The notes beneath the pieces were generated by a model. It was not told where the DNA came from. It saw only the letters and a program-made list of their open reading frames with translations, and searched no databases. Shown one piece after another: positions 1 to 64,000 of a stretch of DNA of 64,000 nt. The stretch comes from Thamnidium elegans (taxonomy: Eukaryota > Mucoromycota > Mucoromycetes > Mucorales > Mucoraceae). The stretch's first letter is position 1. Every line of letters starts with the position of its first letter. The stretch is from NCBI GenBank assembly GCA_025201345.1, contig JAIXMG010000011.1:744001-808000 (forward strand), in the 5' to 3' direction. Position numbers and translations under genes: made by a program.

Positions 1-8
1 TTATACAT

Positions 9-40
<32 letters not shown>

Positions 41-733
41 ATAAGAATAAAAAGGATATCAAATTATTGAAATCGTTAAAAGTTTATATATGAATTCTCT
101 TTTCTCAAGAATCATGCGTATATTATTGACTTTACAATTAAAGCATTGATAGAAAGTACAAAAACTAGATAAAAGCAAGACTTATTGACACATGTCATTT
201 CGATATCAATTTTCTCGAAAACAAAAAGCCAATGTCAGACAAATATTTGATCTTTTATATCAAATACAAGTTTACATGTAGTTTTTTTTTCGTAATCATT
301 TAATCATTTAATCATTATTATCATTTGAATTGATACATATATTTCCACTAACCGAAATGAGTTAACTACTACGTATTATCACTGAATTAATTTGGTTTGT
401 AGTTTATTGAATAGCTAATTTATAACACGTAATCTACTTGTTTATAATTAAACGAATTGTATTGTCGATATGAAAGGTCAAGCATAATCCGTATCATTAC
501 GAAAAAGAAAAAAAGAAGTTTTTTTTTCTAATATACACGTAGTAAACCTCTTTTTTTTTTAAAGCATTGTGAGTGTGACTATACCTATTTTACACTCAGA
601 TCTAAAAAAATCCGTTTACGTCACCTTTAAGGCGTCTTACGTGTAGTTCAGCGAATTTGAACCCAAAAAGAAGGACGCGGCAAAAAGAGTTACTTTTCTC
701 TTTTTTTAGAATACACATATAAAAAAAAGTTAC
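1..733. other. intergenic, upstream of RPN2
   Basis: AT-rich DNA with homopolymer runs and no open frame of note. It should contain the RPN2 promoter. A GC-richer stretch around 625-690 just before the gene holds the sequence CGCGGCAAAA. I see no TATA box or known operator I would defend. Confidence 0.6.
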
Positions 734-3700
734 ATGACGGCCCTTACATCTGCCAGTAAGTTTACATAGTTTAATTCAACTGTAAATACACAAACTCACA
801 ATTTTCATTAGACGGTATCATCGCTTTACTCGATGAACAGCAACCCGAATTAAAAGTTTATGCTCTTCAACAATTGAATACACTTGTTGATGAGTTCTGG
901 GCTGAAATCTCTGACTCTATTGCAAAAATGTAAGCTTTTTTTTTTCTCTCTCCTTCTCTGTTTTCATACTTACTTTTTATTTTATTTCTAGTGAAATTCT
1001 CTATGAAGATTCTTCATTCACTAAAAGAGAGTTAGCTGCTTTAGTTGCATCAAAGGTAAACCTTTTTTTTAACGTGTCTTTAATTTTATAACAATACTTA
1101 TCGACAATAATATAGGTCTATTACAACTTGGGTGAATTAGATGATTCTCTTACTTTTGCACTTGGAGCAGGACAATCTTTTGATCTTTCTGAAGATTCTG
1201 AATACGTAACAACTATTATCTGTAAGATACAAAAGTCGTGTTTCCTAGTTATTTTTACTTATTTTTTATTCTAAAATGTATAGCCAAATGTATTGATAAG
1301 TATATTAATCTTCGAACAAGTCTTGACATTCCCGAAAAGATCGATCCTAGATTACAAGATATTGTCGAAAGAATGTTCCAACGTTGTGCTGAAGACTGTG
1401 AATATGAACAAGCTATTGGCATTGCACTTGAATCTAGACGCCTTGATATTGTAAAGTCAATTATTCAAAAGGGTGACGCCAACAAGCTTTTAACATATGT
1501 TCTTGATGTCTGCATGACTCTTGTTCAAAACTTGGAATTCCGTAACCAAGTCTTGAGATTGTTAGTCGAGTTATACAAGACACTTGATAGTCCTGATTAC
1601 ATTTCCATTAGCCAATGTTTAGTTCATTTGAATGACCCTTCTTCTTGTGCTGAGATGTTGAAGAGCTTAGTTGAAAAGAAGGATGAGGTAAACTAATATA
1701 AACTTTGGCTTTTATTATTGTTTCCTAACTTTTTTTTTTTTCATGTTGTAGCTTATGGCTTATCAAATTTCATTTGATTTGGAAGAGAATGCAACTCAAG
1801 AATTTTTATCCAAGGTTTCTCAAGAGTTACCTGTTGAACCTATTGTAACAGAAGAAAGTACTGGTTCTACCGAAGAGGCAAAGGTAAAAAAAAAAAGAGA
1901 GAAAGAGAAAGAGAAAGAGAGAAAGAGAGAGAGAGAGGGTAAAAAAGGAAATTTGTGTGCTGATATATATATTTAAGCCCAAGAATGATACTCCTTTCAA
2001 AAAGATCAAGTCTATCCTATCTGGTGAAGAATCTATTCGTCTTCACCTCGAGTTTTTATATCGTAATAACCATACCGATTTATTAATCTTGAAGAACACA
2101 AAGGTAAAAAAAAAAGAAGAAAAAGAAAAAGAAAGACTTCTAAACGCGTACCTCCTTCCCCCCTTTTTTTATAGAATGCTTTGGAATCCAGAAACTCTAT
2201 TTATCACTCTGCCGTTACCTTTGCCAATGCTTTCATGCAAGCTGGTACTACCAGTGATGAATTTTTGCGTCAAAATCTCGATTGGTTATCTAGAGCTACC
2301 AATTGGTCCAAGTTTAGTGCTACTGCTGCCCTTGGTGTCATCCACAAGGTAAAACACATACAACTTACACGTATATAAAAAAAAACTTACATTTTATATA
2401 TATATAAACTTAGGGTCAATTGGCTCAATCCATGAATTTATTGGCTCCTTATTTACCTCAAGAAGGTGTCAGTGGAAACAGTTCTTACTCCGAAGGTGGT
2501 TCATTATATGCATTAGGTCTTATCAACGCTAACCACGGAGCCGAAGTTTTGAACTTTTTAAAGACTGCATTAAAGGACACATCCGACGATGTCATTCAAC
2601 ACGGTGCCTGTCTTGGTCTTGGTGTAGCTGGTATGGCCACCGCCAACGAAGGTATTTACGAAGACCTTAAGAGTGTTCTCTTTGGAGACAACGCCGTTGC
2701 AGGCGAAGCCGCTGGTTTATCCATGGGTTTAATTATGCTTGGTACTGGTAACAAAGAGGCCATTGATGAGATGCTTCAATACGCTCATGAAACTCAACAT
2801 GAAAAGATTATTCGTGGTTTGGCTATTGGTATGCCTTTTATTATGTACGGTAAAGAAGAACAAGCTGATGATTTGATCAAGAAGTTATTAGAGGATAAGG
2901 ATCCTGTACTTCGTTATGGTGGTATATATACTATTGCTATGGCTTACAGTGGTACTGGTAATAACAAGGCTATTCGTCGTTTACTTCATGTTGCTGTCAG
3001 TGATGTCAATGACGATGTACGTCGTGCTGCTGTTACATCTCTTGGTTTTGTCTTATTACGTAATCCTAAACAAGTACCTCGTATCGTTCAACTTTTAGCA
3101 GAGAGTTATAACCCACATGTTCGTTATGGTGCTACTTTAGCTTTAGGTATCTCTTGTGCCGGTACAGGATACATTGATGCTCTTGAACTTCTTGAACCCA
3201 TGACAAAGGATCCTGTTGATTTTGTTCGTCAAGGTGCTTTTATGTCACAAGCCATGATCTTGATTCAACAAACCGAAAACACAAACCCTAAAGTAGCTGG
3301 TGTTCGTAAATTATACGAAAAGATCATTGGAGATAAACATGAAGATCCTATGGCTAAATTTGGTGCTGTTTTAGCTCAAGGTATTCTTGACGCAGGCGGT
3401 AGAAATGTAACCATTTCACTCTTGTCAAGAACTGGACATGCTAATATGCCTGCCATTGTTGGTATGGCTGTATTCACACAATTCTGGTACTGGTATCCTT
3501 TAACACACATGCTCAGTTTAGCGTTTACTCCTACTGCAGTGATTGGTCTTAATAAGAACCTCGAGACCCCACGATTTGAATACGTATCAAATGCCAAGGC
3601 TTCCTTGTTTGCTTATCCTCCTGCGTTAAAGCCCCCTTCTGCTACTGTAGTTGAAAAGGTAGCTACTGCTGTCTTGTCAACAACTGCCAAGGCTAAGGCT

Positions 3701-4039
3701 CGTGCAAAGAAAATTGAAAAGGAGAAGGGAGATCACATGGATATTGATGAAGATAAGCCTAGTATCAAGGATGAAGATATGTTGATTGACGATGAAAAGA
3801 AGGAAGAGCGTAAAACTGTAACAAAAAAGAAGAAGGAAGAAAACTTTGAAATCCTTGAAAATATGGCTCGTGTTGTACCTGCTCAACTTAAACATATTGC
3901 ATTTAAGGAAGATTCTCGTTACATTCCAGTTAAGCAACAGCATGTTGGTGGTATTATTATGTTGGTAGATAGAAAACCTGATGAAGAAGAGGATTTAATT
4001 CAACCCCGTGTTCCATCTGCTGGTAAAAACTTGTACTAA
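734..4039 (+). CDS. RPN2: 26S proteasome regulatory subunit RPN2 (PSMD1 type)
   Basis: Largest non-ATPase subunit of the 19S base. It scaffolds the regulatory particle and docks the ubiquitin receptor Rpn13. Nine exons (734-755, 812-929, 992-1055, 1116-1221, 1284-1687, 1752-1883, 1978-2103, 2175-2348, 2414-4039) splice to 923 codons, close to the yeast length of about 945. The N-terminus begins MTALTSAN and continues into an [18 protein letters not shown] segment typical of Rpn2. The long last exon carries the proteasome/cyclosome repeats, seen as recurring G-x-x-x-A-L-G-L units (for example [18 protein letters not shown] and [12 protein letters not shown]). A lysine/glutamate-rich insert follows near residues 800-850, then a conserved C-terminus ending near a VPAQL/YIPV segment. 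The intron at 1884-1977 is a long A/G microsatellite. Identification is firm; the short first exon is the least certain part. Confidence 0.95.
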
Positions 4040-5399
4040 AATTATTTTTTTATTCTTTTTATTAACTATATCTGTATATTAGAAACCACGGCAAGAAATA
4101 CCGCAGAAGAAGAAGCAGCACCTTTTGAACCTTTCCAATATCCATTTGAAGATTAAAAATGATTTTTTTTTTTACATATATTATTATTTCCCCTTTTTCC
4201 TTTTATATTAAAAAAAAAACATATAATATATATATATATATTCATATACATATTAGAAATACTAGTGGTTCCATTCCTCCAAAGTTTGTTTTCCAAATTT
4301 ACTTTTCATCAATCTCATTACGGGAATAGGAAAAGTTTATCATGAGATTGACTCTGAGTAAATAGCTCAAGACGAAAATAAAAAAAGTGATACATCTGGA
4401 TGGATGGACTCTTACAAAATAAATCACTTAAATATAAATATTATGAACAAGTACGAGAATCTCAAAGGGGTTTATTTTTATTGTGGATAATATTACCAAT
4501 TGAGCAATTGAATAATTCTGGGCTCTTCTTAAAGGTCTGGACCAAACAAGATACCGCTTACTATATTCCTACTAAGCATCTTCAAAATATCGCTTCGAGG
4601 TTTTTTATTTAAGTCAAGAGAGCAAGAGCATATTTTATTTCATTGCGGGTTGGATACAATGAAATTGTCAACAATAATCTTAATATAAATAAACTGAAAA
4701 GAAAAAAAAAAGTATTTTGCTTTAACTGATATTCTTTATACTAATACATTCACAGTATATAATATGATGGTTTCTCTTCTTATACTGATGTTTATTTATG
4801 TGTGAATGGCTTCTTGGTGGTGCTTTCATATCAAACGGTTACTTTCTACTGGTTGACTTTCTTCTGGTTGACTTTCTTCTACTGTTATGCTTCTGCAAAT
4901 TTATTTTTCTATCTTTCGCTAAATCCTCAAACTGGTAGAGCATGATCAGGAACAGGGAATGTACAGGATAAGTTCATGACACATACACACACACTAAATC
5001 ACTATACTATATATACCTATTTTTCAGGTCAAATTTTTTTGGAATTAAATCTGGTGATTGCAATTTGGCCAAGTGGCAAGCACCTTTAGTTTGAATAATT
5101 ACTTTTAATATTTGATAATAAAATAAAAAAATACATAATACAAATATAAAAAAAAAAACGGAGTTTTTTATACAAATTAAGCGCAAGATCAGTATGAGCG
5201 TCCAATTCAAAAAGTGCTACTTTTTTATATATTAGAAAAACTTATTCTTCGAGGATGTTTATGAGGATTACGGGTTTTCTATATAAAATATTTTATCATA
5301 GCTAGGGAATATCTCGAAAAAAAAAGTAGAGAAAAGAACGTTTATATGACAAAATATTTTCTTTCACGAACCAGCCTTGTCTAAAAATCATCGCTTCTC
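4040..5399. other. intergenic, no gene seen
   Basis: AT-rich spacer after RPN2. It contains one copy of a dispersed repeat (4451-4600, listed separately) and a short direct repeat near 4848-4885 in which the unit GGTTGACTTTCTTCT occurs twice in tandem. No convincing coding frame or RNA gene. Confidence 0.55.
4451..4600 (+). repeat. dispersed repeat, copy A
   Basis: Resembles 49504-49750 in the same orientation. Shared blocks include GTACGAGNATCTCAAAGG at the start, AATTCTGGGCT in the middle, and ATATTCCTNCTAAGCAT near the end. Copy B carries extra sequence between the blocks. This looks like two degraded copies of one mobile or repetitive element. I cannot see intact ends or a coding region, so I do not assign a class. 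Confidence 0.6.
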
Positions 5400-6060
5400 A
5401 TTAGTAAAAGTACTAAGAGATAAGCTAATATGTATGGATCTGAAAATGTAGTACTTTTCAATGTGATTTTAATCATACTATTTGTTATTATGGTTAATTA
5501 TATAGTTTTTGTTTATTTTGGTTTTTTAATTTTTATGACAAAAACTACTTTTTTTTATAATCTAGGGATGATTTTCAACCGTTATTACTTGTTAGTAAAA
5601 CTACATGGAAATAAGCTAGTGCTATTATAAAAAATGTGTTCCAAACCTAAGCGACACGAATTATGCTATTGCTTTTCATAAGTAATCAGACAGTTTTTGT
5701 GTTTGCATCTTTCAAAGTTTATAACGAGAAATATTCTCATTTAAAAAGTAAATATTGTTATTTATTGTTAGTAAAACTACATAGAAATACGCCAACGTAA
5801 TTATCAAAGATATAGCCCACATTTAAGCGACACCAAATATACTATTATTGACTATAGTCCATTAGACACTTTTTTTTTTAACTTTTATGATGAGAACCAC
5901 TTTTGTTAAAAATCTCAGCGATGATTTTCAAGCGTTATTTTGTGTTAATAAAACTACATGGAAATACACTAATCTTATTATCAAAAATATAGCTTACACC
6001 TAAGCGACACCAGATATATTAGTATTGGAAATAGTCTATTAGGTAGTTCTTTTTATTTTG
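5400..6060. repeat. tandem repeat, ~177-bp unit, four degenerate copies
   Basis: Units begin near 5401, 5591, 5767 and 5944, giving spacings of about 190, 176 and 177 bp. Each starts with a GTTAGTAAAACTACATGGAA-like block. The last three contain CCTAAGCGACAC about 55 bp later, and units end with GATGATTTTCAANCGTTATT. The first unit is the most diverged. The copies differ by many substitutions, so the array is old. A nucleosome-sized period is typical of satellite-like arrays, but four copies are too few to call it a centromeric satellite. Confidence 0.8.
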
Positions 6061-6599
6061 TCAATCTACTAAAAGTTTACAGGAATTTCCTTTTATGGAA
6101 AAATAAAATTTGCAACTAACATGGGAGTCTTTTTTTTATTTTTTTCTTGAATTTTGAATTTTTTTTCTTTTAAGAGAACACTTTTTTTTATGGTAACATA
6201 TTCTAGTTATTCCTGGTGTCATGGATCTACACCATTTGTATTCTATTTTTTAAAAGCATACTCTTTTATTATTCTTTTTTTATTCATTCAATTAAACTAA
6301 AAGAAAAACTTTTCTCCTGCTTTCCCAGATATCTTCCTTCGACCAACCAAACATCTTGGCTATATTCAAAAGAAGAAATATTTTTTCTCAATAAAATTTC
6401 CCTTCTACAATTGTATTTGTCCTCTCCTCGCTCGTTAGTAAGATAGGAAGACTATCGTCGTTTTCACTATATCCTCGTCTTCCTATCCCACTTTCTTCTT
6501 CCTCTCTTCGTCTTCAGTTTTCATTCAATCGAATGGTCACTTCGTCAATTATTTCATCTAAAATTTTTTTTTAAGACGACACACACTCAAATTCTGCCA
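6061..6599. other. intergenic, no gene seen
   Basis: T-rich spacer between the tandem repeat and the Harbinger relic. A pyrimidine-rich stretch with TCTTC/TCCTC motifs lies around 6400-6520. No coding frame or structured RNA recognised. One end of the Harbinger element may lie here, but I could not find matching terminal inverted repeats. Confidence 0.45.
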
Positions 6600-7393
6600 C
6601 TGGCAAACGCAATGTCTTGGTCACTTCGAATTCTCAAAGGAATATTCTTCAAGATACCAAAAGCATGTTCGATTTCAATACGCATAATGGCGATATACGT
6701 ATTAAATTTTTCGATTGCCTTTGGTTATTGTTGATTACGTAATTTTTGGCGCACGGTACGAGATAATTATACGCCTTGTATCCTCCATCACCGAGCACGT
6801 ACTGATCTCCAGAAAAGGATCCCTCGGGATTAGGGCCTAGTCTTGATTCAGAAAGGGCGCGCATGTCATGACTACTTCCAAAATAGCCCGTCGAAATGTA
6901 ACGGATTCGCTTCTTACCGTCACATACGGTTATGCTGTTAATACTGTATGCTGATTTCCGAGTAAAAGATGCGTCTTTTTTCCAAGAGGGAACGTACATC
7001 AATTTGAAATTGGAACAGTCGACAAAGCCTATTAGATTTGGGGATCCGAAACGTTCGTCGTTTATCTGTTGCTTAATAAAGGAATTCTTGATGTAACTCT
7101 GGCGACGACACTACATCAAAGAGGCGGTAAAGAAATCTTTGCATAGAATTCTCTAAAAAAAACAGTTTGATTACTAATATTTAGTTAAAGATCTTTTAGC
7201 TGTCTTTTTTAAACTTACTTCCGACACTGGATCGTCTCGCCAACCGATTATAAGATACGCGGTTTCCATTAGAATCTTGCTTTTCAATACTAAGTATGGC
7301 AATTTGGAGACGTACATCGGCCTGAGGGTTTATTGGGATAGACCAGTAGTATCGATGGTCTTTCATCACCTCATTTGTTCTTGAAAAGAGCAA
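6600..7393 (-). pseudogene. PIF/Harbinger (HARBI1-like) DDE transposase relic
   Basis: Reads right to left. The piece at about 7393-7200 has a helix-turn-helix region (RLQIAILSIEKQDSNGNRVS, then ARRSSVGS). An intron probably follows, with GTAAGTTT near 7214 and a polypyrimidine AG near 7150. The next piece includes RFGSPNLIGFVDCSNFKL (first Asp), then SSHDMRALSESRLG, then YVLGDGGYKAYNYLVPCAK (second Asp). After a frame change, the piece below 6710 reads IEKFNTYIAIMRIEIEHAFG, ILKNIPLRIRSD (Glu in IEHAFG). This motif order is that of the DDE_Tnp_4/HARBI1 family. At least two frame changes (near 7080 and 6725) break it, so it is not active. The partner Myb-like protein of Harbinger elements was not found. 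Confidence 0.82.
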
Positions 7394-7562
7394 GGTTTAA
7401 CTTTTGTCTTGATAAGATTATTACATCCTTGATCTTTATACACTTCACCAGCCACTAATATCAATTATAATTCATATTTGATAATAGTATGAATAAACTT
7501 CCTTGGTTTGTAAGGGCTGCTTTTGTAGGCGAAATGAAGTTAATAATCTAATTCTTTCAGTG

Positions 7563-7723
7563 TACAGTAGCGGCTCTATTTAAGGGTGGCCGAAATCCTC
7601 AGGAAATCCACCCTTAAATCGATTATTAGCGATAATAGTGGTGTTAAAGCGGGGGACGGAAGAAGGTGCCTGAAGAAATCCACCCTTAAATAGAACCTAC
7701 CATTAAATAGAGCCGCTACTGTA
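7563..7723. mobile_element. MITE with 20-bp perfect inverted repeats and TA ends
   Basis: The left end TACAGTAGCGGCTCTATTTA (7563-7582) is the exact reverse complement of the right end at 7704-7723. The element is 161 bp including the TA at each side. TA duplication and CAGT termini are typical of Tc1/mariner-derived MITEs. The interior holds a second palindrome: TTTAAGGGTGG near 7581 pairs with CCACCCTTAAA near 7607, and the latter is repeated near 7680. There is no coding capacity. The termini differ from those of the Tc1 element at 60550-61884, so that element is not its direct parent. Confidence 0.85.
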
Positions 7724-8616
7724 TAATTTTATTTTAAAACTATACTTCTCTCTCTCTTTATTTCCCTCTAAGAAATAAAGCATCGGTTAAACCGAACGTA
7801 ACAGCAACAAGGGAGTATGAAAACACAGCGCGTAACAGTTGTTAGAGATTTGAATAAGCTGTTGTAATGTATAGTCTAAATAAAGTAATATAAATGGTGA
7901 GCTCCAGTTCCTGTTCTATAAGAAAAACCACTCGAAGATAGGAGTATAGTTTTATAAAATCCTAGTAAAAACATTAAGAGTAATCAAAGAAAAAGATTGC
8001 ATTATTCATCCAAAACTAAAAAAAAAAGGAAAACACGATTTTGTCGTGTAACACAGTACTTTTTTTTTAAAAAAAAATGGCCATACCTCGCTTTCAGATA
8101 CCCTCTTAGCCAAACTACATGCTTAGATACTAATGTAATTTTAAATCGCTCTAAAAAACTCTAAAAGCATCAAAATAATTAGTTATAAGAATTTTGGATG
8201 CCCAAGGGCATACAAAATTGTTTAAATTAAATGCAAAATTCATCAAATTAATTACATTTCTGTTTTATCACCTCTTCCTAAGGTTTTACAGCCAAAGAGG
8301 AGTCGTATACGTTAGTCAATTGATTTAATATACATGCGCGTACTTGCTGTTCCAACTTGATTCTCGCAAAATTTATTTTTATGCGAATAAAATGAAGCTG
8401 AACGCATGAAAGGCTAAGTGCATGTATCAAAGCAAGAACCATGGAGGCTGTGCATAAAAACCTGAACCGATGCTCTCACATTTGAGGGACTTTGTTAATA
8501 ATGTGACCTTGCATCCATCTCTAGTTTATACTTGGAATATTTGGTAACTTCTTTCCCAGTGGGTTCGACAAATAATAATGAGAGCAGAAGAAAATATTTT
8601 GGTGTTACATTGAATT
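7724..8616. other. intergenic, no gene seen
   Basis: AT-rich DNA between the MITE and the 3' end of the older Fanzor relic. If Fanzor elements carry a guide-RNA region beyond the nuclease stop codon, for this minus-strand copy it would fall here, just below 8617. I see no conserved structure that can be matched to the second copy. Confidence 0.4.
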
Positions 8617-11095
8617 CTAAAAAGACAATAATAGGCAAAATACTTCAGGCCTTTCACCTTCTGTTCAGATCGACGAGGATATGTCCCACATGTTTCGAAC
8701 AGTGTTCGTATCACAATTCTATAACTCAATTTCACAATCAGTGCAACGGATAACTTTGAAATTTCTTGGAAGACACTGGTTCGTCTTATTTTTGCATTGA
8801 TTGCGAACCTATGTTAAAGCAATTAATTAATGACTTCTCTATTTTATACCAATTGAATGACCACTTACTACAGAATTTAGAGATTCATTGATGTTTATTA
8901 AACATAGCTCCCCGAGCCGTTCTCTTCGTCTCAGATTTTTATATATAATAGAGATAACACCATGGAGATTACCTTCGAAGGGAACATCACCTTTATATGA
9001 ACATTCCATCACCGAAAATTACCAAGGGTATTCCAGTTTTGTCGTCTTTATCAAAACTACATATTTCTTCGGCGAAGATTTCTATGTTAATATATATTAT
9101 TTATCAATATTATTCGAGTAAAATTACCTGGTAAAAGAGTTTTCTATGAGATTGGTGGTTAGAGGAGTTGGATAAGGTTGCTTGTTTAGTTTACTGTTCC
9201 TTCTACGACTCTTATTCCTCACCGTTTTCTTTTTCTTTTTCTTTTGTTGCTTTTGTATTTCTTGTCCCTATTTATAAGAATATCGATAGCTTCTTCCTTT
9301 GCTTTTTGTTTCGCTAAATAGTTCAGCCATCTATTTTCACAGGTATTGAAACCATAGAATTCAAACAAGACGTCCAATTTTTAGAAGTAAGTAAATAGTT
9401 AAGTTACATGATCTTGGTGCTTTGTCGCATTTGTTGTCTTTGACCATGGTATGTTTTTCTCAACAGTTTTTATTCCCATTCTTATTTTAATCAGATCTTG
9501 TGATCTCATTCTTGAAATTATACCTCCAAACAAGTAATACTCTTTAGTAGACATTCTACGTATATGACCATTCCCATGGTAGTTGATAAAAATTGGATTT
9601 CTACCTGGATCTACGGTATAAGGCCTAAAGTAGAGATCGCTTTCCTATTGTGTAAAATATTGCAACTCAGGTTTCATTCCCGCTTTTACCATTGGATTTT
9701 CCGTTACGCCCTTAGCAAAGGTAAACTGACAAGTATACCCGCCTGTCTTGACTTCATTGATGAAGATCTTGTTCATTATATCAGGTAGAGTAGACAAATC
9801 TTGAATCTTATTATTACGAAGTGATTAGATACATTGGTTTTTTTTATATAGTATTTAGTGTTACTTGCGATTTTATCTTCAAATTGGGTAATTTACCGAA
9901 ATCGAAAGCTTTATAAAATTTGATAAGAGGACTATCATAATTAGTTGAAGTTGTATTGCCTTGTGGCGTAAAAGAATTTATATTAATGCCATCTATTTTT
10001 AGAAACCTCCATTACAGCTCGGGTGTTGGAAATAAAGAAAATAACTTTAGTAAACGGATGGATTCTGTACGAGTATTTGATTCAGTACCTGAAACAATTT
10101 GACGATCTAATTTCACAGAGTCAGACAAATCTTGAAATATTTGTAACATTCTTTCCGAAGCGTTCCTGCAATCTTCAGTATGAAGGATGACGGCTTCACT
10201 AACTGTGACATTATTTCTTGATCGAGTTAAAGTATTTTTCGTAGTAGCAAGTATATTTTTAGAAGAACTATCAATTGACTGTATATAATTGCTGTTGTTT
10301 TCGGATGAATTAACAGAGTCGAGGATAACAGTACCTAATCTTTCAGAAAGAATTTTAAACTAGTAATGCACGATGATGCGGTTTTTATGAGCCCCTTTGT
10401 TCTACTTGATGAGACCAAGTTGTAATTAAAAGCTGCCGGTAACATCAGTAATATTAGTTACGATAGCTATAGAAGAGCTCAAAATGACATCTATATTTTA
10501 ATTAGAGCTAAATGAGACGACTTTTGAGGTCATTGATGCTCTACGTATATTTATAATACATGTAGTTAATAGTAATTTCAAGTGTTTGTCTTCATGATGT
10601 GCTTGTGATACGACAGCAGCTGTTTCGGTGGAATTTACCGGGTCTCTCGTACTAGTGATTGCAGATTCTACTACCGCAACAGTTCCTTGTGTTCCTTGTA
10701 AGAGGATTGATCCTAAACTTGATAGCTTTTCTGTCACCTGAAGGATATTTTCTGAAACAGTTACATTAAATCTTTTTTGTAATTATTCATATTTAGCCAT
10801 TATTTCTCGAAATAATGGTATTACTGAGCCTGGATCCCTTGAAATTCTTGCTTTGGTTAATGGATTTCGTCTGGTAGATATAGGTAATCTGTCCTTTATA
10901 TTACTAATCATCGAACTATTATCAATATAAAGTCTCAATCTCATTCGAAGTTGTTAGTTTTTAATAGTATCAAAAACATTTTCGTGAGGTTCCTCTGTGT
11001 TCGTAATTAAAAGTAATGCATAATTATCCACAATTTTTTTAATGTAAGGAGCAATTTCAGGAAATTCTGCAGATAATTTGCAAATCAAATACTTT
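8617..11095 (-). pseudogene. Fanzor (eukaryotic TnpB-like RuvC nuclease), old relic
   Basis: Reads right to left. From 11095 to 9865 one frame persists with no indels but seven stops (10954, 10783, 10498, 10426, 10402, 10360, 10012). It passes into SLFPTPEL, WRFLKIDGIN and FYKAFDFGKLPNLKIKSQ, matching the Fanzor at 23.9-26.4 kb. After an intron (9807-9864) come GGYTCQFTFAKGV, TVDPGRNPIFINYHG (RuvC-I Asp at 9609-9611) and GIKTVEKNIPWSKTT. Then follow FYGFNTCENRWLNYLAKQK with EEAIDILI and a basic run, PLVIFGDG, and IIYKNLRRRERLGELCLIN with NES. Another intron follows at the conserved position. Last is a zinc-ribbon relic (VRNQC, RCTDC) and a broken NCDTNTVRNM in place of the second copy's NRDILAAKNM. 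At least one further frame change lies near 9010. The N-terminal ~350 codons are not recognisable. Confidence 0.82.
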
Positions 11096-12899
11096 TATAG
11101 TTTTACTTTATATGTTTCTGATATATTTGTTAATAAACGAGTCAGAAAAGTTTGATAAATGTTTTAAAGAAAAGGTAATGTTTATTATTTGAAAAGAAAG
11201 GGTAGCTATTTATATAAAAAGAAGAGTTCAATGACAGTTGAATCATAAAAAACATAACAAAAATGACCCTTTATGGAAATGAACGGACCGAGATATTTGC
11301 AGTAATATTTGAGTGAGGCAGATCCTGATAAATAATAATAAACAATCGTTTATGATTATTGTGCTATTCTGAATAGGCTATTTCTGTAGCAGTATCACGA
11401 ACATCTTTTATAAGGAAAACCAACTAGGTACAGATTTGTTCATACTAAATCGGTACCTGTCAAATAAAGCTGTAATTACAGACTTTAAATATCAATCAAA
11501 AGATTAGATATATCGCTTGTATATGTCAGTCCCTAAATAGTAATTGTTATGTGTTGTGTTGATTGTAATGCAGACCGAAGAGAGACATTGTGTATATCCT
11601 CTTATGACCGCAATAGGTTTGACTGAAGTCGGAAACCGCAAGAGAAAGCTATTATAAGTATATAATAAATTTGGGCTAGAGCCATATCTCTCTTGATAAG
11701 CCGTCGGTGCTAGTCTACAGCCAATAAACAAACACATAATGTACCAAAAGTTTTGTGTTTGGGATAGTTTGATGACAGTTAATTATAATATAGTAATTCA
11801 GAACAATCGGGTTTTTACGATTATTTCTCTTATCAAGGACGATATTTCTTGTGCCTTGGTAAAAAAACTGATTTTGAATCTAGGTTAAACCACTACCGTG
11901 TTAAATATTCTGTTCAGTCTTTGAATCATAGTTTTATTAGCTGCATATATTTTCTTTCCTGTAGAAGAACCTTCCGCTGTTTCTTTATCTCTTTCCTGTC
12001 TACTATTATTTTTAGTATAAAGATACGTCAAATAAGTAGATTCGTCGTAATGTTTTTAAATACGAATTAGTAATTTTAAAATTTTGGACCTGTTTTTTCC
12101 TTTCAATTTTTTATTTATTACAAAAGCTGGTAACTAACTTTTTTCTTCGGTAGTCGTATTATCTGTTATATTAAATAAATTGATATGGTTATATGTAGAT
12201 TTTATGGTAACTTGAATGTTTTTTTTTATTGCTACTGTTTTCTAATAAGCTTTATTAAATATATAAAAAAGGTAAAATAAAGTGTATACATTTCAAATGA
12301 AATACTAATTATTCTTATTTAGATACTTGCATTTTCTCTGTCTACTTTATCTCTGCTCTATATACTTCTAAAGGTGCGTATCATTTAATAATATTTACTA
12401 TTCATAGTTAAGCCTTTTTACTATTGCTCTTTTCGTCTTTGTATATTTTCACTGCTCTCTATGTACTAGTATAAATGATACTGGTATAACATGACGCTCT
12501 ATTTCATCTTATCCTATATCATCTTAAATATAATAAACTAGCTATTAGTGACATTTTTTTTTTTTTTTTGGTAATTCAAAGAACTGTTCATTCCCAATTC
12601 GTCGAATATCTATTGTGCTAGTCGTTTTGGATTCCCGATAACACTTTTCCCCCCTTGAGTGGCATTAAGCAATTCTTCTTCTTAATATCCTGTATCCCCT
12701 TTTCATTTACAAAAAAAAAAAGAAAAAATTGACAAAAAAAAAAAAAAAAAAGAGCTAAATACTCCCCCCTTTCATATCTTGTATCTTTTTTCTTATTTAT
12801 AAATAAAAAGTGTAGCACAAACCTTTTCTCTAAAAAGAAACCAAACATACTTTTTTATTTTCTCTTTCTTCTTTTTTCCCCTCCAAATATAACAATAAA
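11096..12899. other. intergenic, upstream of KIN1
   Basis: AT-rich with long A and T runs near 12550-12760. A short minus-strand frame at 11504-11737 is open but unlike anything I know. The last few hundred bases, with pyrimidine tracts near 12850-12890, should form the KIN1 promoter and 5' UTR. Confidence 0.45.
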
Positions 12900-15774
12900 A
12901 TGAGTTTACAAGTAAAAAAGTCTAGTTCAGAAGTAATTCAAGGACAAGGTAGACATTCTAGTTCCATCTCGATTAAACAAAATAAAGAAGGAACTCTAAG
13001 TCGCCGTCAGTCTGAACGTCATCAAGTTATGAAGATTCAAAATTATGTAATCTATAGAAAGACCATCGGAGCTGGTTCAATGGGTAAAGTTAAACTTGCG
13101 GAATGTTTAACTGATGTCCATAAACAAAAAGTAAGTACCAAACAAAAAAGAGAGCAAAAAGAGGTAAACTTGGCATTAATTTTTTATTTTATTTGTTAGT
13201 ACGCAGTCAAGATTATGCCTAAAGTTGATCTTGTATCTGTACCGACCACTAAATCAACAAGAGCAAAAGATCCAAAAGATACACCAGAAGAACGCGAACA
13301 AAGAACAATTCGAGAAATGGCTATTATGAGATTATTAAGACATCCTAATATCTGCCAATTAAAAGAATATATTGCCGAAGGTGATAAGTATTATATGTTT
13401 CTTGAATATGTTGATGGTGGCCAATTGTTGGATTATATCATTAAACATGGTAAACTTCGAGAAAAACAAGCTAGAAAATTTGCTAGACAAATTATCAGTG
13501 CATTAGGTACATTACACATTTGCAACCACGTTTTACATTATATATCTTAACACACACACACACACACATCTTTTTTTTTTTGATAGATTACTGTCATAGA
13601 AATTCAATTGTTCATCGAGGTAATACAAAAAAAAAAAAAAAAAAAAAAAAACTAATAATAGTAAATTATATATATTAATGCACATGTCAAAAAAAAAAAA
13701 TAGATTTAAAGATTGAAAATATTCTCATTACACAGTCTGAACAATTAAAGATTATTGATTTTGGATTATCTAATGTTTATTCACCAACAGAACAATTAAA
13801 TACATTTTGTGGATCACTTTATTTTGCAGCGCCTGAATTATTAAAAGCAAAGGAGTATACGGGACCTGAAGTTGACGTTTGGAGTTTTGGTGTAGTTTTA
13901 TATGTACTGGTGTGCGGTAGAGTACCATTTGATGATACAAATTTACCTGCTTTACATGAAAAAATAAAAACTGGTCTAGTAGAAGACTACCCCGATCATT
14001 TAGGCAAAGGTAAAATTATTATTTATCGTTATGTATATACATATATATTTACAATATATATCATTAGATTGCTTAGATCTATTATCAAAGATCTTTGTCG
14101 TTAACCCAAAAGAACGTATCACACTCTCTGCTATTCAAGCTCACCCATGGATGAATAAAGGTTACGAAGAACCTATTCGAAATTATTTACCTCATCGACA
14201 ACCCTTAGAAAGTATTGATATGGAAATCGTCAATGGTATGCATGGATTTGGTTTAGGTAGTCCCGAAGAAATTCATCAAAAATTACAACGTATTATATCC
14301 TCTTCTGCTTACCAAGTTGCTGCACTAAAAATAGATCAAAACTTTCAAAAAAAAGCCAGCGATGATCAAACGTTAGCAAGTCGACCTAAATGGAGACGTA
14401 CTTTATCTACCAGAAGAAAGATTCAAATGCACGATGACTTTCAATCGTTACCTGCCATGTATGATCCGTTAGTTTCTATTTATTACTTGGTAAAAGAAAG
14501 AAAAGAATCAGATGAACGAAAGAAGCAATTATTAAGTACTGAAAGTTCCCCCATCACTTTAAGTCGATCCACAAGTACTTTGGTAGCTAGTACTCATTTG
14601 GCCTCAGAACCTACTACTTCGCTTGTGAGAAGACGCACGTTTGATGCTTCGAAAAAGTTACCAGAATTACCTGCCTTTCAACCAAAGTCTAAAAAGTATT
14701 CAAATAGTCAATTGTCTCCGGCTGATTTACCTACGCCAACTGCTTCCAAAAGTGAAAGTATTCCGGTACGAAGGACTACGCTACTAAGACAAAAGAGTTT
14801 ACAGACAATGAAAAAGTTTGGGTTAAAGTTGGCCTCTCGTGCTAATGTAGAAGCTATTCCAAATGATGTCACTACGTCTTCTTCTTCCTCTGCTACCACA
14901 GCTACCGATGATATAAGTAAGTTTATATTTTTAAAGAAAAAGTAAATGTATGCCTATTGGTCTAACATTTTTTTTCTCATTTTAAATTAGGGTCAAGTAA
15001 GAACAACAGCCGCGTTATTGTTACAGAGCCAAACCGACAATCTACACACTCTGCTACAAGCAATGTTACAACATCTTCTAGACCGGCTTGGAAGAAAATG
15101 TCTATAAATCGTAAAAATACCCGACTGTCATTTGATAATTCTACTGGTAATTTACCCACACAAGTTGATCCCATGTTGACGCATACCATTGAAAATCAAA
15201 TGAATAAAAAAGGTAAACTATACATATTTTGAAAAAAAAAATTGTATTAACATATTTTTTTTGTACTTATAAAGACAAAAACTCGGTATTAAAGTCAAGT
15301 AAATCAGAAGTAGTTCCATCGAACAAGAAAAAGTCAGAACATCCAAAGAGTTTATTTCATTTTAATCGAGCTCAATTGTTTCGAGTTACACCAGATAAAT
15401 TAATGACAGATTTACAAAAAGTGTTGCAGCAATTACAAGTTCAAACAAAGACAATTGAACAATTCACATTACAATGCTCCTGTCTGCAATCTGTTTGGGC
15501 TAAATTTATTAAGCCTAGCCAATCACTAGAAGAAAACCAAACAGATGAATCATTTATGGCAGATGATGATAGGTCCAGACACATTGTATTGGAGTTTACA
15601 GTGATGGTGTATGAAGCAAGATGGGCAGGTGGTAAAATTGGGTTCAAAGTAAAAGAGGAACAGCATCTACATAATAATGTATTGGTTGGACTTTATACTA
15701 AACGCGTATTGAAAAGTATCAATAATATTTTATTGAATGAAATTGGACACTTGTATCATGAAGTATCACCTTGA
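12900..15774 (+). CDS. KIN1: KIN1/PAR-1/MARK-type serine/threonine kinase
   Basis: Cortical polarity and exocytosis kinase of the Kin1/Kin2 group. Seven exons (12900-13130, 13200-13506, 13587-13619, 13704-14009, 14068-14916, 14991-15212, 15275-15774) give 815 codons. The kinase domain runs from about residue 50 to 320: Gly-rich loop [16 protein letters not shown]-type lysine in YAVKIM (residue 81), catalytic loop HRDLKIEN, DFGLSN, and activation segment [14 protein letters not shown]. Just after it is [19 protein letters not shown], then a [20 protein letters not shown] segment characteristic of Kin1. A long Ser/Thr-rich linker follows. The C-terminus ([20 protein letters not shown] to [13 protein letters not shown]) is a KA1 membrane-binding domain. 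Exon 3 is only 33 bp, and several introns contain long A runs. It is convergent with the acetyltransferase gene downstream. Confidence 0.93.
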
Positions 15775-16376
15775 TTTTCTTTTTTTTTTATATATAACAT
15801 CTTTTTTTTTTCTATTAATATCATTTTTCCTAAATACCAAATTTCATATATGTACTCTCGTACAAAAATAAATAAATTTATCTACATTTTATTCTATGTA
15901 TCCCACGGTGTGACAATTATAGGAGGGGGGGGGGGGCTTTTTTTAACGTGTTAAATTGATAAACAGGTGATTTCTATAATTGTCTGGACTACTTTCAAAA
16001 AGAACAATACACGAGATCATGTTACCAGTTATATATATATATTATACATAAACACGTCAATTGACAGTTTTTATACTCTTCATCTATGATACAGACGAAT
16101 ACAATTCACTCGAGTTTACAATCAGGTCTGGTATTATTTTTATTAAAAATGATTACTATGACACTTAATAATAAAAAACAATAGATGCTGCTACGCAACT
16201 ATAAATAAACTGTCAATTGGTTACAGAGAGAAAAAAAAAGGATTTTTATTTTTTTCGAATCTAGATCAAAATCATTTGACATGTTTATGTGTAAATAAAG
16301 GTTCAGCTCTGAAACTTTTTTTTAGAAGTGTGTAAAAAAAGGGGGGGGGGGAACGGAGTTTGTTTATGTAAAAATG
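15775..16376. other. intergenic between convergent genes
   Basis: Spacer joining the 3' ends of KIN1 and the acetyltransferase gene. It contains G-runs (near 15924 and 16340) and A/T homopolymers. No gene recognised. Confidence 0.5.
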
Positions 16377-16962
16377 CTATTCACTTGCCAAAATGCTTGG
16401 CCAATGACCACTCTTTTGATCAGGAAAACGAGCTTCTAAATATTTAAGAACAAATGGACAAGTAGGTATAACCGATATGCTTTTTTCTTGCACCCATTCA
16501 AATGCTTTGGATAGTAATAGGTCACCTAACCCTTGGTTTCTATAGGCAGAAGGTATTTCCTATATTATTATTATATATTTTTTTGAATTTTTATATGTTT
16601 TTTATATATGTATGTTTACTATCATATAAAATTATATATAAAATTATACATAAAATAATAAATAAATAAAAAATAACTCACAATATGATAAAATTCAATT
16701 ATATTTTTGTATGTTGTTGGCAAATAACATAATGCCGCTACATAAAAAAATATTCAGTACAGGCTTTTTTTTTCTAGTGTATAACATATTTACCAGAGTT
16801 GCCTTTTGTGTCTAATACTGCTTTAAACATACAACGAGTAGGATCATGTACTATATCTTGAATACTTAATTTATTTGGTTTTGACGCTAGCGCCGTTGAG
16901 TTGTGTGGTATTTTAAAAAAATTATGTTTAGACTTTGTACAAGATGTTGGCGATTGTGTCAT
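16377..16962 (-). CDS. small GNAT-fold N-acetyltransferase (NATD1/GTLP-like)
   Basis: Three exons on the minus strand (16962-16794, 16737-16682, 16559-16377) give 135 codons. The middle reads NKLSIQDIVHDPTRCMFKAV, then ALCYLPTTYKNIIEFYHI, then EIPSAYRNQGLGDLLLSKAF and VIPTCPFVLKYLEARFP. The R-N-Q-G-L-G stretch is the acetyl-CoA binding motif A, and the VxPxCPFV/KYL tail is characteristic of the small NATD1-like family (Pfam Acetyltransf_CG). The substrate is unknown. The start is uncertain: the chosen ATG is the only one in frame, but the frame stays open upstream to about 17120 through a Thr/Ala-coding trinucleotide repeat and a basic ELDRRKRRKTSF stretch. An upstream exon may therefore add an N-terminal extension. 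Confidence 0.8.
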
Positions 16963-17767
16963 TACTGTTGTTGCTGTTGCTGTTGCTGTTGTTGCTGTTG
17001 TTGTTGTTGTTGTTGTTGTTGCAGTAAACGAAGTCTTTCTACGTTTACGTCTATCCAACTCGTCCAGCGAACCTCCAGATAAAACTAAATTTGTTGATGA
17101 AATAGCCAAAACGAATAAAGGTCTTTTTTTTTTGTATGTAAAAAAAAATAAAAAGGAAAGAAAGGAAGAAAGTACGAAAAAAAGCAAAACCTGGGATAGA
17201 AAAAGGAGTAAAAAAAAAAAAAAATTTGTAGTACAAAAACTGCACGGGTTAAAACATTTTAAATCGGTTGTTGTTGTTGTTATAATAAACTGATATTATA
17301 AAAGGATTTTTTACGGGATAAAAAAAACTATTCATTAGAGAGAAATACTTTATAAAATCGATAAACAGGAGAGTGCGTCGATCTTATCGCTAGTTAATAA
17401 TATTTATAAGGTACATAGGGTCCAACACTTGTGAAAAAGAAAAAAAGACCATCTTATCATAGTCTGGACTATTTTTTTTTTAATAGTGTGAAATCAACTG
17501 ACATAACGACTGATCGTTTATTTACTTGATAAATAAATATACACATGTATATCTTGTCGATATATAGAACAGTGACTCTTTCTTTTTTTTTCACTTCGTT
17601 CTTGAATCGAAAAAGCCTTTTTAGAGTAAGTATAGAAACAACTACAGTACTAAATGAGTGATCTAGAACCTTCTTCTTATTTATCTGTGCGTGATACACA
17701 TTTCTCCTCTTTTTTTTTAATTAAAATAGATTGGCCGTACGTTTTATTATACAAAATTTTATTAATT
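16963..17767. other. upstream of the acetyltransferase; TTG/TGC trinucleotide run
   Basis: Holds the promoter side of the acetyltransferase gene and the 3' side of AP-3 beta. A trinucleotide run of about 55 bp at 16965-17023 (GTT/GCT on the plus strand) reads as Thr/Ala repeats on the minus strand. Past 17120 the sequence is homopolymer-rich and I see no further gene. Confidence 0.5.
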
Positions 17768-20571
17768 TTATTTCCTTGGTAATCGCTCATCTTCACTAGA
17801 GTCAGAATCGGTTTCTTCCTCTGTCTCCTCCTCTTCACTACCCTCACTTTCTTCCTCACTCTCTTCTTCGGATTCTTCCTCAGAAGACTCGTCTTCATCT
17901 GTCGACTCATCATAGAAAGCATCTAAATCATAATCGTTACCCTTCTTCTTAACTGTAGCAGAAGAAGGTGAATACATGGATGAGTTACCCATAGCTTCAA
18001 CACCAGATAATGCAGTGGAAGTACCACTACGGTATCTTTGATCAAAACTATCACTTCCAAATCCTGATTCCATCATAACTGTTCTACTACCACTCCATCC
18101 TTCCAACTCTTCTACGTTACGTACACTGGTATCAGGCTGTTCTTGAGGGAAATCGGGTAAAGGTTCATAACCAGGAAGTGGTTGATGAGCTAAAAGTGAA
18201 AGTGATCCAATATTATAATCGGCAGAGTCTAATACATACATATATATATATGTATATTAATTGATTACGTTAGTTAAAAGTAAATAACAGCTCTAATAAT
18301 AGAAAACTTACTTTGGACTTCACTTTCAATAACAGGTGGTTCCTTGTTAGATAGCAAAATATCTTTCAAATGCTGCTTTATTTGATTTAATCCAGCCTTC
18401 TCTTGTTGATTTGGTATAGTTAAAGCACGTAAGAATCTTGCACGATCTCTGACATCGTAATCGGTATCGTATCTTGCTAGATTAAGTAAATATTGATTCA
18501 AGTTATTCAAAGTGGTATGATCAGGGTTTAAACAAATTAACTTTGCTGATAACGTCAATATTTGGAGTTTGGTAATATTATCTTCATTGACAAAGTTCTT
18601 TACTGCTTGGCGTAATACATCGGGACCAACGTGTGGTAAAGTCTCGGTATATTGTCCAACTAACCATAAAATATTGGCTCGTGCCATAGGTACCTTTAAT
18701 GTCTCTAATAACTTTACAAGTGCAATTACTGATTTCGATCTTTCTACGTTGGGAACTTGTAATAAACGTGTCAATACGAGTACTGATTCTGCCACTACCA
18801 ATTCTAATCACCAAAAAAAAAAAAAAAAAAAAAAAATCGTATTAGTAAAATACAAATATAACCTCTCTCTAAAAAAAAGCTTACCGTTTTTGCTACCAAG
18901 TAGTTTCATTAATAAGCCCAAACATTTATCAGAAGCAGTAGGAACTGTAGTTGCACATCGAGCAATGGCTTGAATAGTAGCAGCTACAAAATCTTTATTG
19001 GGACTCTTGACATATTGTTGTAACTCGGTAAGTAAAGTATGTATATTGGATGCATTAGCAATTGTAGTCAAGATATTTAATTTGGTATCACGAATAAATA
19101 CAGGTTCAGAGGATTGTGTATAAAATTGTTGTAACGAAGATTCAAATAAATACTATATATATAAAAAAAAAGAGAGTTAAATACGTAATAAATAGTATAC
19201 AAATACATACTTACAGGTCTTTTAAGTGACATGGTGGCAATATTAGAAAGCACAACATAAGATTGTTCTCTATGTGATCTTAATATACGAACAAGAGGTT
19301 TTGCGATCTTTTCAGCTTCAGAAGCAGGAGACAAGTAGTAGAATAATTTGGCTACTGCAAGCACAACACCACTGTTACGACTTTGTAATAATGGAATACA
19401 ACTCTTTAACAATAACTCATGATCCACGTCTAATTCTATAACTTCAATATCTAGTTGATCAGTATCGTCATCGTCCGAGTTAGAGTCGTCTGAAGAATAA
19501 AATGACTTGTTATTTGTGATGGTCTTCTTTTTCGGTTGTACTTTTGATTCATCTTCACCCTATAAGATAAGTGTGTTTTTAAATAAATCGTGCCTTTTAT
19601 AAAATAAAATAAAAAGACTTACGTTGGGGTTAGGGTTTAAAAATTGGCTTCTTCCGTATCGTATCAAAACGTTAAGAATAGACATTTGTCCCCATTCATC
19701 ACAGTCTCCCAACATGGAACATAATTTTCTGAAACAAGGATGAATCAAATCAAATCTGTTTGGACAAACCTCGTTAAATGCCATAATGGTACTTCCAATC
19801 ACAATATTCGATCTATCCTTTAATAATGTTGCAATTATTTCAACCAAAGCCTCCTTTTGAGAGGAGTCCAAACTATTGTTTTTTTTTTATCTTAGATTAC
19901 ATATATTTGTACATGTATAAGTAATTTTATGTACCTGTAACATTTGGGTATAGCATGAGCAGCAGTTTTTCGAACATATGGACTAGGATCTGTAATACAT
20001 TTTTTGATACCAAGTAATACAATAGGACTGATTACAGGTACACGAATACCACTCATAACACGTAACGCCATGGCACGAATAATTTGGTTCTTGTCGCTAA
20101 GATCCTTTTGAAACGAGTTGATGGACAACAATGCTAAATCTGGTTCTTGTTCAGCGTAACGTAATAAAAAGATATAAACTAGTTTACGAATTTCAATATT
20201 TTGTGAAACTACATTCTTTACAACATCTGGAAAAAACTCGGAAACGTCTCTACCCTTGGAAATCATCTGTTTAATAAAAAGGAGGAGAGAGCGTTAATAA
20301 ATACATTACATTACAAAATAAAAGTAGCTTTGCTTACGGCTATAAGTCTCTTTAAACCATCCAGTTTTTCTCGATCGTTTTTGGAATCTAATTGCCGTTT
20401 AATATTACGCATCTTTTCTTCAGAAGTGTCAAAGTATTGTGCGCCAGATTCACTACCAGGAAAACCTAACTCGCGTGCGTTATCAACAAGACCTTGTGAC
20501 ATTTTTTGTGAAAGCTTTGCTGCCTTTTCTGCAAAGGTCTTGGCACTATTAATATAATCAGATACTTCCAT
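17768..20571 (-). CDS. APL6: AP-3 adaptor complex beta subunit
   Basis: Large subunit of the AP-3 coat, which carries cargo from the Golgi or endosomes to the vacuole. Seven exons on the minus strand (20571-20338, 20266-19935, 19872-19623, 19559-19215, 19152-18885, 18803-18312, 18228-17768) give 793 codons. The start [13 protein letters not shown] leads into [20 protein letters not shown] and a long adaptin HEAT-repeat trunk: [79 protein letters not shown]. The KRQL/YVYLLRYAE pattern and an acidic insert after the RYGRSQF segment are typical of AP-3 rather than AP-1/2 beta. The C-terminus is a hinge of Glu/Ser repeats (about residues 745-790). The ear domain of animal AP3B is absent, as usual in fungi. 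Confidence 0.93.
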
Positions 20572-21249
20572 AGCTTAGTTTATACAGAGCAAAAAAAGAA
20601 ACAAAACAAAAAAGTCAGGCTTTGAGCTTTGAACGTTTTTTTTATTTTTTATTGTAGCGCCGAACCCCGAAAATAAAGTTGCTTGTATATCTTTTTTGGA
20701 TAAAATGGAAAAGAAATTAGTTTTCAGGCATGTTGAAGGGATCAAATGTTTTTTTTACCTGCAATATCTTTAAATCTTACGTTCTATGCGGTGTTTTGCC
20801 TTTTGACAATTAAATACTTCTGGCCGTCCATTCCCAGTCCAGATCTGTGAGGCAATATGTATCATATTTTTTTGCAGCGAGGACATCATGATTCCAATAT
20901 ATATTACAGTTGTTACAGATCAATATACCAAAGAATGTTCTGTCCTCAACTTTATGATGTCAAAGGTTCTTCTCAAAAAAATTATGAAATACCTATTGTA
21001 GAGGGTTATTTAGATGTATATTTGGATGTATAAACTTCTTCTTTGGCACATGAATGATAAAAAATAAACTTGATACACACAGGTGACATGGACAAGTGTT
21101 TAAGGCACAGTAAGCAGGGTAAACAAAAAAATGTACATTAAAGAAGTCTATGTCGCGTATTTTGTTTTATTTATTTTTTTGCATTGGCATGATTTACTTT
21201 TTTATAAATCGAGTTCCGTTTATGCTTATTTTTATTTTTGTAATGGAAT
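20572..21249. other. intergenic, upstream of AP-3 beta and left flank of transposon
   Basis: Contains the AP-3 beta promoter region (minus strand) near 20580-20700. The rest is AT-rich, with no gene seen. The right part would originally have adjoined the second Fanzor gene before the transposon at 21250-23893 inserted. Confidence 0.45.
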
Positions 21250-23893
21250 TAACGTGCATCTACTTTATAATAAACTCTACTAACTCCGATTTTTCGTATT
21301 TTTTTATTTTCTATAATACTCGACGGCAAAACACTTTTAACATAAATTAATTGCAGTTTAACATTATAAATAAGATTACAAAGAGATATGCCGAAGTGTT
21401 TTTTTTGTCTTTGCGGTGTTTTTCGTGAAAAATATCGATTTGAAGTTTGACTATATTTTATATCTTAAAACTATCAATTACACTACTTATAAATATTTAA
21501 ATAATGGGAAGAATATCTAACAAAAAAAAGGCTTGGGCGAAGAACTTACGTAACGTACGTAATTTTCCAGAGCAGGTTACTGAGCAACAAAGTGATATTT
21601 CTTCAGTAAACGATGAACCTGTTCAAATCATTGATGAGGCAGCCCTCCAATCAATTAATTTTAAACTGAAGGAAGACGGAGTCAGTAAGAGAGAGGCATT
21701 TTCTAGGGGACTTGAATACAGTGCTAGATATCAGCGAAAGTTGAAGCAGAAAAACAGGGAAATGGCGAAAGGAAGCGCCAAAATATCCAGTTATTTTAGT
21801 AGCGTAACCGCAAGTTCTGCATCTGAGGAGGCGCCTGTCGAAACTGAAATGCAAAAACTTCAAGCAGCCTATGACTACTTAACCTCTGAGCTGGAACCAA
21901 AAATTAGCTTAGAAAGCGCCCAACAAAAGGCAGGCACATATGAGCGTACAAAATACTTGGCCGTTCATTTGTACTTGGAGCTCCGAATTGATGGTATCAA
22001 GTGAATACAGGCTTCAGAACTTGCAGCCAAAAGATTCTGGTATGGTAAGGCTACGGTTTACCGTAGTATTGTAATTCGGAAATATGTCGCCGAATATATC
22101 ATTACAGGGGAAATTACTAAGGGTTTGCAAGGAAAACACTCGAAGAGAATATCAATTTTAGATGACAACGATATCAAGAGAAAAGTTATTGAGTGGTTCA
22201 GATCTGTGCCCAAATTTCAAAGAAATATTCCTGCGATCCAAAATGAGCTTCGTCACGTTATTATACCGAATGCAATCGAAAATAACGCTCTTAATGTTGA
22301 AAGATACTCCAACGCGGTTACTTCTATTGAATGTATAAGAAAGAAGCTTATTGAATGGGGTTTTTATTTTAAGCGAGTTGGTAAATTAATTAATTATGAA
22401 AAAAAACAAATAACTCGTTACTAATAAAAAATCTTTTATTTTACAGGAAGAGTAATTTTTTTCGACGGACACGAAAGAGAAGATGTAGTCGCATACAGAA
22501 ACGAATGGTCTAAAAGAATAATGTTATACCGCGAGTATTCTGAAACGTACAGTTATGATGATGTTAGTATTGTAATCCCTCCAATTTTACCTACCAATGT
22601 CAGACAACATGTCTTTGTAACTCACGACGAAAGCACATTCTATGCTAATGACCATCAACAGTATGCTTGGCTGGAAGAAACTGAGAATTTTTGCTTGCCA
22701 AAATCTCAAGGTAGGTCAATTATGATCTCTGAATTCCACTGTCCCTGTCACGGAACAATGAGGGCTATGATAAATGGCAAACCCATGACCTCGAGAGTGG
22801 TGTTTTATCCTGGAGCCCCTCACCAAGGATATTGGACGAGTGAGCACATGGTCACTCAATTGAAGGACGTGTTGGTCTTGTTTTCTGTTTTGCACCAAGA
22901 TATACTGCCGTATTCCTTTTCGATCAGAGTAGTAATCATAAGGCCTTCGCCAAAGATGCTTTGGTTGCTAGTAGAATGAATATGGGAGGAGGTGAAGTAA
23001 AAGAAGATGATGTCAAGGTTAGAGATGGTCGTTATACCGTAGTAGTAGATAGCCAATCTGTAGAGAAACGTCAAAGTTTTTACGTTGAAAGAAATTTCAA
23101 CTACCCCGAGCTACAAAAGCTTAGATTTAGCAAAATTTCCAGGGCTGATAAAGTTGTGAAATTTGATGCAATTATGAAAAACGTTCATCCCGTAAGTTTA
23201 TAATTATCCATTCTTAGATTTCAAATTATATATATATAGAAATTTTCGTTTAACTCGTTTGATTTATTTAAAAAATAGAATAACGAGATAAAAACATATT
23301 TCATAGGTATTAAAGAAATATTAACACAAAGAAATTTGTTCGGTGGTCAAAACAGATATTGCAACAATGTAGAAGCTGCCAACCATGAATGTTGTGCGGT
23401 TCATTTGCTTGGCAGCCAGCCTGATTTCATAGAGCAAAAATCAATCTTGGCTGAAGCTATTGAAGAAGCAGGTCACATTTTCGAACTTTACCCTCGGCAT
23501 CATTGTGAATGTAGCCCCATTGAACGTTTCTGGGGAGCCAGCAAAAAAATAGCGAGACGGAATTGTAACTACAATTTCCGCTCTCTCGATAACAACATCA
23601 ATAGTTTTCTTGATAGCGTGAACCAACCTGGAGAGATCCCTTTGCAAATCCGTCGTTACTTCAACAAAAGCTTCCGGTACATTGAAGCTTACAGTAACGA
23701 AAAAGATGTTGCTGAGGCATTTTCTCTCGTAAAAGAGTTCTCAAAGCTTCAAAAATCACACAGAAAGCTCCGCGAAAATCAATAATTCACATAAAAAAAT
23801 AAAAATAAAAAAAGGCAGTTTTAAATGCCAATATCCATATTAGGAGTCGGAATTGTAATTCCAAAAAGTTTATTATAAAGTAGATGCACGTTA
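21250..23893 (+). mobile_element. DDE transposon with perfect 27-bp terminal inverted repeats
   Basis: The left end (21250-21276, starting TAACGTGCATCTACTTTATA) and the right end (23867-23893) are exact reverse complements over 27 bp. The terminal TA may be a target-site duplication or part of the repeat; TTA also fits. The only gene inside is the transposase relic at 21504-23785, in the same orientation as the element. Total length is 2644 bp. Its right end lies 43 bp before the start codon of the Fanzor gene that follows, so the Fanzor is outside this element and may have lost its promoter to the insertion. Confidence 0.88.
21504..23785 (+). pseudogene. DDE transposase, recently broken (TGA plus frameshift)
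   Basis: The start MGRISNKKKAWAKNLRNVR leads into an N-terminal region with a helix-turn-helix-like segment (ASELAAKRFWYGKATVYRSI). An in-frame TGA lies at 22002-22004. Introns are likely at 22381-22446 and 23192-23278. The catalytic part reads VFVTHDESTFYANDHQQYAW (first Asp), GRSIMISEFHCPCHGTM, FYPGAPHQGYWTSEHM, then, after a +1 change near 22900, VFLFDQSSNHKAFAKDAL (second Asp) and PRHHCECSPIERFWGASKK (Glu). The last part is CNYNFRSLDNNINSFLDSV and a basic C-terminus. These motifs define a transposase family I know from many fungal genomes, but I cannot name its superfamily with confidence. Only two lesions in about 690 codons suggest recent inactivation or sequence error. Confidence 0.82.
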
Positions 23894-23936
23894 TGCTTTT
23901 CTCTTTCTTTTTTTTTTTTTTTACCTAAATATCTTA

Positions 23937-26381
23937 ATGCGTCCTATTATCTATCCTGAAACAGAAGAACTAATTCGAAATAAAAAGCAACAGAAGTTTC
24001 AGGTACGTGTTGAAGAGGAAAGGCAATCTAGCAATAGAAGAAGAGGTAACATTGAACTATAACAGTTTCTGTGAATTTTATTGATCATATTGATAACTTT
24101 ATCTAACTGCTATATTGACTCAGGTAAAAGAAAAAAAGACACACCAGAGGAGAAAAAAGCCAAGGCGGATGCAAGAAAAAGAAGAAGAATAGAACAGGAT
24201 TCTTCATCTTCTGGACCTGTTTGCAAGTCCTGTGGCCAACCTGGTCATACTACTTCTGCTTCTCGTTTATGTCCCAACCATGAATATACTATCAAAGAAA
24301 GATTAGGAATGGCTTTCCCTACTTCTTATCAATTGTATACCGTTTCTATAACGCTTAAATCATTCATCAGGCAAGATGAAGGGAATCCGAACAAATTGTT
24401 TCGTCTGCTTGTGGTACTGTAGCTACTGCCTATAACAACTTCTACGTGGAAAATTATGAAACGTATATTGGAAACTATTTTATATACAGACTAAAGCAGG
24501 AGTATACTGTAAGTATTAACAAAAATACTAGTTTACATAACTATTATACTCATGAACTTTATTTATAAGAATATTAAAATGCCACTTGTAAAAAAGGTTG
24601 TATATGATTATGTCTTAGATGAAGCCTTAAAGAACGACACAAGGTCAGATATGCCAGAAGATTTTATTACACAAGATGGTCTTAATAGTGCACCAAATCT
24701 ACAGGCATTTTTAAACGATATCATTCAGCCAGTTAGAAACAGAGCACCTCGGCTCCCACTTTCAAGAGAAGGTGACCAAAAACCCATTCATTGTTCTATC
24801 GATAATGACTTATATTATCGAATTCTATGAGCAGGTCAATATACAACTTCAGGAAAATATGCAGCCAGAACAGTCAGAAGAGCTACTAGAACAAACAATA
24901 GAGCAACCGCCGGCTCAAACGGTTGAGTTAGTCCGTCCTCAGACATAAATGCGACAACCCCAGAGGCCTCGCTTGTTTTCTCTTTTTCCAAATCCTAGTC
25001 TTAAATGGCGGTTCATAAAGATTGATGGTCAAAATTTGTCAACTCTTTTCCCTGATACACGGCTTCAAAGAGAAGAAAACGAAACAAATTTCGCACTCGC
25101 TACACGTTGCTTTTTCAATTCTTTCGATTTTACCAAGCTGAAAATCAGAAAGTAAGTTTTTTTTAATCCCCCCTCTCCCAATTAAGATCATTATTAATAT
25201 TTATTACAATAGCTTGACAAAATTACAAGAATTACCAAGACAGAAAAGACGGATGTTCTTGAACAGTATATACACTGATGGATATACCTGTAGAATTTCT
25301 TTTGCAAGGAGTGTCCCAGAAACTCTTGAAGAAGATAAAGTCAATCTTGAAATCGCAGATCTCAACGCAGACGAAATTGAAAACTTTTTCCGTTCTTGTT
25401 TTCTAGACCCTGGCCGTAAGAATGCATATGTGGCATATTATGGAAATGAACAGGTCAGGTCTCTGACAGTAAATGAATACTATTGCTCTTCTGGATCTGT
25501 AAATCGAGCAAGAAAACAAGATACCTTCAAAATCGAACAAGGCATAAAGGATCTAGAGACTCAAATCCCGACGACTAAAACTTCTTCTGTTGATTCTTAC
25601 ATCAACCACCTAACATATGTACTGACTCATTTGAGGCGTTTTTTTTTAATTTTTATGACTTCAGAACAGCTTCAATTAAATGGAACAATTATTATGGAAG
25701 GCAATGTGCCCTCGAAGAAGCTTGCAATATTCTGATTAATGGTGGGAAAAAATATAACCCCAATCGAAGAAAGAAAATAAAATCAAATAGACGGAAACGA
25801 AAAAAAAAAATGGTCAACCGACGAACTCCCGATTCTCGCAATCTACCAATATAAATAAAGTAATAGTATATTTTCCAAGTATATGATCATCTTACTAACA
25901 TCCATTTATATTTTAGACGGACTAACCACAAAAGTCATTTCGTTGAAGGGGACAGAACAAAGATGCCTTTGGTGATTTTCGGTGATGGTTTAAAAGGGAG
26001 TAGCCATGTGAAGTACAAAGGACGACGAGTTGGCGTTTCTGATGTCATCTATAAGAATTTAAAAAGAAGACAAAACCTCGGGGAGGTGTTATTGCTTGAT
26101 ATAAATGAGTTCCGGACCCCTTCTGTAAGTTATTACAATACAATTAAGCGCTTATTAAGTCAATTAATTATCCTTCTATAAAATAGGTCTGTCCAAATTG
26201 CAAAGAAATGAAGCTTAGAACTCATAAAGTTGACGACAAATATTTCTTTAATATATTGATCTGCAACGATTGTAATATATTTTGGAATAGAGATATCCTC
26301 GCTGCAAAAAATATGATGTTCATCGCATGCCAGATCTGGGCTGGTATGGACCGACCAACAATTTTTACACGTCAAAATTGA
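23937..26381 (+). pseudogene. Fanzor (eukaryotic TnpB-like, RuvC/zinc-ribbon nuclease), young copy
   Basis: Likely exons: 23937-24045, 24124-24334, 24382-24508, 24570 onward, up to 25151, 25213 onward, and 26187-26381. The N-terminus is basic with a zinc-knuckle variant C-x2-C-x4-H-x7-C (CKSCGQPGHTT), then AYNNFYVENYETYIGNYF. The nuclease half has SLFPNPSLKWRFIKIDGQN, DGYTCRISFARSV, FLDPGRKNAYVAYYG (RuvC-I Asp, 25406-25408), PLVIFGDGLK, IYKNLKRRQNLGEVLLLDIN, then EFRTPS (Glu 26107-26109). Last come zinc ribbon VCPNC..ICNDC and WNRDILAAKNM (RuvC-III Asp, 26292-26294). The Glu sits beside the zinc ribbon, the rearranged site reported for Fanzor. Lesions: a one-base shift near 24825, in-frame TAA 24946-24948, a homopolymer-T shift near 25640, and possibly an A-run shift near 25800. 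TnpB relatives cut DNA with an RNA guide; activity here is doubtful because of the breaks. Confidence 0.85.
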
Positions 26382-26913
26382 CAACGCGCCACATAGAACG
26401 TGGTTGTTTCGCGTCTTCGGACAAAAAACTTAAAGATTGCTACAGGTAAGAGAGTGTATAAATACATGACTAATAGAAACTTGATATATACTAACACTCA
26501 ATATGCCCTATTTTTGAATCTGTATTCTGTTTTCCTATTGCTGTCTCATATTCCCTTCTGCATCTCATATTCCCTTCTGTGTCCCAATTTTGTAACCTTG
26601 TCCCAATCTAATTTGGAAATGACCAAAAATTTATTTACTTTGTCCAAAAAAAGGTAAGAGTATATAACCCGCAAAAAATGACCGTTGTATAAAACAAATT
26701 CGATTTTAAAATAGATGCACTGTAGAACCGTTGTATAAATAAAATCCATGGTACTCTAGCATGGATGTATTTGAATTAAGTAATGGTAATTAAATAATAA
26801 TAAAGTTAAAGTTATGGAATGTGTGTGTGTGTGAGAGAGAGGGGTATATGTTTTTTCTTGAAATTGTTTGTATAGCTTTCATGTTGTTTTATAACAGCAA
26901 CAACAACAAAAAC
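26382..26913. other. intergenic downstream of the young Fanzor
   Basis: AT-rich. This is where a Fanzor-associated guide RNA and the right end of its element would be expected. A GC-richer stretch at 26383-26425 (ACGCGCC..GTGG..CGCG) follows the stop codon directly and then drops to AT-rich sequence. A GT dinucleotide run lies near 26821-26835. No inverted-repeat partner was found upstream. Confidence 0.4.
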
Positions 26914-27651
26914 TTACACATCACTAGCATGTGATCCAATACTGACAGGTACATTATCTGCATCTTTTAACCAACAAGTCTCATAAAACGAAGCAATTAA
27001 AAGCGCAGCAACAATCGTTATATTCGTCAGAATATAAAACGCAATAGCACTACCTGATGACTTCATGCCGACAAATCCAGGAATTAAAACAAAGACGGAG
27101 GAAGTAGTAATCAATAAGATAAATGTCACGATAGATACACAGGATTTTACCGATAGTTTTCGATACATAGTTATAAAAAGGGTCCATATAATCAATATAA
27201 ATACCCAATTGGAGATAATAAGAAATCCAAATAATGGTTCGATGTTGGCTGGGTTGTACTGGCCGTCTAGTTGAATCTCTCTTGATATAATCGTAAGTGC
27301 TAGGCCAGTGGTGATTGTAACAAGAGACCAGAAATAACCAAAGTAGACTAGGTATTTACGAAAGTCGCTCTTTTCGGATAAACGGTCAAAGGCGAACAGA
27401 ATGGTCAAGTGTACACAGGATGAATATGCACTAAATAAAACAAAAGTGACAAACATGGCTTTATTAGTCGCTAAAGAAAGTATACTGGAGCAAAGAGATA
27501 TTAGACCAGCTGCAAAGGCACTCAATCCTGTAAATGATCGTCTAGACTTGTTTTTGATGTAGAAAAAACAGGTAAATAGAACCAACGGTATACTAATTAC
27601 AATAGATACGTATCCGTACCAGTCGATATTACCGTAAATAATCGCCAGCAT
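26914..27651 (-). CDS. seven-transmembrane protein of unknown function
   Basis: Single-exon frame of 245 codons starting MLAIIYGNIDWYG. Seven hydrophobic segments are visible in order: GYVSIVISIPLVLFTCFFYI, LSAFAAGLISLCSSILSLA, FVTFVLFSAYSSCVHLTILF, YLVYFGYFWSLVTITTGLAL, FGFLIISNWVFILIIWTLFI, VSIVTFILLITTSSVFVLI and IAFYILTNITIVAALLIASF. Loops are short and the C-terminal tail is brief. The topology is compatible with a receptor-like or fungal RTA/Lam6-type membrane protein, but no signature of any family is clear, so no function is assigned. It is divergent from the small gene at 28167. Confidence 0.75.
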   Translation of the reverse strand: MLAIIYGNIDWYGYVSIVISIPLVLFTCFFYIKNKSRRSFTGLSAFAAGLISLCSSILSLATNKAMFVTFVLFSAYSSCVHLTILFAFDRLSEKSDFRKYLVYFGYFWSLVTITTGLALTIISREIQLDGQYNPANIEPLFGFLIISNWVFILIIWTLFITMYRKLSVKSCVSIVTFILLITTSSVFVLIPGFVGMKSSGSAIAFYILTNITIVAALLIASFYETCWLKDADNVPVSIGSHASDV

Positions 27652-28166
27652 TACTTTTTTTTTCAAGAAAAAATATATGTATATAATGTAAAAAGGAAAA
27701 AAAAATGGAGAGGGAAGAGAGATTGTTTTTTTTAAAAAAAACGGAAGGGTAACTTAGTTATATGTAACACAAAATCATTTTTTTTTTACTTTGAGCGAAT
27801 GGAAGCAACTTTATAAATGTGTTACACGGTGTGGCTGATAAGGTATTTTTTTCTTATTAAGAGATACATTTTTTATTCAGCTGCTGCTATCGATATCCCT
27901 TGTGGCTTTTACTACTATCATAAATTAAAAGTATAAACTGCAGATTAGTGGAAGGACTTAATCTCAGTCCATTTAAATATAGGTATCCGATTTCGTTTTA
28001 GTTGTGGCAAGTACCTTCAGGTACCCCAGGTTTTTTATAGGTAAAGAATTTTCTTTTTTGTATAAATCTAAATAAACATGAACATTCTTGTCATATTACC
28101 AAGTTACATATATTTTTATATTATTTTTTTTTCTTCTTCTTTTAATTCTTTTAGGAGTTTATATTG
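27652..28166. other. intergenic between divergent genes
   Basis: Shared upstream region of the seven-TM gene (minus) and the small hypothetical gene (plus). AT-rich with a poly-A/T stretch near 27700-27790. A GC-richer patch with GGTACC-type motifs (CAGGTACCCCAGG near 28017-28030) may be regulatory, but I cannot name a factor. Confidence 0.4.
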
Positions 28167-28607
28167 ATGGTAGCAAAAAAGTATTTTATTTCGCCATTTG
28201 TTTGTTCCCTTTTCTTAATATCTCGCGCTCAAGATAATTATGGAATCATTCAGTATATAAAAGATAGTATAAGGATGAAGAAGTCCGTAAGCAATACGAA
28301 ATACTGGAGGGAACTATATAATGATGAAAAATTAAATGAAGTGATAGAATTAGGAGTTGTTACAACAATCGAAGACGTACCAAATCTAGTTCAAAGTGAT
28401 AGCATTATTAAGAAAAGACATACTGAACAGATAGAGACTGAGGACCCTACGGAAGACGATAAAGATAGATTAAACGAGTATATAAACAACCATGATGATT
28501 ATAGACTTAAAAAATGGTTCGAAGATTTAAAGAAAAAGAAGGGAACTTTTGATAGTAAAGAGGAAAACCAATTAAAATCAGCTAAACTTAAGCAAAAGCA
28601 ACCTTAG
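28167..28607 (+). CDS. hypothetical protein, N-terminal hydrophobic segment
   Basis: 146 codons beginning MVAKKYFISPFVCSLFLISR, which looks like a signal peptide or membrane anchor. A charged, probably helical body follows (KYWRELYNDEKLNEVIELG, DDYRLKKWFEDLKKKKGTF) and ends in a Lys/Gln-rich tail. Codon use and charge pattern look like real coding. I do not recognise the family. An upstream exon is possible: an ATG at 28078 and an acceptor near 28155 would add a few hydrophobic residues, but the donor would be weak. Confidence 0.5.
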   Translation: MVAKKYFISPFVCSLFLISRAQDNYGIIQYIKDSIRMKKSVSNTKYWRELYNDEKLNEVIELGVVTTIEDVPNLVQSDSIIKKRHTEQIETEDPTEDDKDRLNEYINNHDDYRLKKWFEDLKKKKGTFDSKEENQLKSAKLKQKQP

Positions 28608-28702
28608 TTATAGTATAAATTTTCCCCCCTTTTACAAATTTTAAATAATATACACGCTTATAAATTATTTATTTTATTTTATTTTTAAGAGTATTTAACT
28701 GT

Positions 28703-30721
28703 TTAAACTCTGTACATAAAATCAAGAGACTCGTCTCCAATTCTTGAATCATTTGCAGCGAAAGCTGATAACTCTTCTATCGTTAATTTGGACTTTTCTA
28801 ATTTTTTTGCGGTGTTTGCTCTACGAAGAAGGAACCTTTGTAATAATGCCAACACGATGAAAAGAGAGATAAATACTAAATTAATTCGATGTCCTCGTAC
28901 TTTTTTGTTTTGTTTTTGAAATATATATAGTTTCTTGTCAGTTTAGTTTATATCTATTTATTTATAATGGACTTACAGTATCGAGGAGCATCTGAGTGTC
29001 TATAGATATTGGATCCTAACAATCCAGCGGAATTATTGGCTGAAACGGCCATTGCAGTTGCCACACTTTTTTTCATATTAGGTGCAATGTTACCGGTTAA
29101 CCATGCATTTACAATAGGGTTAATAACAAATATACCAGCTACTGCGATACATACCCCTGTATATAATATAGCTCTTTCAACAAATATATTCAAAATAATG
29201 TAACCAACCAAACAAACTGATGCACCGGCAATAGCATGAAAGGCTCTCTCTTTTTTACGGTCGGAAGAATAGGCAACTGCAATCATCTAACTCAAAATAA
29301 TTTTAATATTTTTATGACAAACTCATTTGTTTGTATTTTATACCACAAATACGGCGCCAACGTATGGAGGTGCTATTGTGACGATTTTAGGAAATGGAAT
29401 TAGAGTTTTACATGTATTTTTTACCTGACATTAAATTTGCAGATAATTTGTTATCGTATCCCATTCCTTTGACAATGGAAGGAAGAAAACTAACAATGTA
29501 TGGTTTATATTAGATGCCACCCTCCTCCCACGAAATATGTATTTACTCACTTTGATATACTGGTATTGGGAACACTTCCACAAAAGAACATGGTCATATA
29601 AATCCATACTTTCCAATCCGTCAGCGCTTTTAAAGCTTGCTTTTTGTTGGATGCATCTAAATCACTCAATGTTGTATGTATATAAATACCTTCTCCATCT
29701 TCATTTAATCTTGCAACAGCCATTATTTTTTCTTCTTTGGTGAATGCTGACCAAGTAGATGGAGATTCTGGTAAATAAAAACTACATGATAACAATTTTT
29801 TTTTTGTAAATATTAAGTTGATAAAAAAAAGGAGGGAGAGGCGACATACAATGCAATACCAGCTACTAATACTGTAGGTATACCCTCAATTAAAAATAGC
29901 CATTGCCAACCAGTTAAACCTCCCGACCCTCTCAATTGTAAAATACCATATGCTAATATACCCGCTGAAGAAAAAAATTTAAAAATGTATACGCATGAGA
30001 ATTTCTCTATTTTTCTTTTACCATAAGCATGTGCGGCAACAGTAGAACCCCAAAAGAAAGCAATACGAGTAGCCATTTCATTCCTCTTATAAAAACAAGT
30101 TAGGAAATATATGACACCTGGAAAGAATCCTGCTTCAAAAAAGCCTAGGAAAAATCTTAGTGTCATTAGTTGACTATAATTTTTTACACCTGCATGAAGA
30201 CAAGCGACGGAACCCCATAATATCATAAGTAATGGCAACCTTTTTTTTTTTAAAAAAAAAAAGATTGTTTAAAGATTGTTTTTAAAAAAAAATGCTAATT
30301 ATAAAATTAATTTACCATCTTCTGGCAGTGAATCTTTTTAACAAGATATTGCTAGGTATTTGAAAGATCAAGAATCCGACCTGTTTTGTGTGTATACATA
30401 TATGTCAATAATTAGTAAATAATAGTAAATATAACTTACGTAGAATATAGTAACACAAGTATTAAACTGATCAGGTGTAATACCTATATCTTGTTCAAAG
30501 TTATCCAATACAGCATTACCTATATCACTGTTTTAAGTAACACACGCATATATATATATATATATTTTCAAATAAAATGAATTACCTAAACTTGATCTAT
30601 CCAAGGATGAAAATAAATACATGAAACTTAAAAAAGGTAACAGCCTTGTATCTAGTTTTCTAACTAGTCTTTTCTCTGCTAATTTATTATCTTGTTGATA
30701 AATAATATTATCTTTTTTCAT
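28703..30721 (-). CDS. MFS permease, anion:cation symporter (Dal5/Tna1-like)
   Basis: Ten short exons on the minus strand (30721-30586, 30519-30440, 30380-30316, 30239-30022, 29964-29850, 29781-29551, 29489-29425, 29372-29344, 29286-28977, 28899-28703) give 481 codons, the usual length for the family. The first helix region carries LDRSSLGNA, the D-R-x-x-x-G-N-A signature of the allantoate/nicotinate-type symporters. Next comes FQIPSNILLKRFTARRWLPL with SQLMTLRFFLGFFEAGFFPG (the RFxLGxxEAGFxPG motif), then GGLTGWQWLFLIEGIPTVL and FYLPESPSTW. The second half includes APPYVGAVFV and a cytosolic SSDRKKERA loop. It probably imports a small organic anion across the plasma membrane with protons; the substrate cannot be read from sequence. 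One donor (GTATGT near 29849) was chosen over an in-frame alternative to keep FYLPESP. Confidence 0.88.
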
Positions 30722-31735
30722 ATTATTATTTATTTTTTTTTAAAAAAAAATAAAAAAAAAAAATTAAAAAAGGTTAAAGTACTTGTCTTTTTTATTCTTT
30801 TTTATTTACCCAAGGATAACAATGGCTGATATTCATTTGGTTCTGGCATAAGCTTTTTTTTTTTTTGTATGTGTAAAGCAAAAAGGAAAAGGGGAGAGGG
30901 AAATAGGTCGGCAATCTATTCATGCCGTTGTTATCCAGCGACACACATGACCTCTTTTACGCTGATTAAATTTTAAAGTCGTCACGCGCTTATAAGGCTC
31001 TTGTTGCTTTAAACTCTTAATAATTAGACTATGAGAATTGGCAAGTTTAAACACTTTTAAAGAACTTTTGCTTTTTTTTTTATCACTTGTACTATAATCA
31101 TGCAATTGTTTTTTAATTAATAATAATAATTGAAGTGTTGGTAAGAGTAATTATAAAATACAAGAAATAAAAAGTATACTATTGTATTCATATGTAAAAC
31201 GAGAACGAAAGCATTTCAAGAATAACAGAACGTATCAAAAACAAGAGAATAAAAGAACAAAATATATCGAAAACAAAGTCACCATCGGAATGTTTAATTG
31301 AGTACAAACGCGTTGAAGCATGTAGAGAGCCAATAGTCTGTTTGCAAGTTTGATTTGTATATGTACCGTTTTCTTGAAGGAGAAACGCATTAGAATTCCT
31401 TATTTTTCATCTACTGTCTCTTTTTTAAAAATAAAAGAACAACTAATAATTACAGTTCAAGTGTTACTGAGAGGAAGAGTTTTTGTTACTTTTACTATTT
31501 TCTATTAGATCAGCAGAAATACAACAGGTCATTCTTTCAAAAGTAGAAGCTCCAAGTCATAGTTGTATTTTCCTTGAAATCACTAAATATTGTATTAGAG
31601 TACATATAAACCTCATATTCAGAAATGAAGTCTACTTATTTTATCATGAGCAAGTATCAAAAAATAAATAGTGACCACTTCTCGTTTTTATTCAGCACCC
31701 TTTTTTTTTTACTTCTTTTCTTTAATTTTTTATAC
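30722..31735. other. intergenic between divergent genes
   Basis: Promoter region shared by the permease (minus) and the RAD57/XRCC3-like gene (plus). Long A/T runs near 30730-30770. No gene seen; short frames at 30920-31105 and 31483-31671 have no recognisable content. Confidence 0.45.
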
Positions 31736-32905
31736 ATGAATAATGAACTAGAATCAGTTGTAAAGAAATACAATCTTCTTGAAAAAATAGAAGAACGTAA
31801 GTAGAATTGTTAAATGCAGATTCAACTATTTTTTTTTTTAACTCTTTCATAAAAATAAGTTGGACTTGATTCAGCTGAAGATTTGTTGTTAAAGAGACCT
31901 CAAGACCTACAAAAATTACTGCGCATTAACGAACAGGCCTCACAAGATATCTTGCTTACTGCTGCTCAACAGATATATGATTTTAAAGCTCGAGAAATAA
32001 AGACGGATAGATTATTAAAACCACAAACAGTGACAACGGGCGATGCAACAATTGATACATTATTAAATCCTGGTATATCACTTGGTAATATTACAGAAGT
32101 TGTTGGTGAAAGGTTTGGTTTGTAAACCATTAATTAGGTGTCATATATTAAATTTAATTATTATAGTTCTTCTGGAAAGACCCAGTTTGCACTTCAACTT
32201 TGTTTGACGGTACAATTACCGATATCAGAAGGTGGACAGGAAGGTTCTGCTGTATATATTCATAATGAGGGGCCGTTTCCTTCTGATAGATTAGATCAAC
32301 TCGCAAATCACAATCACCCAAATAATGTGCAGGAGATTAAGAATAACATTCATACAATACGAGTCAAGGATATAGATGATCAGTTTCGCGTACTAGCATA
32401 TAAATTACCTGCATTTGTAGAATCACAAGTAAATCAAAATAAACCAGTTCGATTGGTCGTTATTGATTCCATTAGCGCAGTCTATCGAAGTGATTCGACC
32501 ATGCAGAGATTTGAAAAGATGAAAGAGATTTGTGAAGTAGGTACTAGGTTAAAGCAACTTGCGTACAAGTATAATTTAGCTGTGGTAGCAGTAAATCAAG
32601 TGTCAGATGTTGTTGTAAAAGATAGTTCGCAAAGTATTGAAAATATAGAAAAATGGATGGACTTTCAATTGATTAATCAAAAGGATAATCAAATGCTTGG
32701 TCTTTATATACAATCTTTGTTAAAGAAACCTATATTGGGTTTAGCTTGGTCTAATTCTGTCAATACTAGAATTAGGTTTGCTAGGTCACCCATGTTGGAA
32801 GGTATGAAAACAAGAAGAGTTATGTTTATCGAGTTCTCTCCAGTAGCTGCAAGATTAGGTTGTGAAGTAAGGATCGAGCAAGGTGGTGTCAAAAGTTATT
32901 CATAA
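31736..32905 (+). CDS. RAD51-paralogue recombinase (RAD57/XRCC3-like)
   Basis: Three exons (31736-31796, 31860-32112, 32167-32905) give 350 codons, close to human XRCC3 (346). An N-terminal helical region is followed by VTTGDATIDTLLNPGISLG and the Walker A motif GESSSGKTQFALQL (about residues 101-115, spanning the second intron). Next come VYIHNEGPFPSDRL, Walker B RLVVIDSISAVYR, and LAVVAVNQVSDVV (the L1 side). The C-terminal part has LGLAWSNSVNTRIRFARSP, a hallmark of XRCC3/Rad57. These proteins help load Rad51 on single-stranded DNA in homologous recombination. I leave the symbol blank because Rad55, Rad57 and Xrcc3 names are used inconsistently in early fungi. The zinc-finger gene starts 169 bp downstream on the same strand. 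Confidence 0.88.
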
Positions 32906-33074
32906 AAAATAAAATTTAACGATATCGTGTACCTTAATTAAATTTGATATATCATTTTCGCTGTCACAATTGGTCGGTTAATTATTTGTCCGCGTCTATT
33001 AATTTTTCTAGCAGGATCAACACGTTTTTATTTGACTTTTTTTTTTTTGAAAATATAATACGCACTAAAAAAAA

Positions 33075-34145
33075 ATGTCTTATAATAATCCATATCAACA
33101 ACAGCAGCAACATCACCAACAGCAGCAGCAGCAACACCAACAACAACAACACCAACAACAACAGCACCAACAAAACCAACAACAACACCAACAAAACCAA
33201 CAACAACACCAACAAAACCGACAACAACAACAGCAAAACCAACAACATCTACATAATGGTTACATGAATAATAATCTACCTAGTTTACATGAACAATCAC
33301 CTTATCGTACACAGCAATATAGACCACCACCTAATAATGTACCGGAACATTATAATTCTACTTCTAATATGTACGAATCACGTAAACTATTTACATGTAA
33401 TGAGCCAGGCTGTTCAGAGTACTTTGACCAACCGGGAGGACTACGAATACATCAAAGGTAAAGTATACTATCTCACGATTTTTTTTTTTTTTTAAAAAAT
33501 TTAATTTATAATTAAAAGTAATATGATAGAAACACTCATGGTAGAGGTAGTGGTAGTGGTGGTAATGGTGGTGCAGAACCGGATCATATGAGATCATCAC
33601 AAACGAGACCTTATGTAATAAAACCTTTTTGCTGATACATATATCGAAATCATTTATTTTTGTTTATTCAAACTGTTTAATATGTAGGTATGTCCTTATG
33701 CGGAGTGCGGAAAGTCATTTACACAATATGGAAATTTAAAGGTATGCAATAAAAAAAAAAAAAATGATGAGAAAGAGTATTATTTTAATACGTGTTTTTT
33801 ATTAGACTCATTCGAGAAAACATACAGGAGAGAGACCATATCATGTAAGTACAGACAAACCAAATGATGTCACACACTGACGAAACGAGAGGGGGGAATT
33901 TTTTAGTGTACGTACGATGGATGTGATAAAGCGTTTACTCAGCTTGGGAATTTAAAAACGCATGAAAAGATACATTGGCCAGTCAAACCATTTATGTGTG
34001 CATTCCCTAATTGTGGTAAAGGATTTACACAGCGAGGAAATTTAAAGGTAAAAAAAAAATTTTTTTAATACAATTTTTTTTTTAATATGAAGTTTTTTTT
34101 TTTTAGACTCATCAAGTTAAAGTTCATCAAATTGTTCCTCAGTAA
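33075..34145 (+). CDS. poly-Q C2H2 zinc-finger transcription factor
   Basis: Six exons (33075-33457, 33530-33614, 33688-33741, 33806-33844, 33907-34047, 34107-34145) give 246 codons. Residues about 6-60 are an almost pure Gln/His tract coded by CAA/CAG/CAC triplets. Four C2H2 fingers follow: FTCNEPGCSEYFDQPGGLRI..H, VCPYAECGKSFTQYGNLK..H, CTYDGCDKAFTQLGNLKTHE and MCAFPNCGKGFTQRGNLK..H, each C-x4-C type. The HTGERPY linker between fingers 2 and 3 is canonical. Introns fall inside or just after the fingers, so the finger array is split over five exons. Probably a DNA-binding regulator; the target is unknown. Its stop codon is only 42 bp from the stop codon of the convergent kinase gene. Confidence 0.88.
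33095..33250 (+). repeat. CAA/CAG/CAC trinucleotide repeat coding poly-Gln
   Basis: Imperfect trinucleotide array in the first exon of the zinc-finger gene. It includes a 21-bp higher-order unit (CAACAACACCAACAAAACCA-like) repeated three times around 33175-33230. It explains long but spurious open frames on the opposite strand (poly-Leu) and in frame +2 (poly-Asn/Thr). Confidence 0.85.
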
Positions 34146-34187
34146 AACAGAAAAAAAAAAAAAAAAAAAAAAAAAATACACATATAT

Positions 34188-35807
34188 TTAATAATAATAA
34201 TCTTTTGTCATTAAAAAGTCTTGTTCCTGCTTATAAGCTAAACTATCATCATCATTTGGTGTAATTGGAGAATCAGTTTCAGGATTAACTCTATTTAAAT
34301 ATTTAGTATGTACTGGAGGTGGTTTTAACGTAGTAAACTGTTCTTCTTCATTAAAGTTCCATGTAGAGTTAATAAAGTCTAATTCATCCCAACTACTATT
34401 ATCCTCTGCTTCTTCTTCTTGTTGTTTTTTATTTTTATTTGATCTACTCATGATATAATCTCTCTTGTTTAATTCAGGTTTACGTGCCAAATACTTTTGT
34501 AATAAATGATGTGAGCCTGCTCTCTTTAAGAATGGGTGATTTATTGCTTCTATAATATTTATTCTGTTTGTTGCTGTCTTATCAAGGCATTTATTTATAA
34601 AGTCTTGGATAGAGTGCGAAGGAACATAACCAATTTGGTTAGTGTATAATGTAGGTGAAGGGTCTTCTATAATCATTGAGAATATCTATTTAAACTAATC
34701 AGTACACACTATTATCAATTCATTTATAGTTCACTTACTGTCATAGGATCGTACTCTGAGAAAGGTGGTTTTCCGCAAGCTAGTTCAATGCAAGTAATAC
34801 CCAGAGCCCAAATATCAACTTTGGTGTCATAATCCTGATTCAACAAAATTTCAGGAGCCATCCAGCAAGGTGTACCCACAAACGATCGTCTTGCTTTTTT
34901 TGGTGTCACCAGAAAACTATTATTAGCTTGAAACTTTAATACACCATCCGTACCAAATTCTTCCATCTGTTGCCGGAAATAATTGACATTTTTAGGTAAT
35001 TCGTTTAAATTAGCCAACAAATGGTTACTAACACCGAAATCCGCTAGTTTAACTATACCAGTATCAAACTCAATAAGCATATTGGCTGATTTAATATCCC
35101 GATGTACAAGTTCATTTTCATGCAAGTATTCTAAGCCTAAAGCTACCTGTTTCATGATGCTACAGAGAGATTTATGTTAGTTGTATGTAATAATTACATT
35201 TCATTTCTATTCTATTTTACCATGCTACAATAGTTTCTTCAAACCCAATTTTATGACATCGTAACAACAAGTCATGGCAAGAACCAGCTGACATGACCGG
35301 TGTTACAATATAAAGTTGAGAACAATGAACAAAGCTCTGATAAACTTGTAATAAATGCTTGTGTCTGCACAAGGTCATAATTTGAATTTCTTTACGTAGC
35401 GCATCTAATCTAGAATCATCTAGTGCTACTTCATCCAAGTCTACAGTCTTGATAGCAATCACTGATTGAGTTGGTTTATATACAGCTGAATAAACAGACG
35501 CAGTAGCACCAGATCCAATACTCCTCAACACATCATAATCTTCGGCACAGGAAGAATAAGATTGAAGTCTCTTTCTTGAAGTAGTATTGTTTGACCATAA
35601 CGAGTGTTTAACTCGACTTACTAGTTCTGAAATAGATCTTTGTCTAGATAAAGGTTTCTTGACAAGTGTATTATTATTATTATTACAGTCTGGTGCTTGA
35701 GTTTGGCTGTCAAGTGTATTGGCTCTACTTCTTCTAGTAAATAATTGGTTGATAGAATTTGAACGAGATACAGTTACTGGTGAGCTTAAAGGTGTTAATT
35801 GATCCAT
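34188..35807 (-). CDS. STE20-family kinase, OSR1/FRAY (GCK-VI)-like
   Basis: Three exons on the minus strand (35807-35221, 35159-34739, 34685-34188) give 501 codons. A Ser/Arg-rich N-terminus of about 88 residues precedes the kinase domain: [20 protein letters not shown] (Gly loop), [10 protein letters not shown] (Lys 120), [29 protein letters not shown], a long activation segment, and [15 protein letters not shown]. All catalytic residues are present. The GATASVY loop and [23 protein letters not shown] spacing resemble OSR1/SPAK. The insert between DFG and the GTPCWMAPE segment (about 45 residues) is longer than usual. The C-terminal 130 residues are acidic, with WDELDF and a poly-Asp region; I do not see a clear OSR1 CCT domain. 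It may act in an osmotic or cell-shape pathway, by family inference only. Confidence 0.82.
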
Positions 35808-37310
35808 GATTATTATTTTATTTTTATTTTTGAATAAGAGAAGGTATTTATACTATTTTTTAAGGTTATTTAATTAATCAGGTTCCTTAAAGTGGAGATC
35901 CAAAAATATTTGTATTATTCCAATTAACAAAATGCCAATTAAAACATATGTTTTTACTTCACTTGTATATATATCTTAATTCTGTACAACAGAAATAAAA
36001 GAAAGGAGAAACTTATGTATTTTTCTAATATAAGGAGTTCCAGAGTTTGCCACCGAGTGGCTATAATAGGTCCCGTTGAAAACCATCGTCCCCCTTTTTA
36101 TTTCTAAAATAAGACAGCAGTTATTCTCAAATCTGTATTGGCGTAATATAATCTATTACTACTCTGTTAGATGCAGTGTACTGATAACAGGTTTAAAAGT
36201 GCATCAAGCGTATTACATTGTCTTTTTAATTTTTTTTTTTAAAAAAAAAGGATCTCTTATATACCCTTTGTATTCATTATTGATAAGAAGAACCCGTTTC
36301 TCTGTTTATGATCTTCAAGACCAAAACAAAAAGACAAAAATCTAGACTTCCTTGTTAAGGAGTAGATATTAATTTATGGGATGTGGGTATACTTGTTCCT
36401 TTTTTCTTATATATGACGTGTCTACACAAGGAATTATTATTTTAAATTGTGTCACTAATGAACACACCCTTTTTTGTGTTTAAAAAAAAAACACATTGCC
36501 CACTGCGAGACCAACTTGACCAAGTTAATTTGAAATATAAATTGATCATTTTTTACAAATAAGTTATATTAATCCTACATTACAGAATAAAAAATCTTTA
36601 GTAAGGGTCCGTCGGCTCTTAATGTTATGCAACTAATCTTCAGTCTGCTATAAAAAATATCGGAGTAAAAACACAGCCTCTTACATCTAAGATGATACAC
36701 CGACTATTTACACCTGAAGAGGTTGTAAAAAAGAAACGTCATGATAATTTTTAATTTAACCTCCACTGGGGTTGCTTGCTAAAAATCAAAAATTACATGA
36801 TAATGCCAATGAAACCGACGAACTAAAATAGCAGGAAGATATTGAACAAACTGAAAATCTTTTGAATATACCAAGTAGTGATTTCAGAACCGGAATTCAA
36901 TGCAAGTAAGAACATCCCTGTCACTTCTTTATCATAGACTTGAATGATACCAATTATCAGAAGTAAAGCGCGTTTGTATTAGAATGAGACAAACCTTTAA
37001 ATTTAAGCAGGGAAATGTTTTGTTCATTTTTCAAAAGTTTTCACACCTTTTTCCTGTCAAGTTTTTTACTTTAAAATATAATCAACAATAGCCTAATGAT
37101 ATTCTATTTAAATAAAAGCACCGAGTTTAAAGAGTATTGCATCATCCAAAAAAATATATTAACAACTTTTAAAAAATCAAAGTTAAGCAGGCGGTTGGCC
37201 ACATTTTTTTTTTTTTTTTGAACTTTCTTGAGTAGAACAACAAGTGTATATAAAATTTTTTAAATAGATCATATTGCTCTCTGTTTATTCTAATCCAGAC
37301 TCATCTTAAG
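35808..37310. other. intergenic; possible upstream remains of broken gene
   Basis: AT-rich. Short degraded coding-like pieces around 36690-36920 precede the broken gene at 37311 and may be its first exons, but they cannot be joined with confidence. A long T run sits near 37205-37222. Confidence 0.4.
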
Positions 37311-38059
37311 GTGTGTTCAAGCCTATCTTTATATCAGATAATATTTACATTGGAGCCATTGGACGAAGAGTATTCTCGGGATAGGGATTGGTTTAAGTTT
37401 ACTGTTTATTCTTTTGTAAGAGAGTACGAACCCAAAAGTTTTCAACGATTACATAATGAAGAATGGTATAAAGCACGCGTATGGCATTTTCTTGAGGCAG
37501 TTTTCAGCAACGTAAATGAGATCGAGGTACGAAGGTAAATTACATTAAATTTCTTTTATTCACTTTTATTAAAGTATTGACTCTGCTTATTTTAAAGGTG
37601 AGAAATCAAGCTTTTTTATCCGGTAAGAGAAAAAAACAAGGATAGATCTTTTGGAGCCATTGACTCGCTTATATCAAAGAAAACTGGCTCTAAGTGCGAT
37701 ATGATATTTCGTAAATTAACGTGCAACCAGGATGAGATCCTCAAATTTGGGGCAACAGAAACTGCCAAATACTACAATGGTGATGAGTCAACTAAAAGAC
37801 TCATTGAAGTATTATCAAATCACCGAAATATCTCAAGGATATGCTTGACAATTTGGCAACGAAAACTCAAACAAAGAGTGATATTGAAGTTGTTAGTTTC
37901 GTACACTCCGGTTTGCAATCTGTTCTTGTAAGAGCTGATTGTCCTACTCCATACATAACAAGACTGACAAGAGCCCGTTCCGTTCACATCAGCAGTGACG
38001 TAACCGAGTTCGGTCCTACTGTATTACCTTCCTCGTATTCTGCTTGGATGGCTAGGTAA
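37311..38059 (+). pseudogene. broken gene of unknown family
   Basis: Three pieces in successive frames read as one protein: FTLEPLDEEYSRDRDWFKFT..EPKSFQRLHNEEWYKARVWH (37340-37530), then after an intron and a frame change KDRSFGAIDSLISKKTGSKC..RKLTCNQDEILKFGA (37640-37840), then DMLDNLATKTQTKSDIEVVS..ADCPTPYITRLTRARSVHIS and SYSAWMAR (37835-38055). At least two frame changes (near 37640 and 37835) separate them. The pattern reminds me of a multi-copy family of uncharacterised proteins in Mucorales genomes. I know of no function and no catalytic motif is visible. It looks like an old duplicate now decaying. Confidence 0.6.
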
Positions 38060-38805
38060 ATCGTGAAGAGAGTCTCACTGTTGCTTACTTCACCCGCTAC
38101 TATTAACACTGCCAATCAAACCAATTTTTATACATGAGGCCGGCACCATCTCGGAGACTTTGAATAGGAGTAATAAAAAATCAAAAGCAGACGTTAAATA
38201 GATGTACATGTAAATGAAACAGTACTTGAATGAACGATAAAGTGGGACAGTAAATTATAGTTAAATTATAAAATTGTATTTACACTTTTTAGTTACATTA
38301 ATTGAGAGTTACTGTTTCCCTTAAAAAAAAAATCAAATGCGTAAACTATTTGGGAAGAACCAACCGGGCAAAAAGTATAATACGCTGTTTTATTATCTCT
38401 GAATCTGAAGTGAAAAAGAATGCCTTTTTACTATTATGTATTTTCATGTTTTCTAAAAGAGTCTTGGTTTGGTATCAGGTACCGCTCTTTTGTCGCCTCT
38501 ACTGGGATAAAAGTGTGAAATATAACTTCTCGTGTACCTATTCTTGCGTACATCAATAAGATTAAAGTGAATTTCAATGATAACAGAAACGAACTTTGTG
38601 TAATATAAAAAGTAAATTTGAGCGTAAAACGATGAAGTCAAATTGAGCGCTTAATAGTAAAGAGACACAACTAAACTTGGGAAATTTCAATAGCGGTCAT
38701 ATGAATAATTAAGAATAAATTGGATATATAATTGTCCAACTAATCCAGCACCATGTAAGAGTCATCAGCTAGAACAATGGAGACTGGAATCATTGTGGGT
38801 TTTTT

Positions 38806-38840
<35 letters not shown>

Positions 38841-39187
38841 GATATTTAGACGATTCAGAAGATTCTTTTCATACACTTACTTGTTAACATTTTATAGGAG
38901 CATCTAATAGTAGTAATCTGACCATCCTCCCTGTAGAACAGGTTTTGATGTTCTAACAGTAATACTGATAAAGGAGGGGGTACCTCCCAATTTTAAAGTT
39001 ATCAAGCTTGTGGTGACGAAAGGACCTGAATATTGATCGAGTCCAGACCAATACTCTGTTAAAAGTTACACACAAAAAACTTGTGCTTTATTTATATAAT
39101 GAAGAAAGAACTTCTAAAATGAAAAAAAAAATGGGTTCATTGATTAAATGCAGAATGAAAATTGTTTTCGGTAAAAATGAAAGTTGA
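38060..39187. other. intergenic, no gene seen
   Basis: Between the broken gene and the phosphate transporter's 3' end. It contains a ~28-bp A run at 38811-38838. No coding frame or RNA gene recognised. Confidence 0.5.
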
Positions 39188-41988
39188 TTAAAAGCCAATC
39201 AAGACCATCAAGCCATAACCAACCGTTGTGATACACAATGTGGCAAAGACACTGGAAGGAACACCGTTGAGAAGGAAATCCTTTGTGGTCAAGTAAGGTT
39301 TACCAAGCTCGTTTTCTTGTGAAATGGCGTTCATGTTGGGGAAACCAGATACAGGAAGACCCATAGCAGCCGAACAAACGAATGCAGTACCCTACAAAGA
39401 AAGAAAGAAAAAAGTTAAATAAGAAATACATAGAACGAACGTACAATTGCTTACCATGACCAGCATTCTAGGTTGAGGATCAGCTAATTGAGATCCGACT
39501 TCAGCAACAATAGGTAACACAATAAGAGCAGCGACGGTATGACTGATAAAGGTAGCAATTACAAGTACCAAACAACTGAAAACAAACAAAACTTCAAATG
39601 CTGATAATCCATCTACCATCAGTTCAATTTGAGAGGCAATTGTCTTTAAAAGACCAGAGCTTTCGACAGCCTTACCAAGAGCAATACCACCCATAGCTAA
39701 TACAATAACGTTCCATAAAAAGTTATTAAAATCGTCTTTAGTCAATAGACCAGTACCAAAGAAAGCAAGCAATGGTAAAATAGCAATAACACCCATATCA
39801 CCGAATATAGATTCATACGTATGAGCCAAACACCAAAGGGCAATTGTAAGTAAAGTGACTAAAATGACGTAAATTTGTGTACCAGTAATAGGATCTGAAC
39901 TGGCACGGATAGTATGGATATGAGGTGTTTGCTTTTCGGGATTATAGTTCCAAAGAAGCCAAAGCCAGATAATAAAGTTACCCATAATACAAAGAGGGAT
40001 AGAAATAATAAACCATTCACCCCAAGAAGGTGCGGGATTCATATTTTGGATGGCAATAATATTTTGGGGTGATGAAATAGGTGAGGCCATGCCACCTAAA
40101 TTTGAAGCCAATGCGATGCCGATAATAAGGCACGGGCCAAACTTGGAATCAACTGGTAAAGTACGAAGAATAGGCTAAAATAATAAATAAATAAATTATG
40201 TCTATATATAATATAAACGTGGTAACCCTCTAGTGTCTTATCTTTCTCTTTTTTTTTTCTTTTTTTTTCTTTTTTTTTCTTTTTTCTGCCCGCACGTTCT
40301 AATACATTTATAGAAACATACCTGAATAAGAGAAAAGCAAAGTACAGGAGCAGCAACGTTACTGATCCACATACTAGCAAAAGTAGCAACCATCATATTT
40401 ACAATTAAAACGCGATTGGGGCGGGTACCTGCCTTCGATAAGACAAATGTAGCCATTGATTTAGCAATACCGAATTTACTGAGGGCACCAGCAATTGTAA
40501 AACCCCCTAAAAGTAACATAATGACAGGAGAAAACATGGCACTAAACACTTTTTTAGTAGCATCAGGTGCAGTTAAACGTGTATGCTTATCATCATCAGA
40601 ACGCATCACACGCAAGGTGATGATCAAAAAGGGTACAAGAAGCGCAGTGACGAATAATGGCATAACCTATAGATAGTTGGGATATTAATATAAAACTCAA
40701 ATGTTTACGTGTAAAATAATATACTTTACCTCGCCAGCCCATAACATACTTGCAAAAACGAGAATAGCTAAACAACGATTTTGTTCAATGGTATCAAACA
40801 ATTCAGCTTTCATCAATAATATGAAAATAGCGATGCAAGCAGCCAAGTAGAGATAATTCATCACTTGATCACGCGTAATTCTTACGGTACCAAAAGGAGT
40901 GTGAACAGAAGAAGGTTTATCGTCACTAAGACCAACAGTTTGAGTTCTTCTCTCTTGACCAATCATGTCTCTCCAGACAGTGTTTCTTTCCCAAACGATA
41001 TGTTCTCTTAAATGGGTCTTTAATTCTTCAATAGCTAAATCTAAATCATTGCCGGTTGCCAAGATAGCATAAGCTCTTTCAGTTTGTTGAATTCTTTCAT
41101 TTAATCTTGTTTTAGTAACGGTCTTGAAAGGATATGCCTTTGAGACATAGGTAGTAGTATAGTAACGCTTTAAATTGTTATTTGTTATTTTATCGTATTT
41201 TTTCAATATTTTAGCAAATGCAGTTAAATTCAATGCAACAAATGATTTCAGTTCAGATAGTAAGACAAAGATATCAATTGTTCTTTTTCTTAATTCAGCA
41301 ACGTCATACATGGCTTCTCTGGGCCACAGGGGACCTCTACCAGAACTGGACGTCGGAATGGCGCCACCGACAGTATTATTTTCAGAACTAATAGGGTCAG
41401 TATCCGTCACATTCTTTGAGATTATATTGGCAGGTAAGAACGAATCACCTTCGACATTTGATTCACGCCTTGGTAATTGATTCGTGTTACTTTTGATATG
41501 TCTATCTCCTTCGTCTATATGAATTTCACCACTAGAGACAGAACTTAAACGACGTAATTGTGCTGCAATAGCAGCATCATGTCTATTCAAGTATTCAAAA
41601 TCACCTACCAACTCATCCATCTCGTCATAAAGTTCTGTTTCTTTCTTAGCATAGAACTTTACAATCTTGTCAAGCGACTTATTTAAAGAATTAACGAATT
41701 GGTGGTTTTCTGCTTCAACCGGGTTATCACTAATCAGTGCCGTGTGTTCACTAGCAATTTCTCTACCATCTTCAAGATCAATAGAAAGACGATGATCCTT
41801 GTGAGCTACTCTTTCTTTTTCAATCAAGTAGATTAACTTTTTCAAGTTGGAATAACTAACCACCAAAAAAAAAAAAAAATGCGTGTATTTAGTCTTTTGT
41901 TTACTTTAAAATGATAGATACCTTACGGTAGATAATAATCCGCCCAATCCGGTACCGCATTAAATTGTATTTGATGAGAAAACTTCAT
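39188..41988 (-). CDS. SPX-domain SLC13-type low-affinity phosphate transporter (Pho87/90/91-like)
   Basis: Five exons on the minus strand (41988-41927, 41855-40730, 40666-40322, 40174-39455, 39391-39188) give 818 codons. The N-terminus MKFSHQIQFNAVPDWADYYL, then PYSNLKKLIYLIEKE, is a classic SPX start, with the second SPX block NNNLKRYYTTTYVSKAYPFK. SPX binds inositol pyrophosphates and gates uptake. The membrane half has about 12 helices: LYLAACIAIFILLMKAELF, MLLLGGFTIAGALSKFGIAK, WISNVAAPVLCFSLIQ, ALASNLGGMASPISSPQNII (the SNxGGxxSPISSPQN substrate motif), HTVAALIVLPIVAEVGSQLA, and MGLPVSGFPNMNAI. Length is shorter than yeast Pho87/Pho90/Pho91 because the cytosolic linker is shorter. Plasma membrane versus vacuolar location cannot be decided from sequence. 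Confidence 0.93.
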
Positions 41989-42142
41989 AGTTTAATATCT
42001 TTTAAGTAAGAAGGGAAAGAACAAAGTTTTTTTATTTAAAAAAAAATCCTCCACATTTAAATGTACAAAAACAGAGTTATTTTTTTAAAACACCGATTTG
42101 CATCTCAAAAATGAAAAAAAAAAAACTCACACCTCTTCATAT

Positions 42143-42436
42143 TTAAGCACCTCCTGGCAACCTTGCATTGGTAGGATCAGTGTTACCTTGTTCATCTGAA
42201 TTTGCATTACGATTTCGAATATAATTTGGTAGTATTGCAAATAACAGTACGACAGCTATAATAATTAATAATCCCAACACTTTTAAAGCAAGTGAACAAT
42301 ATTTTGCTTTTTTTGATCTGACAATTGTTTCACTGCATGAGGTTGTTATACTTGACTGTTCAATTTTACTTAATAATTCATCTTGATTTATTTGGTTTTT
42401 ATCTATTGTTGTTATTGACTGATGCTGTGAACTCAT
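42143..42436 (-). CDS. small single-pass membrane protein, unknown
   Basis: 97 codons, one exon: a polar N-terminus (MSSQHQSITTIDKNQINQDE), a basic stretch RSKKAKYCS, one strong helix ALKVLGLLIIIAVVLLFAIL and a short polar tail ending RLPGGA. The layout is that of a type II or tail-anchored protein. No family recognised. It lies 154 bp from the start of the phosphate transporter gene on the same strand, so it is downstream of neither a shared promoter nor an obvious partner. Confidence 0.55.
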   Translation of the reverse strand: MSSQHQSITTIDKNQINQDELLSKIEQSSITTSCSETIVRSKKAKYCSLALKVLGLLIIIAVVLLFAILPNYIRNRNANSDEQGNTDPTNARLPGGA

Positions 42437-42718
42437 TTATTAAAACAAGAAAGATACATATAAAAAAGAAAAAGGAAAAAAATTCGTATTTTATATATAA
42501 ATATTAGTTGATATCACATCCGACCAAGGAATGTTTTTAAAAGAAAAAAAAAGAAAAAAAGAAAAAAGTATAGTATAGTACATAAAGATAAAGCCAGTTT
42601 ATTTATTAAAAGGAAGAAAGTAAAAAAAAGCCAGTTTTTTTTTTTTTTTTTCCCTGTTTCTAAAGAGTTTTTTTTTTAAAAAAGAATAAAAAAGAGTCTA
42701 TCAAAGACTTTTTTTTTT

Positions 42719-43393
42719 TTAAGCGGGGCAGAAAGTCACAGTATAACCAGTAGATTGACAAGCATACATGGAAGAGCTATCATCATTAGGATATGTGTAT
42801 ACGTTAGGACAAGCAGCCTTTACTTTAAGAGAGTATTTGTTGGCGTCACAGACACCACGACCATAGTCACCAGTACAACAGTATTCATCGGTGTTGAAAG
42901 CACTACAGGCAGACTTGCAGCCAACGAAATTACCATCAGAATCAACTTGTTGAAGTTCTTTAGGACAAGTAGGTAAAGCAGAACAAGCAGGAGCACCACA
43001 TTCATAACCATCTTCAGTACCACTGTTTGTAGAGATAGAAATGGGTAAATTGTAACCGTCAACCAAAGAGACATCATAGTAGTCTTTACCAGCAGCACCA
43101 CCCATAAGGAATTCAGCAAGAGAAGCAGGGGCACCACTATGACAATCGGCAGAACCAGAACAGCCTTCTCTAGCCCAGATACGACCACCCCAAGTAGAAG
43201 CAACGTTAATAGTAGTAGAGCTGCCAGCAGCCACGTCAGAAGCAGTTCCTTGAGGTTGATCATTGGTTAACTGATTTAATTGAATAGAGCTTTTGCAGTT
43301 ATTCTTGATAGTAATAGGCACAGAATTAGTGGGAGCACACATAACAGCACTCATGCCAGCAAGAGTAGATAAAAGAGTAATAAGCTTGACCAT
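42719..43393 (-). CDS. thaumatin-like secreted protein
   Basis: 224 codons, no intron. The signal peptide MVKLITLLSTLAGMSAVMCA is followed by the thaumatin fold: PITIKNNCKSSIQLNQL, then STWGGRIWAREGCSGSADCH (the thaumatin W-x-G-R-x-W-x-R-x-x-C pattern), PASLAEFLMGGAAGKDYYDV, SLVDGYNLPISIS, CPKELQQVDSDGNFVGCKSA, and a C-terminal CxxxxYxxxFCP ending. About 14 cysteines in the mature part fit the disulphide-rich fold. Fungal members are secreted or wall-bound and some have beta-glucanase or anti-fungal activity; which applies here is unknown. The short 5' flank contains A runs. Confidence 0.93.
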   Translation of the reverse strand: MVKLITLLSTLAGMSAVMCAPTNSVPITIKNNCKSSIQLNQLTNDQPQGTASDVAAGSSTTINVASTWGGRIWAREGCSGSADCHSGAPASLAEFLMGGAAGKDYYDVSLVDGYNLPISISTNSGTEDGYECGAPACSALPTCPKELQQVDSDGNFVGCKSACSAFNTDEYCCTGDYGRGVCDANKYSLKVKAACPNVYTYPNDDSSSMYACQSTGYTVTFCPA

Positions 43394-44587
43394 TATGTAA
43401 TTAAAGAAGAAAGTCTAAAGTTGTGTAATAATAAAAAAAAAAAAAAGTTTGACAGGTCCATAAAAATCAATGTATTTATACTAATTTATTGACTGAAACC
43501 TTTGTTTAAATAGAAAATCTTTTTTAGAAATCAAATCAATTTGGTTTGTTAAGTTCTCTGTTCATAAATTATTTGGTTTGTTATGTTTTTCAAATGACGT
43601 TTATCCCAAAAGGTAAAAAAAAAAAAAAAAGATATGGGACCTAATTAAAGGGCACCGCAGCGGGAAGGAGCTTTTATGATTCGTAAGAGTTAAAAAAAAA
43701 AAAAAAAAAAAAAAGTTCTAGACTAAGAGATCTTGGCAGAAAAAAAAAGACAGGTCAAGTTTTATAATGAAACCTACCGATTGTAACTAAAAAAAAACAC
43801 CCCCGGGGGCCTGTCAAGAAATATATAGAAAATCATCTAACAACCGCTAAATAGAAACTCGTCTTGTTTCATTTTTCTTTCTATATTATTCTGGATCACT
43901 CTAATATTCAGGTACTCGTCTTTCCCCCTCTCTGAGGTCATATAAAATTTTTTTGATTTGCCCAAAAAAGAAAATCGTTTTGGATTTCATAGGTCAGGTA
44001 TTGGTGTCATCACATACCATTCTAATTTAGCAAAAAAAAAAAAAACTCCCTGTTTTTTTTGGTTTTTTTTTTTTCTATGTGCGCACTTTGGTTCGGGCAA
44101 TTGTAAAATTGACTTAGTAAAATAAAAGACAGTTTATACCTGAATTTGGGTACCAATCGCTTTTGATTAAAGGGGGTTCGATATAAAATATAAAGTGATA
44201 TAGCACGAGATCATAGTAGTATTAGGAGCATAAGAAAAGTTATATAGAATAACAAATAGTATATTTATTGTAGATTGAGCTCAACACAGCTCTAGACATT
44301 TAGTGTAACATGTCACACATTCGTCTTATTTCTCTGTGTATGTAGGGTTTTTTTTTACTGCAGTAACAAGATTATTCAACTGATACTAGAATGAAGCGTG
44401 AAAACCGGAATAAGAGCCACTCCCTTTTTTTTTTTCTCAATTAGTTATGTTCCCCTTTTTTATATTTTCTATATATTTATTTCATTTTATTTACTAAAGA
44501 CTTTTTTTTTTTTTACTATTTATACATACTTCTTTTTTCTTTTTTTCTTTTTTTTTATAGTCAAAAATCTTCTGTTAGACTGGTCTC
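43394..44587. other. intergenic between divergent genes
   Basis: Upstream of both the thaumatin-like gene (minus) and the Boi-like gene (plus). Several A runs (43619-43631, 43692-43713) and T runs near 44500-44560. The GC-rich block CACCCCCGGGGGCCTG at 43799-43815 stands out. No gene seen. Confidence 0.5.
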
Positions 44588-44747
44588 ATGGCTGTTTTAG
44601 AGACGGTTTTCGCAGTTCATAATTTTGAAGCTGAGAATGACGATGAACTAACTTTTCAAATTGGTGAATCTGTCATTGTGATTCACAAGGATGACGGTTT
44701 TAACGATGGGTGGTGGAAGGTATTAGAAAAATGAAAACCAAAATGCA

Positions 44748-44778
<31 letters not shown>

Positions 44779-47236
44779 GGGGAGAGTATTAAAAAAAAAT
44801 GATAGGGCGAAAATATGAGAGGTGAAGTAGGTTTATTTCCAATGAATTACATCACATTTGAGCCTTGTCATCTGCTCCCTACACCTTCTTCTTCAGACAC
44901 TACAAAAAAATCCTCTTACCATAACCTTAGTCATATAAATACATCTATATCCGAAGAGTTACAAAATGAGCTATCACCCTCTGTTCGATCCTCTTATTCT
45001 TTTACTTGTCCAGTGAATTCAATGACTGGACCTTCTTCTACCATTTCAAATATCAGTGCTACTTCAAGTAACACCAATCATGTACTACGAAGATCAATTA
45101 TCAATACTTTATTTTTACCTACGCTAAGATCTAACCCGCCCGAAGAATGGGATATCGACCAAGTCAAAATTTGGTTAAATGCCATGAATTTTGGTAGTAT
45201 AGCAGATACTTTTAAATGTAAATCCAATCTCCTTATCCACTATATATATATATATTCAAGTTACTAAAACACGCAGCCCTTTTATAGCGCAAGAAATCAC
45301 AGGAGACATTTTACTAGAACTAAACATGGATTCACTTAAAGAACTAAACGTTTTAACTTTTGGGAAACGATTCAAGATTCATACCGCACTAGCTATATTG
45401 AGAGATGAATGTGGATACCAATTGGCTTCGCCTGTCAATAGAATGTCAATGACGTCCTCAACATACTCTGATGACCTTCGATTTCATCAACGTCATCAAA
45501 GCCCTACTTCACCTACTGTCTCTAGATATCATAGTCCAATAAACCATCGTCAATCTTCTAGCTATCACTCGAATTTAATTATGGAAAGACATCATCATCG
45601 TCAAAGAAGCGAACGTGATAGTATAAAGAAAGAGTTTGATGAAGAAGACAACGGACTACAATCTCCAGATTCAATAAAATCTCCCTTGTCAGATGTTCCT
45701 ACACCTGTATTATCACCCACTTCAAACTATGATATCATGGAAGCAAGCAGTAAAAACGTATGTACTCTATTTTTTTTTTTTTTTACTGAAATATTTTTCT
45801 TAAAAAAAAATATTTTGTTTGTATAGTACGAAAATGATCATCGTACAGATCAAAAGACTCCCAACCCTGATAGTATAAAGTAATATCAATGCACATATAA
45901 CTCATATACAGATACTAATAACACATGTATAGAGATGTTGCCATGATACAAACTCAAAAACGCCATACTGTTTTACCTATGGCACATAGAAGTTCAATGG
46001 ATATTTATTCTACTCGTACAACAGACGATTGCGGTAATGTGACTCCAGATATGGAAGGTTGGCTTCATAAGCAAGGATGTAAATACAAGAAATGGAATAA
46101 ACGATGGTTTGTACTTAAAGGTCCTAATCTTTTTTATTTTAAAAGTCCAAAGGTAAAACAAGAACCAAAAAAAAAAGCACTTTAAAATTAACATATATAT
46201 ATTTATAAGGATGTCCGTATGAAAGGCATTATTAATTTAAGAGGTTACCGAATAGTACCCGATGAAACAATACAACCTGGTAAATACTCATTCAAGGCAC
46301 AACATGAAGAAGAACGTACATTTTATTTTTATACAGATATTGATATCAATATGAAAGCATGGATTTCAAGCTTGATGAAGGCGACCATTTCTAGAGATTT
46401 CACAGCACCAGTATTAAGTTCCAGTATGATCCCCACAGTTTCTTTAGACGTTGCTCGTCGCATGAGACCAAGACCTCCTTCTGTCTTGCTTTATCGTAAA
46501 GAGAATCTCAAGAACAATACTAATTTATCCCCTCAGTCCTATGAGGCTACTTACGGTGGTTATCATACCCCTATCTCCAAAAAGAGTAGTGCTAGCAGCA
46601 CTGACTCTCATACAAGGGATATTCCTTCAGTTCCAATCGATATAAAGTCGGAGGAAGAAGAACTGACCAATCAAGATTCGGGTTTTGATAGCGATCAACA
46701 ACATCTCGAATTAGGTTCTAGCCATAATGGTATAAATACCGAAGACGATGAAACAGAACCATTCGATTATGATGAAGAAGATGAAGGAAATTTTGAAGAA
46801 GAATTTGAGGAAAAGGTTGCACTTTCAACTTGGACTTCTACAGAGTATATTCAGTGGATTCATACCGTATGTACTTCTGCAGAAATTGATACTTTGTCAG
46901 ATCTAAGACAAGGTGATGTCTTAATTGAAGTACTGGAAGAACTGAGTGGCAAAAGGGTTAAACAATTACCCACTTCGACAGTTGGTTCTATAAATATGTT
47001 GGTGTTGGATAATATTGTTGCCGTCTTTAAATTTATGAGTCTGGAAGGTATTGAAATTAATGATCAATTTACAATTAAAGGTATGAAAGGAGGAAGAAGA
47101 AAAAAAATATGTAGCTTTATTAAATTAACTTGCAAATATATATATACATGTAGATATTTTTAGTGGAAAAGAAGATAAAATAAAACTCATGTTACAAGCA
47201 ATAATAGATTGGTCAATACAATCTAACGAACAATAA
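44588..47236 (+). CDS. Boi-like polarity protein: SH3-SAM-PH with C-terminal CH domain
   Basis: Seven exons (44588-44719, 44806-45217, 45288-45757, 45827-45879, 45933-46152, 46210-47080, 47154-47236) give 746 codons. SH3 at residues ~5-62 (VFAVHNFEAENDDELTFQIG, GWWKGENMRGEVGLFPMNYI). SAM at ~158-222 (EEWDIDQVKIWLNAMNF, DILLELNMDSLKELNV). PH at ~395-500 (MEGWLHKQGCKYKKWNKRWF, VLKGPNLFYFKSP, AWISSLMKAT). This order is that of yeast Boi1/Boi2 and fission-yeast Pob1, which link Cdc42, formin and exocytosis at growth sites. After an acidic stretch, residues ~635-745 look like a calponin-homology domain (TSTEYIQWIHTVC, LRQGDVLIEVLEELSGKRV, NIVAVFKFMSLEGIEI). A CH domain would add actin or microtubule binding. 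It is absent from the yeast proteins I know. Confidence 0.88.
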
Positions 47237-48193
47237 TAATAGTAGTAATTACAGCAGAGCTGATTACCTCCCATACACACAAGTACATATATACAACAAA
47301 TAATATCTCTCTATTATTATTACTTAATACTCATACATTATAAATCTTATTAATAACTTTCTATTATAAAAATTGTAAAACAAGTTTTTTTCATTTTCAT
47401 TTATATTTTAAAAAAAAGATTAATTTCAGTAATCAGAAAGGTGTTTCCACCAGGGCGCGTTGTAATCAACTGACGAATTCATCCGAATACCCGTTTTCAT
47501 CATCTGAAAAATATAAATGTTGCAGTGCCGTAGCATCTGCGAACAGATCATTTTCCTACTGATTGGTGAAGAAAACAGGAAAAAAAAAAATTAAAAGGCT
47601 TTTCGAATATCATTTATTTATACTTTTTTCGAAATAAAAAATTTTCTTTTCCTTTATCAGTCACATGAAGGACTGCTGAAAAATATATATATATTTTTTT
47701 TTGATTCAGACACATCATACTCTCCCAACCAACCAAGAATTTATACTGTTAAACATGATGTATAAACCTTGAATAATAATAATAATACACTGGCTTAAAA
47801 TGCTCAAAGCTTTAGCTTTATAACAAGGATAAATATTTTTTTTTTTTTGAGAATCAAACAAGATTTATAGCATCGATACCGCCCAATAGAAAGAGAGTTT
47901 TTTTTTATTTACCTACAGTAAACCTGAATAGTATAAAATACACAAAGCAGTAATGCATCAATTTTCACTACATTGCGGTTTTTGAAATTACATAGTTACT
48001 AAAATATTTATAAGGCTAACCATATAAAAACTCTTTGCTGTTTCCGTCCGTTTCTTGGCCTGTTAAACATATTAAGAATATAACGGTATGTAAGAAAAAT
48101 AAGATTGTATATACCTTGTTACTTACGATAAATATCACTATTAATAAATCCTTCTTATAAATAAAGCGAACAAGTATTAATCATCATTTATAT

Positions 48194-48231
<38 letters not shown>

Positions 48232-50192
48232 AAATATAAATCTCATAAGTTTGTATCTATAAACAATTCTTGTAAAATTTCCCTACTGTTCCTAATAATA
48301 AGAGCACTCCCTTTTTTTAAAAAAAAAAGAAAATTTAGTACCTGAGCGCAGAGAAATATAAATAATAATACGAGTATTTCTTGGTATTTAATGTAACAAG
48401 AATATTATATATATATTCATTTATCACTGATGTAAATGCATACTTCACGTTATAAAGTTAAAAAAAAAAATTGAATTATACATAACTGAGTACTTTTTTT
48501 CCCTTTTTTATATACGATTGTTTAAATTGTTTCAACTAAACCATTAGAACAGCCGAAAGGTAATTTTTTTTAGACACATGACACTTAGTAACGAAATAAA
48601 TAAATAAAAAGGTTGATAATAATAGAGGCTTATAATGAAACGATGATCTACTTGCTAGAATTTTTCTCAATTTTAAATGTAAAATAAAAAGTAAGCGAAC
48701 TTTACATGTTCCCTCTGTTCTAATACTTTTTATTTCACCCAAATACACTAAAGTTGACTAATTTTTTTTTTTTTTTAGGCTCACTCATGTATCACCAGAA
48801 ACCTATTCACTCATAAAAGTTTTTTATTAGAAAAAAAAAAGCAACAATAACCTCAAAGCTTCTTTAATATATACTCTATACTAACTATAAGAAAACCTTT
48901 TTTATGGTTTAACTTCTTTTATTCTTTTTCATTTTTACTAAAAAAAAAAAAAAAAGTAGTTTTTTTTTTTTTTTAAAGCAGAAAACAGAACCACAAGTTG
49001 AGAATAGCTTTGAGTCGCTGGTGGTCCAAAATTTCTAATTGCCAGGCTATTTTTGTTTTTCTTTAAAACAATGGTTACGTTACTAGAAAAAAACTTTTTT
49101 TTAGAATTCTATTTCATAAAAGGAAATTGTTTTGTAACCAAAGACTGATACGAGTTGATTCGCTAACACCATTTAGCTTGCGGGCAATGATTGGAGTTTG
49201 ATAGTAACCTCTCTACATTTTTTTAATTTACTTTTATAAAAACGAAAACGAAAAAAAAAAAAAATACTTATTTCCAGGGTAGTACGTGCCCCACGCTTTT
49301 TAAGGCGGTGTAATGATGGCTGGACAGTTAAGAATCAATATCAGCCAATCGTTCCTCTCGCGGAAACCAATTTAAGCCAATAAGTAAGGCTAACCCTCAA
49401 TCTGAGCCTAAAAAAAATTCTTACTGGGCATAAAATGCTCTTTCGGCTGTAAGTCTTGGGGGTACATGGGAGTATACAATTATTTTTAAGTATTTTAAAT
49501 CGAGTACGAGTATCTCAAAGGGCTTATTTTATTATAGATAATCTATTTAATCAAATAAATTCAGTAATGGAAAGCAGAAATAAAGGACACAAGTGGGTCT
49601 ATTTTTCGCTCGAATTAATCCAATTGGGTAATTCTGGGCTTTAGTTAAAGCCTGAACCAGTCGTCAAAAGTTAAAAGATACCGAAACGTTTGAAGATAAA
49701 ATAATTCGCGCTACATATGATATTCCTGCTAAGCATTCTCTCGAAGTATCCTTTTGCATTCGAAAATGTCTTTTTTTTTAAAAAAAAAATCGGTCAAGAG
49801 TATGAGAACCCAGTGAGTCTGGTGACTTATTTTTTCCTCAACTCAGTCCAGGCTTGGGTTGGGAGGACCAAAATTAAAGACTATTTCAGTTTTCTTAAAT
49901 AATAAAAAGCCAATGTTAAAACTAAAAAGCTACTTTAAGAGTGCGTATAAGCTACACTGTCCTACCAACTTAACATTCATTTTTTTTTCTGCGTACGCCT
50001 GTTCCTATCGTGATTGATACAAGATCAACAAGAACTATTGTTCAAATACGTAAAAATGTCCGGTCCGGACAAACATAAAAAATGTGTTCATGCTTCGTGG
50101 GGGTTCATGAAAAAAAAATGCAACAAGAATATTAAAGAGATGCCCTAAGCAAAACTCAAGGATCTTTCTCTTTCCGAACATACCGTAGCGCG
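47237..50192. other. long gene-poor intergenic region
   Basis: About 3 kb of AT-rich DNA with many A/T homopolymers, including a ~32-bp T run near 48198-48230. Minus-strand scraps that look like decayed coding lie at 47440-47575. A second copy of a dispersed repeat is at 49504-49750, with GC-richer sequence around 49270-49450. No intact gene or RNA recognised. The last ~150 bp, with the pyrimidine tract CTTTCTCTTTCC at 50165-50175, is the eL38 promoter/5' UTR. Confidence 0.5.
49504..49750 (+). repeat. dispersed repeat, copy B
   Basis: Matches copy A at 4451-4600 in the same orientation: GTACGAGTATCTCAAAGG, then GGTAATTCTGGGCTTTAG, GATACCG, and ATTCCTGCTAAGCATTCT. About 100 bp more separates the blocks than in copy A. 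The flanking 49270-49500 sequence may belong to the same element, but copy A has nothing comparable. Confidence 0.6.
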
Positions 50193-50817
50193 ATGGTAAG
50201 CTCTATAACATATTCATCATCTAATGGATGATATGAATTTCTCTTTAAAGCAGATGGATGATATATATACATATATTAAAAAAGAAAAATATAAGAAAGA
50301 CGAAAATGGATAATGGATAGAGTATGCTGTAATTTTTTTTTACTTTGGAAAAAAAACGAATTGTAGAGCTGATTTACTTTTGGAGAAGAGATATTTCACT
50401 ACAACAGTGTTCATATATACGTACAACTACTAGCATATTGAACACCATTTCTATCTTTCTTTTTTATATATATCGTATATATATCATTTATATGTCAACA
50501 ACTTGGATATGTTTTATTAACATTTATTTTTATTTTATAGCCTCAGCAGATTAAGGATATTAAGCAATTCCTCGAGATTGCCCGTAGACAGGACGCCCAG
50601 TGTAAGTAAACTGTTGTTACTCTAGAGGAACACAAAAAAATATTGACATTGTATTTTTTTCTTCTAAATAGCCGCTCGCATCAAGAAGAACCCCGATTCC
50701 GTCAAGTTCAAGGTTAGATGTTCCAAGTATCTTTATACTCTTGTTGTCAAGGATAAGGCAAAGGCCAGCAAGCTTAGACAATCCCTCCCCCCTGCTCTCG
50801 TCGTCAACGAGATCTAA
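50193..50817 (+). CDS. RPL38: large-subunit ribosomal protein eL38
   Basis: Three exons: 50193-50195 (the ATG alone), 50541-50601 and 50672-50817, giving 69 codons, the normal eL38 length. The protein reads [20 protein letters not shown], then [20 protein letters not shown] and VVNEI, which is unmistakable. The only ATG followed directly by a good donor (ATG|GTAAGC) lies at 50193 next to a pyrimidine tract typical of ribosomal-protein promoters, so I place the start codon there. The 345-bp first intron is the longest in the window, as is usual for ribosomal-protein genes in which early introns affect expression. Exon 2 begins CCT CAG CAG right after TATTTTATAG. Confidence 0.93.
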
Positions 50818-51061
50818 ATAACTTTTTTTTTTTTATCTTGTACGATATGTGTTCGTTTTTTGCGCAATCAACAAAATGGATTTTTACATTTCAACCAAAA
50901 AACCAAAAAAAAAAAGTAAATAAAAAAGTTTAAAAGGAATCAAGAGGTTCTCTTTTTTTCTTTTAGAATTTCTTTTATATATATAGCTTATGCATTCGAT
51001 TTGACTTTTTAACGGGTTCTTTTTTAAAAAAAAGGGGAGTGTCTTATTTTACGTGTTTTTT

Positions 51062-51656
51062 TTAAATGGCCATTTTTTCTCTATAATTACGAGCGGGAGA
51101 AGCAACATTACACTTGTGAAGTTCTTCATCTACTAGTGAATATTGTCTAGCTACTTTTTCAATTGAGGTCTGAACAGGCAAATTACATTGGGCTATCATT
51201 GTTTTTTTTTGTAAGTTATTAGCAAGAAATTATTTCATTAGTGTTTACCTAATAAGACATCATTGACTTCTTTTGCTAATTGCTCGCGTCTCTCTTGTGT
51301 TAATAAATGTTTTGATTGTGATTGATGAGGATCGGCATAAGCGATCAATGCAGTTACTTCTTTTACCTTTTCTTTTAATTCACTATTGGTAGCTTTCAAG
51401 TGAGTTTGAGCGTACCGTATAGCTTCCAATTCTGAAGAAGGCGTGGTTGAACGAATAATTTCGATAAACCGTTGACATTTTAGTTTGAATAATACGGTGT
51501 GTAACTTTATTGCTTCATGGTCATTTGGTGGCGTGCTGTTAGGTACGTTATCCAGAGACGCTAAAGCTGGGAAATGTTTTTTAATTAAAGCAAATGCTTC
51601 AAGAATATCACCTTGTTCAATTGCATCGATTAGCTCTGAAGTAATTTGTATTAATA

Positions 51657-51704
<48 letters not shown>

Positions 51705-52056
51705 TTATAAGAATATCAATAAAAAATCTCACTTGCTTTTTCTTGCGTCTAATAATACCCATTGATTCTCTAGTATATAAGCGTTTAGTACGATACATGC
51801 ACATGTATATAAAAAAAAAAAACTTCCGACTAACCATTATCTAATTCCATTAAATCTATATACTGTGAATCAATATATTATTTTCCGTTTCTTTCTAAAA
51901 AAAAAAAAAAAAGTACTTACTCCTCTTAACGTTTCCTTTTTGTATAGAATTACAGTCTTCAAGTCTACTAGTTTCATTGATTAATGCCTTTGCAGTATTC
52001 TTGAAACAATTATGAATAAGATATTCAATCACCATAGAATGACATTCTGAGTCCAT
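51062..52056 (-). CDS. LisH-CTLH-CRA protein, GID8/RanBPM-type CTLH complex subunit
   Basis: Five exons on the minus strand (52056-51921, 51855-51835, 51767-51733, 51633-51249, 51192-51062) give 235 codons, like human GID8 (228). The LisH motif is MVIEYLIHNCFKNTAKALIN at residues ~8-35. After a short linker come the CTLH region (LIDAIEQGDILEAFALIKKH) and CRA region (LFKLKCQRFIEIIRSTTPSS, ALIAYADP, LAKEVNDVLLG), then SPARNYREKMAI at the end. Proteins of this build are core parts of the GID/CTLH E3 ubiquitin ligase, which degrades gluconeogenic enzymes in yeast. No SPRY domain is present, which favours GID8 over RanBPM. Exons 2 and 3 are only 21 and 35 bp and were placed by phase; they are less certain than the rest. 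An A/T run of about 40 bp lies in the intron near 51660. Confidence 0.8.
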
Positions 52057-52833
52057 TGAAAAGAAAAAGAGAGAATGATAGAGTTGAATATTAGGTATTG
52101 AAATTTGGTTTTTATGAATTAATCACATGCAGATTCCAACTGCATCAAAATAAATAGTCCGGTATTCCCATTCCTTTCAATCATTTTGAGTGCACTTGAA
52201 GCGCGCATGTCTTTTTTTTTTTTTTTTTTTTGCAAAGCGTGACTGTACTACCTTATTTAATCACCATAGAAATTCTTGCATCTCAAACTAATGTCATATT
52301 TTTGACAGCAATTCTAGATAAGGGTTGTTTATTATAACGATTTGTTTTTAGTATACAAATGTATTTTTTTTTAAAAAATAATAACGATAAAGCTTTAAAA
52401 TTACTTCTTTTCAAAAAAGAAAAAAAAAAAAACTGGGAAAGCTAGTTTACTTTTCTTACCCTTTTTTTTTATAGTTGGGGGAGGTCATAATATATTGTTG
52501 CACGGAGTACAGCTTTCGCTTTCTTGGGTAGTTTTTATAATATACGGGTAACTGGAATATTGTTTGTTTTTATAACCTACCTTTATTTCTCCATACAAAA
52601 TTTACGATTTTTGTCGAATAAAAAAAAACTGTTTACCAACAAGATCAAATGTCATAAAAAGACACGCATATCCTATTTGTGAGCCTATCAATTCACTATC
52701 CAGTAGAGGTACACAAGCGTTTTTTTTTGTACACACATGGAATTCCGTGTTCCGCTTTCATAGAAAAAAAAATATTCAGTTTCTATTTCTTCTTTTCTTT
52801 TAACTTTTAACAATAAAAAGGGACATTAAAAGA
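52057..52833. other. intergenic between divergent genes
   Basis: Shared upstream region of the CTLH subunit (minus) and the Rab gene (plus). T run at 52211-52230 and A runs near 52415-52430. No gene seen. Confidence 0.5.
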
Positions 52834-53854
<1,021 letters not shown>

Positions 53855-55226
53855 ATTTTTAATTTTTGTTTATACACATATATCCTTTATCTCCTTTTTT
53901 ATTTTTCTTTTTACTAATAAACCAAACTATTTGCTGATACAAATAAAAATGGGTGAATGATGACATGTGAAAGTTTTTATTTTTAAGCTTGTCATGTGTC
54001 TATATACACTAAAAAATGACCTTTTTCTACTTTATGAAAAGATCCTCTTTACATTATTATGCCGAATATTCTTTTTTATATATAATAAATACATGTATTA
54101 TGCCTTTTATATATACACATAACTATACATATATACTTATAGATGTAAGGCTATTTTTACTCCTATTTATTTATCTTTGATAGAATAAGTAATATATTGT
54201 TATATAGAGTATAATGTAATTTACCAGAACCAAGACACGCGTATTTATTCAACAAATATATGTTTCTTTGTGCTTATACCAAAGTACCAGACTTTTAATT
54301 AAAGACTAACTACCCTCAAGCGTATGCGCCAGTAATTAAGAAGAGACTGTTTGTGAGGAGGACAAAGAACAAAAAAGAGGAAAATGCAGTCTGTAGTCCT
54401 TATCTGACAGCAAGTTGTTTGTTAAAGTGGTTAAGGTAGTCTCGTATAGTAGGTGTAGATTGTGGATCGTATGTTTCACTTTCATCTGGCTCTTGATCCG
54501 TACAATATGCCGTATGGCTTCAGGCTCTCGTCAATTGTATCGATAAAGAAGGAGCGAGATTGATGTATATGGTAGCGTCCTCGACAAGAACTCTTTAGAA
54601 AAAAAATAAAAAAATAGGCCTTGATAAATACGAAAGAACATTATGGCTATGATTGATTAGAATCTGTTTTTGAAGTACAATGCTGATAGCTTTAGTTACA
54701 AAAATTATAAAGAGAGGGTTAAAGCACATGTAAAGAAATTTTAACTACAGAGTGTTCAATCATTTGTGTATGTTTTAGAATATTCAACCAAGAAGTTCAG
54801 TTGAATTCTAATTTTAATTGCAAAGGGAAAATACCATCATTAAGATAGAACATAGAATTGATCAGAAAAGAAAATGTGATCCAAATGTGATGTAAACGAA
54901 GCCTTTAAGTATAAATTAGGTATTCAACTGATTACCCAGGATCCGTTATCGAATTGAAACTAAAACTACACTAGTGGGAATGATTGGATAATATGATAGT
55001 CCAATCAGGGTCACCACGATTGTACCTGAATGGACCACTTTTGTAAACCCCGCATTTTAACGAGAACTCCAAATAAAATAGTCTTTTTTTTTTTAACTCC
55101 TTTTTCTCTTTATTTTATTTTATTTTATATATAGACAAAATATAATATCCTTTTTTTTTTTTTTTTTTTTTTTTTCTTTTTCTTATCTGTTAAATAAATA
55201 AAAAAAAAATTGATTAGTAGAATACA
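53855..55226. other. intergenic, no gene seen
   Basis: AT-rich spacer upstream of the desaturase, with somewhat less biased composition between 54280 and 55070 but no open frame that looks coding. A T run of about 27 bp at 55150-55176 lies close to the desaturase start. Confidence 0.5.
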
Positions 55227-55523
55227 ATGATGGAATCCAGAGGTAAAAAAAAAAAAGAAAAAAAAATAATGATATGAATCGAATGTCCCCTAATTTCCAA
55301 ATTGTGCCACCAAAAATAATAAACAGAGCCCCAAACATTTACTAGAAAAGAGTTTGAAAAAATGAATCAAATGGTTAAAGATGGTGATAAAGAAGCTAAA
55401 AAATTTATCGTTATTGATAATAAGCTTTATGATGTAACCGATTTTGTTGAAGATCATCCTGGTGGACAAGATGTCTTATTGACCCATGTAGGAAAAGATG
55501 CATCAGGTAATACTACTACTACT

Positions 55524-55568
<45 letters not shown>

Positions 55569-56961
55569 TATGTGTGTGTGTGTGTAAGTAAAGCAGTAAA
55601 TAAACTTAATTTTTTCAATTAGATGTTTTCCATGCTATGCACCCTGATTCAGCTTACGAAATGTTGGGAAACTATTATGCTGGTGATTTAGAACCTGAGT
55701 TACCAAAGGATGATAATGTGGCCAACTCTGCTAAATTTGCTGCTGAAATTCGTGATCTTCGTGATAAACTTAAAAAAGAAGGTTACTTCCATTCTAGTAA
55801 ACTCTTTTATGCTTACAAAGTACTCTCTACTCTCGCCCTTTGTGGTACAGGTCTTGGTCTCTTATACGCTTATGGTCGTACTTCTACTTTAGCTGTCGTT
55901 GTATCTGCTTTTATTATTGGTATCTTTTGGCAACAATGTGGCTGGTTAGCTCATGATTTTGGTCATCATCAATGTTTCCAAGATCGTAAATGGAATGATG
56001 TTCTTGTTATTTTCCTTGGTAACTTTTGTCAAGGTTTTTCATTATCATGGTAAGACTAACGATCCATAACCCCAGAATCGGACACTTAAAATATAGAAAA
56101 AAAACTAACCCAAAAATTTTTTTTTTTGTGATAGGTGGAAAAATAAACACAACACACATCACGCCAGTACTAATGTTCACGGTCAAGATCCCGATATTGA
56201 TACCGCACCTGTCTTATTGTGGGACGAATATGCTTCAGCTGCTTATTATGGAGCTTTAGATGATGAGCCTACTATGGTCTCCCGTTTCATTGCCGAAAAT
56301 GTTTTACCTTACCAAACTCGTTATTACTTCTTTGTTCTTGCTTTTGCTAGATTCTCTTGGGCACTTCAATCTTTCTTGTACTCATTCAATCAAGGTGCTA
56401 TCAACAAATCTGCTGCCCTCAACATGTATGAACGTATTTCTTTAATTTTACATTGGTCAATTTTCGGTTATGCCACTATCGCATGGAACAGTAGCATTTA
56501 CAACATGATTTTATTCTTTATGATCAGTCAAGCTACTACTGGTTATACTTTAGCTCTTGTATTCGCTTTAAACCATAATGGTATGCCCGTTATCTCTGAA
56601 GAAAAGGCTGAAAAGATGGAGTTTTTCGAAATTCAAGTTGTGACAGGTCGTGATGTTACTCTTTCCCCCTTAGGTGACTGGTTCATGGGTGGATTAAATT
56701 ATCAAATTGAGCATCACGTAAGTATTTTTTTTTAAGCTTTTTATGCGTTTTAGTATTTAAAATTAATTTTTCTGGTTTTAGGTTTTCCCCAACATGCCTC
56801 GTCATAATCTTCCCAAGGTTAAGCCTATGGTAAAGGCCTTGTGTAAAAAATATGACATTTATTATCATGATACCGGCTTTATTAAGGGTACTTTGGAAGT
56901 ATTAAAAACCTTAGATGTCGCTTCCAACTTGTCTTTACAATTAAGTAAGAAGGCATTCTAA
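55227..56961 (+). CDS. cytochrome-b5-fused delta-6 fatty acid desaturase
   Basis: Five exons (55227-55242, 55327-55506, 55623-56049, 56135-56717, 56782-56961) give 461 codons, the length of mucoralean delta-6 desaturases. An N-terminal cytochrome b5 domain (FIVIDNKLYDVTDFVEDHPG with haem-ligand HPGG near residue 49, then HAMHPDSAYEMLGNYYAGDL) is fused to a membrane desaturase. Histidine boxes are HDFGHH (~175), HNTHH (~213) and QIEHH (~397). The Q-x-x-HH third box is the mark of front-end desaturases. The expected reaction is linoleic to gamma-linolenic acid at the ER. A delta-5 or delta-8 role cannot be fully excluded from sequence. The first exon is only 16 bp, and intron 2 contains a ~44-bp T run. 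A CCAA microsatellite lies just after the stop. Confidence 0.92.
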
Positions 56962-57281
56962 AAATAGTACTTATACCAATATACACGCACCCTAACAACC
57001 ACAACCAACCAACCAACCAACCAACCAAAAAAAAAAAAAAACCCTCCTTTTTTTTTAATAAAAAAAAAGATCACCTTATTTTCTTTCGTGTTGTTCTTAC
57101 AAAGATACATATGTGCTTAGCTCTCTTATTGCTGAATCATTTCTACTTTGAAGCACAATTCTTTTTTTTTGTTATTGCCACATGTATTCATATGAATTTT
57201 AAAATGTGATAATCCCAATGGCTTGAGCAATAGTATAAATGTGTTTATTACTTTTTCTTTTCTTTTGTACAAAAATAAATA
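56962..57281. other. 3' flank of desaturase with CCAA microsatellite
   Basis: Begins with a tandem (ACCA)n run at about 57000-57029 followed by A and T runs, then AT-rich sequence up to the small frame at 57282. No gene seen. Confidence 0.6.
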
Positions 57282-57503
57282 ATGTTACAGTCTTCTTTTA
57301 TTCAATACACAATAATAAATATTAAAGCTAAATTTCAATCGAAATCGGATCATCGTAAACAAGAACAACAAATCAAATCTTCCAGTGAGGATACGTGTTT
57401 GACTGCGTTTCAAAAATCTTATGTTTCATTCCCTGAATTTACTTCTACAAACGATCGTTTTACAGAAGTAATCACTGCCACCGCTGTGCCTTCTTTTTTA
57501 TAG
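57282..57503 (+). CDS. small hypothetical protein
   Basis: 73 codons, MLQSSFIQYTIINIKAKFQS to EVITATAVPSFL. The composition (Ser/Thr-rich, balanced charge) is more coding-like than neighbouring random frames, and an AATAATG context precedes it. No family, domain or signal peptide is recognised, so it could be spurious. It lies between the desaturase and the convergent Sho1-like gene. Confidence 0.3.
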   Translation: MLQSSFIQYTIINIKAKFQSKSDHRKQEQQIKSSSEDTCLTAFQKSYVSFPEFTSTNDRFTEVITATAVPSFL

Positions 57504-57719
57504 CGAGCCTCTTGTTAAACCAATTTGGTCAGCCTAATATATAAAGTAAAAAGAAAGTGAGTGAAAAAAACGACTCTGTGAGTTGTTTTCTTTTTGTAAA
57601 TAAATCTGTGTGCAGTGATAAATCACACTTTGTAAATAAATATAATTTTTTATTGTTATAGGGTTTTTGTAACAAAGTGATAACAATTATGTACATGGTC
57701 TAGAATGAAACAATATTAT

Positions 57720-58751
57720 CTATGTTTGTGCAAACTACATACAAAAGTGGTTAGAAATGATATATAGATTTTGACATATGTACTTACGTAATTGCTTGGA
57801 ATGATACCAATAGTTCCATTATGTTTACGTGCTTGCCACCAATTCCCTTTTCTGTCCACAATCTCTAATACTTCTCCCTTTTCAAAACTCAATTCATTGG
57901 GATCTTGAGCACTAGCGTTATCTAAAATATACCCAAATAAATACAAATACAGAAATGCTGTAAAATTTTTTTTCTTACATGAGTGAAGAGCTTGTACTTT
58001 CTCATTAAAATCTACTGGAATACAAGACTTTTGTACTGAAGTATTATTAATATGATCTATGTAAAATAAATTAAAATGAATTACATGTAAATAATATATA
58101 TATATATACTTTACTGGAAATTCTTGGACCGATAATTGCACTGGAAGGTAAAGATTGCAACATTTTTTCGGAATAAAATTCAGGCTCATAGTTTGAAGGC
58201 ACATTTTCTGTAGAAATATAACCCAGTCTTCCCAAACGTGTTTTACTATCACTACCGATCACTAGTACCCACATATATTGAATAACAACTAAAATAATAT
58301 ATCCTGCCACATACGCACTTGCTGGCGCTTTGGGAATATTTGGGTTGGTGTATTGAGCAACATAATCAATTTGAATAGTCAATAAAGGAATACTGGATGC
58401 TAAAAATGTCACCATCTAAATATAAATTATTTTAATATAAACCTTATTTATAACATCTTCTTTATGGCTCATTACTTTACAGCTAATCGATATTGTTGCA
58501 TTGATCCAGTCATAAAGATAACCATATGACTTATGATTATACAAAATTGATACATCATCACCCACCAAGCTCCGTTTAATACTTTTAGCATACATGCACC
58601 GCCAAATGCAACGGCCCAACCACTCTGTTATTTTTTTATGAGTTCGAATTTTTTTTAGGGGGGGGGGTTGTATTTATCTTACAAGAGCTATTATACTGGT
58701 GACCATTAAAAAAGGTTTTTGTTTTAATCTACTTGGTGATAATTTATTCAT
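57720..58751 (-). CDS. SHO1: Sho1-like osmosensor (4 TM + SH3)
   Basis: Six exons on the minus strand (58751-58683, 58624-58481, 58415-58115, 58056-57979, 57921-57788, 57734-57720) give 246 codons. Four transmembrane helices occupy the N-terminal half: [56 protein letters not shown] and [20 protein letters not shown] cytosolic linker follows ([20 protein letters not shown]), then a C-terminal SH3 domain: [40 protein letters not shown] and [10 protein letters not shown]. This is the Sho1 layout, the membrane anchor of the HOG pathway that recruits Pbs2. The protein is shorter than yeast Sho1 (367) because the linker is short. The last exon of five codons was inferred; without that splice the frame would run on through low-complexity sequence. 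Confidence 0.86.
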
Positions 58752-60549
58752 TGTATTTCTCTCTCTCTCTTTCTTTTTAAATAGAGAAGTATAATTAATA
58801 TATATATAACGCAGAAGAAGAAAAAAGGGAGGGGAAAGGGAAAAGAGAAAACTTCAAGTGTCTATTGTTATATATGAGAAAAAAAAAAAGGAAACTCAGT
58901 ATAATGCAGTAAGTAAATTCCGAGCTTTTTTTAATTACATACCTTTAAAAATAAACACACGAAGGCCGTTTGTATAGTAAAAAAGATGTTGTGTATATTG
59001 AAATTTGGCTACTTGTTCAATTATAGAATCACATGGTGATATATAAATATTTCAATCGAATTGTTTTTTTTATATATACTAGTTGATACTTTCAAAAATG
59101 TCAATTTTTTTTTTTGCAGTTGTAATATTAAGAATGAGCCCACACGGTTGGTATACATAATAATCAGTGTGGATCAAGCCTTTTTTTTTTTTTTTTTTTT
59201 TTTGAGAAACGATATTTTTAATGTTTGGTTACAATATCATGATTGAGTTAATAATATAAAAAAGGTGGGGGGGGGGCTGATTATACAGATATACTTGCAG
59301 TAGCCTGGATATATCTCTTTGATCTAACCCGGGTCATATATATATATAAAGGGGCATATTTTCCATAACTGGATTATTTTCATTAACTTAATATACGTCT
59401 ATGTAGCTGATACATATATGAGTAGTCAATTGTATGCTACGCCTTTTTTTTTTTTTTTTGCCATCGTACTTAGTATAGTTATTTTAAATATTGTGAGATA
59501 AATACAACTATAGTAAACATAAATACGTCAGCAAAAAAAAAAGAAGGTCAGATCAATTGAATGTAATGTACAGAAATAAATAAAAGATTAAAATAATCAA
59601 ATGAGAGTATTTTTATTTCTATCATAGCTACCAATTAATTTTTTTTCTATTTGTGATCAAACTTGAACGATACAACAGATTTTCATCACCATAGTTCATG
59701 TTTAACGCATATATTACTAAAGGTATATATATATACATACGGTGTTTCCACTACCAATTTAAGGGTTTAGTAAAAAAATTTGGGGAAAATACCTGTAATA
59801 AACTAAATTCTCAGCAGAAGAAACTGTGTTTGGTATGGCGATTAAAATAGCTTTCTTTAGAAGCATCTGTATCCAAGCCAGAGGTCCAGCGTACACAGTA
59901 CTTTAATGTTTTGAAGATATTTGTACCAACGAGCCTGTAAGATAAACAGAATACCACTAAAAAAAAAAATCAGTCTGGTACCAGCGACATATCTATCATA
60001 TGCGATCATTTGGTAACTCTAATGATATCTATATTAATATATGTTAGATATATCAGGATGAGAAATCACTTACATGTTTATAAAGAATCCCAAATATAAG
60101 CACCTTAAAGCAAGCGATATAAATCGTGCTTAGTTCAGTACGGGTTAACAGAATGCTATTTAAATGCACCAACCTCGAGAGCGGAAAAATAGAAATACCA
60201 GAAGTCTTACGTACGACATTGGTCTTGAACTAATGACAGGAGAGATTTTTCTGTGGATAGTGATGAACACTAACATTGAAAATACACAACAATTTAAACC
60301 ATAAAAGAACCACAGGCTTAAAAAAACCCTTCTCCAAAGAGTGATAGAAGGGGAAAAGCCCCTATAAATCTTAAGGGAAATTTCTTGAAGTAATATCAAC
60401 ACCCACAGTAACTGTAACAAGAGGCGCCTTGATGATCTTGAATAACGGTACAAAAGTAGGAGAAAAAGTTTGTTTTTTGGGGGCACCTTGTGGATGAAAT
60501 ACTTACTTTGGCTTCCTTTCTTCACATGAGCAGAACCACGCATCTGTAA
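58752..60549. other. intergenic up to Tc1 element, no gene seen
   Basis: AT-rich with T runs near 59180-59202 and 59445-59460. A minus-strand frame at 60160-60585 is open but overlaps the Tc1 left end and has no recognisable content. No gene supported. Confidence 0.5.
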
Positions 60550-61884
60550 TACAGTCACGTGTAATAACTGTTTGAACGACTTCATTTTTTTAAAAAAATA
60601 AAATACTTCTTATCTTTTTTTCGATATATATCTACTTTTTGATAAATAACATAAAATGGTACTTTTTGATATTACTACTAAAACTACTGAGAAACGAAAG
60701 GAACTTTCAGATTTCGAAAAAGGCCTACATCAGCATACCGAATACTCATTGGGCAAAATCAGTAAGCTTTTGGGTATCCCTAAGTCTATAGCCGGTGACA
60801 TCGTAACCCGTTGGAAAAACGAAGGAACAGTTACAAACAAAAATCGACCTGGAAGACCTGAAAAACTTTCAGATTCGGGTAAACGTCTTCTGTCTAGAAA
60901 TATTCGTCGAGAGACCTTCCAGCCTTACAATCACTTTATTGGAAATTTGAAAGATGCTGACATTTGCATTAACAGGAAGACTTTCTCTTCGTATTTGAAG
61001 AAATGGGTTTCGGTTCGTTTTATCCTGCTAGGAAGTCAGGAATGACGCCTACACACATGGAAAAAAGACTGGAATGGTGTAAGGACAAAGCGGATTGGAC
61101 CCAAGATCAATGCGAATCAGTGATCTGGCCCGACGAGTCGAAGTTTACAGTAGTAAGTAACGATCGTGGCACTAGATGCATTCGTAAGAAGGGTGAAAGG
61201 TACGAACAGAGGCACATTGTCCCTACGTACAAGTTTGGTAAAGGATCCGTTATGGTTTGGAGCTGTTTTTGGTCTGGGGGTTTAGGGCCATTAGTGGTAA
61301 TTGATGGCAGTGTAGATCAGGATGCCTACATCAATACCCTTGCGAAGAACTTTCATCCTTGGTACCAAAATTTGTCAGAGGAAGGAAATAAGCAATTTAT
61401 TTTCCAAGAGGATGACGCTTCCTGCCATACTGGCAAATATGCGACCTGGTGGAAGGCAGCCCATCAAATTAAGGGCTTTGACTTTTGGCCTGCGCAAAGT
61501 CCGGATTTAAACCCTATTGAGCATCTTTGGGCTGCTCTGGAAAAGCGTATTGAGCACGTTAGACATCGTATATTTAATACTGAGCAGCTCTAGGTATGTC
61601 TTCAAAATGAGTGGCGAAACTTAGGCAGCGACTTATTGTCGAATTTAGTGGCAAGTGTGCCTAAAAGATGCCAGTCTGTAAATAGACAATAACGGTGGCT
61701 GCTCAAAATACTAAAAAATAAAATAAAATTATTTTTTGTAAAAATAATACTCTTTTCTTTAAGTTTTTAAAATTTGGTAGTGTTTGAAAGACTTTTTTAT
61801 TAACTAGCTTTACTGTTTGAATTGGGATGTATATAACACTTCAAAAAATTAAATTTGTTCAAACATTTATTACACGTGACTGTA
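60550..61884 (+). mobile_element. Tc1/mariner transposon with 28-bp inverted repeats
   Basis: The left end (60550-60577, TACAGTCACGTGTAATAACT...) and the right end (61857-61884) match in 27 of 28 positions as reverse complements. Both terminal TA pairs are present as the target duplication, so the element is about 1.33 kb including them, the size of a full Tc1-like transposon. It holds one transposase gene in the same orientation. The high identity of the ends and near-complete gene suggest a young insertion. Confidence 0.9.
60656..61692 (+). pseudogene. Tc1-like transposase with one frameshift and one stop
   Basis: N-terminal helix-turn-helix: SDFEKGLHQHTEYSLGKISK, LLGIPKSIAGDIVTRWKNEG, and GRPEKLSDSGKRLLSRNIRR (GRP linker). 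The catalytic core, after a frame change near 61002 where one A appears lost in a short A run, reads VIWPDESKFTVVSN (first Asp), SVMVWSCFWSGGLGPLVVID, FQEDDASCHTGKYATW (second Asp) and WPAQSPDLNPIEHLWAALEK (Glu), a DDE triad with about 35 residues in the last interval. A TAG at 61591-61593 cuts off the last 33 codons; beyond it the same frame continues NEWRNLGSDLLSNLVASVPK, RCQSV, which is the normal Tc1 C-terminus. Two lesions make this copy inactive unless they are sequence errors. Confidence 0.9.
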
Positions 61885-62036
61885 TAAAAGAGCGACTCAC
61901 GTGACTAATCTCCCCCCCCCCAATTATTTTCCTTTTATTAATCATACATATAATGAGAGAAAGAGAGAGAAAGAGGGTTATATCCATATAAACTGTTTTT
62001 ATTATAATAATTTATTCTAATTTATGCTGCCACGCT

Positions 62037-63950
62037 TTAAAGATAAATTATTGATAAGTCAGAGCAAAATGAAACGATAATGACTAATCCATCCGGGTGT
62101 TCAGGAAGTTCTTTGTTGAACATATGTTTTTGAAGACGAAATTTATGTTTCCCGTTAAGCTTATGAGACGTATAATATGTTTTACAGATTAAACGACCAT
62201 TTGTGTGAACTCTTTTAAACAAGTAAGTGGCTAGGTCAAACTCGTTCGTCATAACTTCCAAATTCAAAGCAATACTTTTTAAAAACTTCAATTCTGTTAG
62301 ATCCAATGCAAGTACTCTCTCGTCGAAACAGATACAACCTTCGATTGTAGACAAGCGACAATCGCGAATCCGTAATGCTTCTACGTTACGTATAACATGC
62401 CTTATTTCCGAAAAAGTGGTTTCTTTAATATCTATACCCTCTATACTCACTGAAGAAAATAGCTGATGAGTATCCAAATATGTATTTATATTCGATTTAT
62501 GGTTTATATAACATTCAATCATCGATCTTGGTGATTTCTCGGGATCTTTTAAAATTAGTTTTTCGATATTAGGCAATTTTGTCATTACGAAAAATAAAAT
62601 TTCCAGAAATTGTCTATCTTGCACACAAAATTCTATGGTTGTTGTTTTATTAGCAATATATCGATTGAACAAGGATGACATAATTTCTCCATGTTCGCGT
62701 CCATCAAAAAAATCCTTGAACGATATGTGTTGATGAAATTTTAACTTGTTATCTGTAATATGTAAACCGCAAGATATTTTTGGATACGCTAAAGGATGAA
62801 TTTGAGTCTCGGGTAAAAGATGAATATTAATATCGATTCTTTTTAGTTTTCGTGTATAGTATAAATCTTGAACCATCTTCCAAAAGACGCGATGTAATTT
62901 AGGTGGATCATACGGAATACGACGATGATATTGAGCACCAAATGTACGGCTTTCAATTTCGAAATGAAAATTTTGAGCTAAACTTGTATGGCTTATGAAT
63001 TTCAAAAACAAAATTTTGTTATTCGCAATTTCATTAAACGTATCGTATTGTATTTTTTTAAAAGTAAATGAAATCATTTTTGATGTATCGATACTCGTAA
63101 GAATGTATTGCATTAGGGACGCATCAAGGATAGAAAAATTTAAACTGAGTCTCTTTAAATTTATACCATCGAAACCTGAACCCGGATGAGTCTTCAATAG
63201 TGATGTTAATGACCCAATCCTAGGTATAAAGTCAGGTCTACAAATTCTTAAATCGGTTAATTTGGGACATGTCTTTAATATAACAGGTAGCTGATATTCT
63301 ACACGTTTTTCTTTTTCAACAGGACAAGGGTGGTCATCAATGTATAAACTAGTTAACTGTTTAAAATGAAGCAATATGTCCGGAAAAGATTTGAATTCAC
63401 CATTCTCCATAACATAGCCATTTTCGACATCATGTAGTCTTAGACAGGTCACTGTCTCTCGAAACTTGTAACAAGTACTATAATATTCTAAAGATATAGT
63501 CAAATCGGTAAGTAACAATCTATTAGGTGGAAATACCACAACATCTTGAATATATTTTAAATCGAGATCATTTGAAAAAACTTGAAGGTTTTCTAAAATA
63601 AATGAACGACGAGAACAACGAGAGATATCAATTGATTTTAGATACGGTAAACACATTATAAGAGAGAAAAAAATAAGTGGGTCTTTAAATTCTTCAAATG
63701 GTCCTTCAATAATTAAATTTTTAACCAAGTAGCCGTACTTGAAGAAACCAAGATAACCATTTTTTAAGTTGGCTGCAAGTAGTGTTAGAGGGTAGTTGTT
63801 TTTACCACCTAGTTTTAAGGTACTAAAGAATTGAATTGTGGCAGAGGTGTTCCAAGTTTTACATACTAACATACATTGGTAAACTGAATTTTCTGGTAGT
63901 AATATAAATATCTGACTGAGGATTTCGGAAGCCAAGTACTGTGCGGACAT
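62037..63950 (-). CDS. F-box protein with LRR-like C-terminal region
   Basis: 637 codons without intron. An F-box lies at the very N-terminus: YLASEILSQIFILLPENSVY, QCMLVCKTWNTSATIQFFST. The rest is made of irregular leucine-rich units such as LKSIDISRCSRRSFILENLQ, LTDLRICRPDFIPRIGSL and LPNIEKLILKDPE, as in many fungal F-box/LRR proteins. It should act as a substrate adaptor of an SCF ubiquitin ligase; the target is unknown. These families are large in Mucoromycota and often intronless. The start is the ATG directly before the F-box. Confidence 0.8.
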   Translation of the reverse strand: MSAQYLASEILSQIFILLPENSVYQCMLVCKTWNTSATIQFFSTLKLGGKNNYPLTLLAANLKNGYLGFFKYGYLVKNLIIEGPFEEFKDPLIFFSLIMCLPYLKSIDISRCSRRSFILENLQVFSNDLDLKYIQDVVVFPPNRLLLTDLTISLEYYSTCYKFRETVTCLRLHDVENGYVMENGEFKSFPDILLHFKQLTSLYIDDHPCPVEKEKRVEYQLPVILKTCPKLTDLRICRPDFIPRIGSLTSLLKTHPGSGFDGINLKRLSLNFSILDASLMQYILTSIDTSKMISFTFKKIQYDTFNEIANNKILFLKFISHTSLAQNFHFEIESRTFGAQYHRRIPYDPPKLHRVFWKMVQDLYYTRKLKRIDINIHLLPETQIHPLAYPKISCGLHITDNKLKFHQHISFKDFFDGREHGEIMSSLFNRYIANKTTTIEFCVQDRQFLEILFFVMTKLPNIEKLILKDPEKSPRSMIECYINHKSNINTYLDTHQLFSSVSIEGIDIKETTFSEIRHVIRNVEALRIRDCRLSTIEGCICFDERVLALDLTELKFLKSIALNLEVMTNEFDLATYLFKRVHTNGRLICKTYYTSHKLNGKHKFRLQKHMFNKELPEHPDGLVIIVSFCSDLSIIYL

Positions 63951-64000
63951 GTTGATGGAGAGAGAGAAAGAGTTGAGATAAGAACGAGAACAAAATAGAA

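What the first reader, a model, noticed from the sequence alone, without database searches (positions are those of the whole stretch)
23937..26381. Fanzor nuclease gene with all catalytic motifs retained but a broken frame
Seen directly: DPG (RuvC-I Asp), a Glu in NEFRTPS immediately before the CPNC..CNDC zinc ribbon, and WNRDILAAKNM (RuvC-III Asp). The Glu position is the rearranged catalytic site described for eukaryotic TnpB relatives (Fanzor). An N-terminal basic region with a zinc-knuckle variant is attached. The frame is interrupted near 24825, at TAA 24946 and at a T homopolymer near 25640. It is therefore either a very recent pseudogene or an intact gene hidden by unusual splicing or assembly error.
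Basis: partly seen in the sequence, partly recalled or inferred. Interest (0 to 1): 0.92.

Follow-up and report, generated by a model that had tools for sequence, protein, structure and literature searches.

The report
Broken Fanzor in a fungal transposon
The window holds a dead, spliced copy of a Fanzor gene (a eukaryotic relative of CRISPR nucleases) that rides in a cut-and-paste transposon of the fungus Thamnidium elegans, where the transposase part seems able to leave without it.

Summary
It has five small introns, so much of the "broken frame" is splicing, but it is also a true pseudogene. Compared with 12 sister copies in the same genome (96-99% identical) the window copy alone lacks 314 bp of exon 2, and it has further frame breaks and stops. 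All 13 copies are interrupted as assembled. The host is Thamnidium elegans (Mucorales). The gene is cargo of a 5.47-kb Tc1/mariner-like transposon (21252-26722): left end, DDE transposase, inner right end, Fanzor, diverged outer right end, TA target duplication. The inner right end seems to work: in two copies the transposase unit is gone, leaving TA-GT-TA, the footprint expected of mariner excision, with Fanzor left behind; in one copy the unit is flipped; in one a truncated unit stands without Fanzor. Substitutions private to copies look neutral, while divergence from an older subfamily shows earlier protein constraint. Left flanks read TTA at 13 of 14 independent junctions and right flanks are free, the geometry expected if TTA is the nuclease's adjacent motif; unproven. 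Fanzor1 in mariner elements is known since 2013; the two-right-end arrangement and footprints were not seen in the passages read.

The parts
21250..21251 (.). TA, left target-site duplication (preceded by T: TTA)
   Evidence: TA rule supported by empty paralogous sites of one sister copy
21252..21276 (.). left end of the transposon (ACGTGCATC...), left arm of the inverted repeat
21504..23785 (+). DDE (Tc1/mariner-like) transposase gene, modelled exons 21504-22380, 22447-23191, 23279-23785; interrupted
   Evidence: the start of exon 3 is one of two acceptors tried
23867..23891 (.). inner right end, perfect inverse of the left end; the transposase unit is 21252-23891, then TA 23892-23893
   Evidence: 27 nt, 100%; boundary also seen in C12, C56, C31, C32
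23937..24045 (+). Fanzor exon 1
24046..24123 (+). intron 1 (GT..AG)
24124..24508 (+). Fanzor exon 2, with zinc knuckle; 314 bp present in the 12 sister copies is missing at about 24391-24395
24509..24569 (+). intron 2
24570..25151 (+). Fanzor exon 3; 2-nt loss near 24772, TAA at 24946
25152..25212 (+). intron 3
25213..25859 (+). Fanzor exon 4 with RuvC-I Asp (DPG); T-run and A-run length variation, TAA at 25852
25860..25916 (+). intron 4
25917..26124 (+). Fanzor exon 5 ending in the catalytic Glu motif NEFRTPS
26125..26186 (+). intron 5
26187..26381 (+). Fanzor exon 6 with CPNC..CNDC ribbon and RuvC-III Asp, stop
26382..26722 (+). 3' region up to the outer right end; presumed place of the guide RNA scaffold (not shown), with a 19-bp repeat of variable copy number
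26678..26722 (.). outer right end (ATGACCGTT...AAAATAGATGCACTG), diverged relative of the inner right end
26723..26724 (.). TA, right target-site duplication

Best explanation
The finding is an inactivated copy of a spliced Fanzor1 gene, cargo of a Tc1/mariner-like transposon that burst to at least 13 Fanzor-bearing copies in Thamnidium elegans and is now decaying. The transposon has one left end and two right ends. The DDE transposase is inferred to pair the left end with either the outer right end (moving transposase plus Fanzor, 5.47 kb) or the inner right end (moving the 2.64-kb transposase unit alone and leaving Fanzor behind with a TA-GT-TA scar). Shown: the ends, the copies, the TA duplication at one site, the scar-like junctions, the flipped unit, the loss of the frames. 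Inferred from work on other Fanzor and TnpB proteins: when intact, Fanzor would use an RNA read from its 3' end into the right flank to cut the emptied site next to a left-flank motif (TTA here), so that repair from a sister copy restores the element.
Against: The transposase has only a sub-threshold Pfam match (E 0.051); its class rests on relatives that bear PF13358, on the TA duplication and on the ends. The scars number two of 13, and a small ancestral Fanzor-only unit is not fully excluded. No clear RNA structure in the 3' region. The three empty paralogues carry CA, not TA, at the junction. No expression or read data.
Confidence: 0.85

Rival explanations
1. The gene in the window is intact and expressed, hidden by splicing and assembly errors.
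For: Five introns; several breaks in the family lie in homopolymer runs, and in at least one sister copy the only lesion is of that kind, so an intact copy somewhere is not excluded.
Against: The window copy lacks 314 bp of exon 2 that 12 of 12 sisters have, and has a 2-nt loss and two point stops; private changes of the family show no constraint.
Confidence: 0.03
2. C31 and C32 are descendants of an ancestral Fanzor-only element with its own left end (GTTATG), into which the transposase unit inserted later; the TA-GT-TA is not an excision scar.
For: Both lie at unrelated sites with the same left boundary; C31, C32 and C63 are the most diverged copies, and C32 and C63 fall at the midpoint root of the tree.
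Against: GTTATG has no inverse at the outer right end; GT is exactly the last two bases of the inner unit; 0 of the 11 left ends listed carry GT between TTA and the left end; C31 sits among composite copies in the tree and C63 keeps a nub of the left end, though tree support is weak.
Confidence: 0.15
3. The TTA at left flanks is only a target preference of the transposase, unrelated to Fanzor.
For: Tc1/mariner transposases choose TA with flanking preferences (recalled); one of 14 independent junctions is ATA.
Against: A preference of a symmetric two-end complex should show as A after the right TA, and it does not: 2 of 16. An end-specific preference is not excluded.
Confidence: 0.6

Closest known systems
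Fanzor1 of Spizellomyces punctatus (SPu-1 / SpuFz1)
   Same: RuvC D-E-D order, Glu just before the zinc ribbon, fold of a relative; element with inverted repeats and TA duplications (PMC3627910 passages); partial and ghost copies in the genome (PMC10432273 passages)
   Different: Spliced with five introns, extra N-terminal basic and zinc-knuckle region, longer, travels with a transposase; SPu-1 is one open frame
Fanzor1-carrying Mariner elements PGv-1, PUl-1, HMa-1 (Bao and Jurka 2013)
   Same: Mariner-like transposase, Fanzor1 in the 3' part, TA duplications (passages)
   Different: Those are from viruses, an oomycete and Hydra; no inner right end or excision scars appear in the passages I read
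MCi-2, MCi-4, MCi-5 Fanzor1 families of Mucor circinelloides
   Same: Mucorales Fanzor1 families with several copies and mixed 5' parts (section 12)
   Different: Described with MuDR-like ends, a partial Crypton or a Harbinger transposase, and 9, 11-12 or 6-bp duplications; not TA/mariner
PpFz1 of Parasitella parasitica
   Different: Has a cyclophilin-binding FRI domain and a 5'-ATN motif (passages of PMC11423790)
Bacterial TnpB with relocated Glu (PMC10711439)
   Same: DPG and Glu six residues before the ribbon
   Different: Spacings 209 and 20 instead of 120-160 and 12-18, so the published pattern is not met

Membership tests
Fanzor1 | Motif D-x(125,275)-[TS][TS]xx-C4 ribbon-x(5,50)-RD (Bao and Jurka; my rendering as a search pattern) | tested here: met
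   Met by the spliced C2 sister copy and by 6 of its 32 listed homologues, many of which are partial gene models; window residues agree except TP for TS
Fanzor1 | Sequence or profile similarity to a proven Fanzor1 | tested here: met
   SpuFz1 E 2.6e-6 (C2 copy), profile of 17 relatives E 1.1e-18
Fanzor1 | Fanzor1 fold rather than Fanzor2 or TnpB | tested here: met
Fanzor1 | RNA-guided DNA cleavage | not testable with these tools
   Needs RNA sequencing and cleavage assays
Fanzor1 | Guide-RNA scaffold at the 3' end | tested here: inconclusive
   Four copies tested; best window z about -2, found at different places
Fanzor-related TnpB with relocated Glu | Published spacing pattern of PMC10711439 | tested here: not met
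   pattern seen in a passage
Tc1/mariner transposon | TA target-site duplication | tested here: met
   TA at the 11 left and 17 right ends listed, and three gapless empty paralogues of one site
Tc1/mariner transposon | Terminal inverted repeats | tested here: met
   Left and inner right perfect over 27 nt; outer right end diverged
Tc1/mariner transposon | DDE_3-type transposase | tested here: inconclusive
   Own match E 0.051, below cut-off; several relatives carry PF13358, among them P0034 at 48% identity over 54% of the query
Tc1/mariner transposon | Excision footprint of about 2-4 bp | tested here: met
   TA-GT-TA in C31 and C32, the reading I prefer; range from a passage of PMC7913693

The most novel reading that the evidence does not exclude
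The nearly fixed T of TTA on the left and the free right flank are the genomic trace of Fanzor's adjacent-motif requirement: insertions of a mariner element were kept preferentially where Fanzor could recut the empty site, while escape of the transposase unit through the inner right end leaves Fanzor at the site. If so, this family records eukaryotic transposon retention by a Fanzor, and conflict between carrier and cargo, in sequence alone.
Probability: 0.22. Interest if true: 0.75.

Novelty: new variant of a known kind. Interest (0 to 1): 0.42.

Why it matters
What Fanzor does for its transposon in a eukaryote is, to my knowledge, an open question. A recent burst of 13 copies in one mould (not known to me as a pathogen), with ends, an empty site, scar-like junctions and a candidate adjacent motif, gives a concrete system in which retention can be tested. 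It also suggests how a mariner element can gain and lose a Fanzor by using a second right end, which could explain published cases in which elements share the transposase half and differ in the Fanzor half.

Tried and rejected
Intact gene hidden by splicing: rejected for this copy. TnpB rather than Fanzor: fold and spacing speak against it. Guide-RNA structure in the 3' 420 nt of four copies: no clear signal. Similar ends beside eight other TNB-domain hits and the older relative C12:421600 (L001-L008, L038): the end motifs were found in 0 of 9 loci, whose flanks are only 1.5 kb. Empty sites: joined flanks of 13 of 19 stretches were searched in the own genome; only the C32 site gave paralogues across the junction (3); the other hits were the copies' own flanks and one piece beside the C56:985 kb copy; the tool scores only the best candidates. 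Pfam on single open frames of the element gave nothing useful. The tree of the 13 copies is star-like with no fork reaching both support limits. Dating was not attempted for lack of a rate. My first frame count used columns whose frame was shifted by a homopolymer and was discarded. An earlier count said GTA for the odd left flank of the flipped copy; it is ATA.

Literature: no paper held 'Fanzor' with 'Thamnidium'; 'Fanzor, mariner, nested' gave one paper, unrelated by its listing; 'Fanzor, Mucor' gave two; 'Fanzor, terminal inverted repeat, excision' gave seven, six listed. Of PMC3627910 I saw passages and section 12; of PMC10432273, PMC10711439, PMC11423790 and PMC7913693 passages; of PMC11870625 the abstract and outline; other papers only in listings. 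The names RuvC-I/III, the D-D-E reading of the transposase and the role of guide RNA in retention are partly recalled.

Full report
What is there. The window is contig C3:744001-808000 of a 34.1-Mb genome. A search of the own genome with the region returns 13 copies of the gene at 96-99% identity, the window's included. Public gene models P0001 and P0002 lie on contigs of 492506 and 524567 bases, the exact lengths of C21 and C19, and are named Thamnidium elegans, so the host is this mucoralean mould.

The breaks. All 13 copies are interrupted under one exon model. The window copy alone lacks 314 bp of exon 2, and has a 2-nt loss near 24772 and stops at 24946 and 25852. Of 13 stop mutations in the family 12 are private. 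The 171 private substitutions split 102 missense, 57 synonymous, 12 stop, against fractions of 0.669, 0.296, 0.035 expected without selection: no sign of constraint, and an excess of stops. Against the older subfamily at C12:421600 (L038), 213 codons give pS 0.70 and pN 0.25 (synonymous sites near saturation). So the protein was constrained before the burst and not after it. Several breaks lie in homopolymers, and in at least one sister copy that is the only kind, so an intact copy is not excluded.

The transposon. Upstream lies a gene whose translation (HDEST, FDQSSNH, ECSPIERFW) is related to fungal proteins, several of which carry PF13358 (own match below cut-off). The four copies that hold this gene over its full span are all interrupted under the intron models tried. 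The left end at 21252 is repeated inverted and perfect at 23891, and in a diverged form at 26722; inner and outer right ends also share a subterminal ATGACCGTT stretch, seen in C21. TA stands beside all 11 left and 17 right ends listed. For copy C32 three paralogous unoccupied sites exist and run straight across the junction with one dinucleotide (CA in all three) where the copy has two TAs.

One left end, two right ends. Of the 13 Fanzor-bearing copies four (C3, C2, C19, C21) hold the transposase gene over its full span, five (C10, C11, C33, C26, C1:2044 kb) hold the unit with about 1.6 kb missing, one (C56) holds it flipped and shortened, one (C63) keeps only remnants, and two (C31, C32) lack it; the other six of the 19 stretches are three copies without the Fanzor body, a 3' Fanzor fragment, a truncated transposase unit without Fanzor (C12:997020) and the older relative. 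In C31 and C32 the left flank reads TTA-GT-TATG, where composite copies read TTA-[unit ending GT]-TATG: what a mariner excision with a two-base scar should leave (2-4 bp in a passage of PMC7913693). In C12 the inner right end is followed by TA and unrelated sequence, so it seems to work as a true end. I infer that the transposase can use either right end. Fanzor is thus cargo that the carrier may take along or leave.

A trace of the nuclease? The base before the left TA is T at 14 of 15 junctions, 13 of 14 after merging the shared flank of C10 and C11; in the window 31.2% of TAs are preceded by T, giving P about 2.6e-6. The base after the right TA is A in 2 of 16, with C19 and C21 merged. In the C32 paralogues the T belongs to the host (3 of 3). 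Such asymmetry is what a left-side adjacent motif would give, with the guide read from the right flank; Fanzor1 proteins tested by others have CATA, TTAAN and ATN (passages). A transposase preference specific to one end would give the same picture, and a 3' RNA structure was not detected. I rate this reading at 0.22.

What is known. Fanzor1 in mariner elements, with transposase halves shared and the 3' halves exchanged, was described in 2013 (PMC3627910 passages), as were Mucor families of other kinds (section 12). New here are the family, the inner right end, the scar-like junctions and the flank asymmetry, as far as the passages read and the searches show.

Noticed in passing
window 20779-21019, minus strand: Relic of the last Fanzor exon of another, older subfamily, about 230 bp from the left end of the element, with WNHD in place of WNRD.
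   Followed up: partly
stitched copies C10/C11 and C19/C21: C10 and C11 share 1.2 kb of left flank at 99.9% but not the right flank; C19 and C21 share 1.3 kb of right flank at 99.8% but not the left: exchange between copies, segmental duplication or misassembly.
   Followed up: partly
window 26725-26745 and copy C1:2156764-2161363: These two copies continue for about 15 bp past the outer right end with a similar sequence that resembles the subterminal repeat; the other right ends listed do not.
   Followed up: no
window 26544-26581 and sister copies: 19-bp tandem repeat in the 3' region whose copy number differs between copies.
   Followed up: no
window 60656-61593: A second Tc1/mariner-type transposase in two overlapping frames (HTH below cut-off, DDE_3 above cut-off).
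   Followed up: no
own genome: At least 21 TNB-domain matches elsewhere in the genome, 19 over cut-off, some in long open frames: further Fanzor families.
   Followed up: no
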